NCBI GenBank assembly: GCA_005882275.1 | Contig: VBAK01000137.1 | Span: 1-64,000 of the forward strand | From: Candidatus Segetimicrobium genomatis | Lineage (GTDB): Bacteria > Sysuimicrobiota > Sysuimicrobiia > Sysuimicrobiales > Segetimicrobiaceae | Direction: 5' to 3' | DNA: 64,000 nucleotides | In this document: positions 1-64,000 of the stretch, piece by piece | Layout: every line of letters starts with the position of its first letter | How positions within the stretch are numbered: position 1 is the stretch's first letter | Translations under genes and position numbers: made by a program | Notes under the pieces: model-generated | Databases searched by the model: none | Told to the model about the DNA's origin: nothing | Seen by the model: the letters and a program-made list of their open reading frames with translations, nothing else

Positions 1-2
1 AG

Positions 3-431
3 TTCCACCACGGGCACACCTACGCCGGCAACCCCGTCGCCTGCGCGGCGGGTATCGCGGCGATCACGCAGCTGATCGAGCGGGGCATCGTCGCCAACGC
101 GCGGCGGCAGGGCGAGCGGCTCCGGAGCCGTCTGAACGACCTGGCGGAACGGTTCCCGCTGGTCGGCGATGTGCGGGGCGCCGGGCTGCTCCAGGGCGTG
201 GAGTTCGTCAGGAACCGGCGGACCGGGGAACGGTTTCCCGGGACCGCCCGCCCGGGCAAGGTCGTGGAGCGCGCTGCGCGGGAGCGCGGCCTGATCCTGC
301 GCTGCGGCAACGAGTTCGCGGCGCTCGCGCCGCCGCTGGTCGTGACCGCGTCGGACATCGATGAGATGTGCGGGATCCTCGGCGAGAGCATCGCCGTCGC
401 CCAGCACACGCTGCTGGGGGCGGGCGCCTGA
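3..431 (+). CDS. Class III (omega) aminotransferase, C-terminal fragment
   Basis: Only the last 142 codons are in the window; the start lies upstream of base 1. The fragment opens with HGHTYAGNPVACAAG, the conserved stretch of PLP-dependent class III aminotransferases that follows the catalytic lysine, which is itself outside the window. It continues through a VRGAGLLQGVEF segment typical of the C-terminal small domain. Such enzymes move amino groups between an amine or amino acid and a keto acid. The next gene starts 25 bases downstream on the same strand, so it probably shares an operon with the hydrolases that follow. The substrate cannot be deduced from this fragment. Confidence 0.88.
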   Translation, partial: FHHGHTYAGNPVACAAGIAAITQLIERGIVANARRQGERLRSRLNDLAERFPLVGDVRGAGLLQGVEFVRNRRTGERFPGTARPGKVVERAARERGLILRCGNEFAALAPPLVVTASDIDEMCGILGESIAVAQHTLLGAGA

Positions 432-456
432 GCGCCGCCGTGGGCGGGCCTACGGC

Positions 457-1887
457 GTGAGCCAGAACGTCCCGGGGTTTCGCGCCGGCGTCGGACGGGC
501 CACCATCACGCCTCCGCTCACCGTCCCGCACGCCGGCTGGGGGGCGCAGACGCATCTCTATGCGGACGGCATCGAAACCGATCTCTGGGCCACGGCGCTC
601 GTGGTGGCCGGCGGCGGCGAGATGGCCGTGATCGTGGATCTCGATCTCGTCGCCGTGTCGCCCGAGGACGCGCAGGCGGTCCGCTCGGCGGTGGCGCGCG
701 CCCTCCGGATTGCCCCCGAGCAGGTCCGGGTCCAGGAGACCCACAATCACGCCGGACCGCCCCCCAGCACCTGGGCGTGGATGGAGGAGGGCACGGATGC
801 GCTCAAGCGCTACTACGGGCAGCTCCCGGATCTGGCGGCCGGCGCGGCCCGGATGGCCCTCGGGGATCTCCGGCCCGCGCGGGCCGGGGCCGGATCCGGC
901 GAGAGCCGCGTGGCCGTGAACCGCCGTGAGGCGGCGCCGGGCGGCCGGGTCGTGACGGGCACCAACCCCGGCGGGGTGATCGATCCTCATCTCCTCGTCG
1001 TGCGCATCGACGCCCGGGACGGGAGCCCGCTGGCGGCGATCATCGGATATACGATGCATCCGACCACGATGGGCCCGACGAACCGCCGCGTCAGCGCGGA
1101 CTGGCCCGGCCATCTCAAGCGCACCGTGGAGGGACTCACCGGGGCGATCTGCCTGTTCGCTCAGGGGGCGACGGGCAACGTCGGCCCCGGACCCGACGGC
1201 TACACGGACGACCCCCGGGTGATCCGCCGGCTGGGCGCGCTGATCGGGTGCGAGGCCGCGCGCGTGTACTTCGGCCTGCAGCTCCCGCCGCGCGCGTACC
1301 GGCACGAACGGGTCTGGGAATCCGGCGCGCCGCTGGGGAAGTGGACCGGCGTGCCGATCGACGAGGCCGAGCCGGTGGTGCGGGTCCTGACCCGGCCGCT
1401 CCGGCTGCCGCTCCGCCCGCAGCCGGCCCTGGCCGAGGCCGACGCCCAGGCGGAGGCCGCCCGGCGGCGCCGCCAGGACCTGGTGGACCGGCGCGCTCCG
1501 GCGGCCGAGGTCGAGGCCGCGACCTTCGCCGCGAAGCGCGCGGCCATGACCCGCGAGCGGGCCCGGAGCTTCGGCGGCCGGTCCGAACTCCCGGTCGAAC
1601 TGCACCTGCTGCAGATCGGCCACGCGGTGCTGGCCGGCATCCCGTGCGAGCCGTTCGCGGAGATCGGGCTGGCCGTCAAGGCGCGCTCGCCCTTCCGGCA
1701 CACCTGGTTCGGCGGGTACACGGGCGGCTGGCTGGGATACATTCCGGTCCCGGAGGAGTACCCGCGGGGCGGATACGAGGTCGAGACGTCGCCGTTTGCG
1801 CCTGAAGCGGCCGGCCGCGTGGTGGAAGGGACCGTTGCCGCCCTTCAGGAGCTCCACGAGATGCCGGCCTCACCTGGACGGCGCTGA
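457..1887 (+). CDS. Neutral/alkaline ceramidase-like hydrolase
   Basis: This 476-residue protein resembles the N-terminal catalytic domain of neutral/alkaline non-lysosomal ceramidases. It opens with a GVGRATITPP motif, has an HNHAGPPP segment matching the family's HxH zinc-binding HTHSGP motif, and later QGATGNVGPG, like the family's GDVSPN loop. I see no signal peptide and no extra C-terminal domain, and it is shorter than true ceramidases, so a cytoplasmic amidase on a small molecule is as likely as lipid hydrolysis. The start is a GTG 25 bases after the aminotransferase stop; upstream codons in frame read into the aminotransferase gene. Residues 320-390 are Arg/Ala-rich and probably helical. 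Confidence 0.72.
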   Translation: MSQNVPGFRAGVGRATITPPLTVPHAGWGAQTHLYADGIETDLWATALVVAGGGEMAVIVDLDLVAVSPEDAQAVRSAVARALRIAPEQVRVQETHNHAGPPPSTWAWMEEGTDALKRYYGQLPDLAAGAARMALGDLRPARAGAGSGESRVAVNRREAAPGGRVVTGTNPGGVIDPHLLVVRIDARDGSPLAAIIGYTMHPTTMGPTNRRVSADWPGHLKRTVEGLTGAICLFAQGATGNVGPGPDGYTDDPRVIRRLGALIGCEAARVYFGLQLPPRAYRHERVWESGAPLGKWTGVPIDEAEPVVRVLTRPLRLPLRPQPALAEADAQAEAARRRRQDLVDRRAPAAEVEAATFAAKRAAMTRERARSFGGRSELPVELHLLQIGHAVLAGIPCEPFAEIGLAVKARSPFRHTWFGGYTGGWLGYIPVPEEYPRGGYEVETSPFAPEAAGRVVEGTVAALQELHEMPASPGRR

Positions 1888-1965
1888 GGGTCCCTGGGGC
1901 CGGGGGACCCGGGCGGCGGCGCCGCCATGCGAAGGCACGCCGCACTCAACAGGGAGGGAAGCAGG

Positions 1966-2841
1966 ATGCCTGAGCCATCCACGGAGAGCGTCGCCAAGCA
2001 GTACCGGTACGACCTCTTGACCTGGCCGGAGATCAACGCGGCCGCCGCCATGAAGAAGGTGGTGGTGCTGCCGGTCGGGGCCACCGAGCAGCACGGCCCG
2101 CATCTGCCGCTGGACACCGATTTCAAGCTGGCCTCCGCGGTCGCCTTCGAGGCCGGCCGCCGATCCCCGGAGGACCTGCTGGTGCTGCCGCCGGTGCCGT
2201 ACGGGTACACCCATCACGTCCAGGATTTCCCCGGGACCATCAATATCGAGCCGAGCACCTTCATCAAGTACCTCGTGGACATCACGCGGTCGGTCGCCTA
2301 CCACGGCTTCAAGCGGATCGTCATCCTGAACGGCCACGGGTCGAACGCCCACCTGGTCGAGCAGGCCGGGCGGCAGACGATCATGCAGACCGACGCGCTG
2401 TGCGTGACGCTCTCCTGGTGGCAGCTGGTTGGAGAGTTCTGGAACCGCGAGCTGCGCACGTCCGTGATCCCCGGCGGGTGCGCCCACGCCTGCGAGCTCG
2501 AGACCTCCATGTACCTCCACGTCGACCCCGCCCACGTGCAGACCGACAAAATCAAGGACAACCTGGCCGAGTACCACAGGCTTCCGGACGAGGATCGCTG
2601 GCACTTCAGCGACCTGACCGCGGGCTCGATCGCCACGCTCATCGAGTGGACGTCCACCTACACGCCGACGGGTGTGATCGGGCAGCCGGAACAGGCCACG
2701 AAGGAGAAGGGCCGCCGTGTGTTCGACCACGCCGCCGACCAGCTCGTCTCCATGGTGCGCTGGTTCCGGAAGCGCCCGGCGCCGCCCCGGCGGGACCGGC
2801 ACGCCGCCCCGCCGACCTTTGCGCTCCCGTTCGGCTTCTAA
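1966..2841 (+). CDS. Creatininase-family amidohydrolase (first copy)
   Basis: A 291-residue member of the creatininase/creatinine amidohydrolase family, metal-dependent enzymes that open cyclic amides or formamides. The diagnostic metal-binding motifs are visible: EQHGPHLPLDTD near residue 35, NGHGSNA near residue 125, and HACELETSMY near residue 175. The ATG at 1966 is chosen because a strong GGGAGGGA ribosome site lies 7 bases upstream, whereas the longer in-frame start has none. It sits 78 bases behind the ceramidase-like gene and before a DRE-TIM enzyme on the same strand. A second family member is at 9174-10001. The true substrate is not creatinine for most such homologues and is unknown here. 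Confidence 0.85.
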   Translation: MPEPSTESVAKQYRYDLLTWPEINAAAAMKKVVVLPVGATEQHGPHLPLDTDFKLASAVAFEAGRRSPEDLLVLPPVPYGYTHHVQDFPGTINIEPSTFIKYLVDITRSVAYHGFKRIVILNGHGSNAHLVEQAGRQTIMQTDALCVTLSWWQLVGEFWNRELRTSVIPGGCAHACELETSMYLHVDPAHVQTDKIKDNLAEYHRLPDEDRWHFSDLTAGSIATLIEWTSTYTPTGVIGQPEQATKEKGRRVFDHAADQLVSMVRWFRKRPAPPRRDRHAAPPTFALPFGF

Positions 2842-2900
2842 CGCCGCAGGAAGCGCGCCGCGTGTCCCGGAATGAATGGCTGTCGAGGGGAGGAGTGGGG

Positions 2901-4244
2901 ATGGAGCCTTGGAAGAACGGCAACCGTTGGTTCGTCAGCCCGTACAATTACGACCCGGAGGTCAGGTCCGGCCTGCGGTTCTCGCCCCGGATCGAGCTGC
3001 ACGACATCACGCTGCGGGACGGGGAGCAGCAGGCCGGGGTGGTCTTCAGCAAAGACGACAAGATCCGGATCGCCGAAGCGCTCGCCGAGGTCGGGGTGCA
3101 CCGGATCGAGGCGGGGATGCCGTCGGTCAGCCGCGACGATGCGGACGCGATCACCACGATTGTGCGGCGCCGGCTCGGCCCGAAGATCTTTGCCTTTTGC
3201 CGGTGCATGGTCAGCGACGTCAAGCAGGCCGTGGACTGCGGGGTGGATGGGATCGTCATCGAGATCCCATCGTCGCAGCACATCATCCAGTACGCGTACG
3301 ACTGGCCGCTGTCGAAGGCCATCGACCTGAGCATCGAGGCGACGCGATACGCGAAGGCCCAGGGCCTCTACACGGTGTTCTTCCCGATCGACGGCACGCG
3401 GGCGGAGCCCGGCTGGTTCCTGGACCTGATCGAGAAGGTGGCGCGGGAAGGCCACATGGACGCCCTCGGCCTGGTGGATACCTTCGGCGGCTGCTCTCCC
3501 CACGCCATCGCCCGCTTCACGCAACAGGTGCAGGCGCGGATCGCGAAGCCCCTGGAGGCCCACTTCCACGACGATTTCGGCCTGGCGGCGGCCAACACGA
3601 TCACGGCGCTGGCGATGGGGGTGAACGTGGCGCACGTGACGGTCTCGTCGCTCGGGGAGCGGGCCGGGAACGCGGCGCTCGAGGACGTGGCGATGGCGCT
3701 GCGGGTCCTCTACGGCGTCGATCTCGGGATCCGCTACGACAGGCTGTACAAGCTCAGCCAGTTGGTGCGGAAGCTCGCGCGGTTCGAGATTCCCAGCAAC
3801 CGCCCCGTCGTCGGGGACATGCTCTTCAAGGTGGAATCCGGCATCATCAGCTCGTGGCTCTCACGGTGCAAGGCCGACCGTCCGGTGGAACTGTTCCCGT
3901 TCCATTGGGAGATGGTGGGGCAGCCCGAGGCTGACGTGGTCATCGGCAAGGGAAACGGCCGCGATTCCATCGCCTTTCGCCTTCGCGCGATCGGCGTCGA
4001 GATCGCGGGCGATGATCCCAGGGTCGATACCATTCTCGCCCGGGTGAAAAAGGCGTCGCTCCGGAAGCACGCCCTCCTCAGCGACGACGAGTTCCGGCGG
4101 ATCGCCTCCGCGGTCGTCCGTCTCGGCAACGGGGCGCGGCGGCCGGCGGCGGGGAAGCTCGCGGCGCGCACCGTGCCGTCCCGGGGACGCAGCCGCAGCG
4201 GATCCTCCCGGGCACGCACACGCCGGGCGGCGAAGCGCCGCTGA
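2901..4244 (+). CDS. DRE-TIM metallolyase (isopropylmalate synthase/HMG-CoA lyase-like)
   Basis: A 447-residue TIM-barrel enzyme of the DRE-TIM family. HDITLRDGEQQ near residue 30 is the metal and acyl-binding signature, and HFHDDFGLAAAN near residue 215 carries the HxH metal ligands. SLGERAGNAALED, typical of the LeuA/homocitrate-synthase branch, follows. It lacks the regulatory LeuA dimer domain; instead about 130 residues follow the barrel, ending in an Arg/Ser-rich basic tail. The ATG at 2901 has a GGGGAGGAG site 8 bases upstream. Real leuA and cimA genes occur at 32.8 and 34.4 kb, so this copy probably serves the local catabolic cluster as a carbon-carbon bond-forming or cleaving enzyme. 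The substrate is unknown. Confidence 0.75.
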   Translation: MEPWKNGNRWFVSPYNYDPEVRSGLRFSPRIELHDITLRDGEQQAGVVFSKDDKIRIAEALAEVGVHRIEAGMPSVSRDDADAITTIVRRRLGPKIFAFCRCMVSDVKQAVDCGVDGIVIEIPSSQHIIQYAYDWPLSKAIDLSIEATRYAKAQGLYTVFFPIDGTRAEPGWFLDLIEKVAREGHMDALGLVDTFGGCSPHAIARFTQQVQARIAKPLEAHFHDDFGLAAANTITALAMGVNVAHVTVSSLGERAGNAALEDVAMALRVLYGVDLGIRYDRLYKLSQLVRKLARFEIPSNRPVVGDMLFKVESGIISSWLSRCKADRPVELFPFHWEMVGQPEADVVIGKGNGRDSIAFRLRAIGVEIAGDDPRVDTILARVKKASLRKHALLSDDEFRRIASAVVRLGNGARRPAAGKLAARTVPSRGRSRSGSSRARTRRAAKRR

Positions 4245-4261
4245 TCCCGTAGTGGCGGCGC
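4235..4261. terminator. Hairpin between convergent genes, possible terminator
   Basis: Arms GCGCCGC (4235-4241) and GCGGCGC (4255-4261) are perfect complements around a 13-base loop, between the converging ends of the DRE-TIM gene and the pterin dehydratase. There is no T-run, so a role as a terminator rests on position only. Confidence 0.25.
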
Positions 4262-4285
4262 CTGATCCGCGGATCGGGCGGTCGC

Positions 4286-4636
4286 CTAGGCCTGCGGCCG
4301 GGCGGCGTAGGCGCGGTCGATCTTCGCCGCCATCACGAAATCGCTTTCGGTGAGCCCGTCGATCTTGTGGGTCCAGAGATAGACCCGGACCTCTCCCCAG
4401 CGGACGTAGAGGTCGGGATGATGCTGTTCTGCTTCGGCGACCCTGGTGACGGCGTTCACGAAGTCGACCGCCTGCACGAAGTTCTTGAACCTGAACGACT
4501 TGCTCAGCTTCTTGCCGTCCTCGACCGTCCAGCCGTCCAGTTGCGCCAGCAGCGGGGCGATCTCCGCCCCGGTCAAGGGCGGCGTGCCGCCCCGGCAGGG
4601 GATGCACTTCTGATCGGCGAGCGGACTGGTGGCCAT
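4286..4636 (-). CDS. phhB: 4a-hydroxytetrahydrobiopterin dehydratase (pterin-4a-carbinolamine dehydratase)
   Basis: A 116-residue small cytosolic enzyme that dehydrates 4a-hydroxytetrahydropterin, recycling the cofactor of aromatic amino acid hydroxylases. The family signature EQHHPDLYVRWGEV is present near residue 68, with the paired histidines of the active site, and DGLTESDFVMAAKID closes the fold. The ATG at 4636 is preferred over the one at 4678 because GGAGGG lies about 10 bases before it. It is convergent with the DRE-TIM gene. No pterin-dependent hydroxylase is visible in the window, so here it may act alone or with a partner elsewhere. Confidence 0.9.
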   Translation of the reverse strand: MATSPLADQKCIPCRGGTPPLTGAEIAPLLAQLDGWTVEDGKKLSKSFRFKNFVQAVDFVNAVTRVAEAEQHHPDLYVRWGEVRVYLWTHKIDGLTESDFVMAAKIDRAYAARPQA

Positions 4637-4828
4637 GTCCCGTGTTCCCTCCGGTGTCCTATCAGGCTCCCCGGTCATTCGCTTCCGGAACGGGCGGCGC
4701 CTCTTAGGGCCGGGCGCTCCCTACCGCCGCCGGGTCCGCGCGGAGATCGCGGCCGCGTAGGCCGCCGTTTCTCCCAGCGCTGTGCGCGCGGGCGCGGCCC
4801 CCGCGCGCCGCGAGGATCTGTCTGCGCG

Positions 4829-6646
4829 TCATCCGGCCCGTTCCTGATCCTTGTACTGCAGCCGGTACAGCTTGGCGTAGATCCCGCCGCGGTCGAGCAG
4901 TTCCCGGTGCGTGCCCTGCTCGGCGATCCGCCCCTTGTGCAGGACGATGATGCGGTCGGCGTGCTGGATCGTCGAGAGCCGGTGGGCGATGATGATCGAG
5001 GTGCGCCCGCGTAGCACCTTGCCCATCGCCTCCTGGATCAGCGCCTCGGTCTCCGCGTCCACGCTGCTCGTGGCCTCGTCCAGCACGAGGAGGATCTCCG
5101 GATTGAACGCGAGCGCCCGCGCCAGCGCGACCAGCTGCTTCTGCCCGACGGAGAGGCGGGCGCCGCGCTCCTGGACCTCGGTGCGGTAGCCGTCCGGCAG
5201 GACATCGATGAAGCGGTCGGCGCCGACGTACCGCGCCGCCTGGCGGATCCGCTCGTCGGTGATCGCGGCGGTGCCCAGCCGGATGTTGTCCTCGATCGTT
5301 CCCGAGAACAGGAACACGTCCTGCAGCACGAGGCCGACGTGCCGGCGCAGATCCTGCTGGCGGACCCGCCGGACGTCCACGCCGTCGATCAGCACCTCTC
5401 CCCGCTGCGGGTCGTGGAACCGCATCAGCAGGTTGATGATCGAGGTCTTCCCGGCGCCGGTGTGACCGACCACCGCAACGGTCTGCCCCGGCTCGATGGC
5501 GAATGACAGCCCCCGCAGCACCCACCCCTCGTCCTCTTCGTAGGCGAACCAGACGTCCCGGAACTCGATTCGCCCCTGCACCCGAGGCAGCGGGACGGGA
5601 TCGGGGGGGTCCCGCAGCGTGATCGGCTCGTCGACCAGGCGAAAGATGCGCTCCGAGGAGGCCATCGCCGCCTGGAAGAGGTTGAACTTGTCCGAGATGT
5701 CCCGGATCGGCTCGAAGAAGCGGTCGGCGTACTGGAGCGCCGCGACCAGGATCCCGAGCGTCACGGCCTGCCGGACGACCTGGCCGCCTCCGTACCAGAG
5801 CAGCAGCGCGATGGCGATCGTCCCCACCACCTGGATCTCCGGGTAGAATCGCGAGAAGTTGCGCTGGGCGGCGAGGCTGGCCTGCAGATAGTCGTCGTTG
5901 CGCGCCTCGAACGCGCGCAGGCTCTGCCGCTCACGGGTGAACAGCTGGACCACCGTCATCCCCATGATCTGTTCGTTCAGGTAGGCGTTGATGCGCGCCA
6001 GGCGGGTGCGCACCGCCCGGTAGGCGTCCCGCGCCCGCACCCTGAATCGTTCGGTGATGAGATAGACGAGCGGCAGCACGGAGAACACCACCAGCGCCAG
6101 CCGCCAGTCCATCCACAGCATCACGGCGGTGATGCCGACCAGGGTGGCGATGTCCCCGAAGATCGCGACGACGCCCGAGGTGATCAGTTCGTTGAGGGCG
6201 TCGACGTCGTGCGTGACGCGCGTGAGCAGCCGGCCCACGGGCCAGCGGGCGAAGAACGCCACCGGCAGCGCCTGGACGTGCCCGAAGATGTGCATCCGCA
6301 GATCGGTCATCGCGCGCTGCCCCACGAACTGCATCAGGTAGCTCTGGAGCCACCGGGCGCCAAACCCGATTCCGAGGATGAGCAGGTAGAGCGCCGCGAT
6401 CCGCGCCACGCCCCGCAGGTCCGCGGCGGCCGGCCCGGCGTTCACTGACCCCGGTAGGATGTACCGGTCGATCGCGATCCGGTAGAGCGAGGGACCCACC
6501 AGGTCGGTGGCCGACGCCAGCAGCAGGAGCGCGATGGCCAGCCCCGTCGCGCCGCGGTAGGGACGCACGTACCGGAGAAGGCGCCGGATCAGGCTGGCGT
6601 CGTAGGTCTTGCCGAGAATCTCGTCTTCCTGGAAACGGACGCTCAT
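4829..6646 (-). CDS. ABC exporter half-transporter, second subunit of a pair
   Basis: A 605-residue fusion of an ABC type-1 transmembrane domain (about residues 20-325, six predicted helices) and an ATP-binding domain. Walker A is GHTGAGKTS, the signature is LSVGQKQ rather than the standard LSGGQ, and Walker B is ILLVLDEATS followed by an AHRLST switch region. Its ATGA start overlaps the stop of the upstream half-transporter by 4 bases, so the two are translationally coupled. They likely form a heterodimer of the multidrug/lipid exporter type (YheI/YheH or MsbA-like). In such pairs one nucleotide site is often degenerate; here the catalytic glutamate is present in this subunit. The substrate cannot be told from sequence. 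No gene is seen in the 192 bases between this stop and phhB. Confidence 0.9.
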   Translation of the reverse strand: MSVRFQEDEILGKTYDASLIRRLLRYVRPYRGATGLAIALLLLASATDLVGPSLYRIAIDRYILPGSVNAGPAAADLRGVARIAALYLLILGIGFGARWLQSYLMQFVGQRAMTDLRMHIFGHVQALPVAFFARWPVGRLLTRVTHDVDALNELITSGVVAIFGDIATLVGITAVMLWMDWRLALVVFSVLPLVYLITERFRVRARDAYRAVRTRLARINAYLNEQIMGMTVVQLFTRERQSLRAFEARNDDYLQASLAAQRNFSRFYPEIQVVGTIAIALLLWYGGGQVVRQAVTLGILVAALQYADRFFEPIRDISDKFNLFQAAMASSERIFRLVDEPITLRDPPDPVPLPRVQGRIEFRDVWFAYEEDEGWVLRGLSFAIEPGQTVAVVGHTGAGKTSIINLLMRFHDPQRGEVLIDGVDVRRVRQQDLRRHVGLVLQDVFLFSGTIEDNIRLGTAAITDERIRQAARYVGADRFIDVLPDGYRTEVQERGARLSVGQKQLVALARALAFNPEILLVLDEATSSVDAETEALIQEAMGKVLRGRTSIIIAHRLSTIQHADRIIVLHKGRIAEQGTHRELLDRGGIYAKLYRLQYKDQERAG

Positions 6647-8436
6647 CCCTTGGGTTCCTCGATCAGGTCCTCGGCCTCGAGGGCTTCCTGGATCAGCTGC
6701 TTCTCGTAGAGGTCCGCGTAGAGCCCGCCGGCGGCGAGCAGCTGCGCGTGCGCGCCCTGCTCGACGATGCGCCCCTCGTTGAGCACCACGATCATGTCGG
6801 CGTCCTGGATCGTGGAGATCCGGTGCGAGATGATGATGCAGGTCCGCGACGCCCGGACCGCTCTCAGGCCGGCGAGGATCTCCGCCTCGGTGTGGGTATC
6901 CACGCTGCTCAGCGCGTCGTCGAGGATCAGGATCCTGGGGTCGCGGATCAGCGCCCGGGCGATCGCGGTCCGCTGCTTCTGGCCGCCCGAGAGAGTCACG
7001 CCGCGCTCGCCGACCACCGTCGCGTACCGGTGGGGGAACTCCTCGACATCCCTGGCGATGCCGGCGATGGCCGCGGCGCCCGCGATCGCCGCATCGCCGG
7101 CGGGGGCTGCGGCGCCGGGGATGGCCCATCCGTCCGCGCCGTCGAAGCCCAGCGCGATGTTCTCCGCCATCGTGTCGGAAAACAGGAAGGTCTCCTGCGG
7201 GACGATGCCGATCGCGCGCCGCAGCGACCCCAGCGAGATCTCCCGGACATCGTGGCCGTCGACCAGCACCTGCCCGGAGGAGGCATCGAAGAGGCGGGGG
7301 ATCAGGTGGACCAGGGTGCTCTTGCCCGCCCCGGTGGGCCCGACGATGGCCACGGTGCTGCCGGCCGGGATCGTCAGGGTGATCTGGCGCAGTACCGGCG
7401 CGGGTCCGTACGCAAACGTCACGTTCCGGAATTCGACCCGGCCGCGCGGGGCCTCGAGCACGACGGGGTGGGGGGCGTCCGTGATCTGCGGCGCGCGGTC
7501 GAAGATCTCGTCCAGCCGCTCCATCGAGGCCCGCCCCTCCTGCCAGAGGGTGGTGACCCACCCCAGCGCGATCATGGGAAAGCTGAGCCTGGCCAGGTAG
7601 TAGGAGAACTGCACCATCTGTCCCAGCGTGATGCGTCCCCGGATGACATCGCCGCCTCCCTGCCACAACAGCACGACCGCCGCGACGCCGAGGATCAGCC
7701 CGATCACCGGCCAGAGGGCCCCCTGAATCCGCGCCAGCGTCAGGTTGGCCGCGACGAGCTTCTCGCTCTCGGCGCGGAAGCGCGCGATCTCCGCGTCCTC
7801 CTGGGCGAAGGCCTTGACGACGCGGATCCCGCTGAAGTTCTCCTGCGCGCGGGCGGACAGCGCGCTGAACTGCGCCTGGACCCGGTCGAACCGGCGATGG
7901 ATCTCCCGCCCCAGGGCCACGAACAGCACCGAGACCAGGGGGAGGATGACCATCGTCCACAGCGTGAGCCGGACATCGATCGAGAGCATGAAGGCGACGG
8001 ACACGATCAACATGACGACGGTATGACAGGACCGCATCAACCCCACCCCGGCGAAGCGCTGCACGGCCCGGATGTCGTTCACCGCCCGGGCCATCAGGTC
8101 GCCGGTCCGCGCCCCCTGAAAGAACCCGAGGTGCATGCGCTGCAGGTGCACGAAATAGTCGCGGCGGAGCTCCGCTTCGATCTCGAGCGCGGCCCCCAGG
8201 ATCTGGATCCGCATCGCGTAGCTGAACGCCGCCTCGAGCGCAGCGATGACCACCAGGGCGCCGGCGTACACGAGCAGCCGCCGGCTCGACGCGCCCCCCC
8301 GGATGCCGTCGATGGCCAGCTTGAGCGCCCACGGGGACAGCTGCGTCATCAGGATCGACGCAAGCACCGCCGCGTACCCCCACACATACGCGCGCCGGTG
8401 CCGCCGGATGTATCCCCAGAACCTTCGGCTGAGCAT
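6643..8436 (-). CDS. ABC exporter half-transporter, first subunit of a pair
   Basis: A 597-residue half-transporter with an N-terminal six-helix ABC type-1 membrane domain and a C-terminal nucleotide-binding domain. Walker A is GPTGAGKST and the signature LSGGQKQR is canonical. Walker B reads ILILDDALSS, with Asp where the catalytic Glu is normal, which is the hallmark of the degenerate subunit in heterodimeric exporters. An Ala/Gly-rich insertion of roughly a dozen residues (around residues 435-455, containing AIAGAAAIAGIA) lies between the Q-loop region and the signature. It is the first gene of a two-gene operon read leftward, with a promoter at 8487-8495. Confidence 0.9.
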   Translation of the reverse strand: MLSRRFWGYIRRHRRAYVWGYAAVLASILMTQLSPWALKLAIDGIRGGASSRRLLVYAGALVVIAALEAAFSYAMRIQILGAALEIEAELRRDYFVHLQRMHLGFFQGARTGDLMARAVNDIRAVQRFAGVGLMRSCHTVVMLIVSVAFMLSIDVRLTLWTMVILPLVSVLFVALGREIHRRFDRVQAQFSALSARAQENFSGIRVVKAFAQEDAEIARFRAESEKLVAANLTLARIQGALWPVIGLILGVAAVVLLWQGGGDVIRGRITLGQMVQFSYYLARLSFPMIALGWVTTLWQEGRASMERLDEIFDRAPQITDAPHPVVLEAPRGRVEFRNVTFAYGPAPVLRQITLTIPAGSTVAIVGPTGAGKSTLVHLIPRLFDASSGQVLVDGHDVREISLGSLRRAIGIVPQETFLFSDTMAENIALGFDGADGWAIPGAAAPAGDAAIAGAAAIAGIARDVEEFPHRYATVVGERGVTLSGGQKQRTAIARALIRDPRILILDDALSSVDTHTEAEILAGLRAVRASRTCIIISHRISTIQDADMIVVLNEGRIVEQGAHAQLLAAGGLYADLYEKQLIQEALEAEDLIEEPKG

Positions 8437-8486
8437 GATCGTTCTATGGATATTTCTACAGAGAGGACAACGAAATTGTCCCGGCG

Positions 8487-8495
8487 ATTATACCA
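8487..8495 (-). promoter_or_regulatory. Extended -10 promoter for the ABC exporter operon
   Basis: On the minus strand the bases read TGGTATAAT: a perfect -10 hexamer with the TG extension. No -35 match is evident 16-18 bases upstream. Transcription would begin near 8480, about 44 bases before the ATG at 8436. Confidence 0.6.
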
Positions 8496-8534
8496 CAGGG
8501 TTTCTGCCCAGCAGCCGAGAACACGAGACCGTCG

Positions 8535-9125
8535 ATGAGAGGAAACGCCGTGGTCGTGATCCTGGTTCTCGCGGTCGGGGGGATCCTGCCGGGGACTGCC
8601 GGCGCGGCGCCGTCCTCCCGTTCTGTGGGCGTGGTCGACTTCTATGCGCCGACCCCGCTCGGGACCTTCTCCGGCCTGGTGCCGGAGCGGTTCGCCGCCG
8701 ACGAGTTCTCCAAGATGCTGAGCGGCGCAGCCGCGGGGCGGTTCACCGTGATTCCCCGCAGCGCCATGGGACAGGCGGAAGCGGCGGTGGGCTGGCGGGA
8801 TGGGGATGTGCTCCACTTCGACCGGCTGGGCGCGCTGGCCCAAGCCGCGGGGGCCGACCGGCTGGTGGTGGGATGGATCTCGCACCTGGTCGTCGTCACG
8901 GGCGCCACCGGAACGAACACGCCCCCCGACGACAGCGGCCCGCCGATGGCGGATGCCTCGCTCGTGCTTCAGGTCTTCGATGCCGCGCGGGGGCGGCTGG
9001 TGGCGGAGACTCAGCGTTCGGCGAACGAAATCGGCGGCAGCCGCGCCATCCTCGCCGAGCGGACGCTGCACCACGCCCTGGAGCCCGCGCTCCTCCCAAT
9101 CGTCGGCGCGCTGACGACCCCGTAA
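8535..9125 (+). CDS. Secreted protein of unknown function
   Basis: A 196-residue protein with a clear signal peptide (residues 1-25, ending GTAGA/AP). I do not recognise the family. The mature part starts SVGVVDFYAPTP and has alternating strands and helices, including GADRLVVGWIS and ASLVLQVFDAARGRLVAE. This recalls periplasmic proteins of the CsgG/TolB-N style, which read out short beta-strand units, but the match is only by feel. There is no lipobox cysteine. It is divergent from the ABC exporter operon and convergent with the creatininase-family gene; no strong ribosome site precedes the ATG. Confidence 0.6.
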   Translation: MRGNAVVVILVLAVGGILPGTAGAAPSSRSVGVVDFYAPTPLGTFSGLVPERFAADEFSKMLSGAAAGRFTVIPRSAMGQAEAAVGWRDGDVLHFDRLGALAQAAGADRLVVGWISHLVVVTGATGTNTPPDDSGPPMADASLVLQVFDAARGRLVAETQRSANEIGGSRAILAERTLHHALEPALLPIVGALTTP

Positions 9126-9173
9126 GCCTGCGATCCCAACGCCCGAGCCCTGCCTGCGGCCGCCGGCGGATCC

Positions 9174-10001
9174 TTAGTCCCGGTTTCCGAGCCCCATTGA
9201 TCGCAAGTGGGCGGAGACGATCTCGGCCAGGCGGTCCACCTCGGCGTTGAGGACCTTCCGGCCCAGGTCGGGGGCGGCATCCCGGGGATCGGCCTCCCGG
9301 CGCAGGGTAAAATCCGGTGTCGGGTTCCCGTCGAACGCTTTGCCGTCGACGACGCCGTAGTCCCGGTACCGCAGCGGAACGTCCGTCGGCGGGAGCGAGG
9401 CCACATCGACGAGCTCGGGGCGCATCGCCATCATCAGGGACGTTTCGATTTTCTCGGCGTGCCCGGGATCGGAAAGCGGCGGCGCGCCCGGCAGGAAGGC
9501 CATCGTGTACTCGACCCGGACGGTGGGGCGCTCGGACTCCTCCGCCGCCAGGCGCCGCAGCGTCCGCTGGTGGTTGACGGCGCCGTGTCCGTTGACGATC
9601 ACCACGAGCTTGTAGCCATCCGCTTTGAGCAATCGCAGGATCTCCCGGACGGTCACCGCGAACACGCCTTCCTCGAAGTAGAGGCTCTTGACGGGGAACT
9701 CCGGGAAATCCATCCCGACGACCCGCTCGGTGCCGTTGAACCCCAGGACGGCGAGCCCCTGCGCCTGCTGATCGTTGAGCCGGACGGTTTCCGTCCCGAC
9801 AAAATAGGTCGGCAGCACGATCCCGCCGATCCGCCGCGCGACCTCCACGGCCACTTCGTGGGCGTGCAATCCGTCCGTGCCCAGCGGAAGGTGCGGTCCG
9901 TGCCACTCCAGCGGCCCGATGGGCACGAAGGCGAGCGGGACCCGGTCTCGCTCCTTCACGATGTCCGGCGGGCGCATCAATTCGTACTCGATCCTACGCA
10001 T
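9174..10001 (-). CDS. Creatininase-family amidohydrolase (second copy)
   Basis: A 275-residue creatininase-family enzyme with the metal-binding motifs EWHGPHLPLGTD near residue 30, NGHGAVNHQ near residue 125 and GHAEKIETSLMM near residue 170. It is clearly diverged from the copy at 1966-2841, so the two are not a recent duplication. The ATG at 10001 follows a GGGGAGGC site; the upstream in-frame extension has no such site and would overlap the FAD gene. It is the last gene of a leftward three-gene unit with two FAD oxidoreductases, transcribed away from the LacI regulator. A role in hydrolysing an amide produced by the oxidoreductases is a reasonable guess. Confidence 0.83.
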   Translation of the reverse strand: MRRIEYELMRPPDIVKERDRVPLAFVPIGPLEWHGPHLPLGTDGLHAHEVAVEVARRIGGIVLPTYFVGTETVRLNDQQAQGLAVLGFNGTERVVGMDFPEFPVKSLYFEEGVFAVTVREILRLLKADGYKLVVIVNGHGAVNHQRTLRRLAAEESERPTVRVEYTMAFLPGAPPLSDPGHAEKIETSLMMAMRPELVDVASLPPTDVPLRYRDYGVVDGKAFDGNPTPDFTLRREADPRDAAPDLGRKVLNAEVDRLAEIVSAHLRSMGLGNRD

Positions 10002-10062
10002 CAGGCATGCCTCCCCGTTCGATCGGCCCCGTCGGCGTTGCCGTTGATGATCAGCGCGCCGC

Positions 10063-11514
10063 TCACAGCGCCGTCGGAGAGCCAAGGCTGGCTGCGCCCT
10101 GAGGGGATGCCGGGCCCCCAGGTTCGTAAAACAGCACGGCCCGCTGCTCCGTGAGCGCGTGGTGGACCGCGGCGATGTCCACCCGGCGCGGGGCGACGCC
10201 CTCCCGGCAGCTCAGAGCGGCGATCGTGCCGGCCGCGTGCCCGGTCGCCATGCACACGGCCTGTCCGCGCACGGAGCCGGCGGCCTCATGGGAGGCGGAG
10301 ATCGCCCGGCCCGCCACGACGACCCCATCGATCTCCGCGGGGACCAGGCAGCGAAACGGGATTCCGTACGCCCGCTCGATCCGGCGCAGCGTGACGCCGC
10401 CGCCGCCCACCGTCGTCCCGAGCACCTCCGCCCCGGCGTGGACGTCGTGGAGATCCACCGGGTAGGCCCCGCGGGCGACCGTGTCCGGAAAGTCGCGGCC
10501 GGACAGCACGTCGTCGAGCGTCAGCGTGTACCCGCCGAGGATGTGCCGCGTCTCCCTGACGCCCAGCTGATAGGCGGAGTCGAGCAGCCAGGCGCGCTCG
10601 AACCCGGGAACGCGTCGACGGAGGAACCAGAACACTTCGAACATCTGCCGCTGCGTCTCGATCTCGGCCCGGCTCACCGCATCAGGATCCGTTCCGTCGA
10701 CCCCGTGCACCCGTGTGGCGTTGATCGTCACCACCCCGGGAACCGGGCCGGTCTCCACGCCGATCCGATCGCGGGGCACCGTCAGCTCCCCGGCGGCGCG
10801 CGACCGCGCCACGAGCGACGGGAACGCGTCCATGACCACGGAGGTGGTGCGCAGGTCTTCCGCCGTGTATCCGGAACCGTCCCAGCGCTCCGGCAGGTCC
10901 ATCTCCTCGGGGTGCGCCCGCAGGTAGGCGAACATCGTCTCGATGTCGACGCCGGCCACGCGGAAGATCCGGGTCGCCGGCTGCATGACGCCGTCGCGCC
11001 CGCGGCCGAGCACGAATCGGGCGCCCGCCCGCGCCGCAACGTCACCATCGCCCGTGGCGTCGACGATCGCCCGCGCGGGCAGGAGCTCGATCCCCGCCTT
11101 GTTGGCGAGGACGAGACCCCGTACCCGCCGTTCCTCGACCAGCGCGTCCGCGCAAACGGTGTGCAGCAGGAACCGCACCCCGGCCTCCACCAGCATCGTG
11201 AGGAGCACGTGCTGCAGCGCGAGCGGGTCGGCCACGGTCACCGAGCCGACCTGTTTGTCCGGGCGATCCGCGAACGCCGCGCCGAGCGTTTGGAGGCGCT
11301 CGAACATCTCGGCGCCGATCCCCCCGAGCGCCCGCCGGCCGCCCGCGTCGCTCACGCCGAGGAACGACATCCCGGTGGACGCCATCCCGCCGACGCGGCC
11401 GTACTGGTCGACCAGGAGGGTTCGGGCCCCCGTGCGCGCGGCGGCGATCGCCGCGATTGCGCCCGCGGTGCCTCCTCCGCAGACCACCACGTCCGCCTCA
11501 GCGCGCGTGCGCAT
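10063..11514 (-). CDS. FAD-dependent oxidoreductase (FAD_oxidored family)
   Basis: A 483-residue flavoprotein. The N-terminal ADVVVCGGGTAGAIAAIAAAR segment is the GxGxxG dinucleotide-binding fold, followed by the ribose-binding acidic end of strand 2 (LLVDQYGRVGGMAS). IVDATGDGDVAARAGA near residue 155 is the second FAD motif of this succinate-dehydrogenase/glucose-inhibited-division-like family, which often sits in carbohydrate and polyol catabolic clusters. FRCLVPAEIDGVVVAGR near the end is the C-terminal FAD-binding strand. It shares layout with the next gene upstream (11599-13041), suggesting ancient duplication and perhaps sequential or paired oxidation. Gaps of 61 and 84 bases to its neighbours support a single transcript. 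Confidence 0.85.
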   Translation of the reverse strand: MRTRAEADVVVCGGGTAGAIAAIAAARTGARTLLVDQYGRVGGMASTGMSFLGVSDAGGRRALGGIGAEMFERLQTLGAAFADRPDKQVGSVTVADPLALQHVLLTMLVEAGVRFLLHTVCADALVEERRVRGLVLANKAGIELLPARAIVDATGDGDVAARAGARFVLGRGRDGVMQPATRIFRVAGVDIETMFAYLRAHPEEMDLPERWDGSGYTAEDLRTTSVVMDAFPSLVARSRAAGELTVPRDRIGVETGPVPGVVTINATRVHGVDGTDPDAVSRAEIETQRQMFEVFWFLRRRVPGFERAWLLDSAYQLGVRETRHILGGYTLTLDDVLSGRDFPDTVARGAYPVDLHDVHAGAEVLGTTVGGGGVTLRRIERAYGIPFRCLVPAEIDGVVVAGRAISASHEAAGSVRGQAVCMATGHAAGTIAALSCREGVAPRRVDIAAVHHALTEQRAVLFYEPGGPASPQGAASLGSPTAL

Positions 11515-11598
11515 GCCGTCCCCCGCGCGGCCGCTGCGGCCGCCTCACCCCGTTCGCTTCGCCGAAGATGCCCCGGCGCCCGCCGGTGCCGGTCCGGC

Positions 11599-13041
11599 TC
11601 ATTCCAGGCGTTCGGGCGATGGCCCGAGACGGCTTAGCAGATCCAGATCGACGCCGAGGGCCCTGAGCGCGGCCTGGACGGCCCGGACATCGACCTGCCG
11701 CGGCGGCGCACCGGCCCGCGCCGCCAGCGCTCCCGCGACGCCGGCGGCGACCCCAGAGGCCATCGCGGTGCCCTGGTTGCGGGTGTAGACGTCGGCGTGG
11801 TGATCCACGGACAGGCAGCGGCCGGCCACGAGGAGACCTTCGATGTCCCGGGGAACCAAACAGCGGTATGGGATCTCGTAGACAAACATGCGGGCGATGA
11901 GGTGCCGCGCCTCGACGTCCTGCGGTCCGCCCTCCTTGCCGTCCGGAGGGTGGCCGCCCTGCTGGCGCGGATTCTGCTGGTTGGCGTCGACCCCCACCGC
12001 GTCGTCGTAGTGGCGGCCGGCGAGAATGTCGTCCTCGGTCATCACGTACCCGCCCCGGATGCGGCGTGTCTCGCGGACGCCGATCGTGCTCGCGGAATCG
12101 AGGATGAACGAGTGCTCGAACCCCGGGATGTCCCTGCGGGCGAACGCGGCGAGCTGGATCATCTGATGCCGGGTTTCGATCTCGGCCCGGGACAGGTCTT
12201 CCCCCCTCGTCCCATCGACGCCGTAGACGCGCGTGGCGTTCACGGTGAGCACGCCCCGCTCGGGCAGCACCGACTCGACCCGGAAGTAGTAACAGTCCGG
12301 CCAGAGCTCGCCGCGGACCTTGGCGTCTTCGACCAGCTTGAAGAAGCCGAACACGCGGATCATGTGATGGTCGAGGTCCAGCATGCACTGGAGGGGATCG
12401 GGCGAGAAGTCGTCGGGATGGGACTTCACGTAGTCGACCAGCCGGGGGACATCGACGCCCCCCATGCGGAAGATCAGCGTCATGGGCCGCATCTTGCCGT
12501 CTTCCTCGCGACCCTTGACGAAGGGGGCGCCCGCGCGGGCGGCTACGTCGGCGTCGCCGCTGGCGTCGATCGTCACGCGGCCGAGGATGGCCTGGCGCCC
12601 CGACTTGTTCTCCACCACGATGCCGCGCAGCACCGCCCCGTCGAGGATGACGTCGCTCACGAGCGTGTGCAGCAGGACGTTGACGCCGGCTTCCGCCAGC
12701 ATCTCGAGCGCCGTGATCTTGTACAACTCGGGATCGTAGACGACGAACTCACCCGGGATCGCCCCGCCCCTGGCGATGAGGCGGTCGAACAACTCGCGCA
12801 CGAGTCCCCGGGACGCCGCGTACGGGACGTAGAAGAGGTTCATCATCGCGGCGGTGCCCGTTCCGCCGAGGGATCCGAAGCGCTCGACGAGCAGCGTCGG
12901 CGCCCCGCTGCGCCCGGCCGCGAGGGCGGCCATGACGCCCGCGATGCCGCCGCCCACCACGAGCACGTCCGTGGTCAGCGCCACCGGGATCTCCCGCGCC
13001 GGCTCCGCGACCCGCCCGGCCTGGTCGATCACCGCCGCCAC
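11599..13041 (-). CDS. FAD-dependent oxidoreductase (FAD_oxidored family), promoter-proximal gene
   Basis: A 480-residue paralogue of the downstream FAD enzyme. The Rossmann motif VLVVGGGIAGVMAALAAGR starts near residue 25, TIDASGDADVAARAGAPF near residue 170 is the second FAD contact, and CLVPRDIEGLLVAGRCLS is near the C-terminus. A polar Gln/Gly/Pro-rich insert (about residues 360-385) is absent from its sister gene. The GTG at 13041 is chosen because GGAGGTG precedes it by 7 bases; longer ATG starts would run over that site. It is the first gene of the leftward operon facing the LacI regulator, so it is probably induced by the ligand of that regulator. Confidence 0.83.
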   Translation of the reverse strand: MAAVIDQAGRVAEPAREIPVALTTDVLVVGGGIAGVMAALAAGRSGAPTLLVERFGSLGGTGTAAMMNLFYVPYAASRGLVRELFDRLIARGGAIPGEFVVYDPELYKITALEMLAEAGVNVLLHTLVSDVILDGAVLRGIVVENKSGRQAILGRVTIDASGDADVAARAGAPFVKGREEDGKMRPMTLIFRMGGVDVPRLVDYVKSHPDDFSPDPLQCMLDLDHHMIRVFGFFKLVEDAKVRGELWPDCYYFRVESVLPERGVLTVNATRVYGVDGTRGEDLSRAEIETRHQMIQLAAFARRDIPGFEHSFILDSASTIGVRETRRIRGGYVMTEDDILAGRHYDDAVGVDANQQNPRQQGGHPPDGKEGGPQDVEARHLIARMFVYEIPYRCLVPRDIEGLLVAGRCLSVDHHADVYTRNQGTAMASGVAAGVAGALAARAGAPPRQVDVRAVQAALRALGVDLDLLSRLGPSPERLE

Positions 13042-13134
13042 TGCGACCCACCTCCGCATGCGCCGGGATGCCTGCCGGCCGCACACCCGCAGGAGACCGT
13101 CTGCGGGCCGCGCGCGTCGCGCCGCAACACGCCC

Positions 13135-13164
13135 ATGCTAACAACCGGCCGGAGCGAATGTCAA
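13135..13164 (-). promoter_or_regulatory. Promoter of the FAD oxidoreductase/creatininase operon
   Basis: On the minus strand TTGACA (13164-13159) is followed after 18 bases by TAGCAT (13140-13135). The -35 box is one arm of the palindrome at 13159-13176, so repressor binding there would block this promoter. Confidence 0.5.
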
Positions 13165-13176
13165 ATCGGTTTGACA
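13159..13176. promoter_or_regulatory. LacI-family operator palindrome
   Basis: The 18 bases form a palindrome with perfect 7-base arms (TGTCAAA and TTTGACA) around TCGG. The central CG dinucleotide is usual for LacI-family operators. It lies between the divergent FAD operon and the LacI-family gene that starts at 13262, and its two arms are the -35 boxes of both promoters. Confidence 0.7.
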
Positions 13177-13199
13177 CTGCCGCCGTTCGCCGTCACAAT
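13171..13199 (+). promoter_or_regulatory. Promoter of the LacI-family regulator
   Basis: TTGACA (13171-13176), then a 17-base spacer and CACAAT (13194-13199), which matches the -10 consensus at four of six positions. The -35 is inside the palindrome at 13159-13176, consistent with autoregulation. Confidence 0.5.
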
Positions 13200-13209
13200 G
13201 TGTCACAAT
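13192..13209 (+). repeat. Tandem GTCACAAT direct repeat at the lacI-type promoter start
   Basis: GTCACAAT occurs at 13192-13199 and again at 13202-13209, a 10-base period (about one helix turn) placed over the -10/+1 region. Such spacing fits a second regulator binding one face of the helix, but no candidate is known. Confidence 0.4.
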
Positions 13210-13261
13210 ATATCCGTGTCATACGCGTGAAGGGACGGCGCGGCTGACCGGGGGGACCTTG

Positions 13262-14287
13262 ATGCCAAAGTCTGTAAACCGCCTTCGAGACGTAGCGCGC
13301 CTCGCCGGCGTATCGGTGCCGACGGCGTCCCAGGCGTTGAACGGACGGGCGAGGATCAGCGACCAGACGCGCATGCGCGTGGCGGAAGCCGCGCGCCGGC
13401 TCCGGTATGCGCCGCACGCCGCCGCCCGCCGTCTCATCCTGGGGCGCTCCAACTCGGCGGCCATCGTGCCCGGCTCCAACATGACCGGCATCTTCTCGGA
13501 CCTCTTCTACCGCGCCGTCCTGGCCGGGGTCGGCGGCGTCTTCGAGGCAGCGGGCTACCGGATGCTGATCACCCCGCCGCTCCGATCGGCGTTGCAGCCG
13601 CCTCAGTTCGTCGAGATGGCGAGCGCCCGCGAGATCGACGGCGTGCTCATCGCGGGCGACGTCGACGGCCGGTGGGTGAAGGACACGATGGACACCGGGA
13701 CGCCGGTCGTGCTGCTTGACAACTACCTCCCGGGCAAACCGGTTCCCGCGGTCGTGAACGACAACACGGGGGGAGCCTACGGCGGGACCCGCCACCTGGC
13801 CGCGCTGGGACACACCCGGATCGGCTTCGTGGGCGCCGCCGTCGACTACCCATTCGGGGGCGAAACGCACGACGGATACCGTCGCGCGCTGGCAGACGCC
13901 GGCCTCCCGGTGGATCCCGCGCTCGAGATCAACGTTCCCATCGATGCGGAGGCCGCGCGTGAAGGCGCGGGCGTGCTGCTGGCGCTGGCCGATCCGCCCT
14001 CGGCCATCTTCGCCGTGACCGACATGCTGGCGCTGGGTGTGACCACCGCGGCCCGGGAGCGCGGCCTGGCCATCCCCGCCGAGCTCTCGGTCGTCGGGAT
14101 GGACGACATCGACCTGGCCGTGGTCACCAACCCGCCCCTGACCACCGTGCGCATCGCGAAGGAGGAAATGGGCCGGCGGGCCGCCCGGATGCTCCTCGAT
14201 CTCATTCGCGGGGACGACGTCGACCCCAGAGTAGTCATCCTGCCCACTGAGCTCGTCGTCCGGGGCACGACCGGAGGACGCCGATGA
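13262..14287 (+). CDS. LacI-family transcriptional regulator
   Basis: A 341-residue regulator. The N-terminal helix-turn-helix and hinge are typical: RLRDVARLAGVSVPTASQALNG near residue 7, then RISDQTRMRVAEAARRLRYAP. A periplasmic-binding-protein-like ligand domain follows from about residue 62 and ends with the family's TTVRIAKEEMGRRAARML. Members bind a sugar or similar small molecule and repress neighbouring genes. It probably controls itself and the divergent FAD/creatininase operon through the palindrome at 13159-13176. The downstream DegT gene overlaps it by 4 bases (ATGA), so both are co-translated. Confidence 0.9.
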   Translation: MPKSVNRLRDVARLAGVSVPTASQALNGRARISDQTRMRVAEAARRLRYAPHAAARRLILGRSNSAAIVPGSNMTGIFSDLFYRAVLAGVGGVFEAAGYRMLITPPLRSALQPPQFVEMASAREIDGVLIAGDVDGRWVKDTMDTGTPVVLLDNYLPGKPVPAVVNDNTGGAYGGTRHLAALGHTRIGFVGAAVDYPFGGETHDGYRRALADAGLPVDPALEINVPIDAEAAREGAGVLLALADPPSAIFAVTDMLALGVTTAARERGLAIPAELSVVGMDDIDLAVVTNPPLTTVRIAKEEMGRRAARMLLDLIRGDDVDPRVVILPTELVVRGTTGGRR

Positions 14288-15561
14288 CACGAGGCACGGG
14301 GGAACGGCTGGCCATCGACGGCGGCACGCCGGTCCGCACCCAACCGCTCCTGCCCGGCTACCCGGGCGGCCTGCTGATCGGCGAGGAAGAGAAGGCCGCC
14401 GTCATGGAGGTGCTGGACAGCCAGAGCCTGTTCCGCCACTACGGGCCCAGGCCGCTGCGCAAAGTCGCGCAGTTTGAGCGCGCGTTCGCCCAGGCCGTGG
14501 GCGCCCGCCACGCCGTGGGGGTCACCTCCGGCACCGCGGCGTTGATGACCGCGCTTGCCGCGCTGGGGGTCGGGCCGGGCGACGAGGTGATCGTTCCCAC
14601 GTACACCTGGGTGGCCACGATCAACGCCGTCGTGCACCTCGGCGCGGTGCCCGTCTTTGTGGACATCGACGACAGCCTCACGATGGATCCCGCGAAGCTC
14701 GAGGCGGCGGTCACGCCGTGCACGAAGGCGATCCTCCCCGTGCATATGCGCGGCGCGGGGGCGGACATGGGCCCGATTCTGGACCTCGCGGCCAGGCACC
14801 ACCTCTACATCGTCGAGGACACGGCCCAGGCGGTCGGCGGGCGCTACCGGGGGCGCCGTCTGGGGACCCTTGGCGCCATCGGCGCCTACAGCCTCCAGTA
14901 CCACAAGGTCATCACGACGGGGGAAGGCGGCATGGTCGTCACGGACGACCCGGCGCTCTGGGAACGCGCCGTCCGGTACCACGACCAGGGGTCGGCCCGC
15001 ATGGAGGAGCTGGACGAGACGATCCCCGCCGGCAACCCGCTGATGATCGGGATCAACTTCCGGATGAACGAGATCACGGGCGCGATCGGGCTGGTGCAGC
15101 TCGGCCGGTTGGACTGGATCATCGAGCGGATGCGCGCGCACAAGGCGGCGGTCCTCGACGGCATGCGGGGGCTGCCCGGCGTGACGATCCGGCGGCTGCC
15201 CGACCCGGAGGGGGACACGGGGGCCACGCTGATGTTCTTCCTGCCGACCGACGGGCAGGCGAGCGCGTTCAGCAAGGCGCTGTCCGCCGAGGGGATTCGC
15301 ACGGAGGTGGCGTGGAACAGCGGCCAGCACGTGTACTATCATTTCGACCAGATCATCGAGCGGCGGATGTTCGCGGAGCGTCACTGTTCGTGGGAGTGCC
15401 CCTACTACAAGGGGCGCGCGCGACTCGAGAAGGGCATGTTCCCCCAGACGGACGACCTCCTGCGGCGCGCGCTGCACATCGACCTCCACCCGCTCCTGAC
15501 GGAGCGCGACGAGTTCGATATCGTCCGCGGGATGCGCAAGGTCGCCTCCGCGCTCCTGTAG
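14284..15561 (+). CDS. DegT/DnrJ/EryC1/StrS-family aminotransferase
   Basis: A 425-residue PLP-dependent enzyme of the sugar-aminotransferase family, which transfers an amino group from glutamate or glutamine onto keto-sugars. GVTSGTAALMTALAALGVGPGDEVIVP near residue 79 is the cofactor phosphate-binding region and VEDTAQAVGG the PLP-contacting Asp segment. LQYHKVITTGEGGM holds the likely Schiff-base lysine where many homologues have SxHxxK. Its position in a LacI-type catabolic cluster rather than an envelope-sugar cluster suggests it may act on a catabolic intermediate such as an inosose or keto-sugar. The start overlaps the regulator stop by 4 bases. Confidence 0.85.
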   Translation: MTRGTGERLAIDGGTPVRTQPLLPGYPGGLLIGEEEKAAVMEVLDSQSLFRHYGPRPLRKVAQFERAFAQAVGARHAVGVTSGTAALMTALAALGVGPGDEVIVPTYTWVATINAVVHLGAVPVFVDIDDSLTMDPAKLEAAVTPCTKAILPVHMRGAGADMGPILDLAARHHLYIVEDTAQAVGGRYRGRRLGTLGAIGAYSLQYHKVITTGEGGMVVTDDPALWERAVRYHDQGSARMEELDETIPAGNPLMIGINFRMNEITGAIGLVQLGRLDWIIERMRAHKAAVLDGMRGLPGVTIRRLPDPEGDTGATLMFFLPTDGQASAFSKALSAEGIRTEVAWNSGQHVYYHFDQIIERRMFAERHCSWECPYYKGRARLEKGMFPQTDDLLRRALHIDLHPLLTERDEFDIVRGMRKVASALL

Positions 15562-15582
15562 CCCCGGCGCGCCCGCGCCGCC

Positions 15583-16848
15583 TCACACGCCCCCGGCAGA
15601 CGCCCGGGGGCCCAGTCCCTCGAGATCGAGGCCCGGCCGCCGGCCCATCACCAGGTCGGCGACGGCCCGGCCGGACCCGCAGGCCATCGTCCATCCCATG
15701 TGCCCGTGGCCGGTGTTGAAAAACAGATTGGGATGCCGGCCGGCCCCAAGGATGGGCGCGCCGTCCGGCGTCATCGGCCGGAGGCAGGCCTGATACCGGC
15801 CTTCCGCTTCTTCGATCGCGTCGGGAAAGATGTCGCGCGCGAACCGCTTGATATTGTTGAAGTCCCGGGGCGTCCACCGCCAATCGTATCCGGCGAATTC
15901 TGCGGTCGACGTCATCCGGAGCCGGTCACCCTGCCTCGACCAGGCGACCAGCCAGGCTTCATCAACCCCGGGGACCGTGGGCGCGAGGCCCCCCTGCTTC
16001 AAGGGGAACGTCGACGAGTAGCCCTTGGCCGGATAGATGGAGAGCCGGACTCCCACCGTGCGGGCCACGATCGGGCTCTGGACCCCGAGGGCCAGCACAT
16101 AGGCGTCGGCCGCGAGCACGCCGCGATCCGTGACGGCGCCGGTCACACGGCCGCGCTCGGCGCGCAGCGCCGCGACCCGGGTCCCGGACTGAACGCGCAG
16201 GCCGAATTTTTCCCGGCAGGTCCGCTCCAGGCTGAGCGTAAAGAGTCTCGCGTCGCCGCTGGAATCTCCGAGATCCCGGACGGCCCCGGCGATCTTGTCC
16301 TTCACCGGCTCGAAGGCGGGATCGAGCGTCGCGACGCCGGTCGCATCCAGGATCTCCTGGCGCTGACCGTGCTCCGCCATGAGCGCCATTTTCTTGGCGC
16401 CGAGCTCCAACTCGACCGGGTCGCGGTACACGTAGAGCGCTCCCTGCCGGATCGCATGATATTCGATCCGCTCTCCGCGCACGAGCTCGGTCAACAATCC
16501 CTGACTGTACTGGCACAGGCGGAGCTTGACCAGCGTGCTGCGTCGTGAGCGCTCGGCCGTACACTCGCGCAGAAACCTCAGCCCCCACGTGTACAGCCGG
16601 GGGTCCGGCTTGAGTTTGACCCGAATGGCGGTCTCCTGACCGAACAGCGACCGGAACAGCTGCCGCGGCGCCCGGGGAGAGGCCCATGAGAACGAATGGC
16701 CGGTGGCCAGGATGCCCGCGTTGCTCGCGGTCGCTTCCTGTCCGAGTTCCTGGTTCGCCTCGACCACGGTCACCTCGCAGCCGTCCTTGGCCAGGTAATA
16801 GGCCGTCGTGATTCCCGCGATCCCACCGCCCAGGACCAGCACTCTCAT
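15583..16848 (-). CDS. D-amino-acid dehydrogenase-like FAD oxidoreductase (DAO family)
   Basis: A 421-residue flavoprotein of the DadA branch of the D-amino acid oxidase family. The MRVLVLGGGIAGITTAYYLA Rossmann motif is at residue 1, EANQELGQEATASNAGIL is the FAD contact loop typical of DadA, and CLRPMTPDGAPILG and NTGHGHMGWTMACGSG close the C-terminal FAD site. It would oxidise an amino acid to a keto acid and pass electrons to quinone. The ATG at 16848 is supported by the Rossmann fold starting at once and by GGAGGAGGG upstream, though the spacing is a little long. It is convergent with the DegT gene and divergent from ssb. Confidence 0.85.
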   Translation of the reverse strand: MRVLVLGGGIAGITTAYYLAKDGCEVTVVEANQELGQEATASNAGILATGHSFSWASPRAPRQLFRSLFGQETAIRVKLKPDPRLYTWGLRFLRECTAERSRRSTLVKLRLCQYSQGLLTELVRGERIEYHAIRQGALYVYRDPVELELGAKKMALMAEHGQRQEILDATGVATLDPAFEPVKDKIAGAVRDLGDSSGDARLFTLSLERTCREKFGLRVQSGTRVAALRAERGRVTGAVTDRGVLAADAYVLALGVQSPIVARTVGVRLSIYPAKGYSSTFPLKQGGLAPTVPGVDEAWLVAWSRQGDRLRMTSTAEFAGYDWRWTPRDFNNIKRFARDIFPDAIEEAEGRYQACLRPMTPDGAPILGAGRHPNLFFNTGHGHMGWTMACGSGRAVADLVMGRRPGLDLEGLGPRASAGGV

Positions 16849-16976
16849 CGGCCGCGATGCCCTCCTCCGCCTTAGCGGCGTTGGAGTGATTGCAGATCCG
16901 TCCGGCGACTCCCTGCCGCCTGGCATGGAGGCGTGCGCCGGGCGGCGGGGCTCAGCCTCTATCTATGGTAGACATC

Positions 16977-17011
16977 TTGACATATAGATATATCACTGCT
17001 AAGATATATGT
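16977..17011 (+). promoter_or_regulatory. AT-rich promoter and operator upstream of ssb
   Basis: TTGACA (16977-16982), a 17-base spacer and TAAGAT (17000-17005) form a near-consensus promoter. Superimposed is an inverted repeat ACATATA (16980-16986)/TATATGT (17005-17011), with GATATATC (16987-16994) and GATATATG (17003-17010) inside. The island of AT-rich sequence stands out against the GC-rich surroundings. The leader to ssb is about 135 bases; the 297-base gap between dadA and ssb holds no gene I can support. Confidence 0.65.
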
Positions 17012-17145
17012 AAAAGCAAGAACGGCAACCGGTCGCAGGCCGCTGGCGGCGACGGGGCTGCGTCGGGCGACCCACCGCGGAGCCTTGACGGCACGGACAG
17101 TAATGTTGCGCGAGAGGCAAGCATGCCACACGATGGGGGTGACAG

Positions 17146-17628
17146 GTGTTGAACCGTATTCAGTTGATCGGGCGTCTCACCCGGGATCCGGAGTTACGCT
17201 ACGTGTCCAACGGACACCCGATGGCCCAGTTCACGCTCGCGGTTGATCGGGACTTCAAGAATGCCGCGGGGGATCGCGAAGCCGACTTCATCAAGTGCGT
17301 CGCCTGGAGGAAACTCGCCGAGCAGGTGGGGCAGTACTGCGCCCGCGGCCGTCTCGTGGCGGTGGAAGGCCGGCTGCAGAGCCGGGCGTACGAGGCCTCG
17401 GACGGGGCGCGCCGGCGCGTCACCGAGGTGGTGGGAGACCGCGTCTGGTTTCTCGACAGCCGGCGGGCCGAGGGCGAGGCCGTCCCCGAAGCCGCCTCCG
17501 AAAGCACGGCTGAGGCGGCGCCGGCGGACGGGCAACCTGAGGTGATCGAGGACGCCGAGGCCTCGCCGGAGGAAGACCATCGAAGTCCGATCGAAGCGAG
17601 GAGTAGAACCGAGGTAGGCGAGGAGTAG
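17146..17628 (+). CDS. ssb: Single-stranded DNA-binding protein
   Basis: A 160-residue SSB. The OB-fold (about residues 1-105) begins LNRIQLIGRLTRDPELRYV and includes DFIKCVAWRKLAEQVGQYC and VAVEGRLQSRAYE, all diagnostic. The tail is acidic and Ala/Glu-rich, but it does not end in the conserved DDxxF/DDDIPF tip that recruits repair and replication partners. Instead the last 14 codons are written by the repeat element at 17587-17640. It starts with GTG after GGGGGTGA. Its neighbours are a replication-relaxation protein and a coupling ATPase rather than rpsF/rpsR, so it is likely an accessory, element-borne SSB. It is expected to coat single-stranded DNA in the cytoplasm. Confidence 0.92.
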   Translation: MLNRIQLIGRLTRDPELRYVSNGHPMAQFTLAVDRDFKNAAGDREADFIKCVAWRKLAEQVGQYCARGRLVAVEGRLQSRAYEASDGARRRVTEVVGDRVWFLDSRRAEGEAVPEAASESTAEAAPADGQPEVIEDAEASPEEDHRSPIEARSRTEVGEE

Positions 17629-17640
17629 AACCGAGGTAAC
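17587..17640 (+). repeat. Short repeat element with internal 22-base tandem, at the ssb 3' end
   Basis: A 21-base unit starting GCGAGGAGTAG is present twice, at 17596-17616 and 17618-17638, identical in both. The stretch from CCGATCGAAGCG at 17587 onward also matches a second site at 56296-56327, between icd and mdh, with only a few substitutions. The first unit forms the end of the ssb reading frame including its stop region, so the element has altered the protein C-terminus. Confidence 0.6.
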
Positions 17641-18010
17641 CCATAATCCCGACGGCCGACCCGCACGGACGAGGCGCCCACGTGGTGGATGCTTCACACC
17701 CCCTCCGAAGCGTCGGGCGTTGTCGCGCCCCCTCGTCCTTGCGGTCGGGCCGCAGCCCGGCTTGATGGGAGAGTGTCCCTCGCCGTCTGCGGTGTGAAGA
17801 TATCGTAGTCCCGGCGTCTTCCCCGCGACGCCGGACCCAACCGGATGCTCCCACGCCCCACGGCGGGTTGCTCCTCCCACGGTCCGCCTGAGTTCTCGCC
17901 CGCGAGATTCACCGGTTCACCCATAGGATCCACTCGATAGGGCAACAAGCCGGAGGTACCACCGGCCGCGGCCGCCGTGCGGTCGCGGCTATTCTATTGA
18001 AGGAAAGGGG
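17641..18010. other. Hairpin-rich non-coding region, possible structured RNA or oriT-like locus
   Basis: No protein gene is supported in these 370 bases. Perfect inverted repeats are dense: CTTCACACC (17692-17700)/GGTGTGAAG (17791-17799) encloses GGGCG/CGCCC (17715-17730) and TGCGG/CCGCA (17740-17754). CCGGCGTC (17811-17818)/GACGCCGG (17827-17834) and TCTCGC/GCGAGA (17894-17907) follow. This could be a multibranch RNA or, given the replication-relaxation and coupling-protein genes just downstream, a transfer-origin region. I could not match it to RNase P, tmRNA, SRP RNA or a known riboswitch. Confidence 0.4.
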
Positions 18011-18934
18011 ATGATCGAGATGGCGAAGGACCCCGCGGCGGCGCTGATGCGGCTGACCCGGCGCGATCGCGCGCTGATTGAAGTGCTCGGGGAAGTGCGG
18101 TATCTGACGGCGGCGCAGATCCAGCAGGTCTGCTACCCGTCCGCGTCCGCGGACACCACCAGGCACCGCCTGTCACTCCTGAAAAAGCGCGGGGTCCTGA
18201 CCTACCTCGCGCACCGGGCGTTTGAGGACCGGCGCGCGTTCTGGGGGCTGTCGCCGGCCGGCAGGACCGCGGCGGAAGCGGTTGCGGCGGCGGAGCAGGG
18301 CGCGCCCGCCGCGGCAGCGCCGCGCGCCGTCGCCGTCGCCGCGCTGCAGATCGAGCATCTCATCGCGACCAACCAGGTCTTCTGTGACCTGTGCGGGCAG
18401 CACCGGGCGGGCCGGCTGGGCGCCTTCCGGTGGCTCGGCAGCCACCACGCCCAGGTTGATCTGGAAGACACCCGCCTGGTGCCCGATGCCCTGATCCTGA
18501 TGGGGACACCCGATGGGGGCGTCTGGATGTACTGCCTCGAGCTCGATCAGGGGACGATGGCGCCGCTGCAGTTGTCGGCAAAGTTCGCCCGCTACCGCCG
18601 CTTCCACGACATCGCGAACCTCCGGCGGGACGAGCCGGTCTGGGGGATCCGGGCGTCGAGTTGGGTGGTGTTCGCCTGCAAGGATTCCGCGCGTGCCGCA
18701 TGCGCCGCGCAGCTGGCGGTCCGCGCCGGCCTGGAACGGATATGGGCGGGCACAGCCGCGGAGGTGGCCGCGGGCCTGGCGGCCTCGGTGGGCCCCGAGA
18801 CCGTCATCCGGCTCGGGGACCTGCCGCCGGGGCTCACCGGAGGGATCGTCCCTCCGTGCATGGGCGGTGCGCTGCCGGTGGATGAGCGAGAGACAAGGGA
18901 TGACCGCGAGACAAGAGAGGAGGGATCTCAATGA
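18011..18934 (+). CDS. Replication-relaxation family protein (mobilisation accessory)
   Basis: A 307-residue protein resembling the replication-relaxation family found on plasmids and integrative elements of Gram-positive and Chloroflexi-like bacteria. Residues 15-80 form a winged-helix: LTRRDRALIEVLGEVRYLTAAQIQQVCYP, then SLLKKRGVLTYL. The middle resembles the family's nuclease-like domain, with VPDALILM and YCLELDQGTM around residues 160-185, an acidic-core pattern. Its C-terminus is highly charged (ERETRDDRETREE). The coupling ATPase downstream overlaps by 4 bases (ATGA), so they are one unit. It likely acts at a DNA origin with the coupling protein; no separate relaxase is seen. Confidence 0.7.
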   Translation: MIEMAKDPAAALMRLTRRDRALIEVLGEVRYLTAAQIQQVCYPSASADTTRHRLSLLKKRGVLTYLAHRAFEDRRAFWGLSPAGRTAAEAVAAAEQGAPAAAAPRAVAVAALQIEHLIATNQVFCDLCGQHRAGRLGAFRWLGSHHAQVDLEDTRLVPDALILMGTPDGGVWMYCLELDQGTMAPLQLSAKFARYRRFHDIANLRRDEPVWGIRASSWVVFACKDSARAACAAQLAVRAGLERIWAGTAAEVAAGLAASVGPETVIRLGDLPPGLTGGIVPPCMGGALPVDERETRDDRETREEGSQ

Positions 18935-20538
18935 GCCTGAGACAGATCGGTGTGGCCGCGGGGCTCGGCATCGCCCTCGGCGGCATGATGCTGCTCCACC
19001 AGCGTCCGATATTCTGGGTCGATCTTGCCTGCGCGGCGGCGCTCGTCGCGGTCCTCGGCCGCATCGGCGCCCGCGCGCGGGTCTACGGTCCGCTGATGGG
19101 GGCGCGATGGGCGGGGCGGGCGGACGCCGGCCCGTTGATGACCCCGGGGCCATTCCTGCTCGGCCTGTGGGGGGAGTCGCGGACCCCGCTGTACCTGACC
19201 GAGGAGCGGCTCTCAGGGCACGTCATGGTCGTGGGGCCGTCGAGAAGCGGGAAAACCGCCGGCGCCATTGCCCCGAACCTCCTCCTTCGGGACCCCGGGC
19301 GGGAGAGCATTGTGGTGCTGGACGTGAAGACCGGACCGCGATCGCTCTGGAACGTGACGGCGGGGCGCTACGGCCCGCGGGCCCGCCTCTTCTGCCCGTT
19401 CTTCGAGGAATCCGTCGGGTACAACCCTCTGGCGCGCGTCGATTCGATCGGCGCGGCGCAGCGGAAGGCCGCGCTCCTCGTGCAGAACACCACGCCCCGC
19501 GGCCTTTCGGGGGACGCGCGGGTGTACGCGGCGGCGACCTGCGATCTCGCCGCGCTGTTGTTCCTCCACGTGCAGCAGGACCGTCCGGCCGGCGGACACA
19601 CCGTCGGAGCCGTGTACCGGTTGGCGATGGGCGGGCCCGCGCTTGTGCGCGAGGTGCTCAGGTCCAGCCGGGTCGCCGAGGTGCGGGAGCGCCACGGGAT
19701 CTTTTCGGCGCGCGAACGCCGGGTGCAGGAGGCCGCCGTGACCGGTGTGCTGGAGCGCCTGTCGCCGTTGGCGGACCCGCTGGTGGGGGAGGCGACATCG
19801 CACGACTTCGACCTCGGCCGGATCGGCCGGGAGCCCACCGCCTTCTACATTCTCCTGCCGGAGACCGACGGGCCGCGGCTCCAACCGCTCGTCGCGTGGC
19901 TGGTCGCCGATCTCCTCGACGAGCTGGTTGAGCAGTCAGACCGCGAGGGCCTCCGCTGCCCGGTGCGGGTCTACCTCGATGAATTCCGGCAGTTCGGGTA
20001 TCTCCCCGGGTTGAGCGAGACGCTCCCCACCCTGCGGGAACGGGGCATCAGCGTCCTGCTCGGCGTGCAGGTGTTGAGCCAGATCGAGGAGATCTACGGG
20101 CCGGCCGAGGCCCGCACGTTGCTCGGGAACATGGAGACGAAGCTGCTGTTCCGCGCGGGAGATCTTGAGACCGCGCACATGATCAGCGCCTGGCTCGGCC
20201 GGACCACGGTGCCGGCGGTTTCGGTGACGACCCGGGGCCGGGACCGCAGCACGACCGTCTACCCGTACGTGCGTCCCCTCATGCCGCCCGAGGAGCTCAC
20301 ACGTATTCCGGACGGCGCGGTGATCGCGCTGGCGGGAGCGTCCCCGCCGCTGGCCCTGTGGCAGGCCCGCTACTTCGCGGTCCGCGGGCTGACGGTCTCG
20401 CCTCCTCCGTTTCCGCTCCGCCGCCGCGCGCCCCGCCCCATCGCCGTTGCGGCCCCGCGCGAGCCCACGCTGTCACCGGCCCGGCGGCCGGCGCCGAGAC
20501 CGGCCGGCGGGGTGGCGGTTCGGCCGCCGACCGCGTGA
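18931..20538 (+). CDS. Type IV secretion coupling protein, TraG/VirD4-like ATPase
   Basis: A 535-residue ATPase that in conjugation systems links the DNA relaxosome to the secretion channel. Residues 1-45 hold two membrane segments. Walker A GPSRSGKT is at residues 102-109 and Walker B VYLDEFRQFG at 347-356, and the RERGISVLLGVQVLSQIEEIYG segment with a following NMETKLLFRAG is classic for TraG/TraD/VirD4. The tail from about residue 490 is Pro/Arg/Ala-rich and probably disordered. No mating-pair (VirB) genes or relaxase are in the window, so the system is partial here or works with components elsewhere. Confidence 0.85.
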   Translation: MSLRQIGVAAGLGIALGGMMLLHQRPIFWVDLACAAALVAVLGRIGARARVYGPLMGARWAGRADAGPLMTPGPFLLGLWGESRTPLYLTEERLSGHVMVVGPSRSGKTAGAIAPNLLLRDPGRESIVVLDVKTGPRSLWNVTAGRYGPRARLFCPFFEESVGYNPLARVDSIGAAQRKAALLVQNTTPRGLSGDARVYAAATCDLAALLFLHVQQDRPAGGHTVGAVYRLAMGGPALVREVLRSSRVAEVRERHGIFSARERRVQEAAVTGVLERLSPLADPLVGEATSHDFDLGRIGREPTAFYILLPETDGPRLQPLVAWLVADLLDELVEQSDREGLRCPVRVYLDEFRQFGYLPGLSETLPTLRERGISVLLGVQVLSQIEEIYGPAEARTLLGNMETKLLFRAGDLETAHMISAWLGRTTVPAVSVTTRGRDRSTTVYPYVRPLMPPEELTRIPDGAVIALAGASPPLALWQARYFAVRGLTVSPPPFPLRRRAPRPIAVAAPREPTLSPARRPAPRPAGGVAVRPPTA

Positions 20539-20712
20539 GCCGGTTCAGCCGAGGTCTAACCCCCCCGCCGTCTTCGATGACTCTCACAGGCAAAACCGAC
20601 CCCTCGTGGAAGCAACAGGATGGTGTAAATAGTCTAGTCCTAAGGGAGGCATGGTCACAGGAGACTATGCGGATTGTCGTGAGGGCGTCGCCTCCCAGAG
20701 GAGGAGGATGAC

Positions 20713-20907
20713 ATGCGAGTCTTCTTGGCGATCCTCGGCGGAGCGATGATGATCGTCGGCGTGGTCTGGTTTCTTCAAGGCATTCGCGTCATTCCCGGAA
20801 GTTTCATGACCGGGTCGACCTTCTGGGCTGTTGGGGGCGCGATCGTCGCCCTCGGCGGATTTGTGATTCTCCGGGCCGTGCGTGCGGGAGCACCGCGGTC
20901 GGCGTAA
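20713..20907 (+). CDS. Small two-helix membrane protein
   Basis: A 64-residue protein with two hydrophobic segments (about residues 3-22 and 38-56) joined by the loop IRVIPGSFMTGS. Proteins of this size with an LQGI..PGSFMTG loop are widespread in bacteria and have no known function; that recollection is the only family evidence. The ATG has a strong AGGAGGATGAC site. It lies between the coupling ATPase and tatD with its own spacing, and the 174 bases upstream show nothing I can name. Confidence 0.75.
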   Translation: MRVFLAILGGAMMIVGVVWFLQGIRVIPGSFMTGSTFWAVGGAIVALGGFVILRAVRAGAPRSA

Positions 20908-20982
20908 TGCGCCGTGTGGTGATCTGACGCCGAACGCGGCGGCCGGAGGAGACGCCCCCAGCGCGGAGAACCCGACCTGGGC

Positions 20983-21771
20983 ATGTGGGTGGACGCGCAT
21001 CTGCATCTGGACGCCCCCGAGTTTGACGCCGACCGCGAGGCGGTGATCGCTCGAGCCATCGCGGCCGGCGTGGGGTTGATGGTGTCCGCGGGAACGTCCG
21101 TTGAGGGCAGCCGGCGCGCCGTGGCGCTGGCCGAGCAATATCCCAACGTGCGGGCCGCGGTCGGGATCCACCCCTCGGCCGCCGGGGATGCCACGCCCGG
21201 CGGGTTGGACGCGCTCGCTGCGCTGGCCCGCCATCCCCGCGTCCTGGCGGTCGGCGAGGTCGGGCTCGATTACTATCGAGAGGGGGTCGAGCGCCGGCGG
21301 CAGATCGACGCCTTCCGCGCGCAGATTCGGCTGGCGCGTGAGGCGGACCTGCCGCTGGTGGTGCACGATCGGGAAGCGCACGCCGATGTGGACCGGATCC
21401 TGGAAGAGGAGGGCGCCACCAAGGTCGTCCTGCACTGCTTCACCGGGACGCCCGAACGGGCGCTGCGCTGCGCGGCGGCCGGGTGGATGCTCTCGCTCGC
21501 CGGTCCGGTGACCTTCGCGAATGCCGGCGCGCTGCGGGAGGTGGCGAAGCGCATTCCCATCGACCACCTGCTGCTGGAGACCGATGCCCCCTATCTGGCT
21601 CCGGCGCCGGTGCGGGGACGCCGGTGCGAGCCGTCGTTCCTGGTGCACACCGCTTGCCTCGTGGCCGCGGTGCGGGAGATGGACGGCGACGCCCTCGCCT
21701 CGCGTATCGGAGACAATGCCAGACGAATCTTCTCCGTTGATGGATCGCCGGAGCGTCCGGCGGGACGGTGA
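20983..21771 (+). CDS. tatD: TatD-family metal-dependent DNase
   Basis: A 262-residue TIM-barrel hydrolase. Metal ligands typical of TatD are in order: DAHLHLD at residue 4, AVGEVGLDYY near 90, PLVVHDREAH near 125, VLHCFTG near 150 and LLETDAPYLAP near 198. TatD enzymes have 3'-5' exonuclease activity and act in DNA repair and turnover; some act on D-tyrosyl or other substrates. Length matches the family. The next gene begins inside its 3' end. Confidence 0.93.
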   Translation: MWVDAHLHLDAPEFDADREAVIARAIAAGVGLMVSAGTSVEGSRRAVALAEQYPNVRAAVGIHPSAAGDATPGGLDALAALARHPRVLAVGEVGLDYYREGVERRRQIDAFRAQIRLAREADLPLVVHDREAHADVDRILEEEGATKVVLHCFTGTPERALRCAAAGWMLSLAGPVTFANAGALREVAKRIPIDHLLLETDAPYLAPAPVRGRRCEPSFLVHTACLVAAVREMDGDALASRIGDNARRIFSVDGSPERPAGR

Positions 21772-22468
21772 TCCACGCCCCGGGCCTCATCGAGCCCTCG
21801 CGTGGGGGCTCGCGATTGGCGCCGTCTATCTCGGCGTGGTCGTGTTCTCGTGGCCTCCCACCGTCCGACTGCTCTACGACGGGTTGGTCCCCCTCCCGCC
21901 GTACCGATGGGTGACTCCGCCGCCGGAACGGGCCAACGACAATCAACCTCCCCGGCCTGGCGCGGACACACTCGTGTTGGGCCCTCAGGGATCGCCCGCC
22001 GCCGAGGTCGCGACCGAAGATGATCAGGCCCTGGTCACCTTTCCCGCGGCGGCGCTGGCGCCGCGGCCGGGTGAGTCATCGGTGAAGGTCAGACTCACCC
22101 CGTTAGACCCGCTTGCTCTCGGCACCGTCCCGGCGGGCCGCCGGTTCGACGGGAACGCCTACCGGATCGAGGCCACCTACGCCGCTTCCGCGGCCCCGGT
22201 CGTCCTCACGGCACCTGTGACCGTGGTCCTCCGCTACCCGGCGCACGCGACGCTTCTGCTCCGGGCTCAAGACGCCGGGTGGCAGGTGCTCCACACGACG
22301 CGCTTCGATGGAAGCCAGCAGGTGCTCGCTCCTGCGAACGATCTGGGGGTCTTTGTCGCCGCCTCGCCGTCGGCACGCCGGGGCACGCCCACGGCGGCGA
22401 GGCGGTCTCTCGCGGGCGGCTTCCTGCTCGCGGCGATCCTGACCGCCCTGGCGGCGCGGTGGAGATGA
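21740..22468 (+). CDS. Bitopic membrane protein of unknown function
   Basis: A 242-residue protein with one transmembrane helix near residues 18-40 (ALAWGLAIGAVYLGVVVF) and a second hydrophobic stretch at the C-terminus (LAGGFLLAAILTALAARWR). Between them is a Pro-rich linker and a beta-rich domain (KVRLTPLDPLAL, VVLTAPVTVVLRYPAH) of immunoglobulin-like appearance. I do not recognise the family. The ATG at 21740 overlaps tatD by 32 bases; an ATG at 21716 with GGAG three bases ahead is an alternative. Confidence 0.6.
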   Translation: MDRRSVRRDGDPRPGPHRALAWGLAIGAVYLGVVVFSWPPTVRLLYDGLVPLPPYRWVTPPPERANDNQPPRPGADTLVLGPQGSPAAEVATEDDQALVTFPAAALAPRPGESSVKVRLTPLDPLALGTVPAGRRFDGNAYRIEATYAASAAPVVLTAPVTVVLRYPAHATLLLRAQDAGWQVLHTTRFDGSQQVLAPANDLGVFVAASPSARRGTPTAARRSLAGGFLLAAILTALAARWR

Positions 22469-22526
22469 GCCGCTCGCCGCTGTGGACTCTAGATGTGAGT
22501 CGTGGCGGATCCCGATCGGGGGAGAG

Positions 22527-22532
22527 TATAAT
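22527..22532 (+). promoter_or_regulatory. -10 promoter element before the M48 protease
   Basis: A perfect TATAAT lies 12 bases ahead of the ATG at 22545, so the transcript would have a leader of only about 5 bases. No -35 is recognisable and there is no TG extension. Confidence 0.45.
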
Positions 22533-22544
22533 GAGAATCGAGCG

Positions 22545-23690
22545 ATGAGCCGATCTCACAGCACCTCGGGACCGATTCGCAGGGTGGGCGTTGCCTTCGT
22601 CGGGATCGCGATCTGCGGACTCCTTCGCAGTCCCCCCGCCGTCAGCGCAGATGAGACCGCCGACGAGATCCGGCTCGGCGCGCAGATCGCCAAGGAGATC
22701 GAGTCTCACTATAGGGTCGTCACCGATCCGGCCATGGTCGACCGGCTTGCGCGCGTGGGGGATGCGCTCGTCCCGGTCGTGGACCGCAAGGATCTGACGT
22801 ATCATTTCCGGGTCATCGACATCCCCGGGGTGAACGCCCTGGGCGTCCCGGGTGGATGGGTCTACGTCACCCGCGGCATGATGAAGTTTGTGCGCTCGGA
22901 CCACGAGCTGGCGGCGGTGCTGGCGCACGAGCTGACCCACGTCGCCCACCGGCATTACTACATCCAGCAGGCACGGGAAAGCCGCATGGCGCCGGCGCTC
23001 ATCATCGCGGCGGCGCTGTCGGTGCTCGCGCGTTCCGCGGCGCCCATCGTTGGCGTCTCGCTCGCCACTCAGGGGGCGATGGCAAACTACCAGCGCGATC
23101 TGGAGAAAGAGGCCGATCTTACGGGAATCTCCTACCTGACGAAGACAAGCTACTCTCCCGTGGCGATGCTGACCCTGATGGAGCACCTCGCCCAGGCGGA
23201 TAAGCTGACCGGCCGCCCGGATCTGGGCCCGCTCTACCAGGACCACCCCGTGCCGGACGAGCGGGTCGACTATATTCGCGACGCTCTGATCGCGCGGGGC
23301 TTTCCCATCGTGCGCCGGATCCCGGAGGGGTATCTCAAGATCACGCTCGATCCGCCGGACGGGTCGGACGGGCAGCCGGTCACGGTGCTGGTGGACGGGC
23401 GGCCGATCATCCGGCTGGGCGCAACCGTGGCGGGCGAGGACCCCTCCCGCCGCGCCCATGCGCTGGCGGCTAGGCTCAATGCTTTCTTCAACACCGACCC
23501 CGCGCCGTACGATGTCCGCGATGTGATCTCTCCGGGCCGGTGGACCGTCATTGGCGGCCAGACGCAGTTGTTCGAAGTCACCACGGAGGACGCTGCGTAT
23601 GCGAACGGCTCTCCCAAGGCCGTGGCCGAGGGGCTGCGGGCCCGGTTGGCCGAGGCGCTGGCCGAAGCCCCGTACTATAGGAAGTTTTAA
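22545..23690 (+). CDS. M48-family zinc metalloprotease, exported
   Basis: A 381-residue peptidase with a signal-like hydrophobic segment (residues 13-34, ending VSA/DE). The zinc site HELTH is at residues 128-132 within LAAVLAHELTHVAHRH, and the third ligand is in EKEADLTG near residue 189. This resembles the BepA/YfgC-type periplasmic branch of the family, which degrades or helps assemble envelope proteins. Residues 265-380 add a domain with a beta pattern (VTVLVDGRPIIRLG). The start at ATG 22545 is chosen because the signal segment follows; the -10 box at 22527 excludes the longer frame. Confidence 0.88.
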   Translation: MSRSHSTSGPIRRVGVAFVGIAICGLLRSPPAVSADETADEIRLGAQIAKEIESHYRVVTDPAMVDRLARVGDALVPVVDRKDLTYHFRVIDIPGVNALGVPGGWVYVTRGMMKFVRSDHELAAVLAHELTHVAHRHYYIQQARESRMAPALIIAAALSVLARSAAPIVGVSLATQGAMANYQRDLEKEADLTGISYLTKTSYSPVAMLTLMEHLAQADKLTGRPDLGPLYQDHPVPDERVDYIRDALIARGFPIVRRIPEGYLKITLDPPDGSDGQPVTVLVDGRPIIRLGATVAGEDPSRRAHALAARLNAFFNTDPAPYDVRDVISPGRWTVIGGQTQLFEVTTEDAAYANGSPKAVAEGLRARLAEALAEAPYYRKF

Positions 23691-23695
23691 GGCCC

Positions 23696-24424
23696 GTGGA
23701 GTTGCATGTGGCGTTCCTCCCCCAGGAGGCCGGGCCGCTCCACGGCCGGACCGCCGTGGTTGTCGACGTCCTCCGCGCCACGACATCGGTGCTGGTCATG
23801 CTGGAGCAAGGGTGCGCCGAGGTGCTGATCGCCCCCTCGATCGAAGCCGCCCGGCGATATCATCGGGCCCATCCGGATGTGCTGCTGGCGGGGGAGCAGC
23901 GCGGTCGCGCCCCGGCGGGGTTCGACTTCGGGAACAGCCCCGTGGCCTTCGCAGCCGCCGCCCTGGCCGGCCGCCGCGTCGTGTTCGCGACCACGAACGG
24001 AACCCGGGCGGTGCATCTGGCGCAGGAAGCCTCCGTGGTGTTACTCGGCTGCCTCCGCAACCGCTCCGCGGTCGCCCGTGGGGCGCTGTCCTTCGCGGCC
24101 CGGGACGGGCTTGGCCTCTCCGTGGTGTGCGCGGGCCGAGAAGGGCGGTTCAGCCTTGACGATGCCTACACCGCGGGCGCCATCGTCGCCGCCGCGCTAT
24201 CGGTTCGCGAGGGTGCCGGGAGCGTTGACCTGACCGATGCCGCGATGGCGGCGCTGGAGCTCTACCGGGGCACCGCACAACCCGCGGCGCTCTTCCGCCG
24301 GACCCGGGCGGGGCAGAACGTCATCGCGATCGGGCTCCCAGAAGACCTCGACTACTGCGCCGACCCCGACCGCTCCGAAACGGTGCCGAGACTGGGGGAC
24401 CGCGTGCAGGTGGTGGCGCGGTGA
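23696..24424 (+). CDS. comB: 2-phosphosulfolactate phosphatase-like protein (ComB family)
   Basis: A 242-residue protein of the ComB family. The signature VVVDVLRATTSVLVMLEQG (residue 22) and FATTNGTRAVHLA (residue 98), then SVVCAGREGRFSLDDAYTAGAIV, are diagnostic. ComB hydrolyses 2-phosphosulfolactate to sulfolactate in coenzyme M synthesis of methanogens; bacterial homologues are common and their role is less clear. ComA and ComC are absent here. It starts with GTG 5 bases after the M48 stop, so it is likely co-transcribed. Confidence 0.9.
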   Translation: MELHVAFLPQEAGPLHGRTAVVVDVLRATTSVLVMLEQGCAEVLIAPSIEAARRYHRAHPDVLLAGEQRGRAPAGFDFGNSPVAFAAAALAGRRVVFATTNGTRAVHLAQEASVVLLGCLRNRSAVARGALSFAARDGLGLSVVCAGREGRFSLDDAYTAGAIVAAALSVREGAGSVDLTDAAMAALELYRGTAQPAALFRRTRAGQNVIAIGLPEDLDYCADPDRSETVPRLGDRVQVVAR

Positions 24425-24431
24425 AGCCACT

Positions 24432-25064
24432 TCAGGCTTTGGCGCGCCCGATGCGGCCGCTCCATTTGGCAATTTGCCAGGTCGCTTTGAACTTCGCCAC
24501 ATAGCCGCGGAGGAGTCCGTGCTTTTCCTGCTTCGGAACGTGGGTGAGGTGACCCAGCGAGACGGTGCAGGCGTGCAGGCCCGACCACTTCAGGTGCCGG
24601 CTCAGGACGGCCTCGACGCCGAACCCGGTGTTCTCGAGGTTGGGGATCGCTTCGAGAACCTCGCGGCGAAGGGCGCGCTGGCCCGAGAAGTTCGGGAACA
24701 AGGCTTGGATGAAGTCGCGCTTGATCCGGCCGATGCTGACCGCCGCGGTGCCGGCGAGCACCGGCCTAAGGAGATCTTCAACGTGCTGCCTGGTCAGCCC
24801 GACGAGGTCGCCGTCGAGGAGGAGAATGAACTGCGCGCTCGTGGCTCCCAGTCCGGCGGCGATCGCCCCGCCCTTGCCCAGATTTTCGAACAGCTCGATG
24901 ACCCGGGCCCCATGCTGCCGGGCCGCCCAACCGGTTGCATCGCGGGACCCGTCGCTGACCACGATCACATCGTCGACCAGCGGGCACCGTCTCACGGCGC
25001 CGACGACGTCGCCGATCGTCCGTTCTTCATTGAACGCCGGGATGATCGCTGCGACTCGATCCAT
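24432..25064 (-). CDS. Family 2 glycosyltransferase
   Basis: A 210-residue GT-A type transferase. AAIIPAFNEERTIGDVV begins the nucleotide-sugar fold, VIVVSDGSRDAT follows, and LLLDGDLVGL contains the DxD-like metal site near residue 85. It lacks added transmembrane helices, so it probably acts on soluble or membrane-surface acceptors; dolichyl-phosphate mannosyltransferase or glucosyl-3-phosphoglycerate synthase-like roles are possible. It converges with comB, leaving 7 bases between stops. Confidence 0.85.
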   Translation of the reverse strand: MDRVAAIIPAFNEERTIGDVVGAVRRCPLVDDVIVVSDGSRDATGWAARQHGARVIELFENLGKGGAIAAGLGATSAQFILLLDGDLVGLTRQHVEDLLRPVLAGTAAVSIGRIKRDFIQALFPNFSGQRALRREVLEAIPNLENTGFGVEAVLSRHLKWSGLHACTVSLGHLTHVPKQEKHGLLRGYVAKFKATWQIAKWSGRIGRAKA

Positions 25065-25175
25065 ATTCCCCCCTCGGCCGCCGTCTAATTCAGCGATGCG
25101 ATGGGAATTCCTGCTGATGTCGTGGATCAGGACGCTGGGTCGATGCGCGGGCGCACCGCTGTGACGGAGAAGCGT

Positions 25176-26144
25176 ATGCGCTTCATCCTTGGTCTCGGCC
25201 TCGGTGCCGTTGTGCTGTTCGGCAGCGTCACGCCGTCTTGGGCCGCGGCCTTTCTTCTACGCGCCGGCGATCTGCAGGTGCCCGCCGGAACGGTCGTGCA
25301 CGGCAGCGCCATCTCAGTGGGCGGCAACGCATATATCACCGGCACCGTCGAAGGTGATGCGATCGCCTTCGGCGGCGGCGTCGAGGTGACCGGCCGCGTC
25401 GAAGGTTCCGCGCGCGCCGTGGGAGGGAACGTGATCCTCCGCTCCACCGCGGTGGTCGACCGCGGGGCGAGCGCCGTGGGTGGAACCGTGTATTCCGAGC
25501 CGGGGGCGTCGGTCGGCGGAGCCCGGGCCCAGCCGTACCTGCCCCCGCCCGGTCCGCCGAGTCACTGGGGCGGGGCGATGCCGTTCCCATGGGTCCATCA
25601 TTTTCCCGTCGAATCCTGGCCCTGGGGGCCGGTCCCGTTCTTCATGCTGCAATGGCTGCTGTTGGGCTTCTATCTCGTGGTCCTGGCCAGCTTCGTGGCT
25701 TCCGCATGGCTTGTCGCCGTGCTGTTCCCCGTGCTGACCGCGCGGCTTGCCCAGTTGATCGAGCGCGATCCGGTCGGGACATTGATCGCCGGGATCCTGG
25801 GGTGGCCGCTGACGGTGGTGCTCATGGTCCTCCTCGTCTTCAGCGTAGTTGGGATACCGCTGGCGATGCTGGTCCCGCTGGCCCTTCTCGCGGCGCTGCA
25901 GTTTGGGACGACCGCCGTCGCGCTCCTGGTGGGGCGGCGTGTTCGACGCTCCGGGATGGCTCAGGAAGTTCTGGTGGGAGCGGTGATCCTGGCCATCATC
26001 TTCGGTATCCCGCATACGGTGGGAACGCTGGCGGTACTGGGCGTTTCGACCTGGGGGCTTGGGGTGGTGCTGCTGGCGCTGCTTGAAGCGCGCCGCTCCC
26101 GGGCGTCTCCCTCCGCCGGACCTCCGGCGTCCCCGCCGGCATGA
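25176..26144 (+). CDS. Exported bactofilin-like repeat protein with C-terminal membrane domain
   Basis: A 322-residue protein. A signal peptide (residues 1-25) leads into a Gly-rich domain (about 28-110) with repeats such as VVHGSAISVGGNAYITG, VEGDAIAFGGGVEVTG and VEGSARAVGGNVIL. These look like turns of a short right-handed beta-helix, as in bactofilin or polymer-forming cytoskeletal proteins. A Pro/Trp-rich linker (130-165) follows, then four or five hydrophobic segments to residue 310. The combination is known in 'polymer-forming' membrane proteins of several phyla; their role is unclear but may be envelope scaffolding. The ATG at 25176 has GGAG nearby. Confidence 0.7.
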   Translation: MRFILGLGLGAVVLFGSVTPSWAAAFLLRAGDLQVPAGTVVHGSAISVGGNAYITGTVEGDAIAFGGGVEVTGRVEGSARAVGGNVILRSTAVVDRGASAVGGTVYSEPGASVGGARAQPYLPPPGPPSHWGGAMPFPWVHHFPVESWPWGPVPFFMLQWLLLGFYLVVLASFVASAWLVAVLFPVLTARLAQLIERDPVGTLIAGILGWPLTVVLMVLLVFSVVGIPLAMLVPLALLAALQFGTTAVALLVGRRVRRSGMAQEVLVGAVILAIIFGIPHTVGTLAVLGVSTWGLGVVLLALLEARRSRASPSAGPPASPPA

Positions 26145-26199
26145 AGGCCGGGTCCGGCAGGGAGCTTGGGGGAACCGGAGCGTGCTGAGGCGCGTCCTT

Positions 26200-26208
26200 T
26201 GTTATAAT
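26200..26208 (+). promoter_or_regulatory. Extended -10 promoter of tRNA-Arg
   Basis: The bases read TGTTATAAT, a perfect -10 with TG extension, and end 12 bases ahead of the tRNA. No -35 match is seen. Confidence 0.6.
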
Positions 26209-26219
26209 AGGAACGGAGC

Positions 26220-26295
26220 GCGCCCGTAGCTCAGCGGATAGAGCGTCGGCCTCCGGAGCCGTAGGTCGGGGGTTCAAATCCCTCCGGGCGCGCCA
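26220..26295 (+). tRNA. tRNA-Arg, anticodon CCG
   Basis: Cloverleaf drawn by hand: acceptor GCGCCCG/CGGGCGC, D-arm GCTC/GAGC, anticodon loop CTCCGGA with anticodon CCG reading CGG, T-arm GGGGG/CCCTC with TTCAAAT, discriminator G and encoded CCA. The first pair of the anticodon stem is T-T, a mismatch. A CGG-reading arginine tRNA is expected in a GC-rich genome. A hairpin (CCGCC/GGCGG near 26330-26350) lies downstream without a T-run. Confidence 0.93.
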
Positions 26296-26484
26296 GATTT
26301 ACTGTCCCCTACCTGTCGCCAGCAGCCGGCCGCCATCAGTTTCGGCGGCCTCGGTGCCCGTCCCTCAGAGACGATCCCTCCAACCCCTGCAGGTCCCTCT
26401 TCATGGTCTATGAGCCGGTCCGAGTGGGCATGATGATTATCACAGGCTGCCACGCCGGAGCAGGGACGTGTTGGAGGGACGATC

Positions 26485-27738
26485 ATGCGAAAGACGCTGG
26501 CGCTAGTGGCCATCCTACCGTTTCTCCTGGTGTCCGTGCCGTCCCCGACCAGGGCCGCCACGGCGCAAGACGTTGGAGCCGCCGGGAGCGCCGCGACGCC
26601 CAGTGTCGGCGTCGTGCTCGCGGAACGCCCGGGCGGGAAGGTGTCCGGGACCGCGTTCGTGGTCGCCGACCGGATTGCGCTGACCGCGGATCACGTGGTC
26701 CGCGGGGCGCGACGGATCCAGATCAAATTCCCCAACCAGTCCCCCGTGGAGGCCAAGGTCCTCGGCGGCAACGAGAAGGATGACGTTGCGACGCTGTCGA
26801 TCCCATCGCTTCCGATCCGCCCGCTGCCTCTCGGGGACAGCCGCAGGGTCTTTGAGAGCCAACGCGTCGTGGTGATTGGATACCCTCGGGTCGGCGCGCT
26901 CGGCAACCCCACGCCGACAGCCACCTTGGGCGTCGTCACCGCGGTTCAGCCCGTCCTGCTGCACATGGATACCCCCGTCAATCCGGGGAACGCCGGGGCC
27001 CCCGCGCTCAATCGCGGCGGTGAGGTGATCGGCATTCTTCGTGTGGTCCCGGGAGGCGAACAGGAAAGCATCAACTTCGCGACAGACATCGACGCGGCGA
27101 AGCTCCTCGTGGGTCCGGCGGTCGCGGCGCTGCCGCCGGCACCCGCCGGTTCCCCGGGCAGCCCCCCGGGCCCGGACGCGTATAGGATTTTCCCGGGCGA
27201 GGGGATCGGGCCGATCAAGCTCGGCATGGATATGACCACCGCGATCAAACTCATTGGCAGCCCGAAGTCCACTCATCCGAATACGGCCGACTCCACCGTC
27301 GACTTCTACTGGTACGATCCGGCACGCGCTCAGGGCGGCTATCTGCTGACCGCCCGCTCGGGCATCATCACCGGCGTCGGAATATGGCTGGACTCACGGT
27401 ATGTGACGGTCGGCGCGCTGCACACACGCGGCGGCGGTGACGGGGGGCAGTCGGGCGCGTCACAGGGCAGGGTCGAAGCGGTGATGGGCCGTCCGACGAG
27501 GACGGAGACCCGCAGGGGACCGGAGGGAGAGCCACTCGCCCATGGGCTCGTCTACGAGAGCCGCGGGGTGACGTTCTGGATCGTCGATGACGCCCGAACG
27601 GTTGGGAATCCCCCCACGTCGTACCTCGAACTGACGATGAATACGCTTCACCCCGCCACGGTAAGCACCCTCACGCTGCTGCACCTGCACGACGAGGTGG
27701 TGGAAATCGTGGTCCACAAGGCGCACGGATCCGCGTAA
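26485..27738 (+). CDS. Secreted trypsin-like protein with a lost catalytic serine (probable pseudoprotease)
   Basis: A 417-residue protein with a signal peptide (residues 1-25). Residues 40-210 are a chymotrypsin/DegP-like double barrel: TADHVV holds the catalytic His70 and KDDVATL Asp100. The serine motif, normally GNSGGP, reads VNPGNAGAPAL, with Ala170 (codon GCC, 26992-26994) in place of serine. It is unlikely to be proteolytic by the normal mechanism. The C-terminal half (230-415) begins IFPGEGIGPIKLGMDM, a segment seen in substrate-interaction modules of unknown type, with no PDZ. The ATG at 26485 follows GGAGGGACGATC. The 189-base gap after the tRNA holds no gene. Confidence 0.82.
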   Translation: MRKTLALVAILPFLLVSVPSPTRAATAQDVGAAGSAATPSVGVVLAERPGGKVSGTAFVVADRIALTADHVVRGARRIQIKFPNQSPVEAKVLGGNEKDDVATLSIPSLPIRPLPLGDSRRVFESQRVVVIGYPRVGALGNPTPTATLGVVTAVQPVLLHMDTPVNPGNAGAPALNRGGEVIGILRVVPGGEQESINFATDIDAAKLLVGPAVAALPPAPAGSPGSPPGPDAYRIFPGEGIGPIKLGMDMTTAIKLIGSPKSTHPNTADSTVDFYWYDPARAQGGYLLTARSGIITGVGIWLDSRYVTVGALHTRGGGDGGQSGASQGRVEAVMGRPTRTETRRGPEGEPLAHGLVYESRGVTFWIVDDARTVGNPPTSYLELTMNTLHPATVSTLTLLHLHDEVVEIVVHKAHGSA

Positions 27739-27767
27739 GCTCCCCGCGGGTGAGGGCGGCGACGGGG

Positions 27768-28541
27768 CTAGCGCTTCACCCCCAGGATCACGATCTCGTC
27801 CCACGCAAAGCGCAGCGTGTCGCCCTCGAGTCTGATCCGAAACGCCGAGCGCGCGTCCGCGGACGCCCCGAGCAGGCTGGCGCGCAGGGCCGCCGCCTCC
27901 GCCGCCGCCACCCCGCTCCGCCGGACCCAGTCCGCGAACTCGAGCGGGACCTGGGTCATGACGGCGGCTTCGACGCGAAGGCCGCTCTGGTCTACGAGTG
28001 CCACGAGTTCGCTCGGCGGACGGTTGGTCACGTGCGATGGGTCGCGCCGGAGCTCCCACTCGTTCATCGCTCGGGCCAGCGCGGGGTTCTCCGGGGCACA
28101 CGTGTCGTTCAGGACGACCCGCCCTCCGATCTTCGCGACGCGGCCCATCTCCGCGAGCGCCCGGGGAAAATCCGGGAAATGGTGGGCCGCGTGGCGGCAG
28201 GCCACGATGTCGAAGGCGCGGTCCGGGAACGGCAGCGCTTCGGCGTCGCCCAGGCACAAGAGGAAGTTGGGCACCCCGCGGTCGGCGGCGAGGCGCCGGG
28301 CCTCGCGGACCATGTCCGGCGTCAGGTCGACCCCGACAACCTGACGGCACCGCGCCGCGAGGGCCAGGCCCGTAAATCCGGTCCCCGTCGCGACATCGAG
28401 CGCGCGCGCCTCCGGCAGGGGAGCGGACAACCGCAGCAGTTCCCCGAGGCTCGCGGACCCGCGGTGGACCGCGCTGGCCGTATACCACCGCGCCTGGCGC
28501 CCGAACTGGGCCCGGACCGTCCGCTTCGTCTCGTCGGTCAT
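27768..28541 (-). CDS. SAM-dependent methyltransferase (UbiE/class I-like)
   Basis: A 257-residue Rossmann methyltransferase. ALDVATGTGFTGLALA near residue 48 is motif I, VVGVDLTPDMVREA motif post-I, and FDIVACRHAAHHFPDFPRALAEMGRVAKIGGRVVLND motifs II-III. The form matches UbiE/MenG-type or broadly small-molecule methyltransferases. It converges with the pseudoprotease and faces a membrane-protein gene. The substrate is unknown. Confidence 0.85.
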   Translation of the reverse strand: MTDETKRTVRAQFGRQARWYTASAVHRGSASLGELLRLSAPLPEARALDVATGTGFTGLALAARCRQVVGVDLTPDMVREARRLAADRGVPNFLLCLGDAEALPFPDRAFDIVACRHAAHHFPDFPRALAEMGRVAKIGGRVVLNDTCAPENPALARAMNEWELRRDPSHVTNRPPSELVALVDQSGLRVEAAVMTQVPLEFADWVRRSGVAAAEAAALRASLLGASADARSAFRIRLEGDTLRFAWDEIVILGVKR

Positions 28542-28600
28542 CGTCGGTGTCTCTGAAGGAGTGCGGGGCGGGCGCGCGAACCCTGCCGTGTGATCCCACC

Positions 28601-29014
28601 GTGAGCCTCGCGCGCTGGCACGCCTCGCTCGTTCTCCCGGTCCTCACGCTCGCGGGGGACACACTCTGCATCGCCCTGGCGTTGTTCGGCGATCTGACCC
28701 GCCGCTACCACATGCCGTACCTCTTCTGGTGGATTCTGTGGCTGGCCCAGATCCCCCTGGGCCTTCAAGCGGCGGTGGGGGTGGGGCTCCTCGCGCGCGG
28801 CGCGCATCCCCGGACCGGTTATCATATCATGTACGGCGGACTGATCGTGCTCACGCTCGCGGCGCTGTACGGCCTCAGGCCCGGGGGCGGGCTCCGGCGG
28901 GCGTTCATCAAGGACGATGGGGGCTACCGCGAGTCCCGGTGGATGCTGCTGCTCTGCTTGTTCCTCGCCGGGCTGGTGGCCCGGGCCTACATGACCGGGG
29001 TGCTGGGACGATAG
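28601..29014 (+). CDS. Multi-pass membrane protein of unknown function
   Basis: A 137-residue protein with four hydrophobic helices (about residues 8-28, 38-62, 72-92 and 112-132) and the soluble loop RAFIKDDGGYRESR between helices 3 and 4. The size and spacing recall small membrane proteins related to the DUF/cytochrome-b561-like set, but I do not recognise it. The GTG at 28601 is preferred to the GTG at 28547 because the latter would leave 5 bases to the divergent methyltransferase start; neither has a clear ribosome site. Confidence 0.6.
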   Translation: MSLARWHASLVLPVLTLAGDTLCIALALFGDLTRRYHMPYLFWWILWLAQIPLGLQAAVGVGLLARGAHPRTGYHIMYGGLIVLTLAALYGLRPGGGLRRAFIKDDGGYRESRWMLLLCLFLAGLVARAYMTGVLGR

Positions 29015-29037
29015 GCAACAGGTGTTCGCCATCCGCA

Positions 29038-29066
29038 TTGACAAAGCCCAGGGGGTTTGTTAAAGT
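29038..29066 (+). promoter_or_regulatory. Promoter of the ilv-leu operon
   Basis: TTGACA (29038-29043), a 17-base spacer and TAAAGT (29061-29066), which agrees with the -10 consensus at four of six positions. It lies just before the T-box leader; transcription would begin near 29073. Confidence 0.6.
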
Positions 29067-29072
29067 TTCCCA

Positions 29073-29340
29073 AAGTCTACACGCACGCGATGAAGAGAGC
29101 AGGACGCGGCACTCCGGATCCGAGAGAGCTGGGCGGGGTGTGAGCCAGTATCCGGCGCTGCGAACTCTCCTCTCCGAGCCGCGGGAGCCAAGGGCGCGCA
29201 TCAAGTCCGCCGAGTAGCCCCCGCCGGAACCCACCGAGACCGGGGATGAGCGCCGCCCGGGACCACGCCGTCCGGGGCCGGAACTAGGGTGGTACCGCGG
29301 GGAGTCCCGTCTCTAGAGGACTCCGCGCGGTTTTTGTTTT
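29073..29340 (+). promoter_or_regulatory. T-box leader, probable leucine specifier (CUC)
   Basis: The conserved T-box sequence AGGGTGGTACCGCGG is at 29286-29300. It is preceded by a long Stem I whose base is GAGAG (29095-29099) paired to CTCTC (29170-29174). On the 3' side of Stem I, GAACTC places CTC (29165-29167) in the specifier loop, a leucine codon. In the T-box, TGGT would pair with an ACCA tRNA end, as tRNA-Leu has. Uncharged tRNA would favour the antiterminator and transcription of ilvB-leuB. The 380-base gap before ilvB is accounted for by promoter, leader and terminator. Confidence 0.85.
29295..29340 (+). terminator. T-box-controlled rho-independent terminator
   Basis: Stem CCGCGGGGAGTCC pairs with GGACTCCGCGCGG (one mismatch), followed by a T-rich run (29331-29340). 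Its 5' arm overlaps the antiterminator T-box sequence, so the two structures are mutually exclusive. Confidence 0.85.
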
Positions 29341-29394
29341 TGGCGAGAAGATTTTGCTGTCAGGCCCGATCTCGCGGGAAGAGGGGACGTGAGG

Positions 29395-31128
29395 ATGATG
29401 GCCCGACCGACGGTCTCCGGAGCAAAGCCGGTGCCGGCCGGCACGATCAAGCGGATGTCCGGGGCCCGCGCGCTCATCGAGTGCCTCAACCGGACCGGGG
29501 TCGAGGTGATCTTCGGGCATCCGGGAGGGGCGGCGCTCCCGCTGTACGATGCCCTCTACGACGCCCGCGAAATCCGCCACGTCCTGGTCCGGCACGAGCA
29601 GGTGGCGGCGCACGCCGCGGTCGGCTATCACCGGGTCACCGGGAAGATCGGGGTCTGCATGGCGACCTCGGGCCCGGGGGCGACGAACCTCCTGACCGGG
29701 ATCACCGACGCGATGATGGACTCGGCGGGCATCGTCGCGATCACCGGCCAGGTGAGCACCCTCTCCATCGGGACGGACGCGTTTCAGGAGGCCGACGTGA
29801 TGGGCCTTACCACGTCCATCACCAAGCACAACTGGCTCGTGCAGACGCCGCAGGATCTCCCGCGCATGGTGCTCCAGAGCTTCCTCATCGCCGGCATGGG
29901 CCGCCCGGGCCCGGTGCTGGTGGACATCCCCCGGGACATCGCCCAGACCGAGACGGAGTTCGAGTTTCCCGAGCAGGTGACGCTGCGCACCGGGAAGGTG
30001 CCGCCGGCCGTCCCCAGCCCCAACCAGATCGCGGCCGCCGCGGCCCTGTTGAGCGGGGCGTCCCGGCCCATCGTGTACGCGGGCGGGGGCGTCCTCAGCA
30101 GCAACGCGGCGGCGGAGCTGACCGCGTTCGCGCGGAAGACCCGCATCCCCGTCACCACGACGCTGATGGGCAAAGGCGGCTTCCCCGAGACGGACCCGCT
30201 CTCGCTGGGCATGCTGGGCATGCACGGCACCGCGTACGCCAACTACGCGATCAATGCCGCGGATGTGATCCTGGCCGTGGGCGTGCGCTTCGACGACCGA
30301 GTCACGGGCCGTCTCAAGGACTTCGCGCCGCACGCGCGGTTCATCCACATCGACATCGATCCGGCGGAGATCGGCAAGAACAAACCGGCCCACGTCCCGA
30401 TCGTGGGAGACGCCAAGGAGGCCCTGCGCGTGCTCGCCGCGCAGGTGACCGCGCCAGACGGCGAGGCCTGGCACCGGCAGATCGCGGAGTGGAAGGAGCG
30501 CTATCCGCTCCGGTACCGGCAGGAGGGGGAGGTGATCCTCCCCCAGTTCGCCATCGACGAGATCTACCGCCTCACCCAGGGGAAGGCGATTGTCGCAACC
30601 GATGTCGGCCAGCACCAGATGTGGGCCGCGCAGTTCTACCGTAGCACCGAGCCGCGCACGTGGGTGACCTCGGGCGGGCTGGGGGCGATGGGGTTCGGAT
30701 TCCCGGCGGCGATCGGCGCGCAGATCGGGCGCCCGGACGCGCTGGTCTGCGCGATCGTCGGCGACGGCGGCTTCCAAATGACGATGCAGGATCTTGCCAC
30801 CGCCGTGGAGTGGGGCCTGCCGATCAAGATCTACATCATCAACAACAAATCGCTGGGCATGGTCCGGCAGTGGCAGCAGCTGTTCTACCGGGAGCGGTAC
30901 TCGCACGTCTGGCTGCAGAACCCGGACTTCGCCAAGCTGGCGGAGGCGTTTGGGGCGGTCGGGATCACCGTCCGCCGCCCCGAAGAGGTTGCCCCGGCGA
31001 TCGAGCGGTCGCTCGCGGTCACCGACCGGCCGTGCCTCGTCGATTTCTTCTGCCGGCCGGAGGAGAACTGCTACCCGATGATTCCGTCCGGACAGTCCAT
31101 CAAGGAAATGATCGTCGAGGGAAAGTGA
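29395..31128 (+). CDS. ilvB: Acetolactate synthase large subunit
   Basis: A 577-residue ThDP enzyme that condenses pyruvate with pyruvate or 2-oxobutyrate, the first common step of branched-chain amino acid synthesis. It shows [15 protein letters not shown] near residue 35, [20 protein letters not shown] with the ThDP-activating glutamate near residue 70, [15 protein letters not shown], and the ThDP signature [29 protein letters not shown] near residue 460. ATG 29395 is picked; GTG 29389 and ATG 29398 are nearby alternatives. The stop overlaps the ilvN start by 3 bases (GTGA). It is the first gene under the leucine T-box. Confidence 0.96.
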
Positions 31129-31667
31129 GTACCGCCGTTACGGACCTGCCGGCCGGCCCGCGGGGCGCCCCCCACCGGAGCACGAAGCATACCATCTCGG
31201 TGCTCGTGGAGAACAGCCCCGGGGTCTTGATGAAGGTGGCCGGGCTCTTCCGGCGCCGCGGCTACAACATCGACAGCCTGGCCGTGGGAGTGACCGAGCA
31301 GCCGACGGTCTCGCGGATGATCATTATCGTGGGGGGCGAGCCCGAGATCCTCGAGCAGATCATCAAGCAGCTCAACAAGCTCATCGAGGTGATCAAGGTC
31401 AACGACGTGACCGGGTTCAGCACCGTCGACCGGGAGCTCGCCCTGATCAAACTCAACGCCACCCCGTCGACGCGCATGGAGATCATGGAGATCTCCAACG
31501 TGTTCCGGGCCAACGTCGTGGACCTCACCGAGAAGACGATGACCCTGGAAGTGACGGGGCGCTCGGACAAGATCGACGCGATCCTCTCGCTCGTGCAGAA
31601 GTACGGGATTCGCGAGATGGTGCGGACGGGCCAGGTCACCCTGGTCCGGGGCACCCAGCCGACATAA
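31125..31667 (+). CDS. ilvN: Acetolactate synthase small (regulatory) subunit
   Basis: A 180-residue regulatory subunit. The N-terminal ACT domain ([34 protein letters not shown], about residue 20) binds valine for feedback inhibition, and the C-terminal domain starts near [16 protein letters not shown]. The GTG at 31125 overlaps the ilvB stop, and the leading 15 residues are an unstructured extension compared with the family (usual length about 160). Its coupling to ilvB ensures stoichiometric assembly. Confidence 0.95.
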
Positions 31668-31678
31668 GGAGGGGGCCG

Positions 31679-32785
31679 ATGCCCGCGAAAGTCTACTACG
31701 AACAGGACGCCAACCTGAGCATCCTCCGCGGCAAGCGCGTGGCCGTCATCGGCTACGGCAGCCAGGGGCACGCCCAGGCTCAGAACCTTCGGGACAGCGG
31801 GGTCTCGGTGGTCGTCGGCCTGTACAAAGGCAGCCGCTCCTGGGAGCTGGCGGAGCGGGACGGGCTCGAGGTCGACACCGTCCCGCAGGCCGTCGGGGGG
31901 GCCGACGTCGTCCAGATCCTGATCCCCGACGAGATCCAGGGACGGGTCTACCGGGAGGACATTCAGCCTCAGATGGCCCGCGGGAAGGCCCTCGGGGTCT
32001 CCCACGGGTTCAGCATCCATTTCCACCAGGTCGTCCCCCCACCCGACGTGGACGTGTTCATGATCGCCCCGAAGAGCCCCGGCCATCTGCTGCGCCGGAT
32101 GTACGTCGAGGGCAAGGGCGTGCCGTCGCTCCTGGCGCTGCATCAGGATTTTACCGGCAAGGCCAAGGCCATCGCGCTGGCCTACGCCCACGGGATCGGC
32201 AGCCTGCGCGCCGGCGTCATCGAGACCACCTTCCGCGAGGAGACCGAAAGCGATCTGTTCGGGGAGCAGACCGTGCTCTGCGGCGGGATCTCCGAGCTGA
32301 TCAAGGCGGGGTTCGAGACGCTGGTCCAGGCCGGGTACGCCCCGGAGATCGCCTACTTCGAGTGCCTCCACGAGATGAAATTGATCGTGGACCTCATCTA
32401 CGAAGGCGGGCTGGGCCTGATGCGCTACTCGGTGAGCAACACGGCGAAGTTCGGGGATTTCACCCGCGGCACCCGCATCGTCACCGACGGGACCCGCGCC
32501 GAGATGCGGCGCATTCTCGGCGAGATCCAGAGCGGGGCGTTCGCCAAGGAGTGGATCCTGGAGAATCAGGCCGGCCGGCCGCTCTTCAACGCCCGATACC
32601 GGCAGGAGACGGACCATCCCATTGAGGAGATCGGACGCCAGCTGCGCGCCATGATGCCCTGGCTGCAGCGGGACGCCGGCGCCGCGGGCGGGCCGGGGGG
32701 CGGCGGCCCCAAGCCTTCCCCACGGCCGGCGGAGGCACGGAGCGGGGCGGAGGGACGGAAGTCCGAAGCCAAAGCCAAGCGGTGA
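31679..32785 (+). CDS. ilvC: Ketol-acid reductoisomerase, class I
   Basis: A 368-residue NADPH-dependent enzyme that converts acetolactate to dihydroxyisovalerate (and the isoleucine analogue). [18 protein letters not shown] is the Rossmann motif, the cofactor loop LYKGSRSW follows, and [19 protein letters not shown] and GDFTRGTRI carry the metal-binding acidic residues. Class I length is about 330-340; here an added 35-residue Gly/Pro/Lys-rich tail follows MPWLQRD. A good GGAGGGGG site precedes the ATG. Confidence 0.96.
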
Positions 32786-32812
32786 GCAGCGTCATCCAGG
32801 GAGGACACGACC

Positions 32813-34348
32813 ATGGACGAACGAATCCGGATCTTTGACACCACCCTCCGGGACGGCGAGCAGTCTCCTGGGTTCACCATGAACACCGAGGAGAAGCTCG
32901 AGGTCGCCCGGGCGCTGGCGGCGATGCGGGTGGACGTGATCGAAGCCGGATTCCCGATCAGCAGCCGGGGGGACCTGGAGGGCGTCCAGTTGATCGCCCG
33001 GGAGGTGCGGGGCGCTACGATCGCCGGCCTGGCCCGCGCCAACCGCGCCGATATCGATGCGGTGGTCGAGGGGATCCGTGAGGCGGAGCGGCCGCGCATC
33101 CACACCTTCATCGCCACGTCCCCGATCCACATGGAGCACAAGCTCCGGATGACACCCGACGAGGTGTACGAGGCCACGGTCGACGCCGTGCGCCACGCGC
33201 GGCGGTTCGCGGCCGACGTGGAGTTCTCCGCCGAGGACGCCAGCCGGTCGGACCCCGAGTTCCTCTGCCGGGTGTTCGATGGGGCGATTGCGGCGGGGGC
33301 GGGTACGATCAACGTCCCCGACACCGTCGGCTACGCCACCCCGGAGGAGTATGCGGCGCTGATCCGGTCGCTGATCGAGCGGATCCCCAACAGCGACAAG
33401 GTGGTCTGGAGCGTGCACTGCCACGACGATCTCGGGCTGGCCGTGGCCAATTCGCTCGCGGCCGTGCAGGCGGGGGCCCGCCAGGTTGAATGCACGGTGA
33501 ACGGGATCGGCGAACGGGCCGGCAACGCGTCCCTCGAGGAGATCGTGATGGCGCTGCACACGCGCCGCAACTACTACCGGCACGAGACGGCGATCGACAC
33601 GACGAAGATCTACCGCACGAGCCGCCTGATCAGCGCGATCACCGGGATCCCCGTCCAGCCCAACAAAGCCGTGGTGGGCGACAACGCCTTCGCCCACGAG
33701 GCCGGGATCCATCAGCACGGCGTGCTGGCGAATCGCGAGACCTACGAGATCATGACCCCGGAGACGATCGGCGTCCCCGGCAACAAACTGGTCCTCGGCA
33801 AGCACTCCGGCCGCCACGCCCTCAAGAACCTCCTGGAAACCAACGGGGTGCATCCGTCGGAAGCGGAGCTGCAGCGGATCTTCGAAGAGTTCAAGGCGCT
33901 GTGCGACAAGAAGAAGCAGGTGACGACCGAGGAGATCCTGGCCCTGGTGGAGGGAGAGCTGCGCACCGTTCCCCACACCTACGCACTCATGTCCTTCCAC
34001 ATCTCGACGAGCAGCACGCTCCCGCCGAAGGCGTCGATCACGCTGATGCGCGGACGCGAGCTGGTCACCCAGGAGGCCACCGGGGACGGCCCCGTGGACG
34101 CCTTGTACAACGCGATCAATAGAATCGTCGGCCTGACTCCGTCGCTTGCCGACTATGCCATCAAGGCGGTGACCGGCGGGACCGACGCGGTGGCGGAGGC
34201 CACGGTGAAGGTCCGGGACGGGGACGGGCTCTTCATCGGGCGCGGGACGAGCACGGACGTGATCGAAGCCAGCACGAAGGCGTACCTGGTGGCGGTCAAC
34301 AGGATCGTCCACGAGCGCCAGCACTGGATGACCGACGTGTACGGGTAA
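32813..34348 (+). CDS. leuA: 2-isopropylmalate synthase
   Basis: A 511-residue enzyme that condenses 2-oxoisovalerate and acetyl-CoA, the committed step of leucine synthesis. It begins [18 protein letters not shown], carries [17 protein letters not shown] and [16 protein letters not shown], and has the two-part linker followed by the C-terminal regulatory dimer domain ([12 protein letters not shown], then [16 protein letters not shown]) that binds leucine. It is preceded by GGGAGGACACGACC. leuCD are not in the window and must be elsewhere. Confidence 0.96.
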
Positions 34349-34352
34349 ACGC

Positions 34353-35930
34353 GTGGCCGCCGGGCGCATCGCCCTGTACGACACGACTCTCCGGGACGGC
34401 ACCCAGGGGGCCGGGATCACCCTGTCCGCGCAGGACAAGCTCAGGATCGCCGAGCGCCTGGACGAGTTTGGCATCGATTATATAGAGGGCGGCTGGCCGG
34501 GGAGCAACCCCAAGGACCTGGAGTTCTTCGCGCAGGCGCGATCCCGCCCATGGCGGCACGCCAGGATCACCGCGTTCGGGAGCACCCGGCGGGCCGGGGT
34601 CGCGCCGGAGCAGGACGACAATCTGCGGATGATCCTCGCGGCCGGCACCCCCGCGGCGGCGGTGTTCGGGAAATCGTGGGACCTCCACGTGCGCGAGGCG
34701 CTGCGGACGTCCCTGGACGAGAACCTCAGGATGATCGAGGACTCGGTCCGGTACCTCAAGAGCCGGGGTCTGGAGGTCATCTACGACGCGGAGCATTACT
34801 TCGACGGGTGGAAGGCCAACCCGGAGTATGCGCTGGCCACCCTGGCCGCGGCCCGGCGGGGCGGAGCCGACGTGGTGGTCCTCTGCGATACGAACGGCGG
34901 CAGCCTGCCCTTCGACATCCGGGATGGGGTGAAGGCCGCGCAGGGCGCCGGCCCCTTGGGCATCCATACGCACAACGACAGCGACGTCGGGGTCGCCAAC
35001 GCGATCGTGGCGGTGCGTGCGGGGGCCGTCCACGTGCAGGGGACGATCAACGGGATCGGCGAACGCTGCGGCAACGCCAACCTGATCTCCCTCATCCCAA
35101 ACTTACAGCTGAAGCTGGGGTACGAGTGCGTGCCCGCCGCCTCGCTGCGCCGGCTGGGGGAACTCTCCCGGATCGTGAGCGAGCTGGCCAACATGGCGCC
35201 CAACGAGTACCAGGCGTTCGTGGGCAAGAACGCCTTCGCCCACAAGGGCGGGGTCCACGTCAGCGCCGTCATCGCGCACCCCCCGACGTATGAGCACATC
35301 CCGCCGGAAGCGGTCGGCAACGAGCGCCGCGTGGTGGTGAGCGACCTCTCGGGCCGGGGCAACGTGCTCTACAAGGCCGAGGAGATGGGCCTGGACCTCA
35401 GCAAGGACAGCCCGCAGGTCCGGGAGATCCTGGCGCGGCTCAAGGAGCTGGAGCATGCCGGTTTTCAGTTCGAAGGCGCGGAGGCGTCGTTCGAGCTCCT
35501 GGTGCGCCGCACCATGGGTCAGCACCGTCCCGCGTTCACGCTCAAGGGGCTGCGCGTGATGGTCGAGAAGGGGCCGCACGGCGCCGCCGCGGCGGAGGCG
35601 AGCATTCGCGTCGCCGTGGACGGTCAGGAGGAGCATACCGCCGCGGAGGGCAACGGTCCCGTGCACGCGCTCGACCGGGCGCTCAGGAAGGCGCTGGAGC
35701 GCTTCTACCCCGAGATCCGCCAGGTCCGCCTGGTCGACTACAAGGTGCGGGTGCTGGACGCCGATGCCGCGACCGCGGCCAAGGTCCGCGTGCTGATCCA
35801 GTCGACGGACGGCCGGCGGACGTGGGGGACGGTGGGCGTCTCGGAGAACGTGGTCGAGGCGTCCTGGCAGGCGCTCGTGGACAGCCTGGAGTACGTCCTC
35901 TTGGGCGAGCGGGCCGGCGTGGCTCCTTGA
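34353..35930 (+). CDS. cimA: (R)-citramalate synthase
   Basis: A 525-residue enzyme close to LeuA that joins pyruvate and acetyl-CoA to give citramalate, the entry to threonine-independent isoleucine synthesis. [23 protein letters not shown] and [16 protein letters not shown] at the N-terminus are typical of CimA and distinguish it from Leu[18 protein letters not shown] and [17 protein letters not shown] follow. The C-terminal regulatory domain is complete. Start is GTG 5 bases after leuA, and leuB begins with TTG overlapping its stop. Confidence 0.93.
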
Positions 35931-37009
35931 GCGCCGCCCGCCCGCGGCGGATCGCCGTCATCCCGGGGGACGGCATCGGCCGGGAGGTCATCGCCGAGGC
36001 CGTTCGCGTGCTGGCCGAGGTCGATCGGCGGCATGAGCTCGGCCTGGAGTTCGAGGAAGGGCTCGCCGGGGGCGCGGCCATCGACGCCGTTGGGCATCCC
36101 ATCCCCCCGAAGACCGTTGAGCTCTGCCGGCGGTCCGATGCGATCCTGCTGGGGGCCTGCGGCGGTCCAAAATGGGACCGCGGCCCGCGGGAGCTCCGGC
36201 CGGAGCAGGCGCTGTTCACCCTGCGCAAGACGTTTGGGCTCTACGCGAACCTGCGCCCGGCGATCGTCCCCCCGATGCTCCTCGGCGCCTCTCCGCTCAG
36301 GCGCGAGATCGTCGAGGGTGCCGACCTCCTCATCGTACGGGAGCTCACGGGCGGTCTCTACTTCGGGGCGCAGTCCCGGACCGGGGAGCGGGAGCATGCC
36401 GCCGCGCTGGACACGCTGCCGTACTCGGCCGTCGAGGTCCGCCGGGTCGTGCGCAAGGCGTGCGAGATCGCCCGCCGGCGGCCCCGCCGCAAGGTCACCT
36501 CGGTGGACAAGGCCAACGTCCTCGAGACCTCCCGCCTCTGGCGCGAGGTCGCGACCGAAGTCGCGCGGGAGTTTTCGGATCTCACGGTCGAGCACATGCT
36601 GGTCGACAACTGCGCCCTGCAGCTGGTCTACAACCCCAAGCAGTTCGACGTCATTGTGACCGAGAACATGTTCGGGGACATTCTGAGCGACGAGGCCGCG
36701 GGCGTGATGGGCTCGCTCGGGCTGATGCCGTCCGCGAGCCTGGGCGACCGGCCGCCCGGGCTCTTCGAGCCGGTGCACGGCACCGCGCCGGACATCGCCG
36801 GCAAGGGCATCGCGAACCCGCTCGCGGCGATCCTGACCACGGCGCTCCTGTTGCGCTACGGCCTGGGCCAGGAGGCGCCCGCCGCGGCGATCGAGGCCGC
36901 GGTCCTCCAGGCGCTGCAGGACGGATGCCGGACCGCCGACCTCGCCGGGGGGCGGCCCGCGCTCGGCACGGCGGCGATGACCGACGCGGTGCTCGCCCGC
37001 CTGCACTGA
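35927..37009 (+). CDS. leuB: 3-isopropylmalate dehydrogenase
   Basis: A 360-residue NAD-dependent enzyme of leucine synthesis that may also act on methylmalate in the citramalate route. [21 protein letters not shown] opens the fold, ELTGGLYFG and [15 protein letters not shown] hold substrate and metal residues, and [13 protein letters not shown] and [14 protein letters not shown] the cofactor site. The start is a TTG whose last base runs into the cimA stop (TTGA), one of the few TTG starts here; the upstream in-frame codons have no better start. It ends the T-box operon. Confidence 0.94.
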
Positions 37010-37074
37010 TCGTTTTCAGAAGTCCCACGGATATGCTGCGCCGGATCCGAACCACCGGCGAGAGGGTGGGTCGC

Positions 37075-37425
37075 GTGGGCAATCCAAAACTTCGGAGTCC
37101 GCTGGCCGATCATCTCTTTCGGGCGGTCCTGCAGCTCCGCACGGTGGAAGAGTGCTACCGGTTCTTCGAGGACCTCTGCACCATCGGCGAGGTCAAGGCC
37201 CTGGCCCAGCGCTTCGAGGTCGCCCGGATGCTGGATGCGGGAAAGACGTACGACGAGATTGCCGCGCGAACCGGGGCGTCCTCGGCGACGATCAGCCGCG
37301 TCGGCCGCTTCCTCGATTACGGCGCGGATGGGTACGCGCTCGTGCTGAAGCGCATGGCAGGCGTGGCGGCCTCCGAGACCCGAAGACGGGACCGGCAGGG
37401 GCGCCGCAGGCGGCGCGGGGCGTGA
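37075..37425 (+). CDS. yerC: TrpR-family regulator, YerC/YecD (HisR-like)
   Basis: A 116-residue DNA-binding protein of the YerC/YecD group of TrpR-like repressors: ECYRFFEDLCTIGEVKALAQRFEVARMLDAGKTYDEIAARTGASSATISRVGRFLDYG is the helix-turn-helix core. It lacks the tryptophan pocket by family. Related proteins (HisR) are predicted to control histidine synthesis in Firmicutes, and a complete his operon starts 1.7 kb downstream with an inverted repeat at its promoter. The GTG at 37075 follows GAGAGGG by 9 bases and gives the usual length; an ATG at 37033 would add 14 residues. Confidence 0.85.
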   Translation: MGNPKLRSPLADHLFRAVLQLRTVEECYRFFEDLCTIGEVKALAQRFEVARMLDAGKTYDEIAARTGASSATISRVGRFLDYGADGYALVLKRMAGVAASETRRRDRQGRRRRRGA

Positions 37426-37817
37426 TCCGGCCCGCGGCTCTCGTGCTCCTGGCGTGTCTGTGCCTGGCGGCGGGGGCCGGGGCGGAGACGCTGGACGACC
37501 GGGTGTACGCGGTGGCCCGCCAGCTCATGTGTCCCGTCTGCGTGGGGCAGACGGTGGCCGAAAGCGACTCTCAGCTTGCGCGCGAGATGAAGGCGATCAT
37601 CCGCCAGAAACTGGAGGCGGGGGAGACCCCGGGTCACATCCTCGACTACTTCGTGGGGCAGTTCGGAGAGCGCGTGCTGGCCGAACCCCGCGCCGGGGGC
37701 GCGGCGTTCTTCCTCTATGCGGGACCACCGCTGGCGCTGATCATCGGCGTGGGGATCGTCGCGGTCTACATCCGCCGGTGGCGGAGGTCGGGGCAGCATG
37801 GCGCCGATCGCGCCTGA
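37422..37817 (+). CDS. CcmH/CycL-like cytochrome c maturation protein
   Basis: A 131-residue exported, membrane-anchored protein. A signal peptide (residues 1-21) precedes VARQLMCPVCVGQTVAES, the CcmH heme-ligation motif (CPVC here, usually LRCxxCQ), then the helical LAREMKAIIRQKLEAGETPGHILDYFVGQFGERVL. A C-terminal membrane helix ends the protein. CcmH reduces apocytochrome thiols and passes heme during c-type cytochrome assembly. No other ccm genes are seen here. It starts with GTG overlapping the yerC stop and overlaps the amidohydrolase start, so it is translated with both. Confidence 0.82.
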   Translation: MIRPAALVLLACLCLAAGAGAETLDDRVYAVARQLMCPVCVGQTVAESDSQLAREMKAIIRQKLEAGETPGHILDYFVGQFGERVLAEPRAGGAAFFLYAGPPLALIIGVGIVAVYIRRWRRSGQHGADRA

Positions 37818-39057
37818 ATGGTTGATCGTCCGCGCGTCCCGCCTGATCGATGGGACGGACGCTCCGTCCATCGACCGCCCCACCGTGGTCGTGCGCCGGG
37901 GGGTGGTCGACGCCATCTATGCCGGCTCCGCTCCGCGCGGGAACTGGCCCGCGGACGCTCCCGAGCTTGACCTGACCGGCCACACGCTCTTGCCGGGCCT
38001 GATCGACGCCCATGTCCACCTTGTGCTGCCGGGCGACGGGACCCCGTTTGAGGATTCCGTGCGGGAACCGGACGGGGTGTTGCTGGCGACCGCCATACGC
38101 AATGCGCAAATTGCGCTCCGCGCGGGGATCACAACGCTCCGAGACTGCGGAGGGATGCGCGACACGACGCTTGAGTTGCGGCGGGCGCAGCGCCTCGGCT
38201 ATGCCGTCATCCCCCGGCTGCGCCTGTGTCGCTGTCCTCTCACCATCACAGGCGGCCATTGCTGGTACTTCGGCGGCGAAGCCGACGGCCCCGAGGAGAT
38301 GCGCCGCGTCGTGCGTGGGCTGGTGAAGGCGGGGGTGGACTACATCAAGATCATGGGCAGCGGCGGTGGGACCCTCGGCACCTACGCGTCGCGCCCATCA
38401 TACACGATCGAGGAGCTCAGCGCTGCCGTCGAGGAAGCGCACCGGCTCGACCGCCGCGTCGGCATCCACTGCACCTGTGCTCAGGCGACCCGGAATGCCA
38501 TCGCCGCGGGGGCAGACCACATTGAGCACGCGATGTTCCTCGCCGACGAGGAGGGGCATCAGCGGTTCGAGGCGGACGTCGCCGATGCGGTGGCGCAGCG
38601 GGACGCCGCGGTCACATCGACCCTGTGCGTGGGCCATTTCCTGGTCGAGGCGCTCTCGGCGAGGGAGGGGACGCCGGACGCCCGCTCCGCCGTAGAGCGG
38701 TGGCGGCGGATGAACGACAGCAACGTGGACAACGCCCGCCGCATGCGGCAGGCCGGCGTCCGCTACGTCGCCGGGACCGACGCCGGCTGGCGCTTCACGC
38801 CGTTCGATGGCCTGGTGACCGAACTCGAGCTCCTGCGCCGGACTGGTGCGACCGCGGCCGAGGCGATCGTTGCGGCGACGTCGGCGGCGGCCGCGGCGAT
38901 GGGCATCGCCGGCGAGGTGGGCGCCCTCCGGGCAGGCCTGCAGGCGGATCTCATCGCCGTCGCCGGCGATCCGCTCGCAGATCTGGCGGTCCTGCGCCAT
39001 CCCGCGATGGTCATGCTCGGCGGCGCGGTCGTCGCGCGGAACGGGCACCCCGTTTGA
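37798..39057 (+). CDS. Metal-dependent amidohydrolase, prolidase-like
   Basis: A 419-residue TIM-barrel amidohydrolase. The motifs are in order: LIDAHVHL (HxH metal site, near residue 66), DYIKIMGSGG (probable carboxylated lysine, near 181), VGIHCTCAQ (near 222), GADHIEHAMF (near 240), AGTDAGW (metal Asp, near 322). Best-known relatives hydrolyse dipeptides with C-terminal proline or related cyclic amides; the exact substrate is unknown. It overlaps ccmH-like by 20 bases. The promoter of the his operon begins inside its last codons. Confidence 0.85.
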   Translation: MAPIAPEWLIVRASRLIDGTDAPSIDRPTVVVRRGVVDAIYAGSAPRGNWPADAPELDLTGHTLLPGLIDAHVHLVLPGDGTPFEDSVREPDGVLLATAIRNAQIALRAGITTLRDCGGMRDTTLELRRAQRLGYAVIPRLRLCRCPLTITGGHCWYFGGEADGPEEMRRVVRGLVKAGVDYIKIMGSGGGTLGTYASRPSYTIEELSAAVEEAHRLDRRVGIHCTCAQATRNAIAAGADHIEHAMFLADEEGHQRFEADVADAVAQRDAAVTSTLCVGHFLVEALSAREGTPDARSAVERWRRMNDSNVDNARRMRQAGVRYVAGTDAGWRFTPFDGLVTELELLRRTGATAAEAIVAATSAAAAAMGIAGEVGALRAGLQADLIAVAGDPLADLAVLRHPAMVMLGGAVVARNGHPV

Positions 39058-39083
39058 CACCCGGCCCGGACGTGTGTTATGCT
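39054..39083 (+). promoter_or_regulatory. Promoter of the his operon
   Basis: TTGACA (39054-39059), an 18-base spacer and TATGCT (39078-39083), which is preceded by TG one base upstream (extended -10). It starts inside the amidohydrolase stop, and transcription would begin near 39090. Confidence 0.65.
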
Positions 39084-39094
39084 GAACTTCACTA

Positions 39095-39118
39095 CTTTAT
39101 CGGTTTAGCGTGATAAAG
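39095..39118. promoter_or_regulatory. Inverted-repeat operator in the his leader
   Basis: CTTTATC (39095-39101) and GATAAAG (39112-39118) are perfect inverted arms with a 10-base spacer, placed just after the likely transcription start. The right arm runs into the AAAGGAG ribosome site of hisZ. YerC at 37075 is the natural candidate to bind it; as RNA it could also form a hairpin that covers the ribosome site. Confidence 0.6.
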
Positions 39119-39131
39119 GAGCCGGTCGGGT

Positions 39132-40412
39132 ATGGCGCGGCGTGAGCGGTGGCAGCAGCTTCCTCCCGGGATGCGGGATCTCCTGGCCGATGAGTCGGCC
39201 CGGGCGCGGGCGGTCACCGGCCGCATCCTGTCCTGCATGCGCCGGTGGGGCTACCGGGAAGTGGTGACCCCGACGATCGAGTACTTCGACACCCTCGTGC
39301 GCGGGGAGGGGACGGAAGCCGGGGACCGGCTGTTCAAGCTGGTGGATCGCGGCGGCGAGTTGCTCGCGCTTCGCCCCGAGATGACGACCCCGGTGGCCCG
39401 GCTGGTGACCACCCACCTGCGCGGCCGGCCGCTGCCGCTGCGGCTCGCCTATGCCGGGCAGGTGTTCCGGGGCTCGGAAACCGGCTCGGGACGTCTGCGG
39501 GAGTTCCCGCAGGTGGGGTGTGAGCTGATCGGGGCGGACACCCTCGAGGCCGATGCCGAGATCGTCGCCCTCGCGGTCGATGCCCTCGCCGCCTCCGGCG
39601 CGGCGGAGTGTTCGGTCAGCCTGGGCCACGTCGGTTTCCTTCGGGGGATGCTCGAGGGGCTGGGCCTGCCGGAGGAGGGAGCGCTCGAGGCGCGCGCCCT
39701 CCTGTACCAGAAGGACTTCGTCGGACTCCGCGCGGTGCTCGATCGCGCCGGGGCGCCGGCGGCGCGCGGCGAAGCCCTGACGGCCCTGCCGGGACTCCGC
39801 GGTCCGCAGGCGATCCGGGAAGCGCGGCGGCTGGCCGACACGGCGGAGAGCCGCCGGGTGCTGCGCGATCTCGAAACCCTCATCGGCATCCTGGAGACGT
39901 ACGGCGTGGGCGGCGGGGTGAAGGTGGACCTCAGCATCATCCGGGACTTCGATTACTACACCGGCATCGTGTTCGAAGGGCACACCGCCGCGCTGGGCTT
40001 TCCGCTGCTGGGCGGCGGGCGGTATGACCGGTTGTTCGAAGGATTCGGGGCGCCGCACGCCGCGACCGGGTTCGCGGTGCGGGTCGACCGGGCGCTGGCC
40101 GCGTCCGCCGGCGGGGACGGCGGGGGGGAGGCGCCCGATGTGGCGGTGGCCTTCGCCGACGGCGCCCGCGGCGAGGCGCTGCGGCTGGCCCGGTCGCTCC
40201 GGCAGCAGGACCTGTCCGTGACCGTGGAGATCCTCGGGCGTCCGTGGGACGAGGTGGCGCGGGGGGCGCTCGCGGCCGGCGCCCCGCGGGCGGTGCTGGT
40301 CACAGGCAGCCGGGCCGTGGTGCGGGAGGCCGACGGCCGGGAGCGCTCCGCCGCGCTGGCGGATCTGCTCCGCGGGGGCCCGGGGCACGGAGGCGGACCG
40401 TGCCCCTCGTGA
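39132..40412 (+). CDS. hisZ: ATP phosphoribosyltransferase regulatory subunit
   Basis: A 426-residue histidyl-tRNA-synthetase paralogue. It carries LPPGMRDLLADESARA, then EYFDTLVRGEGTEAGDRLFKLVDRGGELLALRPEMTTPVARLV and FRGSETGSGRLREFPQVGCELIG, but has no C-terminal anticodon-binding HisRS segment of the canonical type. With the short HisG it forms the hetero-octameric ATP-PRT that makes PR-ATP and is inhibited by histidine. AAAGGAG lies 10 bases before the ATG. It is the first gene of the his operon. Confidence 0.93.
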   Translation: MARRERWQQLPPGMRDLLADESARARAVTGRILSCMRRWGYREVVTPTIEYFDTLVRGEGTEAGDRLFKLVDRGGELLALRPEMTTPVARLVTTHLRGRPLPLRLAYAGQVFRGSETGSGRLREFPQVGCELIGADTLEADAEIVALAVDALAASGAAECSVSLGHVGFLRGMLEGLGLPEEGALEARALLYQKDFVGLRAVLDRAGAPAARGEALTALPGLRGPQAIREARRLADTAESRRVLRDLETLIGILETYGVGGGVKVDLSIIRDFDYYTGIVFEGHTAALGFPLLGGGRYDRLFEGFGAPHAATGFAVRVDRALAASAGGDGGGEAPDVAVAFADGARGEALRLARSLRQQDLSVTVEILGRPWDEVARGALAAGAPRAVLVTGSRAVVREADGRERSAALADLLRGGPGHGGGPCPS

Positions 40413-41053
40413 CGGTGGCCGTGGCGTCCGGACGGCTGCTCGACGACTCGATGCGCACGCTCGAGGCCGCCGGGTATCTGACCGCGGCCGCGTGGCGGTC
40501 GACCCGCCGCCTGATCCTCCCCTGCAGGGAGCCGGACGTCCGGGTCCTGATCGCCAAGCCCGGGGATCTGCTGACGTACGTCGAGCACGGGGCCGCCGAT
40601 CTCGGCATCGCCGGGAAGGACGTGCTGCTGGAGCAGGGGCGCGACGTCTACGAACTGGTCGATCTCGGGTTCGGCGCCTGCCGGGGCGTGGTGGCGTTCC
40701 CCGAGGCGCGGGCGGCGGAGTGGGAGTCGCTGAGCCCGATCCGGATCGCGACGAAGTACCCGCGCGTGACCGAGCGCCACTTCTGGGGCCAGGGGCGGCC
40801 GGTGGAAATCATCGAGCTGCGCGGCACGGTCGAGCTCGCGCCCCAGGTGGGCCTGGCCGACGGCATCCTCGATCTCGTGATGACCGGCCGCACGCTGGCG
40901 GCGAACCACCTGGTCGAGGTCGCGGAGGTGTTCCGGTCCACCGCCCGCCTGGTCGTCAACCGGATGAGCCTGCGGACCCGCGCGGAGGCGGTGCAGGCGG
41001 TCGTGGAGCGGATGCGGGCCGCGGCCGCAGCGCGGGACCCGTCGTCGGTGTAG
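40400..41053 (+). CDS. hisG: ATP phosphoribosyltransferase catalytic subunit, short form
   Basis: A 217-residue enzyme catalysing the first step of histidine synthesis (ATP + PRPP). VTVAVASGRLLDDSMRTLEAAG, then PGDLLTYVEHGAADLGIAGKDVLLEQ and the PRPP site DGILDLVMTGRTLAANHL are typical. The C-terminal regulatory domain of the long form is absent, as expected when HisZ is present. Start GTG 40400 overlaps the hisZ end by 13 bases and has GGAGG upstream. Confidence 0.95.
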   Translation: MPLVTVAVASGRLLDDSMRTLEAAGYLTAAAWRSTRRLILPCREPDVRVLIAKPGDLLTYVEHGAADLGIAGKDVLLEQGRDVYELVDLGFGACRGVVAFPEARAAEWESLSPIRIATKYPRVTERHFWGQGRPVEIIELRGTVELAPQVGLADGILDLVMTGRTLAANHLVEVAEVFRSTARLVVNRMSLRTRAEAVQAVVERMRAAAAARDPSSV

Positions 41054-41069
41054 AGGGAGAGGTCGCCGC

Positions 41070-42380
41070 ATGGAGATCCAGCGGTTGAGCCAGGTGGCCC
41101 CCGAGCGGCTGCGGCAGATCCTGCAGCGGTCGCGGGCCGAGGTGTTCGACGACGAGCGCGCGGCGCACGTGCGCGGCATTGTCGAGGACGTGCGGCGGCG
41201 CGGCGATGCGGCCATCGTGGAGCACACGCAGCGGCACGACGGCGTCGCCCTCTCGCCGGACCGGCTCCGGGTGGACCGGCAGGAAGTGACCCGGGCGTAC
41301 GACGCGCTGGACGACGGGCTGCGCACGGCGCTGGCGACCAGCATCGAGCGGGCCCGGCGGTACAACGAGTGGCTCCGCCCCCCCGCGCTCCAGCTCGAGG
41401 AGATGGAAGCCGGCCTCACGGCCGGCGTGAAGTTCACGCCGGTGGAGGGCGTGGGGGTGTACATTCCCAGCGGCAAGGGCGCGTTTCCGTCCACGTGCAT
41501 CACCCTGGTCACCCCGGCGGTCGTCGCCGGCGTCGAGGAGATCGCCGTGGTCCTTCCGCCGCGCAGGGACGGCAGCGCCGACCCCGCGGTGCTCGTGGCC
41601 GCCGATCTGCTGGGGGTGTCGCAGGTGTTTCGCTGCAACGGCGTGGCGGGCATCGCCGGGCTGGCGTTCGGGACGGCGACGCTGCCTCGCGTGCCGCTGC
41701 TCGGCGGACCCGGCAATCCCTACGTCACGGCCGCCCAGATGGCCGTGCAGGCCCACGGGGTGCGGCTGCTCTCCTTCCTCGGCCCCACGGAGTCGATGAT
41801 CATCGCCGACGCGTCGGCCGATCCCGACCGCCTCGCGCTCGATCTCCTCAACGAGGCCGAGCACGGGACGGATTCCGCGGTGATCCTCTTGACGGCCGCG
41901 GAGGGGGTGGCGGCCGAGGTCGTGGAGCGCCTGCCGCGGTATCTGGCGCAGCTGCCCGCGCGGCGGCGCGAGTTTGCCGAGGCCGCGTTGAGCCGCTACG
42001 GCGGCGCGTTCGTGACCGACACCCTCGAGGAGGCCGTGGCGTTTGCGAACCTCTACGCGCCCGAGCACCTCCAGATTGCCACCCGCGATCCGTATGCGCT
42101 TCTCGAGCGGATCCGGAACGCCGGCGAGGTCCTCCTCGGCCAGGACACGCCGTTTTCCGCGGGCAACTACGCGATCGGCGTCCCGGCGGCGCTGCCGACC
42201 GGCGGGTTCGCGCGGGTGGCGTCGGGTGTGACGGTCCTCAGCTATCTGAAGGCGACCTCGGTGGCGCGCCTCGATGCCGCAGGGCTGGCCCGCGTCCGGC
42301 CGGTGGTGGAGCGGCTCGGGGAGTACGAGGATTTTCCGGCCCACGTCCTGGCGGTCCGGGAGCGGGGGGAGCCCGGATGA
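41070..42380 (+). CDS. hisD: Histidinol dehydrogenase
   Basis: A 436-residue zinc enzyme that oxidises histidinol to histidine in two NAD steps. GVGVYIPSGKGAFPSTCITLVTPA and GGPGNPYVTAAQMAVQ are the family markers, with IIADASADPDRLALDLLNEAEHGTDS and NYAIGVPAALPTGGFARVASGV containing substrate and zinc residues. Length is usual (about 430). Its stop overlaps hisB by 4 bases. Confidence 0.96.
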   Translation: MEIQRLSQVAPERLRQILQRSRAEVFDDERAAHVRGIVEDVRRRGDAAIVEHTQRHDGVALSPDRLRVDRQEVTRAYDALDDGLRTALATSIERARRYNEWLRPPALQLEEMEAGLTAGVKFTPVEGVGVYIPSGKGAFPSTCITLVTPAVVAGVEEIAVVLPPRRDGSADPAVLVAADLLGVSQVFRCNGVAGIAGLAFGTATLPRVPLLGGPGNPYVTAAQMAVQAHGVRLLSFLGPTESMIIADASADPDRLALDLLNEAEHGTDSAVILLTAAEGVAAEVVERLPRYLAQLPARRREFAEAALSRYGGAFVTDTLEEAVAFANLYAPEHLQIATRDPYALLERIRNAGEVLLGQDTPFSAGNYAIGVPAALPTGGFARVASGVTVLSYLKATSVARLDAAGLARVRPVVERLGEYEDFPAHVLAVRERGEPG

Positions 42381-42967
42381 GCCGCGTCGGCCGCCTGGCG
42401 CGCGCGACGACGGAAACGAGCACCGACGTGGTCTGGGAGCTGGACGGCGCCGGGCGCTTTGCGGGCACCACGCGGCTGCCGTTCTTCGACCACATGCTCG
42501 CCCAGCTGGCCCGCCACGGGCGGTTTGATCTGAGCGTCAACGCGGCCGGAGACCTCGAGGTCGACGCGCACCACACCGTGGAGGATGTGGGCATCGCCCT
42601 GGGACGGGCGCTGCGCGACGCGCTCGGGGAGGGGGCCGGGATCTTCCGCTACGCCTCCGAGTATGCGCCGCTGGACGAGGCCTTGGTGCTGGCGGTCGTC
42701 GACGTGAGCGGGAGGGCCTACCTGCACTACGCCGTCCCGGTGGTCCGCCAGCGGCTGGGCGACTACGACACCGACCTCACCGAGGAGTTCTTCCGCGCCT
42801 TCACGATGAACGCCGGGATTACGCTGCACCTCCTGCTCATCCACGGGCGGAACGCGCACCACATCATCGAGGCGGCCTTCAAAGCCACGGCGCTCGCGCT
42901 GGACCGGGCGACGCGGATGGACCCGCGGGTGCAGGGGGTCCCCTCGACCAAAGGGACCCTCGCATGA
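42377..42967 (+). CDS. hisB: Imidazoleglycerol-phosphate dehydratase
   Basis: A 196-residue single-function HisB. RATTETSTDVVWELDGAG opens, TRLPFFDHMLAQLARHGRFDL gives the DHM Mn-binding motif, DAHHTVEDVGIALG the first HHTVED, and NAHHIIEAAFKATALAL the second HH motif. It makes imidazole acetol phosphate. It overlaps hisD and hisH by 4 bases each. Confidence 0.96.
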   Translation: MSRVGRLARATTETSTDVVWELDGAGRFAGTTRLPFFDHMLAQLARHGRFDLSVNAAGDLEVDAHHTVEDVGIALGRALRDALGEGAGIFRYASEYAPLDEALVLAVVDVSGRAYLHYAVPVVRQRLGDYDTDLTEEFFRAFTMNAGITLHLLLIHGRNAHHIIEAAFKATALALDRATRMDPRVQGVPSTKGTLA

Positions 42968-43590
42968 TCGCGGTGGTCGATTACGGCGCCGGCAACCTCC
43001 GCAGCATCCAGAAGGGGTTGGAGCGGCAGGGCCTCGAGGTCCGCATCATCGATGCGCCGCGGGCGCTCGACGAGGCGGACGCGCTCGTCGTCCCCGGGGA
43101 CGGCGCGTTCGGGCCGGCGATGGCGCGCCTGCGCGCCACGGGGTTCGCGGACCGGATCCGGGCCTATGTCGCCTCCGGGCGGCCGTTTCTCGGGATCTGC
43201 CTCGGGATGCAGTTGCTGTTCGAGGAGAGCGAGGAGGACGGTGTGCACCGGGGGCTCGGCGTCCTGCCCGGCCGCGTGGTCCGCCTCTCCGGCCGGGTGA
43301 AGGTCCCGCACATGGGCTGGAACGCGCTCAGGGTGCTCCGGCCGTCTCCGCTCCTCGCGGGGGTGGAGACCGGCACGCACGCGTACTTCATTCACTCGTA
43401 CCACGCGATCCCCGCGGACCCAGCGCTGGTCGCGGCCGCGGTGGACTACGGCGGAGAGGTGGCCGCCGTCGTCGGGCGCGGCAATGTCTGGGCCACGCAG
43501 TTCCATCCGGAGAAGTCGGGCGCGGGGGGCATGCGGATGCTCGCCAACGCTGCCCGGTGGGCCGTCGGTGCTGGTGCTTCCGGCCGTTGA
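42964..43590 (+). CDS. hisH: Imidazole glycerol phosphate synthase, glutaminase subunit
   Basis: A 208-residue class I glutamine amidotransferase. GAGNLRSIQKGLERQG starts the fold, FLGICLGMQLLFEESEED carries the nucleophile Cys, and ATQFHPEKSG the catalytic His/Glu pair. It supplies ammonia to HisF. It overlaps hisB by 4 bases and hisA by 23. Confidence 0.95.
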   Translation: MIAVVDYGAGNLRSIQKGLERQGLEVRIIDAPRALDEADALVVPGDGAFGPAMARLRATGFADRIRAYVASGRPFLGICLGMQLLFEESEEDGVHRGLGVLPGRVVRLSGRVKVPHMGWNALRVLRPSPLLAGVETGTHAYFIHSYHAIPADPALVAAAVDYGGEVAAVVGRGNVWATQFHPEKSGAGGMRMLANAARWAVGAGASGR

Positions 43591-44290
43591 CGTGCGGGGC
43601 GGCCGGTGCGTCCGCCTCATCCAAGGGGCCGCCGGCCGCGAGCGGGTCTACGGCGACGACCCGGCCGCCGCGGCCCGGAGGTGGGAGGCGGAGGGGGCCC
43701 CTTGGGTGCACGTGGTCGACCTCGACGGCGCATTCGCCGGCGCCCCGGTCAACGCGGAGGCCATCCGCCGGATCATCGAGGCGGTGCGCATTCCCGTTGA
43801 GGTGGGCGGGGGGCTGCGCGATCTTCCCGCGGTCGAGCGGTGGCTCGGCCGGGGCGCGGCGCGCGTGATTCTGGGCACCGCCGCGCTCAACGGCGGGGGC
43901 GTGCTGGAAGAGGCCTGCCTCCGGTTCGGCGACCGCATCGCGGTGGCGATCGATGCGAGGGACGGCGAGGTGCTGGTGGACGGCTGGGTCACCTGCACCG
44001 GGGAATCCGCGGCCGCTGCGGCGGCCCGGGCGGTCCGGGCAGGCGCCCGGCGGATCATCTACACGGATATCGGCCGGGACGGAATGCTGGGCGGGCCCAA
44101 CGTCGCCGCGATCGAGCAGTTTCTGCGACACGTGGACGTGCCGGTGATCGCCTCCGGCGGGATCGCCTCCGCCGATGACGTCGCGCGCCTGCGGCGCATC
44201 ACACCGCGCGGGCCCGAAGGCGTGATCGTCGGCCGGGCCCTGTACGAGGGGCGGACGCGGCTCGAGGAACTCCTGGCCGCCGCCGCGTAG
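43568..44290 (+). CDS. hisA: ProFAR isomerase
   Basis: A 240-residue beta-alpha barrel that isomerises ProFAR to PRFAR. LPAVDVRGGRCVRLIQG, VEVGGGLRDLPAVERWLGRGAARVILGTAAL and YTDIGRDGMLGGPN match HisA, with the two phosphate-binding half-barrel repeats. The GTG at 43568 overlaps the hisH end by 23 bases; a second GTG at 43574 is also possible. Confidence 0.95.
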   Translation: MLVLPAVDVRGGRCVRLIQGAAGRERVYGDDPAAAARRWEAEGAPWVHVVDLDGAFAGAPVNAEAIRRIIEAVRIPVEVGGGLRDLPAVERWLGRGAARVILGTAALNGGGVLEEACLRFGDRIAVAIDARDGEVLVDGWVTCTGESAAAAAARAVRAGARRIIYTDIGRDGMLGGPNVAAIEQFLRHVDVPVIASGGIASADDVARLRRITPRGPEGVIVGRALYEGRTRLEELLAAAA

Positions 44291-44293
44291 CCG

Positions 44294-45052
44294 ATGCTCG
44301 CCCGCCGGCTGATCCCCTGCCTCGACGTCGCCGCCGGCCGCGTCGTCAAGGGCACCAGTTTCGTGAACCTCCGCGACGCGGGCGATCCCGTCGAGCTGGC
44401 CGTCCTGTACGATCACGAGGGCGCCGACGAGATCGTCTTCCTGGACATCACCGCCAGCCACGAGCGCCGGGGGATCATGGAAGACGTGGTCCGCCGGACG
44501 GCCGAGGCGCTGACGATCCCGTTCACGGTGGGGGGCGGCCTGCGCACCGTCGAGGATCTTCGCCGGATGCTCAACGCCGGCGCGGACAAGGTGGGCATCA
44601 ACACCGCGGCGGTGGAGCGGCCGGAGCTGATCCGCGAGGCCGCCCTGCGGTTCGGCCGCCAGTGCGTCGTCGTGGCGATCGACGCGCGCCGGACCTCCGC
44701 CGATCGGTGGGAGGTGTACATCCGCGGCGGGAGGACGCCCGCCGGCCGTGACGCCGTGGCCTGGGCGCGCGAGGCGGCGGAGCGGGGCGCGGGCGAACTC
44801 CTCGTCACCAGCATGGATCAGGACGGGCACGAAGACGGCTACGATCTGGCGCTGATTCGGGCGATCACCCGGGCGGTCGGGGTGCCGGTCGTGGCCTCCG
44901 GGGGCGCGGGCCATCCCCGGCACTTCGTGGAGGTCATCCAGCAGGCCGACGCGGACGCGGTGCTCGCCGCCTCGATGTTTCACTTCCGGCGGCACAGCAT
45001 CGCGGAGGCCAAGGCGCACATGGCGGCGGCCGGAGTCCCGATCCGCCTCTGA
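44294..45052 (+). CDS. hisF: Imidazole glycerol phosphate synthase, cyclase subunit
   Basis: A 252-residue barrel paired with His[33 protein letters not shown] starts it; [11 protein letters not shown] has the catalytic Asp, and [18 protein letters not shown] and [13 protein letters not shown] hold the second acid and phosphate site. The product goes to hisB and also AICAR to purine synthesis. It starts 3 bases after hisA. Confidence 0.97.
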
Positions 45053-45109
45053 GCGCCCGCGGGTTCGAGTCCAGGGCGTCCTGGGGGCGTCCGGGGAGGA
45101 TGGCAGGCG

Positions 45110-45805
45110 ATGCGGGAGACCGACACCATACGCTATGATGCGAGCGGGCTGATCACCGTGGTGGCGCAGGACGCCGGCAGCGGCGACGTGCTGATGGTCG
45201 CGTACATGAACCGCGAGGCGCTGGGGCGGACCCTGACGACCGGGCAGGCCTGGTACTGGAGCCGCAGCCGGGGGCGGCTCTGGCGAAAGGGCGAGGAGTC
45301 GGGACACACCCAGCGGGTGGTGGGGATGCAGGTCGACTGCGACGGCGATGCGCTGCTGCTCCGCGTCGAGCAGACAGGGCCGGCGTGTCATACCGGACGG
45401 CGGTCGTGCTTTTTCCGCACGGTGGTCGCGGGGAACGGGGACGCGGTCGTTGCGCCCGAGCCCGGGGCGGCCGAGCCGGGAGCTCCCGCGCGGCCCAACG
45501 GATCGCCTGTGGGGGCCGACGGCGCCGCCGAGGTGCTGAACGAGGTCGCGGCGGTCCTCGCCGACCGGCGCGCGCACCCGCGTGAAGGATCGTACACGAC
45601 CCGGCTGTTCGCGGACGGCCTGGCCCGTCTCAATGAGAAGATCATGGAAGAGGCGGCCGAGGTGACCCGGGCCGCCCGGAAGGAAACGCGCGAGCGGCTC
45701 GTTGAAGAGACCGCCGACCTCTGGTTCCACTCCCTGGCCCTCCTGGTGTTTCTCGGGGCGAGGCCGAACGAGGTGCTTGCCGAACTGGCCAGGCGCCGGC
45801 GTTAG
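45110..45805 (+). CDS. hisIE: Bifunctional PR-AMP cyclohydrolase/PR-ATP pyrophosphatase
   Basis: A 231-residue fusion. The N-terminal cyclohydrolase (about residues 1-110) has [36 protein letters not shown] and [21 protein letters not shown] with the zinc ligands. A linker of about 25 residues rich in Pro/Ala/Gly follows. The pyrophosphohydrolase (about 135-231) carries [25 protein letters not shown] with its acidic metal-binding helix. The usual gene order ends the operon. Confidence 0.95.
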
Positions 45806-45823
45806 CCCTGGGCCATTCTCTCC

Positions 45824-46558
45824 GTGCGATACGCGGTGTTCTCAGATGTCCACGGCAACGTCGAGGCGCTGGACACCGTGCTGGCCGACGCGGGGCGGCA
45901 GCGCGCGGACGTCTACCTGTGCCTGGGTGATACCGTCGGGTACGGGCCCGATCCCAACGAGTGCGCATCCCGCGTGCAGAAGCTCGGCGGTCCCGCCCTC
46001 GTGGGCAACCACGATCTGGCCGCGCTCGGCGCCCTGGATACCGGCGCGTTCTCCCCGCTGGCCCGCGAGGCGATCGAGTGGACGATCAGGGTGGTGACCG
46101 GCGAGACCCGCGCGTGGCTGGGCAGCCTTCCGCAGCGCATCGAGGATCGGTCGTTTCTCGCGGTCCACGGGAGCCCCCGGGACCCCATCGAAGAGTACAT
46201 CCTTGACCTCCCCACGTCGCTCGCGATCTTTTCCGAGTATCCGTTTGCCCTCTGCCTCGTGGGGCACTCCCACATTCCCGGAGCCTTTGTCCTCGAGACC
46301 GACGGGTCCCTGAGCGCCCGGTCGCTGCCGGCGGGGGAGCCCGTCCGGCTCGCGCGGACGTCCCGGTACATCGTCAACGTCGGAAGCGTCGGTCAGCCGC
46401 GGGACGGAGATCCCCGCGCCAGCTATCTCCTGATGGAGACCAAACCCCGGACGGTGACGCTGCGGCGTCTTGCCTACCCCGTCGCCGCGACCCAGGAGAA
46501 GATGGCGGCGCGGGGGCTCCCGGCGCCGCTGGCGGAGCGGCTCGCCCTGGGCCGCTGA
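45824..46558 (+). CDS. Metallophosphoesterase
   Basis: A 244-residue calcineurin-like phosphoesterase. FSDVHGNVEALDTVLAD, YLCLGDTVGYGPDP, LVGNHDLAALG and VGHSHIPGAF give the five canonical metal motifs (DxH, GDxxD-like, GNHD, GHxH). The form GDTVGYGPDPNEC is typical of the small YfcE-like cytosolic group. It starts with GTG 18 bases after hisIE, so it may be read through from the his operon. The natural substrate is unknown. Confidence 0.88.
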   Translation: MRYAVFSDVHGNVEALDTVLADAGRQRADVYLCLGDTVGYGPDPNECASRVQKLGGPALVGNHDLAALGALDTGAFSPLAREAIEWTIRVVTGETRAWLGSLPQRIEDRSFLAVHGSPRDPIEEYILDLPTSLAIFSEYPFALCLVGHSHIPGAFVLETDGSLSARSLPAGEPVRLARTSRYIVNVGSVGQPRDGDPRASYLLMETKPRTVTLRRLAYPVAATQEKMAARGLPAPLAERLALGR

Positions 46559-46698
46559 CCCCCCCCGGAGGGAGGCGAGCGGCCGCCGAAGAACCAGGAC
46601 GGCGCGATCCTTGCGCGCCGGCGGCCCTCCCGCGTGAGCCAAGATGTCCTCGGAGCCGCGCGGCCGCGTCTAGATCCGGGAACACAGGAGGAGCCACC
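46559..46698. other. Nested hairpins between metallophosphoesterase and S9 peptidase
   Basis: Inner arms GGCGCG (46601-46606)/CGCGCC (46614-46619) lie inside outer arms GGCCGCC (46581-46587)/GGCGGCC (46620-46626). There is no T-run; this may be a processing site or terminator without a U-tract. The strong AGGAGG at the end serves the S9 peptidase. Confidence 0.3.
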
Positions 46699-48777
46699 GT
46701 GACGAGCCCCCGTGACGCGCGCGCCCCCGCGGGGCGGCCGATCACGATCGAGGACCTGCTGGCCGTGAAGATCGTCAACGACCCGCAGCTGGCGCCCGAC
46801 GGATCCCAGGTGGTGTGCACGGTCACCACCGCGGATGCGGTGGCGAACGCGTACCAGACCCACCTCTGGATCGTGCCGGCCGACGGGCGGGCGGCGTGGC
46901 AGCTTACCTCGGTGCCGGGTAAAGACACCAACCCCCGATGGTCCCCGGACGGCGCCTGGATCGCCTTCATCTCCGACCGCAGCGGGGAGAAACAGGTGTG
47001 GGTCATTGCCCGGGACGGCGGGGAGGCCCGCCGGCTCACGTCCGGAACGCTCGCGCCCACGGAACTGGCCTGGTCGCCCGACGGCCGATGGCTTGCCGTC
47101 GTCGGAAAGCCCCAGCCGAGGCCCGGGCCGGACGAGAGCGATGTCCGCGTGATCTCGCGGCTGCGCTACAAACTCGACGGCGAGGGGTTCTGGGACGGGC
47201 GCTGGAAGCAGGTGCTGGTGTTGCCCGCCGGCGGGGGCGAGCCGCGGCCGCTGACGAGCGAGGAGTGCGATCACAACAACCCGGCCTGGTCGCCCGACGG
47301 CCAATGGATCGCGTACGCGGCCAACCCCGATCCGGACGCCGATCTCACCAATGTCGCCGACGTGTGGGTGGTGGCCGCCGCTGGCGGGGCGCCGCGCCGG
47401 GTGACCCGCGGCGCCGGCCCGGCGGCGCTGCCCGCCTGGTCCCCGGACGGGACCCGGATCGCCTACGTCGGCCACGACAATGCCTGCCGGGGCGCGACCA
47501 ACAATGCGGTGTGGGTGGTGCCCGTCACCGCGGGCGAGCCGGTCTGCGTGTCGCGGGCATTCGACCGCAGCGCCGGCCATCACATCATCTCGGACATGCG
47601 CGCCCATCCCAGTTCGGGAGGACTCACGTGGGCGCCCGACGCCCGGCGGGTGTACTTCCTGTACGCCGACGGGGCCAGCACCCAGATCGGATCCGTCGCC
47701 GTCGCGGACGGGTCGGTCCACCCTGAGACGGTGGGTGATCACGAGCTGATCGGGTGCTCGCTCGACCGCCTCGCCCGGCGGGTGGCGTGCGTGGAGAGCG
47801 ATGCGCTGAGCCCCGGCGAAGTGGCGATCCGGGATCTCGGGCGGGACGCGGGACCCCTCCGCCGGCTCACGGACTGGAACGGCCCGCTGCTTCGAAGCGT
47901 CGCCCTGGCCGTCCCGGAGCGGTTCCAGTTCTCCGGCGCGGACGGCTGGCCGATCGAGGGATGGGTGATTCGCCCGCCGGGAGCGCAAGGCGCTCATGCG
48001 GCAGCATCGCCGGGGGCGCGCGTGCCGGCGGTGCTCGAGATCCACGGCGGGCCGCACGCGGCGTACGGAAACGCCTTCTTTCACGAGTTTCAGCTCCTGG
48101 CCGCCGCCGGGTACGGGGTGATCTACATGAACCCCCGCGGGAGCCAGGGGTACGGGCAGGCATTCACCGCGGCGACCCGGCACGATTGGGGCGGCAAAGA
48201 CTACGAGGACCTCATGCGCGGGGTGGATCACGCGCTGGCCGCGTATGACTGGATCGACCCCGACCGGCTCGGCGTCGCCGGCGGCAGTTACGGGGGATTC
48301 ATGACCAACTGGGTGGTCGGCCATACCCGGCGGTTCAAGGCCGCCGTGACGATGCGCAGCATCAGCAACGCGTACAGCCAGTGGGGGACGTCCGACCTCG
48401 CCTACCAGAAGGGCTTCTGGGAGTATCCGGGCGATCCATGGGAATCCCCGAAGTTCTACCTGGAGCGCTCACCGATTACCTACGCTCCCCAGATGCGGAC
48501 CCCGCTGCTCATCCTCCACAGCGAGAACGATCTCCGGTGCCCGATCGAACAGGGGGAGCAGCTCTTCGTCGCGCTCAAGAAGCAGGGCACGCCGACGCTG
48601 TTCGTGCGGTTTCCCGGCGAGAGCCACGACCTCTCGCGCAGCGGCCAGCCGAAGCACCGGCTCGAGCGGCTCCGGCACATCATGGCCTGGTTCGCCGCCC
48701 ACCTGGCTCCCCCGCGGGACGCGGGCGCGGCCGCGGCGCCGCCTCGCCGGCGCGAGGGGGCGCTCGCCGACGACTAG
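46699..48777 (+). CDS. S9-family prolyl oligopeptidase-like serine peptidase
   Basis: A 692-residue cytosolic peptidase. Residues about 30-410 form a TolB-like beta-propeller with repeated WSPDG units (residues 78, 115, 196, 248, 312), followed by an alpha/beta hydrolase. The nucleophile is Ser530 in GGSYGGF, with Asp in ENDLRCPIEQ and His in FPGESHDLSR near the end. It likely acts on peptides entering the propeller, as acylaminoacyl peptidases do. Start GTG 46699 has AGGAGGAGCCACC. Confidence 0.9.
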   Translation: MTSPRDARAPAGRPITIEDLLAVKIVNDPQLAPDGSQVVCTVTTADAVANAYQTHLWIVPADGRAAWQLTSVPGKDTNPRWSPDGAWIAFISDRSGEKQVWVIARDGGEARRLTSGTLAPTELAWSPDGRWLAVVGKPQPRPGPDESDVRVISRLRYKLDGEGFWDGRWKQVLVLPAGGGEPRPLTSEECDHNNPAWSPDGQWIAYAANPDPDADLTNVADVWVVAAAGGAPRRVTRGAGPAALPAWSPDGTRIAYVGHDNACRGATNNAVWVVPVTAGEPVCVSRAFDRSAGHHIISDMRAHPSSGGLTWAPDARRVYFLYADGASTQIGSVAVADGSVHPETVGDHELIGCSLDRLARRVACVESDALSPGEVAIRDLGRDAGPLRRLTDWNGPLLRSVALAVPERFQFSGADGWPIEGWVIRPPGAQGAHAAASPGARVPAVLEIHGGPHAAYGNAFFHEFQLLAAAGYGVIYMNPRGSQGYGQAFTAATRHDWGGKDYEDLMRGVDHALAAYDWIDPDRLGVAGGSYGGFMTNWVVGHTRRFKAAVTMRSISNAYSQWGTSDLAYQKGFWEYPGDPWESPKFYLERSPITYAPQMRTPLLILHSENDLRCPIEQGEQLFVALKKQGTPTLFVRFPGESHDLSRSGQPKHRLERLRHIMAWFAAHLAPPRDAGAAAAPPRRREGALADD

Positions 48778-48786
48778 GCGGGCACG

Positions 48787-49344
48787 ATGACGCGCATCTA
48801 CACCCGGACCGGGGACACGGGAGAGACCGCCCTCTTCGGGGGACAGCGCGTCTCGAAAGACGATCTCCGCGTCCGCGCCTACGGGACGGTCGATGAACTG
48901 AACGCCGTGGTGGGGGTCGCGCGCGCCGCCGGCCCGACCCACGAGATCGACGCCGTCCTCGAGCGGGTGCAGCACCACCTGTTCGATCTCGGCGCGGAAC
49001 TGGCCACTCCCGGGGGGACGTCCCCCGCCGCGGCGCGCGTCCCGCGCGCGACGGCGGAACGCGTGGCCGGGCTGGAGCAGGAGATCGACCGGTTCGATGC
49101 GCGCCTCCCGCCGCTCCGCGAGTTTGTCCTGCCCGGCGGCGTGCCCGCGGCGGCCGCGCTGCACCACGCGCGCACCGTCGCCCGGAGGGCCGAGCGGCAG
49201 ATCGTCCGGCTCGCCGCCCGCGAGCCGCTCAATCCCGAGGTCCTCAAGTACGTGAACCGGCTCTCCGATCTGCTCTTCGTGCTCGCCCGCGCGGCCAACC
49301 AGGGCGCCGGGCGTCCGGACGTGGCCTGGAAGCCGGACCGCTAG
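48787..49344 (+). CDS. Cob(I)alamin adenosyltransferase, PduO type
   Basis: A 185-residue enzyme that makes adenosylcobalamin. IYTRTGDTGETALFGGQRVSKDDLRVRAYGTVDELNAVVG contains the ATP-binding TRxGDxGxT motif and the YGTVDELN motif; HHARTVARRAERQIVRL and YVNRLSDLLFVLAR close the helical bundle. It follows the S9 gene by 9 bases. A cobalamin-dependent enzyme is not seen nearby. Confidence 0.93.
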   Translation: MTRIYTRTGDTGETALFGGQRVSKDDLRVRAYGTVDELNAVVGVARAAGPTHEIDAVLERVQHHLFDLGAELATPGGTSPAAARVPRATAERVAGLEQEIDRFDARLPPLREFVLPGGVPAAAALHHARTVARRAERQIVRLAAREPLNPEVLKYVNRLSDLLFVLARAANQGAGRPDVAWKPDR

Positions 49345-49363
49345 GCCGGGCCGGCCGGGAGGT

Positions 49364-50218
49364 TTACTTGCGCTCCCGGTCGTGCGGGAGCGGTGTGGCC
49401 GGCGTCCGGTAGGGCATGGGCACGTACTCCACCGAGGGCCGCCGCCGGCCCGCCTGCGGGTACAGCTGCATCAGATCGTAGATCGGCCTCGGCATCTCGG
49501 TCGACACCGCGAACCCGAGGGTGCGCGCTTCCGCCACGGTAATCGGATAATCGTGGGTCCACGATCCCCCGGTCAGGCTGTTCGCCAGCGCCTCAGCTTT
49601 GTCGGCGGGGAGGCGGCGCGAGGCCAGCTCGACGACCACCTCGCGGACCTGATGGAGGGCCTTCTCGGCAATGTTGGCCAGGATCAGCGTTTCGTCGTCG
49701 ACCCGCTCCACGGGCTTGCGCTCCACGGCCGCGAGGATCGAGACGGCCGGATGGTTGCCCAGCTGGGGGTCGACCGGGCCGAGCACGGCGTGCGGGTCCA
49801 TGATGATCTCGTCCGCGGCCAGGGCGATGAGCGTGCCCCCCGACATCGCGTAGTGCGGGACCAGCACCGTCACCTTGCCGCGGTGATCGCCGAGCGCCCG
49901 GGCGATCTGCTCCGCCGCCAGGACCAGCCCGCCGGGCGTGTGGAGGATGACGTCGATGGGGTAGTCGTCCGGCGTGAGCCGGATGGCCCTGAGCACTTCT
50001 TCCGAGTCCTGGATGTCGATGTAGCGGACGATGGGGAACCCCAGGAGGCTCATCGTCTGCTCGCGGTGGATCAGCGCGATCACCCGGCTCCCCCGGGCGC
50101 GCTCGAGCGCCTGGAAGATCCGGAGGCGGGCCACCTGCTGCCACTGCTGCGAGAGCAGCGGCTGCAGGAACGAGATGATGAAGAAAACCCACAGCAGATC
50201 GGAGATGTTTACGTGCAT
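49364..50218 (-). CDS. Membrane-anchored ClpP-like serine protease (SDH_sah family)
   Basis: A 284-residue protein. A hydrophobic N-terminus (residues 6-26) anchors it. The body matches the serine dehydrogenase proteinase/ClpP-like family: IDVILHTPGGLVLAAEQIARAL, then YAMSGGTLIALAADEIIMDPHAVLGPVDPQLG with the likely nucleophile serine in MSGG. Homologues are membrane proteases of little-known role, perhaps stress-linked. The ATG at 50218 has a GGGAGGGGG site. The neighbouring frame continues into the aspartase gene on the same strand, read first; stop-start distance is 17 bases. Confidence 0.82.
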   Translation of the reverse strand: MHVNISDLLWVFFIISFLQPLLSQQWQQVARLRIFQALERARGSRVIALIHREQTMSLLGFPIVRYIDIQDSEEVLRAIRLTPDDYPIDVILHTPGGLVLAAEQIARALGDHRGKVTVLVPHYAMSGGTLIALAADEIIMDPHAVLGPVDPQLGNHPAVSILAAVERKPVERVDDETLILANIAEKALHQVREVVVELASRRLPADKAEALANSLTGGSWTHDYPITVAEARTLGFAVSTEMPRPIYDLMQLYPQAGRRRPSVEYVPMPYRTPATPLPHDRERK

Positions 50219-50235
50219 CGTCCCCCCTCCCCGCG

Positions 50236-51660
50236 CTACGCCCGGGTTTTCCCCTTCCCCGGAATCCCCGGCTCGGTCATCGCGCGCACCGAGAGGATCT
50301 CGTTGAGCTGGGCTTCGGCGAGGAGCCCCCGGTCCAGGACGATCTGCCGGATCGGCCGGCCGGTGCGCACGAACTCTTTGACCACTTCCGCAACGGCGCT
50401 GTAGCCGAGGTACGGGTTCAGCGCGGTGGCCAAGGCGGCGCTGTGCTCGACCCAGTGGCGGCACCGCTCCTCGTTGGCCGCGATCCCGCGCACGCACCGC
50501 TCGGTGAACGCCCGGACCCCGGTGGTGAGGATCTGGATCGACTGCAGCAGGTTGAGCGCGATGACCGGCATCATCACGTTGAGCTCGAGCTGGCCGGCCT
50601 GCGTGGCGAGCAGCACGGCGAGATCGTTGCCCATGACGTGGAAGCACACCATGTTCAGCATTTCGGCCATCGAGGGGTTGACCTTCCCCGGCATGATCGA
50701 CGACCCCGGCTGCACCGGCGGGAGGCGAATCTCGTCGAGGCCGGTGTTCGGGCCGGATGCCATCAGGCGCAGGTCGTTGGCGATGCGGGTGAGGGTGGCC
50801 GCCAGCGTCCGCAGCGCGGCCGAGCACTCCAGCGCGTCCCCCATGTTCTGCATCGATTCGAAGAGGTTGCCGGAGCTCCGGAGCGGCAGGCCGGTCAGCT
50901 CCGAGAGGCGCCGCACCATCCGGGGGTGGTACTGGGGGTCGGCGTTCAGCCCGGTGCCGGTGGCGGTCCCCCCGATCCCGATGTAGAGGAGCCGCTCGCG
51001 CGCGTTCTTGACGCGCTCGATGTCGTTGGCGACCGCCTGGGCGTAGGCGCCGAACTCCTGCCCGAGCCGGACCGGCACGGCGTCCTGGAGGTGGGTGCGG
51101 CCCGCCTTGACGATCCCGTCGAACTCGTGGGCCTTCTGGCCCAGGGCTTCCACCAGGTTCTCCAGGACGGACAGGAGGTCCCCGAGCGTCATCAACGCGC
51201 TCAGGCGGATCGCCGTGGGCGTGACGTCGTTGGTGGACTGGGCCATGTTCACGTGGTCGTTGGGGTGGACGAGCGCATACTCGCCGCGGCGGCCGCCGAG
51301 CAGCTCGATCGCGCGGTTCGCGATCACCTCGTTCGCGTTCATGTTCTGCGCGGTGCCGGCCCCCATCTGGAACGCATCGATCGGAAACTGCGCATCCCAC
51401 GTTCCGTCGACGACCTCCTGAGCCGCGCGGGCGATCGCCTGGGCGGTCTTGGGCTCGAGCAGGCCGAGGGCGGCGTTGACCTCCGCGGCGGCGCGCTTGA
51501 TCGTCGCGGTGGCCGCGATGAACGCGCGGGGAAGCCGGAGGCCGCTGATGGGAAAGTTTTCGATCGCGCGGACGGTCTGGGAACCGTAGTAGGCGTCGGC
51601 CGGGACCCGGACGTCCCCCAGGGCGTCGCGCTCGATCCGGTGTTGTCCGTCGGTGCTCAT
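50236..51660 (-). CDS. Aspartate ammonia-lyase/class II fumarase family enzyme
   Basis: A 474-residue member of the fumarase/aspartase superfamily. YYGSQTVRAIENFPISG, HPNDHVNMAQSTNDVTPTA, AGRTHLQDAVP and the signature GSSIMPGKVNPSMAE are all present. Details such as MNANEVIANRAIELLG and LGQEFGAYAQAV favour aspartase, while the TCA-cycle neighbours favour fumarase; it could be either, and a fumarase is otherwise missing from this block. It starts after GGAGGATAGCG at 51660 and is divergent from sdhC. Confidence 0.85.
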   Translation of the reverse strand: MSTDGQHRIERDALGDVRVPADAYYGSQTVRAIENFPISGLRLPRAFIAATATIKRAAAEVNAALGLLEPKTAQAIARAAQEVVDGTWDAQFPIDAFQMGAGTAQNMNANEVIANRAIELLGGRRGEYALVHPNDHVNMAQSTNDVTPTAIRLSALMTLGDLLSVLENLVEALGQKAHEFDGIVKAGRTHLQDAVPVRLGQEFGAYAQAVANDIERVKNARERLLYIGIGGTATGTGLNADPQYHPRMVRRLSELTGLPLRSSGNLFESMQNMGDALECSAALRTLAATLTRIANDLRLMASGPNTGLDEIRLPPVQPGSSIMPGKVNPSMAEMLNMVCFHVMGNDLAVLLATQAGQLELNVMMPVIALNLLQSIQILTTGVRAFTERCVRGIAANEERCRHWVEHSAALATALNPYLGYSAVAEVVKEFVRTGRPIRQIVLDRGLLAEAQLNEILSVRAMTEPGIPGKGKTRA

Positions 51661-51799
51661 CGCTATCCTCCGGTCTGGGTTTCTCGGGGCGATCTCAGTA
51701 TACCGCGCCCGGCGCCGCGCCAGGGCCGGTGGGGGAGGAAACTCCTTTCGCCGGGCGGAATACAGGCGCGGGTCCCGACGTGGGTCCCGAGCAGAGCCC

Positions 51800-52528
51800 A
51801 TGGCCGATCACGCCGCAACGCATCCGTCCGCCCCGTCCATCCCCTGGTGGCTCCAGCCCGCCGCAACCGTCATCATCCTGTCGGGGTTCGTCGTCTACGC
51901 CACCTGGGTGGCGCTCGTGGGGTCCGGGAAGTTCGGCGCGTACCTCTCGCCGTTCTACTCGCCCGAGGTGAAGATCGGGGGCATCCCGATCTCCCCCGCG
52001 TTCTGGGTCCTCTGGGCCCCCGCGGGGTTCCGGGCGACCTGTTACTATTACCGCAAGGCCTACTACCGGTCCTACTTCGCGGACCCGATCTCGTGCATGA
52101 TCGGCGAATCCCGGCGCCGGTACGCGGGCGAGACGATCTTCCCGTTCGTCCTCAATAACCTGCACCGGTATCTCCTGTACGCCGCGGGCGTCGTGCTCGT
52201 CTTCCTGTGGATCGATGCCGTCAAGACATTTTTCGCCGGCGGCCGTTTCGGCGTCCACCTGGGCTCCCTGATCTTCCTGGTGAACGTCGTCCTCCTCTCG
52301 GGCTACACGCTCGGGTGCCACGCGTTCCGCCACATGGTGGGCGGCAACCTCGACTGCTACTCCTGCGCCCGGGGCGGCCGTCTGCGGTTCCGGCTGTGGG
52401 AGTGGGTGAACCCGTTCAACCATCGCCATGCCTGGTGGGCGTGGGCCAGCCTGTTCTCGGTGGTCTCCGCCGACGTCTACGTCCGGCTGCTCATGGCCGG
52501 CGCGATCGCGGACCCCCGGCTCCTCTAG
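51800..52528 (+). CDS. sdhC: Succinate dehydrogenase membrane subunit (actinobacterial type)
   Basis: A 242-residue membrane protein with five hydrophobic helices. It carries YYYRKAYYRSYF and ETIFPFVLNNLHRYLLYAA, conserved in single-subunit Sdh anchors of Actinobacteria and Chloroflexota. His residues in NLHRYLL and GCHAFRHMVGG are probable heme or quinone-site ligands. It would pass electrons from SdhB to the quinone pool. The ATG at 51800 opens a hydrophilic head; upstream in-frame codons are rich in Arg and are discounted. Confidence 0.85.
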   Translation: MADHAATHPSAPSIPWWLQPAATVIILSGFVVYATWVALVGSGKFGAYLSPFYSPEVKIGGIPISPAFWVLWAPAGFRATCYYYRKAYYRSYFADPISCMIGESRRRYAGETIFPFVLNNLHRYLLYAAGVVLVFLWIDAVKTFFAGGRFGVHLGSLIFLVNVVLLSGYTLGCHAFRHMVGGNLDCYSCARGGRLRFRLWEWVNPFNHRHAWWAWASLFSVVSADVYVRLLMAGAIADPRLL

Positions 52529-52547
52529 GGATCCCCGGAGGCGGGTC

Positions 52548-54278
52548 GTGGCGGGGCGGGTTGAGGCGGGGCGGTACGAAACGTTTGACCAAGACGTTCT
52601 GGTGATCGGAGCGGGGGGCGCCGGCCTGCGCGCGGCGATCGCCGCGGCCGCCTCCGGGCTGTCGGTCACCCTGGTCTGCAAGTCGCTGCTCGGCAAGGCC
52701 CACACGGTCATGGCCGAAGGCGGCATCGCCGCCGCCCTGGGCAACGTCGACCCCAAGGACAACTGGCAGGTCCACTTCGCGGACACCTCGCGCGGCGGGC
52801 AGATGATCAACGACTACCGGATGGTGGAGATCTTCGCGAAAGAGGCCCCCGACCGCGTCTACGAACTGGAGCGCTGGGGCGGGCTGTTCGACCGGACCGA
52901 CGATGGGAGGATTTTGCAGCGGCCCTTCGGCGCCCACACCTACCGGCGCCTCTGCCACGTCGGCGACCGCACCGGCCTCGAACTGATCCGTACGCTTCAG
53001 GACCGGGCGGTCCACAGCGGGATCACGGTGCACATGGAGGTCACGGTCACCCGCCTGCTCAAGGACGCGGAGCGGATCGCGGGGGCCGTCGGCTACCGGC
53101 GCGAGGACGGGCGGTTCCTGCTCTTCCGCGCGAAGGCCGTGGTCCTGGCCACCGGCGGCTGGGGCAAGGTGTACAAGGTCACCAGCAATTCGTGGGAGTG
53201 CACCGGGGATGGGTGCGCGATGGCCTACGAGGCCGGGGCCGAACTGATGGACATGGAGATGGTGCAGTTCCACCCCACCGGGATGGTCTGGCCGCCGGGA
53301 GTGCGCGGCATCCTGGTCACCGAAGCCGTCCGGGGCGAAGGGGGAATCCTCCGGAACGCCAAGGGCGAGCGGTTCATGGAGCGCTACGATCCCAAGAAGC
53401 TGGATCTCAGCAGCCGGGACGTGGTGTCCAGGTCGATCTACAAGGAAGTGCAGGCCGGGCGGGGGAGCCCGCACGGCGGCGCGTTCCTGGACATCACCCA
53501 CCGCGGCGCCGAGTTCATCAAGAAGAAACTGCCCAGCATGTACGAGCAGTTCCGTTCTCTGGCGGACATCGACATCACGAAGTCCCCGATGGAGGTCGCG
53601 CCGACGGTCCACTACGTGATGGGGGGCGTCCGGGTGGAGGCCGGGACCGGGGCGAGCAGCGTGCCGGGGTTGTTTGCCGCGGGCGAGGTGGCGGCGGGGC
53701 TCCACGGCGCGAACCGGCTGGGAGGCAACTCGCTCTCGGATCTCCTGGTGTTCGGCCGCCGGGCCGGCGAGCACGCGGCGGCGTACGTCAAGGGGCTGAG
53801 GATGACGCCGCGGGTCGACGAGCGCCAGGCCGACGAGGAACGGGCATTGCTCCTCCGGCCGTTCGAAGGCGACGGGCGCGAGAGCCCCTTTGCGCTCCAC
53901 GAGGAGCTCCAGGAGGTGATGGGCGCCTGCGCCGGGATCGCGCGCACCGGGGCCCAGCTGGCCGAGGGGCTCGCGAAGATCGAGGCGCTGCAGCAGCGCG
54001 CGGAGCGGCTGCGGGTGGCCGGGTCGCTGCTCTTCAACCCCGGCTGGCACGCCTGCCGCGACGTGCACTTCATGCTGACCCTGTGCGAGGCAATCTTCAG
54101 ATCGGCGATCGAGCGCAGGGAAAGCCGCGGGGCGCACTGGCGGTTGGACTTCCCCGATCCCGATCCCTCCTGGGGAGCCAAGAACCTCGTGGTGTCCAGG
54201 GACGGCGAGGCCATGAGGGTGGCGACGCGTCCGGTGCCGCAGATGCCGGCGGAGCTCACCGCTCTGGTCAAGGCATAG
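52548..54278 (+). CDS. sdhA: Succinate dehydrogenase flavoprotein subunit
   Basis: A 576-residue FAD subunit. VLVIGAGGAGLRAAIAAAASG starts the Rossmann fold, KAHTVMAEGGIAAALGN has the covalent-FAD region with His in AHTVMAEGG, and PTGMVWPPGVRGILVTEAVRGEGGIL holds the dicarboxylate site. TVHYVMGGVRVEAGTG and GGNSLSDLLVFGRRAG follow. GGAGG precedes the GTG start by 6 bases. It is the catalytic subunit of the complex that oxidises succinate to fumarate. Confidence 0.95.
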   Translation: MAGRVEAGRYETFDQDVLVIGAGGAGLRAAIAAAASGLSVTLVCKSLLGKAHTVMAEGGIAAALGNVDPKDNWQVHFADTSRGGQMINDYRMVEIFAKEAPDRVYELERWGGLFDRTDDGRILQRPFGAHTYRRLCHVGDRTGLELIRTLQDRAVHSGITVHMEVTVTRLLKDAERIAGAVGYRREDGRFLLFRAKAVVLATGGWGKVYKVTSNSWECTGDGCAMAYEAGAELMDMEMVQFHPTGMVWPPGVRGILVTEAVRGEGGILRNAKGERFMERYDPKKLDLSSRDVVSRSIYKEVQAGRGSPHGGAFLDITHRGAEFIKKKLPSMYEQFRSLADIDITKSPMEVAPTVHYVMGGVRVEAGTGASSVPGLFAAGEVAAGLHGANRLGGNSLSDLLVFGRRAGEHAAAYVKGLRMTPRVDERQADEERALLLRPFEGDGRESPFALHEELQEVMGACAGIARTGAQLAEGLAKIEALQQRAERLRVAGSLLFNPGWHACRDVHFMLTLCEAIFRSAIERRESRGAHWRLDFPDPDPSWGAKNLVVSRDGEAMRVATRPVPQMPAELTALVKA

Positions 54279-54292
54279 CGCAGAGGGTGGTC

Positions 54293-55045
54293 ATGGCGGA
54301 CGCGACATTTCAGGTGTTCCGGGGCGATGCCGAGGGCGGGCAGCTCGTCCCCTACCAGGTGCCCATCACGGAGGGCATGGTCGTCCTCGATGGGATCCAC
54401 TATATCCAGGGACACCTGGACGGGACCCTGGCCTGCCGCTGGAACTGCAAGGCGGCGAAGTGCGGCTCGTGCAGCGCAGAGGTGAACGGCCGGCCGCGGC
54501 TGATGTGCAAGACCCGGGTCGACGAGTTCGCCGGACCGATCAGCGTGCGGCCGATCAAGGTGTTCCCCCTCATCAAGGATCTCGTGACGGACGTCTCCTG
54601 GAACTTCCGGATGAACGAGCAGATCCCGCCGTTCACGCCCGGCCCGGACGAGGCGCCGGGGCCGTGGCGGATGTACCGGGAGGACGTCGAGCGCCTCTTC
54701 GAGTTCCGGAAGTGCATCGAGTGCTTCCTCTGCCAGGACGTCTGCCACGTCCTGCGGGAGCACGACGGGCTCGACCGGTACATGGGCCCGCGGTTCATGG
54801 TGCGGATCGCCGCCCTGGAGATGCATCCGAAAGATTCCCTCTCCCGCACCGACCTGCTGCGGGGCCGGGGCGGGATCGGATTCTGCAACATCACGAAGTG
54901 CTGCGAGGACGTCTGCCCCGAGCACATCCACATCACCGACAACGCGATCATCCCGCTCAAGGAGCGGATGGCGGACGACTATTTCGATCCCTGGCGGGCG
55001 CTGCTGAGAATGTTCGGCAGGAAGAAGGAGCCCCGGGGGACCTAG
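54293..55045 (+). CDS. sdhB: Succinate dehydrogenase iron-sulfur subunit
   Basis: A 250-residue subunit with three clusters. The [2Fe-2S] cysteines are in CRWNCKAAKCGSCSAEVNG and MCKTR; RKCIECFLCQDVCHV gives the [4Fe-4S] motif and CNITKCCEDVCPEHI the [3Fe-4S]/second set. These details match the actinobacterial form (WNCKAxKCGSCSAE). It is translated 14 bases after sdhA with a GAGGGTGG site. Confidence 0.95.
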   Translation: MADATFQVFRGDAEGGQLVPYQVPITEGMVVLDGIHYIQGHLDGTLACRWNCKAAKCGSCSAEVNGRPRLMCKTRVDEFAGPISVRPIKVFPLIKDLVTDVSWNFRMNEQIPPFTPGPDEAPGPWRMYREDVERLFEFRKCIECFLCQDVCHVLREHDGLDRYMGPRFMVRIAALEMHPKDSLSRTDLLRGRGGIGFCNITKCCEDVCPEHIHITDNAIIPLKERMADDYFDPWRALLRMFGRKKEPRGT

Positions 55046-55048
55046 ACC

Positions 55049-56293
55049 ATGGCGACGCCGAAAACACTGACCCCGCCCAAGGAGGGCGAGCGGATCGAGG
55101 CCCGCGGCGGCCGGCTCGCCGTGCCCGACACCCCGATCATCCCCTACATCGAAGGCGACGGCACCGGTCCCGACATCTGGCGGGCCACCGTGCGCGTCCT
55201 GGACGCGGCCGTCCGGAAGGCCTACGGCTCGAAGCGGCGGATCGTCTGGTTCGAGGTGTTCGCGGGAGAGAAGGCCCACGCCCGCTTCGGCACCTGGCTT
55301 CCGGAGGAGACACTGCAGGCGTTCGAGCACTACGTCGTCGGGATCAAAGGGCCGCTGACGACGCCGGTCGGCGGCGGATTTCGGAGCCTCAACGTGTCGC
55401 TGCGCCAGCAGCTCGACCTGTACGCTTGCGTCCGCCCGGTCCGCTACTTCGAGGGGGTCCCCAGCCCCGTGTGTCACCCGGAGCAGGTGGACGTCGTGGT
55501 CTTTCGCGAGAACACGGAGGACATCTACGTCGGCTACGAGTGTGCGAGCGGGTCGCCGGAGGCGAAGCGGTTGATCGAGTTCGTGGGACGGGAGTTCAAG
55601 TGGAAGATCCGCGAGGATGCCGGGGTCGGCCTCAAGCCGATGAGCCCGTTCGGCACCAAGCGGCTGGTCCGCAAGGCCATCCGGTTCGCGATCGACCACG
55701 GCCGCCGCAGCGTCACCCTCGTCCACAAGGGCAACATCATGAAGTACACGGAGGGCGCCTTCGCCCAGTGGGGCTACGAGGTGGCGCGCGAGGAGTTCGC
55801 CGCGGAGACGATCCCCTGGGCCGATGTGGAGAAGCACCACCGCGGTGTGGTCCCGCCCGGGAAGATCCTGATCCAGGATTACATCGCCGACGTGACGTTC
55901 CAGCATGTGCTCACCCGGCCCCGCTCCTTCGACGTCATCGCCACGGGCAACCTGAACGGGGACTACCTCTCCGACGCGATCGCCGCCCAGGTCGGGGGAA
56001 TCGGCATGGCCCCCGGGGGGAACATCAGCGACGTCCACGCGGTGTTCGAGGCGACGCACGGCACCGCGCCCAAGTACGCCAACCAGGACAAGGTGAACCC
56101 GGGGTCGCTGATCCTGTCGGGCGTGATGATGCTCGAGCACCTCGGGTGGCGGGAGGCGGCCGGCCTGGTCATCCGCGGGATGGAAGCGACGTTCCGGAAG
56201 AAGATCGTGACCTACGATCTGGCGCGCCTCATGGAAGGCGCCCGCGAGGCGCGCACAAGCGAGTTTGCCTCGGCCGTCGTCGACAATATGTAA
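55049..56293 (+). CDS. icd: NADP-dependent isocitrate dehydrogenase
   Basis: A 414-residue enzyme of the class with [21 protein letters not shown] at the N-terminus, [22 protein letters not shown] for substrate, and [28 protein letters not shown] and [24 protein letters not shown] hold the cofactor and metal residues typical of the NADP form. It makes 2-oxoglutarate. It begins 3 bases after sdhB. After its stop lies the repeat at 56296-56327. Confidence 0.95.
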
Positions 56294-56295
56294 GG

Positions 56296-56327
56296 CCGAT
56301 CGAAGCGTGGAGTGGAGCCAAGGTAAC
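56296..56327 (+). repeat. Second copy of the ssb-associated repeat, between icd and mdh
   Basis: The stretch CCGATCGAAGCGTGGAGTGG and what follows to GGTAAC matches 17587-17616 with five substitutions or so. It sits in the leader of mdh, ending about 18 bases before the GTG. Its role is unknown. Confidence 0.55.
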
Positions 56328-56345
56328 GTCCTGGAGGGCTGCCGG

Positions 56346-57284
56346 GTGGGGAGAACGCGCGCGAAGGTGACGATCGTGGGAGCCGGGAACGTCGGCCACT
56401 CGGCGGCCCAATGGATGCTCTCGCACCGGCTCGCCGACGTGGTGCTGGTCGACGTCATCGAAGGCATGCCGCAGGGCAAGGCGCTGGACCTGCTCGAGGC
56501 CGAGCCGATCGAGGGGGTCGACGTCCGGATCACCGGGACCAACGGGTACGACGAGACCGAGCAGTCGGACATCGTCGTGATCGTGGCCGGGATCGCCCGG
56601 AAGCCGGGGATGAGCCGGGAAGATCTCCTCGCGACCAACGCCGGCATCGTGCGGGGCGTCACCGAACAGGTGACGAAGCGGTCGCCCAACGCGCACCTGA
56701 TCGTGGTCACCAATCCCCTGGACGTCATGGTGTACCTGGTCCACAAGATCAGCCGCTTTCCCCCCGAGCGGGTGATGGGCCAGAGCGGCGCGCTCGACAG
56801 CACCCGGTTTCGGACCTTCATCGCCCAGACGCTCGGCGTCTCGGTCCAGGACGTCTCCGCGATGGTGATCGGGGCGCACAGCGACACGCACATGGTCCCG
56901 CTGGCGAGCCTCGCCACGGTGGGAGGGATCCCGCTCCGCCGGTTGCTGTCCCCGGATCGGATCGCCGCCCTGGTCGACCGCACCCGCAAGGGCGGCGCGG
57001 AGATCGTGAGCCTCCTCAAGACCGGCAGCGCCTTCTTCGCTCCGGGCGCCGCCATCGCGCAGATGGTGGAGGCGATCCTGCTGGACCGCAAGCGCGTCCT
57101 GCCGCTCTCCGCCTATCTGTCCGGCCAGTACGGCGTGCGCGATCTCTACGTGGGCGTCCCGGCGGTGCTCGGCGCGGGAGGGGTGGAGCGGATCCTCGAC
57201 GCGCCCATGGACGACGGCGAGCGCAAGGCGTTCGACGCGGCCGTCGCGAGCATCCGCGAGAACGTCGCGCTCCTCAAACTCTAG
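56346..57284 (+). CDS. mdh: Malate dehydrogenase
   Basis: A 312-residue NAD-dependent enzyme. KVTIVGAGNVGHSAAQWML gives the Rossmann GxGxxG, VVLVDVIEG the adenine-ribose Asp, and NPLDVMVYLVHKISRF and GQSGALDSTRFR the substrate and catalytic loop; IGAHSDTHMVPLAS carries the active-site His. The tetrameric LDH-like type is expected. GTG at 56346 has GGAGGG 8 bases upstream. Confidence 0.95.
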   Translation: MGRTRAKVTIVGAGNVGHSAAQWMLSHRLADVVLVDVIEGMPQGKALDLLEAEPIEGVDVRITGTNGYDETEQSDIVVIVAGIARKPGMSREDLLATNAGIVRGVTEQVTKRSPNAHLIVVTNPLDVMVYLVHKISRFPPERVMGQSGALDSTRFRTFIAQTLGVSVQDVSAMVIGAHSDTHMVPLASLATVGGIPLRRLLSPDRIAALVDRTRKGGAEIVSLLKTGSAFFAPGAAIAQMVEAILLDRKRVLPLSAYLSGQYGVRDLYVGVPAVLGAGGVERILDAPMDDGERKAFDAAVASIRENVALLKL

Positions 57285-57295
57285 ATCGCGGGCTC

Positions 57296-58411
57296 ATGAA
57301 GCTGCACGAGTTCCAGGCCAAGGAGGTCTTCGCCAGGTACGGGCTCCCCGTGCAGCAGGGGGCCGTCATCGAACGGCCCGCGCAGATGGCGGGGCTGACC
57401 CTCCGCTACCCGGTCGTCGTCAAGGCCCAGGTGCTCGTGGGCGGCCGCGGGAAGGCCGGCGGCATCAAACTGGCCGCGACCCCGGCCGAGGCGGAATCCT
57501 CCGCCCGGGCGATCCTGGGCATGACCATCAAAGGGGAGCGGGTGGAGCGGGTGCTGGTCGTCCCGGCCGCGGACATCGGCGCCGAGTACTACCTCGCCTT
57601 CGTGACCGACCGTGCCAGACGGCGCGCGGTCGCCGTGGCCTCCGCGGCCGGCGGGGTCGAGATCGAGGCCGTCGCCAGGACGGCCCCCGAGAAGATCGTC
57701 ACGGTGCCCATCGACCCGTGTCTCGGGTGCCCGCCGTTCCAGGCCCGCGCCATCGGCCGGCGGCTGGGGTTCGCCGGCCCGCTCCTCGACGCGTTCGCCG
57801 GGATCGCCGGCAACCTGTACCGGCTCTACTGGACCGAGGATGCCGACCTCGCGGAGATCAACCCGCTGGCCGTCGTCGGGTCGACCCTGCTCTGCGTCGA
57901 CGCCAAGCTCGTCCTCGACGACAACGCGGCGTTCCGGCACACGGACCGTCCCCCCTCGGAGGAACTGACGGCGCTCGAGCGCGAGGCCCGGTCCCACGGG
58001 CTGTCCTACGTGGAACTGGACGGGGACATCGCCGTCATCGGCAACGGGGCGGGCCTGGTCATGAGCACGCTGGACCTCCTGGCGCACTTCGGCGGGCGGG
58101 CGGCCAACTTCCTGGACATCGGGGGCGGCGCGACGGCGGACGGGATGCGGGCCGCCCTGGACATCGTCCAGCGAAAGTCCGGGATCCGGGCGATCTTCAT
58201 CAACATCTTCGGCGGCATCACGCGGTGCGACGAGGTTGCCCGGGGGATCGTCCAGGATCCCCCGCGGGTCCCCGCCAGCATCCGCCTGACCGGCACGAAC
58301 GAGGAGGAAGGGCAGCGCATCCTCCGCGGGGCCGGCATTTCGGCGACATTGGATCCCGACCAGGCGGCCCAAGACGCCGTCGCGCTCGCCCGCGCGGCCC
58401 CGCGTCCATAG
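57296..58411 (+). CDS. sucC: Succinyl-CoA synthetase beta subunit
   Basis: A 371-residue ATP-grasp subunit: MKLHEFQAKEVFARYGLPV, VKAQVLVGGRGKAGGIKLA, LAEINPLAVV and FLDIGGGATADGMRAALDIV are diagnostic, with IFINIFGGITRCDEVARGIV near the end. It pairs with SucD for substrate-level phosphorylation. It follows mdh by 11 bases and precedes sucD by 2. Confidence 0.96.
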   Translation: MKLHEFQAKEVFARYGLPVQQGAVIERPAQMAGLTLRYPVVVKAQVLVGGRGKAGGIKLAATPAEAESSARAILGMTIKGERVERVLVVPAADIGAEYYLAFVTDRARRRAVAVASAAGGVEIEAVARTAPEKIVTVPIDPCLGCPPFQARAIGRRLGFAGPLLDAFAGIAGNLYRLYWTEDADLAEINPLAVVGSTLLCVDAKLVLDDNAAFRHTDRPPSEELTALEREARSHGLSYVELDGDIAVIGNGAGLVMSTLDLLAHFGGRAANFLDIGGGATADGMRAALDIVQRKSGIRAIFINIFGGITRCDEVARGIVQDPPRVPASIRLTGTNEEEGQRILRGAGISATLDPDQAAQDAVALARAAPRP

Positions 58412-58413
58412 CG

Positions 58414-59313
58414 ATGGCCATCATCGTGGGACGCGACACCCGCCTCCTGGTGCAGGGCATCACCGGCTACCAGGGGGCGTTTCACACCGGGCTGATGCTC
58501 CAGGCGGGCACCCGGGTCGTCGCCGGCGTCACGCCCGGCAAAGGCGGGGCGAAGGTCCACGATGTCCCGGTCTTCGAGACCGTGGACGAAGCCATCCGCG
58601 CGACCGGCGCCGGGGCCAGCGTGATCTTCGTGCCGGCGCGGCTCGCCCGCGACGCGGCGCTGGAGGCGATCTCGAGCCGGCTCAATCCCGTCGTCATCAT
58701 CACGGAGGGCATGCCGGTCCACGATGCGATCGAGGTCGTGACCTACGCCGCGCAGCAGGGCGTCCGCGTGCTCGGTCCCAACGGCCCGGGCGTGACGACG
58801 CCGGGGGAGTGCCGGGTGGGGATCATGCCCACGCACCTGTTCAGCCGCGGTCACGTGGGGATCGTCTCCCGCAGCGGCACCCTCACCTACGAGATCGTGG
58901 CGGGGCTTACCCGCGCGGGGCTCGGGCAATCGACGGCCGTGGGGCTGGGCGGTGATCCCGTGGTGGGGTTGAGTTTCGTGGACGTGCTCCAGCTCTTCAA
59001 CGCCGACCCGGACACCCACGCCATCGTCCTGATCGGCGAGATCGGCGGCGCGGGCGAGGAAGAGGCGGCGCGCTACATCGGCGAATCCGTCAAGAAACCG
59101 GTCGCCGCCTACATCGCCGGGCGGACCGCGCCGGAAGGCAAGCGGATGGGGCATGCCGGGGCGGTGATCTCCGGCACCGAGGGGACCGCCGAGCACAAGA
59201 TCCAGGCCCTCGAGGCCGCCGGAGCGGCGGTCGCCAGGCTGGTGAGCGGGATCCCCGCGCTGCTCACCGCGCGCCTGGGAGCCGGGGAGCGGACGCGCCG
59301 GTCCTCCCGCTGA
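58414..59313 (+). CDS. sucD: Succinyl-CoA synthetase alpha subunit
   Basis: A 299-residue subunit with [21 protein letters not shown], the CoA-binding fold [30 protein letters not shown], and [18 protein letters not shown] containing the phosphohistidine His. Length matches. It ends the TCA-cycle block; 108 bases follow to the next gene. Confidence 0.96.
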
Positions 59314-59397
59314 TCGCTCCGCGCCCGATTCCCGCCGCCGGCCCACCGGATCGATCTGTCGTCACGCGCCTGCTCCCTATGCCCGGCCGCCGGGACC

Positions 59398-59406
59398 TGC
59401 TATAAT
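59398..59406 (+). promoter_or_regulatory. Extended -10 promoter before the holin-like protein
   Basis: TGCTATAAT is a perfect extended -10. It ends 15 bases before the ATG at 59422, so the leader would be about 9 bases. No -35 match is visible. Confidence 0.6.
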
Positions 59407-59421
59407 TTCGAAGATAGACCG

Positions 59422-59760
59422 ATGGGATTTGTGATCCGGTGGTTCATCAATGCCGTCGCCCTCTACGTGACCACCTTGATCGTTCCCGGGGTCAAAGTTC
59501 CGGATTTCGGCGCGCTCCTTGTGGCCGCGCTCGCCCTGGGCATCGTGAACGCGGTGATCCGGCCGGTGGTCCTCCTCTTCACCCTTCCGCTGAACATCAT
59601 GACGCTCGGCGCGTTCACGTTGGTCGTGAACGCGGGGATGCTCTCCCTGGTGGCCGGCGTGACGCACCGCCTGCGCCTCGAGAGCTTCTGGTGGGCGCTG
59701 CTCGGAGCGATCGTGCTCAGCGTCGTCAGCGCCGTCATCAGCCGCCAGGTGGAAGACTGA
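59422..59760 (+). CDS. Phage-holin-family membrane protein
   Basis: A 112-residue protein with four hydrophobic segments (about residues 5-25, 28-48, 55-78 and 86-108). MGFVIRWFINAVALYVTTLIVPGVKV and NAVIRPVVLLFTLPLNIMTLG are typical of the mycobacterial four-helix 'holin' family, which is common in chromosomes with no phage. The function outside phages is unclear. It ends overlapping the rapZ start by one base. Confidence 0.85.
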   Translation: MGFVIRWFINAVALYVTTLIVPGVKVPDFGALLVAALALGIVNAVIRPVVLLFTLPLNIMTLGAFTLVVNAGMLSLVAGVTHRLRLESFWWALLGAIVLSVVSAVISRQVED

Positions 59761-60665
59761 TGGTCCGCCGGCAGCCTGTCGCGGGCGCGCGCGCCGATCC
59801 CGTCGACGAAGAAATGGAGTTTCTCATCATCACCGGCCTCAGCGGCGCCGGGAAATCGCTCGCCATCCAGTCCCTGGAAGACCTGGGGTTCTTCTGCGTC
59901 GACAACCTGCCCCCCGCGCTCATCCCCAAGTTCGCGGAGATCATCAAGGAGTCCCAGGGGCGCATCCGGCGGGTGGCGCTCGTCATCGACATCCGGGGCG
60001 GCGAGTTCTTCGACGCGCTGGGGGCGGCGCTGGCCAACCTGGACGCCAGCGGGATCCGGTTCCAAATCCTCTTCCTGGACGCCTCCGATGAGATCCTGGT
60101 GCGGCGCTTCGAAGAGACGCGGCGCAAACATCCGCTCGGCGGGAGCGTGCTCGACGGCATCCGCGAGGAGCGCCGGCGCCTGCAGCCGCTCAAAGAGCGG
60201 GCGAGCCGGATCATGGACACCAGCACGCTGACGGCGCGGGAGTTCAAGCAGGAGCTCGCCGATGCGTTCCTGCGCCCGGACGGCCGCCGCGCGCTCACCG
60301 TCGACGTCATGTCCTTCGGCTACAAGTACGGTATCCCGCTGGACGCCGATCTGGTCTTCGATGTGCGCTTCCTGCCCAACCCCTATTACGTGGAGGCGCT
60401 GCGCGCCCTGCCCGGGAGCAGCCCCCAGGTTCGCGAATTCGTCCTGCGCGCGGAGCAGACCGTGGAGTTCCAGCGGAAGCTGCACGACATGCTGTCCTTC
60501 CTCCTGCCCCAGTTTACGGCGGAGGGAAAGACCCACCTCACGATCGCGATCGGGTGCACAGGCGGCAAGCACCGCTCGGTGGTGGTCGCCGAGGATCTCG
60601 CCCGCTACCTGGGCGCGAGCGGGTACACCGCGCGCGTCAAACACCGGGATGTGAAGAAAGAATGA
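59760..60665 (+). CDS. rapZ: RNase adapter RapZ
   Basis: A 301-residue P-loop protein. FLIITGLSGAGKSLAIQSLEDLGFFCVDNLPP is the Walker A region, FLDASDEILVRRFEETRRKHPL the second module, and the C-terminal IAIGCTGGKHRSVVVAEDLARYL the conserved RNA-binding domain. In E. coli it controls GlmS via small-RNA decay; in Gram-positives (YvcJ) it binds nucleotides. It is next to yvcK as in many Terrabacteria, but no whiA follows. The ATG 59760 overlaps the previous stop; ATG 59814 would be shorter. Confidence 0.94.
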   Translation: MVRRQPVAGARADPVDEEMEFLIITGLSGAGKSLAIQSLEDLGFFCVDNLPPALIPKFAEIIKESQGRIRRVALVIDIRGGEFFDALGAALANLDASGIRFQILFLDASDEILVRRFEETRRKHPLGGSVLDGIREERRRLQPLKERASRIMDTSTLTAREFKQELADAFLRPDGRRALTVDVMSFGYKYGIPLDADLVFDVRFLPNPYYVEALRALPGSSPQVREFVLRAEQTVEFQRKLHDMLSFLLPQFTAEGKTHLTIAIGCTGGKHRSVVVAEDLARYLGASGYTARVKHRDVKKE

Positions 60666-62026
60666 GCCTGAACGGGAGGCGCAACGGGCAGCTGCTCGAT
60701 CGGTTCCGGCTGTGGCTGCGCTGGCTTGAGCCCGGGCTCGGCGTGAAGCGCTGGATCGCGCTGATGGGGGGCGGGATCTTCCTCGTCAGCGTGGGGGCCG
60801 TGCTCATCGTCAACTTCAAGCTGCTCGATGTCCTCGGCGTCGCGGTCGTCCGCGCGATCGACATGGTCTATATCGTCACCGGCCACGTCATCTCGCCGAT
60901 CTTCATCGGGATCGTCCTGCTCCTCCTCGGCACCGGCGTCATCGTCTACGGGATGCGCGAGACCATCGGCGCCATCGTGGACGTCTTTCTCCCGCGGGGG
61001 GATCCGCGGCTGGTGGAGATGATCCTCAAGCAGCGCCAGCTCCAGCGCGGGCCGCGGATTGTCGTCCTCGGCGGGGGCACGGGCCTCAGCACCCTGCTGC
61101 GCGGCCTGAAGAAAGTCTCGACGAACCTCACGGCCGTAGTGACCGTGTTCGACGACGGCGGATCCTCCGGACGGCTGCGGCGGGAGCAGGGGATCCTGCC
61201 GCCCGGCGATATCCGCAACTGCCTCGTCGCGCTCGCCGAAGCCGAGCCCCTCCTGACGAAGCTGTTCACGCACCGGTTCAAGGGCGGCGATCTGGACGGG
61301 CACAGCTTCGGCAACCTGTTCATCGCCAGCATGTCGCAGGTGACCGGGGATCTGGAGACCGCGGTCAAGGAGTGCAGCAAGGTGCTGGCGATCCGCGGCC
61401 GGGTGCTGCCCACGACGCTTCGGGACGTCGTCCTCTGCGCCGAGATGGCCGACGGCGCCGTCGTGGAGGGGGAGTCGGCGATCACCCGAGCGGGCGGCGC
61501 GATCCGCCGGGTGTTCTTGACGCCGGCCCGGGTGCCGGCGCTGCAGGACGTCCTGGAAGCGATCGCCGAGGCGGATCTCATCGTCCTCGGGCCTGGGAGC
61601 CTGTACACCAGCGTGCTGCCCAACCTCCTCGTCGACGGGGTCGTGGAGGCCCTGCGCCGGTCCCCGGCGCTCAAGGTCTACGTCTGCAACGTGATGACGC
61701 AGCAGGGAGAGACGCGGGGGTTCCGCGCCTCCGACCACGTCCGGGTGCTGCTGGAGCAGGGGGGCAAGGGGCTGTTCGACTACGTCCTGGTCAATACCCG
61801 GCGGCCCCGCAACCAGGCCCTGCTGGCGCGGTACAGCCAGGAAGGCGCCGAGCCGGTCGAGCCCGACGTCGAGGCGATCCGCGCGCTGGGCCCGCGTCCG
61901 GTGTCCGAAGACCTGATCAGCGAAGAGGAGCTCGTCCGCCACGACCCGCGCAAGATCACCGCGGCGCTGCTGCAGCTGGTCGCCTCGGTGTCACCCGAGG
62001 CGCGCCGGGTCGGGGTCCCCCTGTAG
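60662..62026 (+). CDS. yvcK: Gluconeogenesis factor YvcK/CofD-like protein, membrane-anchored
   Basis: A 454-residue protein. Residues 1-130 include two transmembrane helices (about 29-52 and 75-98); residues 135-450 are the YvcK/CofD fold, with VVLGGGTGLSTLLRGLKK, VFDDGGSSGRLRREQGILPPGDIRNCLVAL, and VLGPGSLYTSVLPNL. YvcK binds UDP-sugars and is needed for growth on gluconeogenic carbon and for cell shape. Cytosolic forms lack the helices. It overlaps rapZ by 4 bases. Confidence 0.92.
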   Translation: MSLNGRRNGQLLDRFRLWLRWLEPGLGVKRWIALMGGGIFLVSVGAVLIVNFKLLDVLGVAVVRAIDMVYIVTGHVISPIFIGIVLLLLGTGVIVYGMRETIGAIVDVFLPRGDPRLVEMILKQRQLQRGPRIVVLGGGTGLSTLLRGLKKVSTNLTAVVTVFDDGGSSGRLRREQGILPPGDIRNCLVALAEAEPLLTKLFTHRFKGGDLDGHSFGNLFIASMSQVTGDLETAVKECSKVLAIRGRVLPTTLRDVVLCAEMADGAVVEGESAITRAGGAIRRVFLTPARVPALQDVLEAIAEADLIVLGPGSLYTSVLPNLLVDGVVEALRRSPALKVYVCNVMTQQGETRGFRASDHVRVLLEQGGKGLFDYVLVNTRRPRNQALLARYSQEGAEPVEPDVEAIRALGPRPVSEDLISEEELVRHDPRKITAALLQLVASVSPEARRVGVPL

Positions 62027-62031
62027 GAAAC

Positions 62032-62058
62032 TTGACACGCTCCGGCAAAGAGTACTAC
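62032..62058 (+). promoter_or_regulatory. Possible promoter of the nuo cluster
   Basis: TTGACA (62032-62037), then TACTAC (62053-62058) after 15 bases; an 18-base alternative TACCCT is also near. The fit of the -10 is modest. It is just after the yvcK stop and ahead of nuoA. Confidence 0.35.
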
Positions 62059-62086
62059 CCTGCGCGGGGGACGGCACGCCTGCGGG

Positions 62087-62452
62087 GTGGACGGGATGCT
62101 GCTCGACTGGGGCTACGTCGCAATCTTCGCCATCGTCGGCACCCTGCTCGCGGCGATGCCGCTCTTCGTGATCTGGCTGATCAGCCCCCGCAGCGACTAC
62201 CCGCAGAAATTTGAGACGTACGAATCCGGGGTCCCTGCCATCGGGCAGGCCTGGGCGCAGTTCAACGTCCGGTATTACCTCTTCTCGCTGGTCTTCGTGG
62301 TCTTCGACGTCGAGATCATCTACCTCTACCCGTGGGCGGTCGTCTACCGCAAGGCGGGAGCCGTCGCGTTCTACGATATGCTGGTCTTCCTCGCGATCCT
62401 GACCCTCGGCCTCGTCTACGCCTGGCGCAAGGGCGCGCTCGAGTGGGTCTAG
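62087..62452 (+). CDS. nuoA: NADH-quinone oxidoreductase subunit A
   Basis: A 121-residue membrane subunit with three helices: WGYVAIFAIVGTLLAAMPLFVIWLI near residue 10, YYLFSLVFVVFDVEIIYLYPWAVVYRKAG near residue 60 including the conserved acidic VFDVE, and the end YAWRKGALEW. Complex I oxidises NADH or another donor and pumps protons. GTG 62087 is chosen; ATG 62096 is an alternative. nuoB does not follow; nuoH is next after 14 bases. Confidence 0.93.
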   Translation: MDGMLLDWGYVAIFAIVGTLLAAMPLFVIWLISPRSDYPQKFETYESGVPAIGQAWAQFNVRYYLFSLVFVVFDVEIIYLYPWAVVYRKAGAVAFYDMLVFLAILTLGLVYAWRKGALEWV

Positions 62453-62466
62453 CGGAGGCGGCGGCG

Positions 62467-63447
62467 GTGTCCTGGTCTCACGAACTGTGGCGGGCGATCG
62501 AGGGGACGGTCCTGATCTTCTCCGGAGTCGCCGTCCTCGCGGCGATGTTCGGCGTCCTCCTGGAGCGCAAGATCAGCGGCTGGATGCAGAGCCGGCTCGG
62601 CCCCAAGCACGTCGGTCCCCAGGGGCTGCTCCAGACCATCGCCGACACGATCAAGCTCCTCCAGAAGGAGAACATCGTCCCGCGAAACGCCGACGCCACG
62701 ATCTTCGCCTCGGCGGTGCTCGTCGTGCCGCTGGCCGCGCTGCTCGATTACGTCGTGATCCCCTTCGGGACGACCCGCTTTGGGCCGCTGATCTTCCGCG
62801 ATCTCAACATCGGCGTGCTCTACTTTGCCGCGACCTCGTCCCTCGTCGTCGTCGGGATCCTGATGGCCGGATGGGGGTCGAACAACAAGTACGCCCTGGT
62901 CGGCGGGCTGCGCTCCGCCTCGCAGATGGTCAGTTACGAGATCCCGATGGGGCTGGCCCTGATCACGGTCGCCCTGCTGGCCGGCTCGCTGTCGACGGTC
63001 AAGATCGTCGCCGCCCAGGCGCGCTGGTGGTACGCGGTGGAGCAGCCGCTGGCCTTCCTGATCTTCCTCACCGCCGCCGTGGCCGAAGTGAACCGGGTGC
63101 CGTTCGACCTCGTCGAGGCCGAAAGCGAGCTGGTGGCCGGCTACTTCTCGGAGTACACCGGGATGCGGTTCGCCCTCTTTCAGCTCGGGGAGTACGGCGA
63201 GATGTTCGCGATGGCGGCGATGGCGGTCACCCTGTTCCTCGGGGGGTGGCGGGGACCGGTGCTGCCGCCGGTGCTCTGGTTCGTCATCAAGCTCTACGCG
63301 CTGATCTTCGTCTTCATCTGGGTCCGCTGGACCTATCCCCGGTTCCGCATCGATCAGCTGCTCAACTTCGCGTGGAAGGTGCTGATCCCGGTGGGACTCG
63401 CGAACCTCGTGGCGACGGCGTTCTTCGTCATGGTGGTCCGGCGATGA
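62467..63447 (+). CDS. nuoH: NADH-quinone oxidoreductase subunit H
   Basis: A 326-residue membrane subunit that forms part of the quinone cavity. LERKISGWMQSRLGPKHVGPQGLLQTIADTIKLLQKENIVP, RSASQMVSYEIPMGLAL and AEVNRVPFDLVEAESELVAGYFSEYTGMRFALFQLGEY are the conserved quinone-site segments; eight or nine helices are visible. GGAGG precedes the GTG start. It overlaps nuoJ by 4 bases. Confidence 0.95.
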   Translation: MSWSHELWRAIEGTVLIFSGVAVLAAMFGVLLERKISGWMQSRLGPKHVGPQGLLQTIADTIKLLQKENIVPRNADATIFASAVLVVPLAALLDYVVIPFGTTRFGPLIFRDLNIGVLYFAATSSLVVVGILMAGWGSNNKYALVGGLRSASQMVSYEIPMGLALITVALLAGSLSTVKIVAAQARWWYAVEQPLAFLIFLTAAVAEVNRVPFDLVEAESELVAGYFSEYTGMRFALFQLGEYGEMFAMAAMAVTLFLGGWRGPVLPPVLWFVIKLYALIFVFIWVRWTYPRFRIDQLLNFAWKVLIPVGLANLVATAFFVMVVRR

Positions 63448-63938
63448 CCGGGGAGGCCATCGCCTTTTACGCCCTGGCCGCGGTCATCCTGGTCTCCGGT
63501 CTCGTCGTGGTCAGCAGCCCCAACATCGTCCACAGCGCGGTGGCGCTGGTCCCGGCGTTCCTCGGGATCACCGGGATCTACATCCTCCTCGGCGCGGAGT
63601 TCGTGGCCGGGATCCAGGTGCTGATCTACGCCGGCGCGATCACCGTCCTCCTCCTGTTCGTGATCATGCTCACCGAGGGCGGCACCGGGCTCAGGCTGCA
63701 GCAGCGGAACGAGCAGGGGCCGGTCGGCGCGTCCGTGGCGGTCGCCATCGCCGTGCTGCTGATCGCCGGGGTCACGCACACCACCTGGGGCCGGGGGGCG
63801 GGGACGCTGCCGGCCTACACGCCCGGCGCCATCGGCCAGAGCTTTCTCGGCACGAACCTCCTGGCATTCGAGGGAACCTCGATCGTCCTCCTGGTGTCCC
63901 TGATCGGCGCGGTCATCATCGCCCGGAAAGAGGAGTAG
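63444..63938 (+). CDS. nuoJ: NADH-quinone oxidoreductase subunit J
   Basis: A 164-residue membrane subunit with five helices. PNIVHSAVALVPAFLGITGIYILLGAEFVAGIQVLIYAGAITVLLLFVIML is the NuoJ core with the conserved acidic and glycine residues. The gene overlaps nuoH by 4 bases and precedes nuoK by 2. Confidence 0.93.
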   Translation: MTGEAIAFYALAAVILVSGLVVVSSPNIVHSAVALVPAFLGITGIYILLGAEFVAGIQVLIYAGAITVLLLFVIMLTEGGTGLRLQQRNEQGPVGASVAVAIAVLLIAGVTHTTWGRGAGTLPAYTPGAIGQSFLGTNLLAFEGTSIVLLVSLIGAVIIARKEE

Positions 63939-63940
63939 GG

Positions 63941-64000
63941 ATGGTCCCCCTGGCCGACTACCTCGTGCTGAGCGCCGTCGTGTTTGCGCTGGGCCTGTAC
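63941..64000 (+). CDS. nuoK: NADH-quinone oxidoreductase subunit K, start only
   Basis: The first 20 codons run off the window: MVPLADYLVLSAVVFALGLY, a typical NuoK start (first helix). GGAAAGAGGAGTAGGG precedes the ATG. It continues past base 64000. Confidence 0.85.
   Translation, partial: MVPLADYLVLSAVVFALGLY

Follow-up and report, generated by a model that had tools for sequence, protein, structure and literature searches.

The window, which is the whole stretch of 64,000 nucleotides analysed here, carries the sequence CCGATCGAAGCG on the forward strand at 17587, at the 3' end of an ssb gene, and at 56296, upstream of mdh. The 12-mer by itself is weak (5 matches with at most one mismatch against 1.65 expected). 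Both copies belong to a 33-bp repeat unit, which is composed of an AAR trinucleotide, an 11-bp A module (GCCRATCGAAG) and a 22-bp B module (GCGWGGAGTRGRRCMAAGGTAA), with edge bases common to both modules.

Repeat copies at ssb and mdh

The first copy encodes the last residues and the stop codon of a reading frame that matches PF00436, and the second is located between a gene of the isocitrate/isopropylmalate dehydrogenase family (stop codon at 56291-56293) and mdh (start codon at 56346), so the original prediction placed both copies correctly, one writing the C-terminus of SSB and one preceding mdh. The AA of element 2 is part of the TAA stop of the upstream gene. An additional 22-base copy had also been described at ssb, and it is real, being a second B module; it is no stray duplicate beside one unit, since a second, degenerate A module is also present and makes the array AABB (Table 1).

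Table 1. Repeat modules and the ssb gene in the window.
Feature	Position	Strand	Evidence
Element 1, AABB array (degenerate A1, A2, B1, B2) at the ssb 3' end, giving the last codons and stop	17572..17639	+	Module parsing; single AB at the same site of the sister genome (L098)
A module 1, degenerate (GACCATCGAAG)	17575..17585	+	Parsed sequence
A module 2 (TCCGATCGAA)	17586..17595	+	Parsed sequence
B module 1 (GCGAGGAGTAGAACCGAGGTAG)	17596..17617	+	Pattern match
B module 2 (GCGAGGAGTAGAACCGAGGTAA), the additional 22-base copy, 1 mismatch to B1	17618..17639	+	Pattern match
ssb paralogue, C-terminus entering element 1	17146..17628	+	PF00436, E=1.7e-33
Element 2, single 33-bp AB (AAG GCCGATCGAAG CG...GGT) between the icd-like gene and mdh	56292..56324	+	Sequence, unit pattern
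A module of element 2 (GCCGATCGAA)	56295..56304	+	Unit pattern
B module of element 2 (GCGTGGAGTGGAGCCAAGGTAA)	56305..56326	+	Pattern match

In a congener (G003) the ssb orthologue has no element and its product ends with ...SPEEA directly before the stop, so the SSB extension is, on this comparison, a side effect of 33 bp having been inserted in frame. One unit adds 11 in-frame codons in the sister genome (G004), while in the window genome (G000), which has AABB, the stop comes earlier. The C-terminus of this SSB may be tolerant of change, because the acidic ...DVPF tip is on the second SSB paralogue of the congeners and not on the product of this ssb. Since the two B copies of the ssb array are near-identical, B2 is probably a local duplication, and the array fits local duplication better than nesting, which counts against the nesting model given below.

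Structure and distribution of the 33-bp family

The consensus of the unit is AAR-GCCRATCG-AAG-CGWGGAGTRGRRCMAAGGT, which measures 33 bp from AAR to GGT when the edge bases between the modules are counted once. In the parsed copies the A module, preceded by AAR, varies as GCC[GA]ATCGAA[AG] and the B module as GCG[AT]GGAGT[AG]G[AG][AG]C[AC]AAGGTAA. The unit is not palindromic and has neither terminal inverted repeats nor inverted ends, no significant stable fold is found for the AB unit (mean folding z of -0.3 over 46 natural AB copies), and the Rfam search of the 64-kb window has a tRNA as its sole match. One unit variant has sense frames 0 and 1 open and a stop in frame 2, and the distances from copies to start codons range from 1 to hundreds of bp.

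The genome-wide family suspected from the two copies exists, as a search of the genome for further copies found about 60 unit matches. The 3.7-Mb window genome has 46 matches with at most 3 mismatches, against 0 for a reversed control pattern; the full unit pattern has 61 matches there and 34 in the 2.5-Mb sister MAG, Ca. Segetimicrobium genomatis ANGP1 NP_6, and its reversed control has 0. The unit has 0 matches in three congeners (G001-G003), in seven other members of the family and in the remainder of the 61-genome panel. A scan of GTDB r220, which may omit records close to the window genome, matches solely contigs of Terrabacteria group bacterium ANGP1 isolate NP_6, now named Candidatus Segetimicrobium genomatis (phylum Candidatus Sysuimicrobiota) by NCBI, and no other scanned species. 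Phage records and viral contigs contain no sequence matching the unit. A 25-bp match on a Comamonadaceae plasmid (L254, CP099604.1, 1497-1530) is a local GATCGAA-rich GCCGATCGAAA tandem without the B module and is probably unrelated. Both carriers are draft MAGs, 93% complete for the window genome and 64% for the sister, and repeats tend to break assemblies. No autonomous parent element is found in the drafts of either carrier, and the solitary A or B matches, examined as possible parts of a parent whose modules are widely separated, are degenerate copies or carry the 51-bp family described next.

Other tiny families are present in the same genomes. The 51-bp family (CCCCCTGCGGGGGCTCCAAACC...GAGGTTG) has 29 and 26 matches in the two carriers and none in 19 relatives, forms tandems in both genomes and has a GAGTGGRGCAAA-like core in common with B. 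At L176, L178, L179, L209 and L133 of the sister genome it is found at one point inside the B module (GGAGTG/GRRC, where the slash marks the point of insertion), and at three of these loci the window genome has a plain 33-bp unit. A possible fourth repeat, GCGGCAGGATCGCAGGGC, adjoins 51-bp copies (L192, L198, L211 and others). The 23-bp family (GTGCCTACGGCGTGAGCCAGGAC), to which one word led among over-represented 12-mers in random samples of 364 kb and 300 kb that were otherwise uninformative, occurs in both sister genomes as tandem and as scattered copies (window 447-470, L217 with five tandem copies, L032, L006, L054 and L168) and is not seen in 300 kb of G001. Two 33-bp copies are inserted inside 23-bp copies (L006, L054).

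Relative to genes, which were called with a simple codon-based caller, 55 of the 90 copies are intergenic, against about 10% of the sequence, and 62 copies are in sense and 14 in antisense orientation to flanking or host genes, the lineage-specific insertions by themselves being 13 sense and 2 antisense. Mapping of stops and starts places the beginning of many copies inside the upstream stop codon and their end at most 20 bp before the next start codon, and GGAG and AAGG are present within the 33-bp copies. This is compatible with a putative regulatory or ribosome-site role, and the same placement could also reflect selection or a tendency of the unit to land beside AAG(G) sites, which are rich in purines.

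Empty sites and nested arrays

For each copy without a partner, its two flanks were joined and looked for in the other sister genome. In 15 cases one sister has the element at an orthologous site and its counterpart has an exactly empty site, with a gap-free alignment after removal of the element. These lineage-specific insertions, with the comparison of empty and filled sites across two sister genomes, bear out the suggestion that the repeat is mobile. The net gain is 33 bp at 8 sites, 66 bp at 3, 99 bp at 2 and 44 bp at 2, and the 44-bp gains and AAB arrays indicate that the number of A copies can vary independently of B. Because each genome carries copies at sites that are empty in the other, both lineages have been active since the sister species split. 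At el54, GGGCAGG/AGGACG becomes GGGCAGG[33 bp]AGGACC, and at el75, GCGCGGT/AAGGATGG becomes GCGCGAT[33 bp]AACGATGG. At L008 (1495-1526), where the sister site is empty, an antisense copy puts 11 in-frame codons into the signal-peptide region of an apparent substrate-binding protein.

The 15 empty sites favour a G/AAGG-like sequence, with G at -1 in 9, A at +1 in 8, A at +2 in 10, G at +3 in 9 and G at +4 in 9 of them, and the inserted unit is directly 5' of the AAG(G)-like motif. The left flanks are kept unchanged up to the insertion point. In 7 of the 15 pairs the filled and the empty allele do not have the same first right-flank base, and 13 of the 15 filled alleles have A there, so one or two target bases may be exchanged for A on insertion; the right boundary of the unit can accordingly be drawn either at GGT or at GGTAA. 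No consistent or clear target duplication is found in the 15 pairs. A classical target-site duplication, with AAR at both ends, is ruled out by sites with TAT or AGG as right flank, and at el81 (GGGGA/TATC) the left AAR was brought by the element.

Across the two genomes 90 arrays were parsed and 78 are purely A(n)B(m), being AB in 46, AABB in 18, AAABBB in 3 and others in 11. The numbers of A and B modules are equal in 67 of these 78 arrays, against a permutation mean of 38.8 and a maximum of 53 in 20,000 trials. The A and B modules of L073 in the sister genome match exactly the outer A and B of the AAABBB array L015 in the window genome, in which the two inner B modules differ, which argues that newcomers enter at the A-B boundary; likewise L080, which is AB, and L024, which is AABB, have the diagnostic ...GTGA at their outer end. 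Adjacent B modules of nested arrays have 4.4 mismatches in 22 positions and random B modules 4.6, and since local duplication would make neighbours near-identical, these figures indicate that the inner units have an outside origin and inserted at the A-B boundary. Direct ABAB tandems also exist and are sometimes near-identical, such as ABABAB in L064.

The A-B junction of the unit is CG/AAGCG, which is compatible with the preference of the empty sites, and we infer that this target-like junction explains the nesting. With CG/AAGCG as a target, newcomers would enter older copies and form the nested brackets AABB and AAABBB. The insertion itself would be made by a trans-acting enzyme, or a short single-stranded intermediate would be copied, with AA replacing one or two target bases on the right side. 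In ssb such an insertion would have given 11 in-frame codons ahead of the stop, while between genes the unit would be a purine-rich spacer, similar to a ribosome site, that the genes tolerate.

Nature of the elements and known systems

The family very probably consists of very small, non-coding and non-autonomous mobile elements of 33 bp, which insert in trans or by copying and nest at the A-B junction. The 33-bp element is one of the smallest mobile DNA elements known; it has moved dozens of times in a poorly known group of soil bacteria, frequently entering its own earlier copies at a precise position.

An RNA-mediated route, in which the unit is reverse-transcribed and then inserted, is unlikely. 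The strong sense bias relative to genes is in its favour, as is the RNA intermediate that was reportedly proposed for the cyanobacterial small dispersed repeats (SDRs), whereas the RVT_1 reverse transcriptase model (PF00078) has no match in either carrier or in the three congeners, other reverse transcriptases outside the model or in assembly gaps being possible.

It is improbable that the copies are instead host regulatory or ribosome-binding elements, which selection maintains between genes and module slippage multiplies, without mobility. The intergenic excess, the sense bias, the many copies that end close to a start codon and their GGAG and AAGG segments agree with such elements, but many unrelated loci show clean gains specific to one lineage, neighbouring B copies are no more alike than random ones, some copies are intragenic or antisense, including the one in the signal peptide, and the congeners have the same genes without the family. 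The empty sites already refute this explanation as a sufficient account.

That an old family is being lost, with empty sites produced by precise excision or deletion, is very improbable: remnants persist at some sites (el53 compared with L114), but all three congeners are without the family, each sister genome has copies of its own, and inner copies are dissimilar to their neighbours. A REPIN/REP-type or MITE-type element moved by a transposase, be it RAYT (Y1) or a different one, that acts on terminal or hairpin structures is scarcely credible, since its REP-like size, dispersion, intergenic bias and clustering (PMC3116915, PMC3733652) are set against a non-palindromic unit with no inverted ends, a folding z of about 0, no target duplication and no Y1/RAYT match (PF01797) in 5 genomes including both carriers, which are drafts with the sister only 64% complete, while 5 of 14 controls matched.

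For the preferred explanation, small mobile units that insert in trans or by copying, a broader form is possible but doubtful, namely that tiny units have a route that uses no Y1 transposase, reverse transcriptase or IS110 recombinase, that the 23-, 33- and 51-bp families use this same route, and that at least the 33-bp unit carries targets for itself and another family, so that nested brackets record the order of insertion. The IS110 DEDD transposase (PF01548) was not found in the draft carriers. Genes of IS110 type with this domain are present in G001-G003, the congeners without the 33-bp repeat.

How units of less than 50 bp can be mobile is difficult to explain, as they seem too short to hold enough recognition sequence. 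This family offers many pairs of empty and filled sites, a simple target, a grammar of nested arrays, and two carriers with three non-carrier congeners, a comparison that lets the responsible genes be sought and makes the enzyme question testable beyond cyanobacteria.

Among known systems, REP and REPIN sequences are also small, dispersed, intergenic and clustered (PMC3116915, PMC3733652), while the 33-bp unit is non-palindromic, has no GTAG-tagged hairpin and occurs with no Y1 transposase gene found. It differs from a MITE by the lack of terminal inverted repeats and of a consistent target-site duplication, and from an IS110-type derivative by the DEDD transposase gene that the draft carriers were not found to have. 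Rickettsia palindromic elements likewise add to proteins in frame, but are palindromic and of 105-146 bp (PMC2229807), compared with 33 bp, or 11 codons, in a non-palindromic unit here. The MIRUs of mycobacteria are short, apparently mobile and found at gene junctions, where they are tolerated as the downstream gene remains translatable (PMC12548453); a MIRU contains a small ORF whose coupling to the next gene is at -4 nt, and the 33-bp unit, besides being shorter, inserts into its own copies and is also found in intragenic and antisense positions.

By analogy, the closest known kind is the cyanobacterial SDRs, taken here from their descriptions in citing papers, and the 33-bp family is of the same kind, found in a different phylum and distinct in sequence and architecture. 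The SDRs were reportedly described by Elhai et al. in 2008 and are, to our knowledge, the best known case below 50 bp, with no enzyme identified. Some SDRs nest in their own copies, several SDR families coexist in one genome, and some families have a predicted common secondary structure. Papers that cite them summarise SDRs as very short (about 20-30 nt), dispersed and apparently mobile repeats without a known enzyme (PMC4390886, PMC3116915, PMC2884548), and SDR5 as inserting precisely within the HIP1 octamer (PMC4390886). Judging by such descriptions, the 33-bp unit probably differs from SDRs in sequence, no similarity being expected, and unlike some SDR families it has no predicted stem (mean folding z of -0.3). 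It differs further by its occurrence in Ca. Sysuimicrobiota, its two-module A(n)B(n) nesting, its AAG-type target and its sense intercistronic bias, and it resembles SDRs in being shorter than about 50 bp, dispersed (61 and 34 matches), mobile at 15 exact empty/filled pairs and precise in its target.
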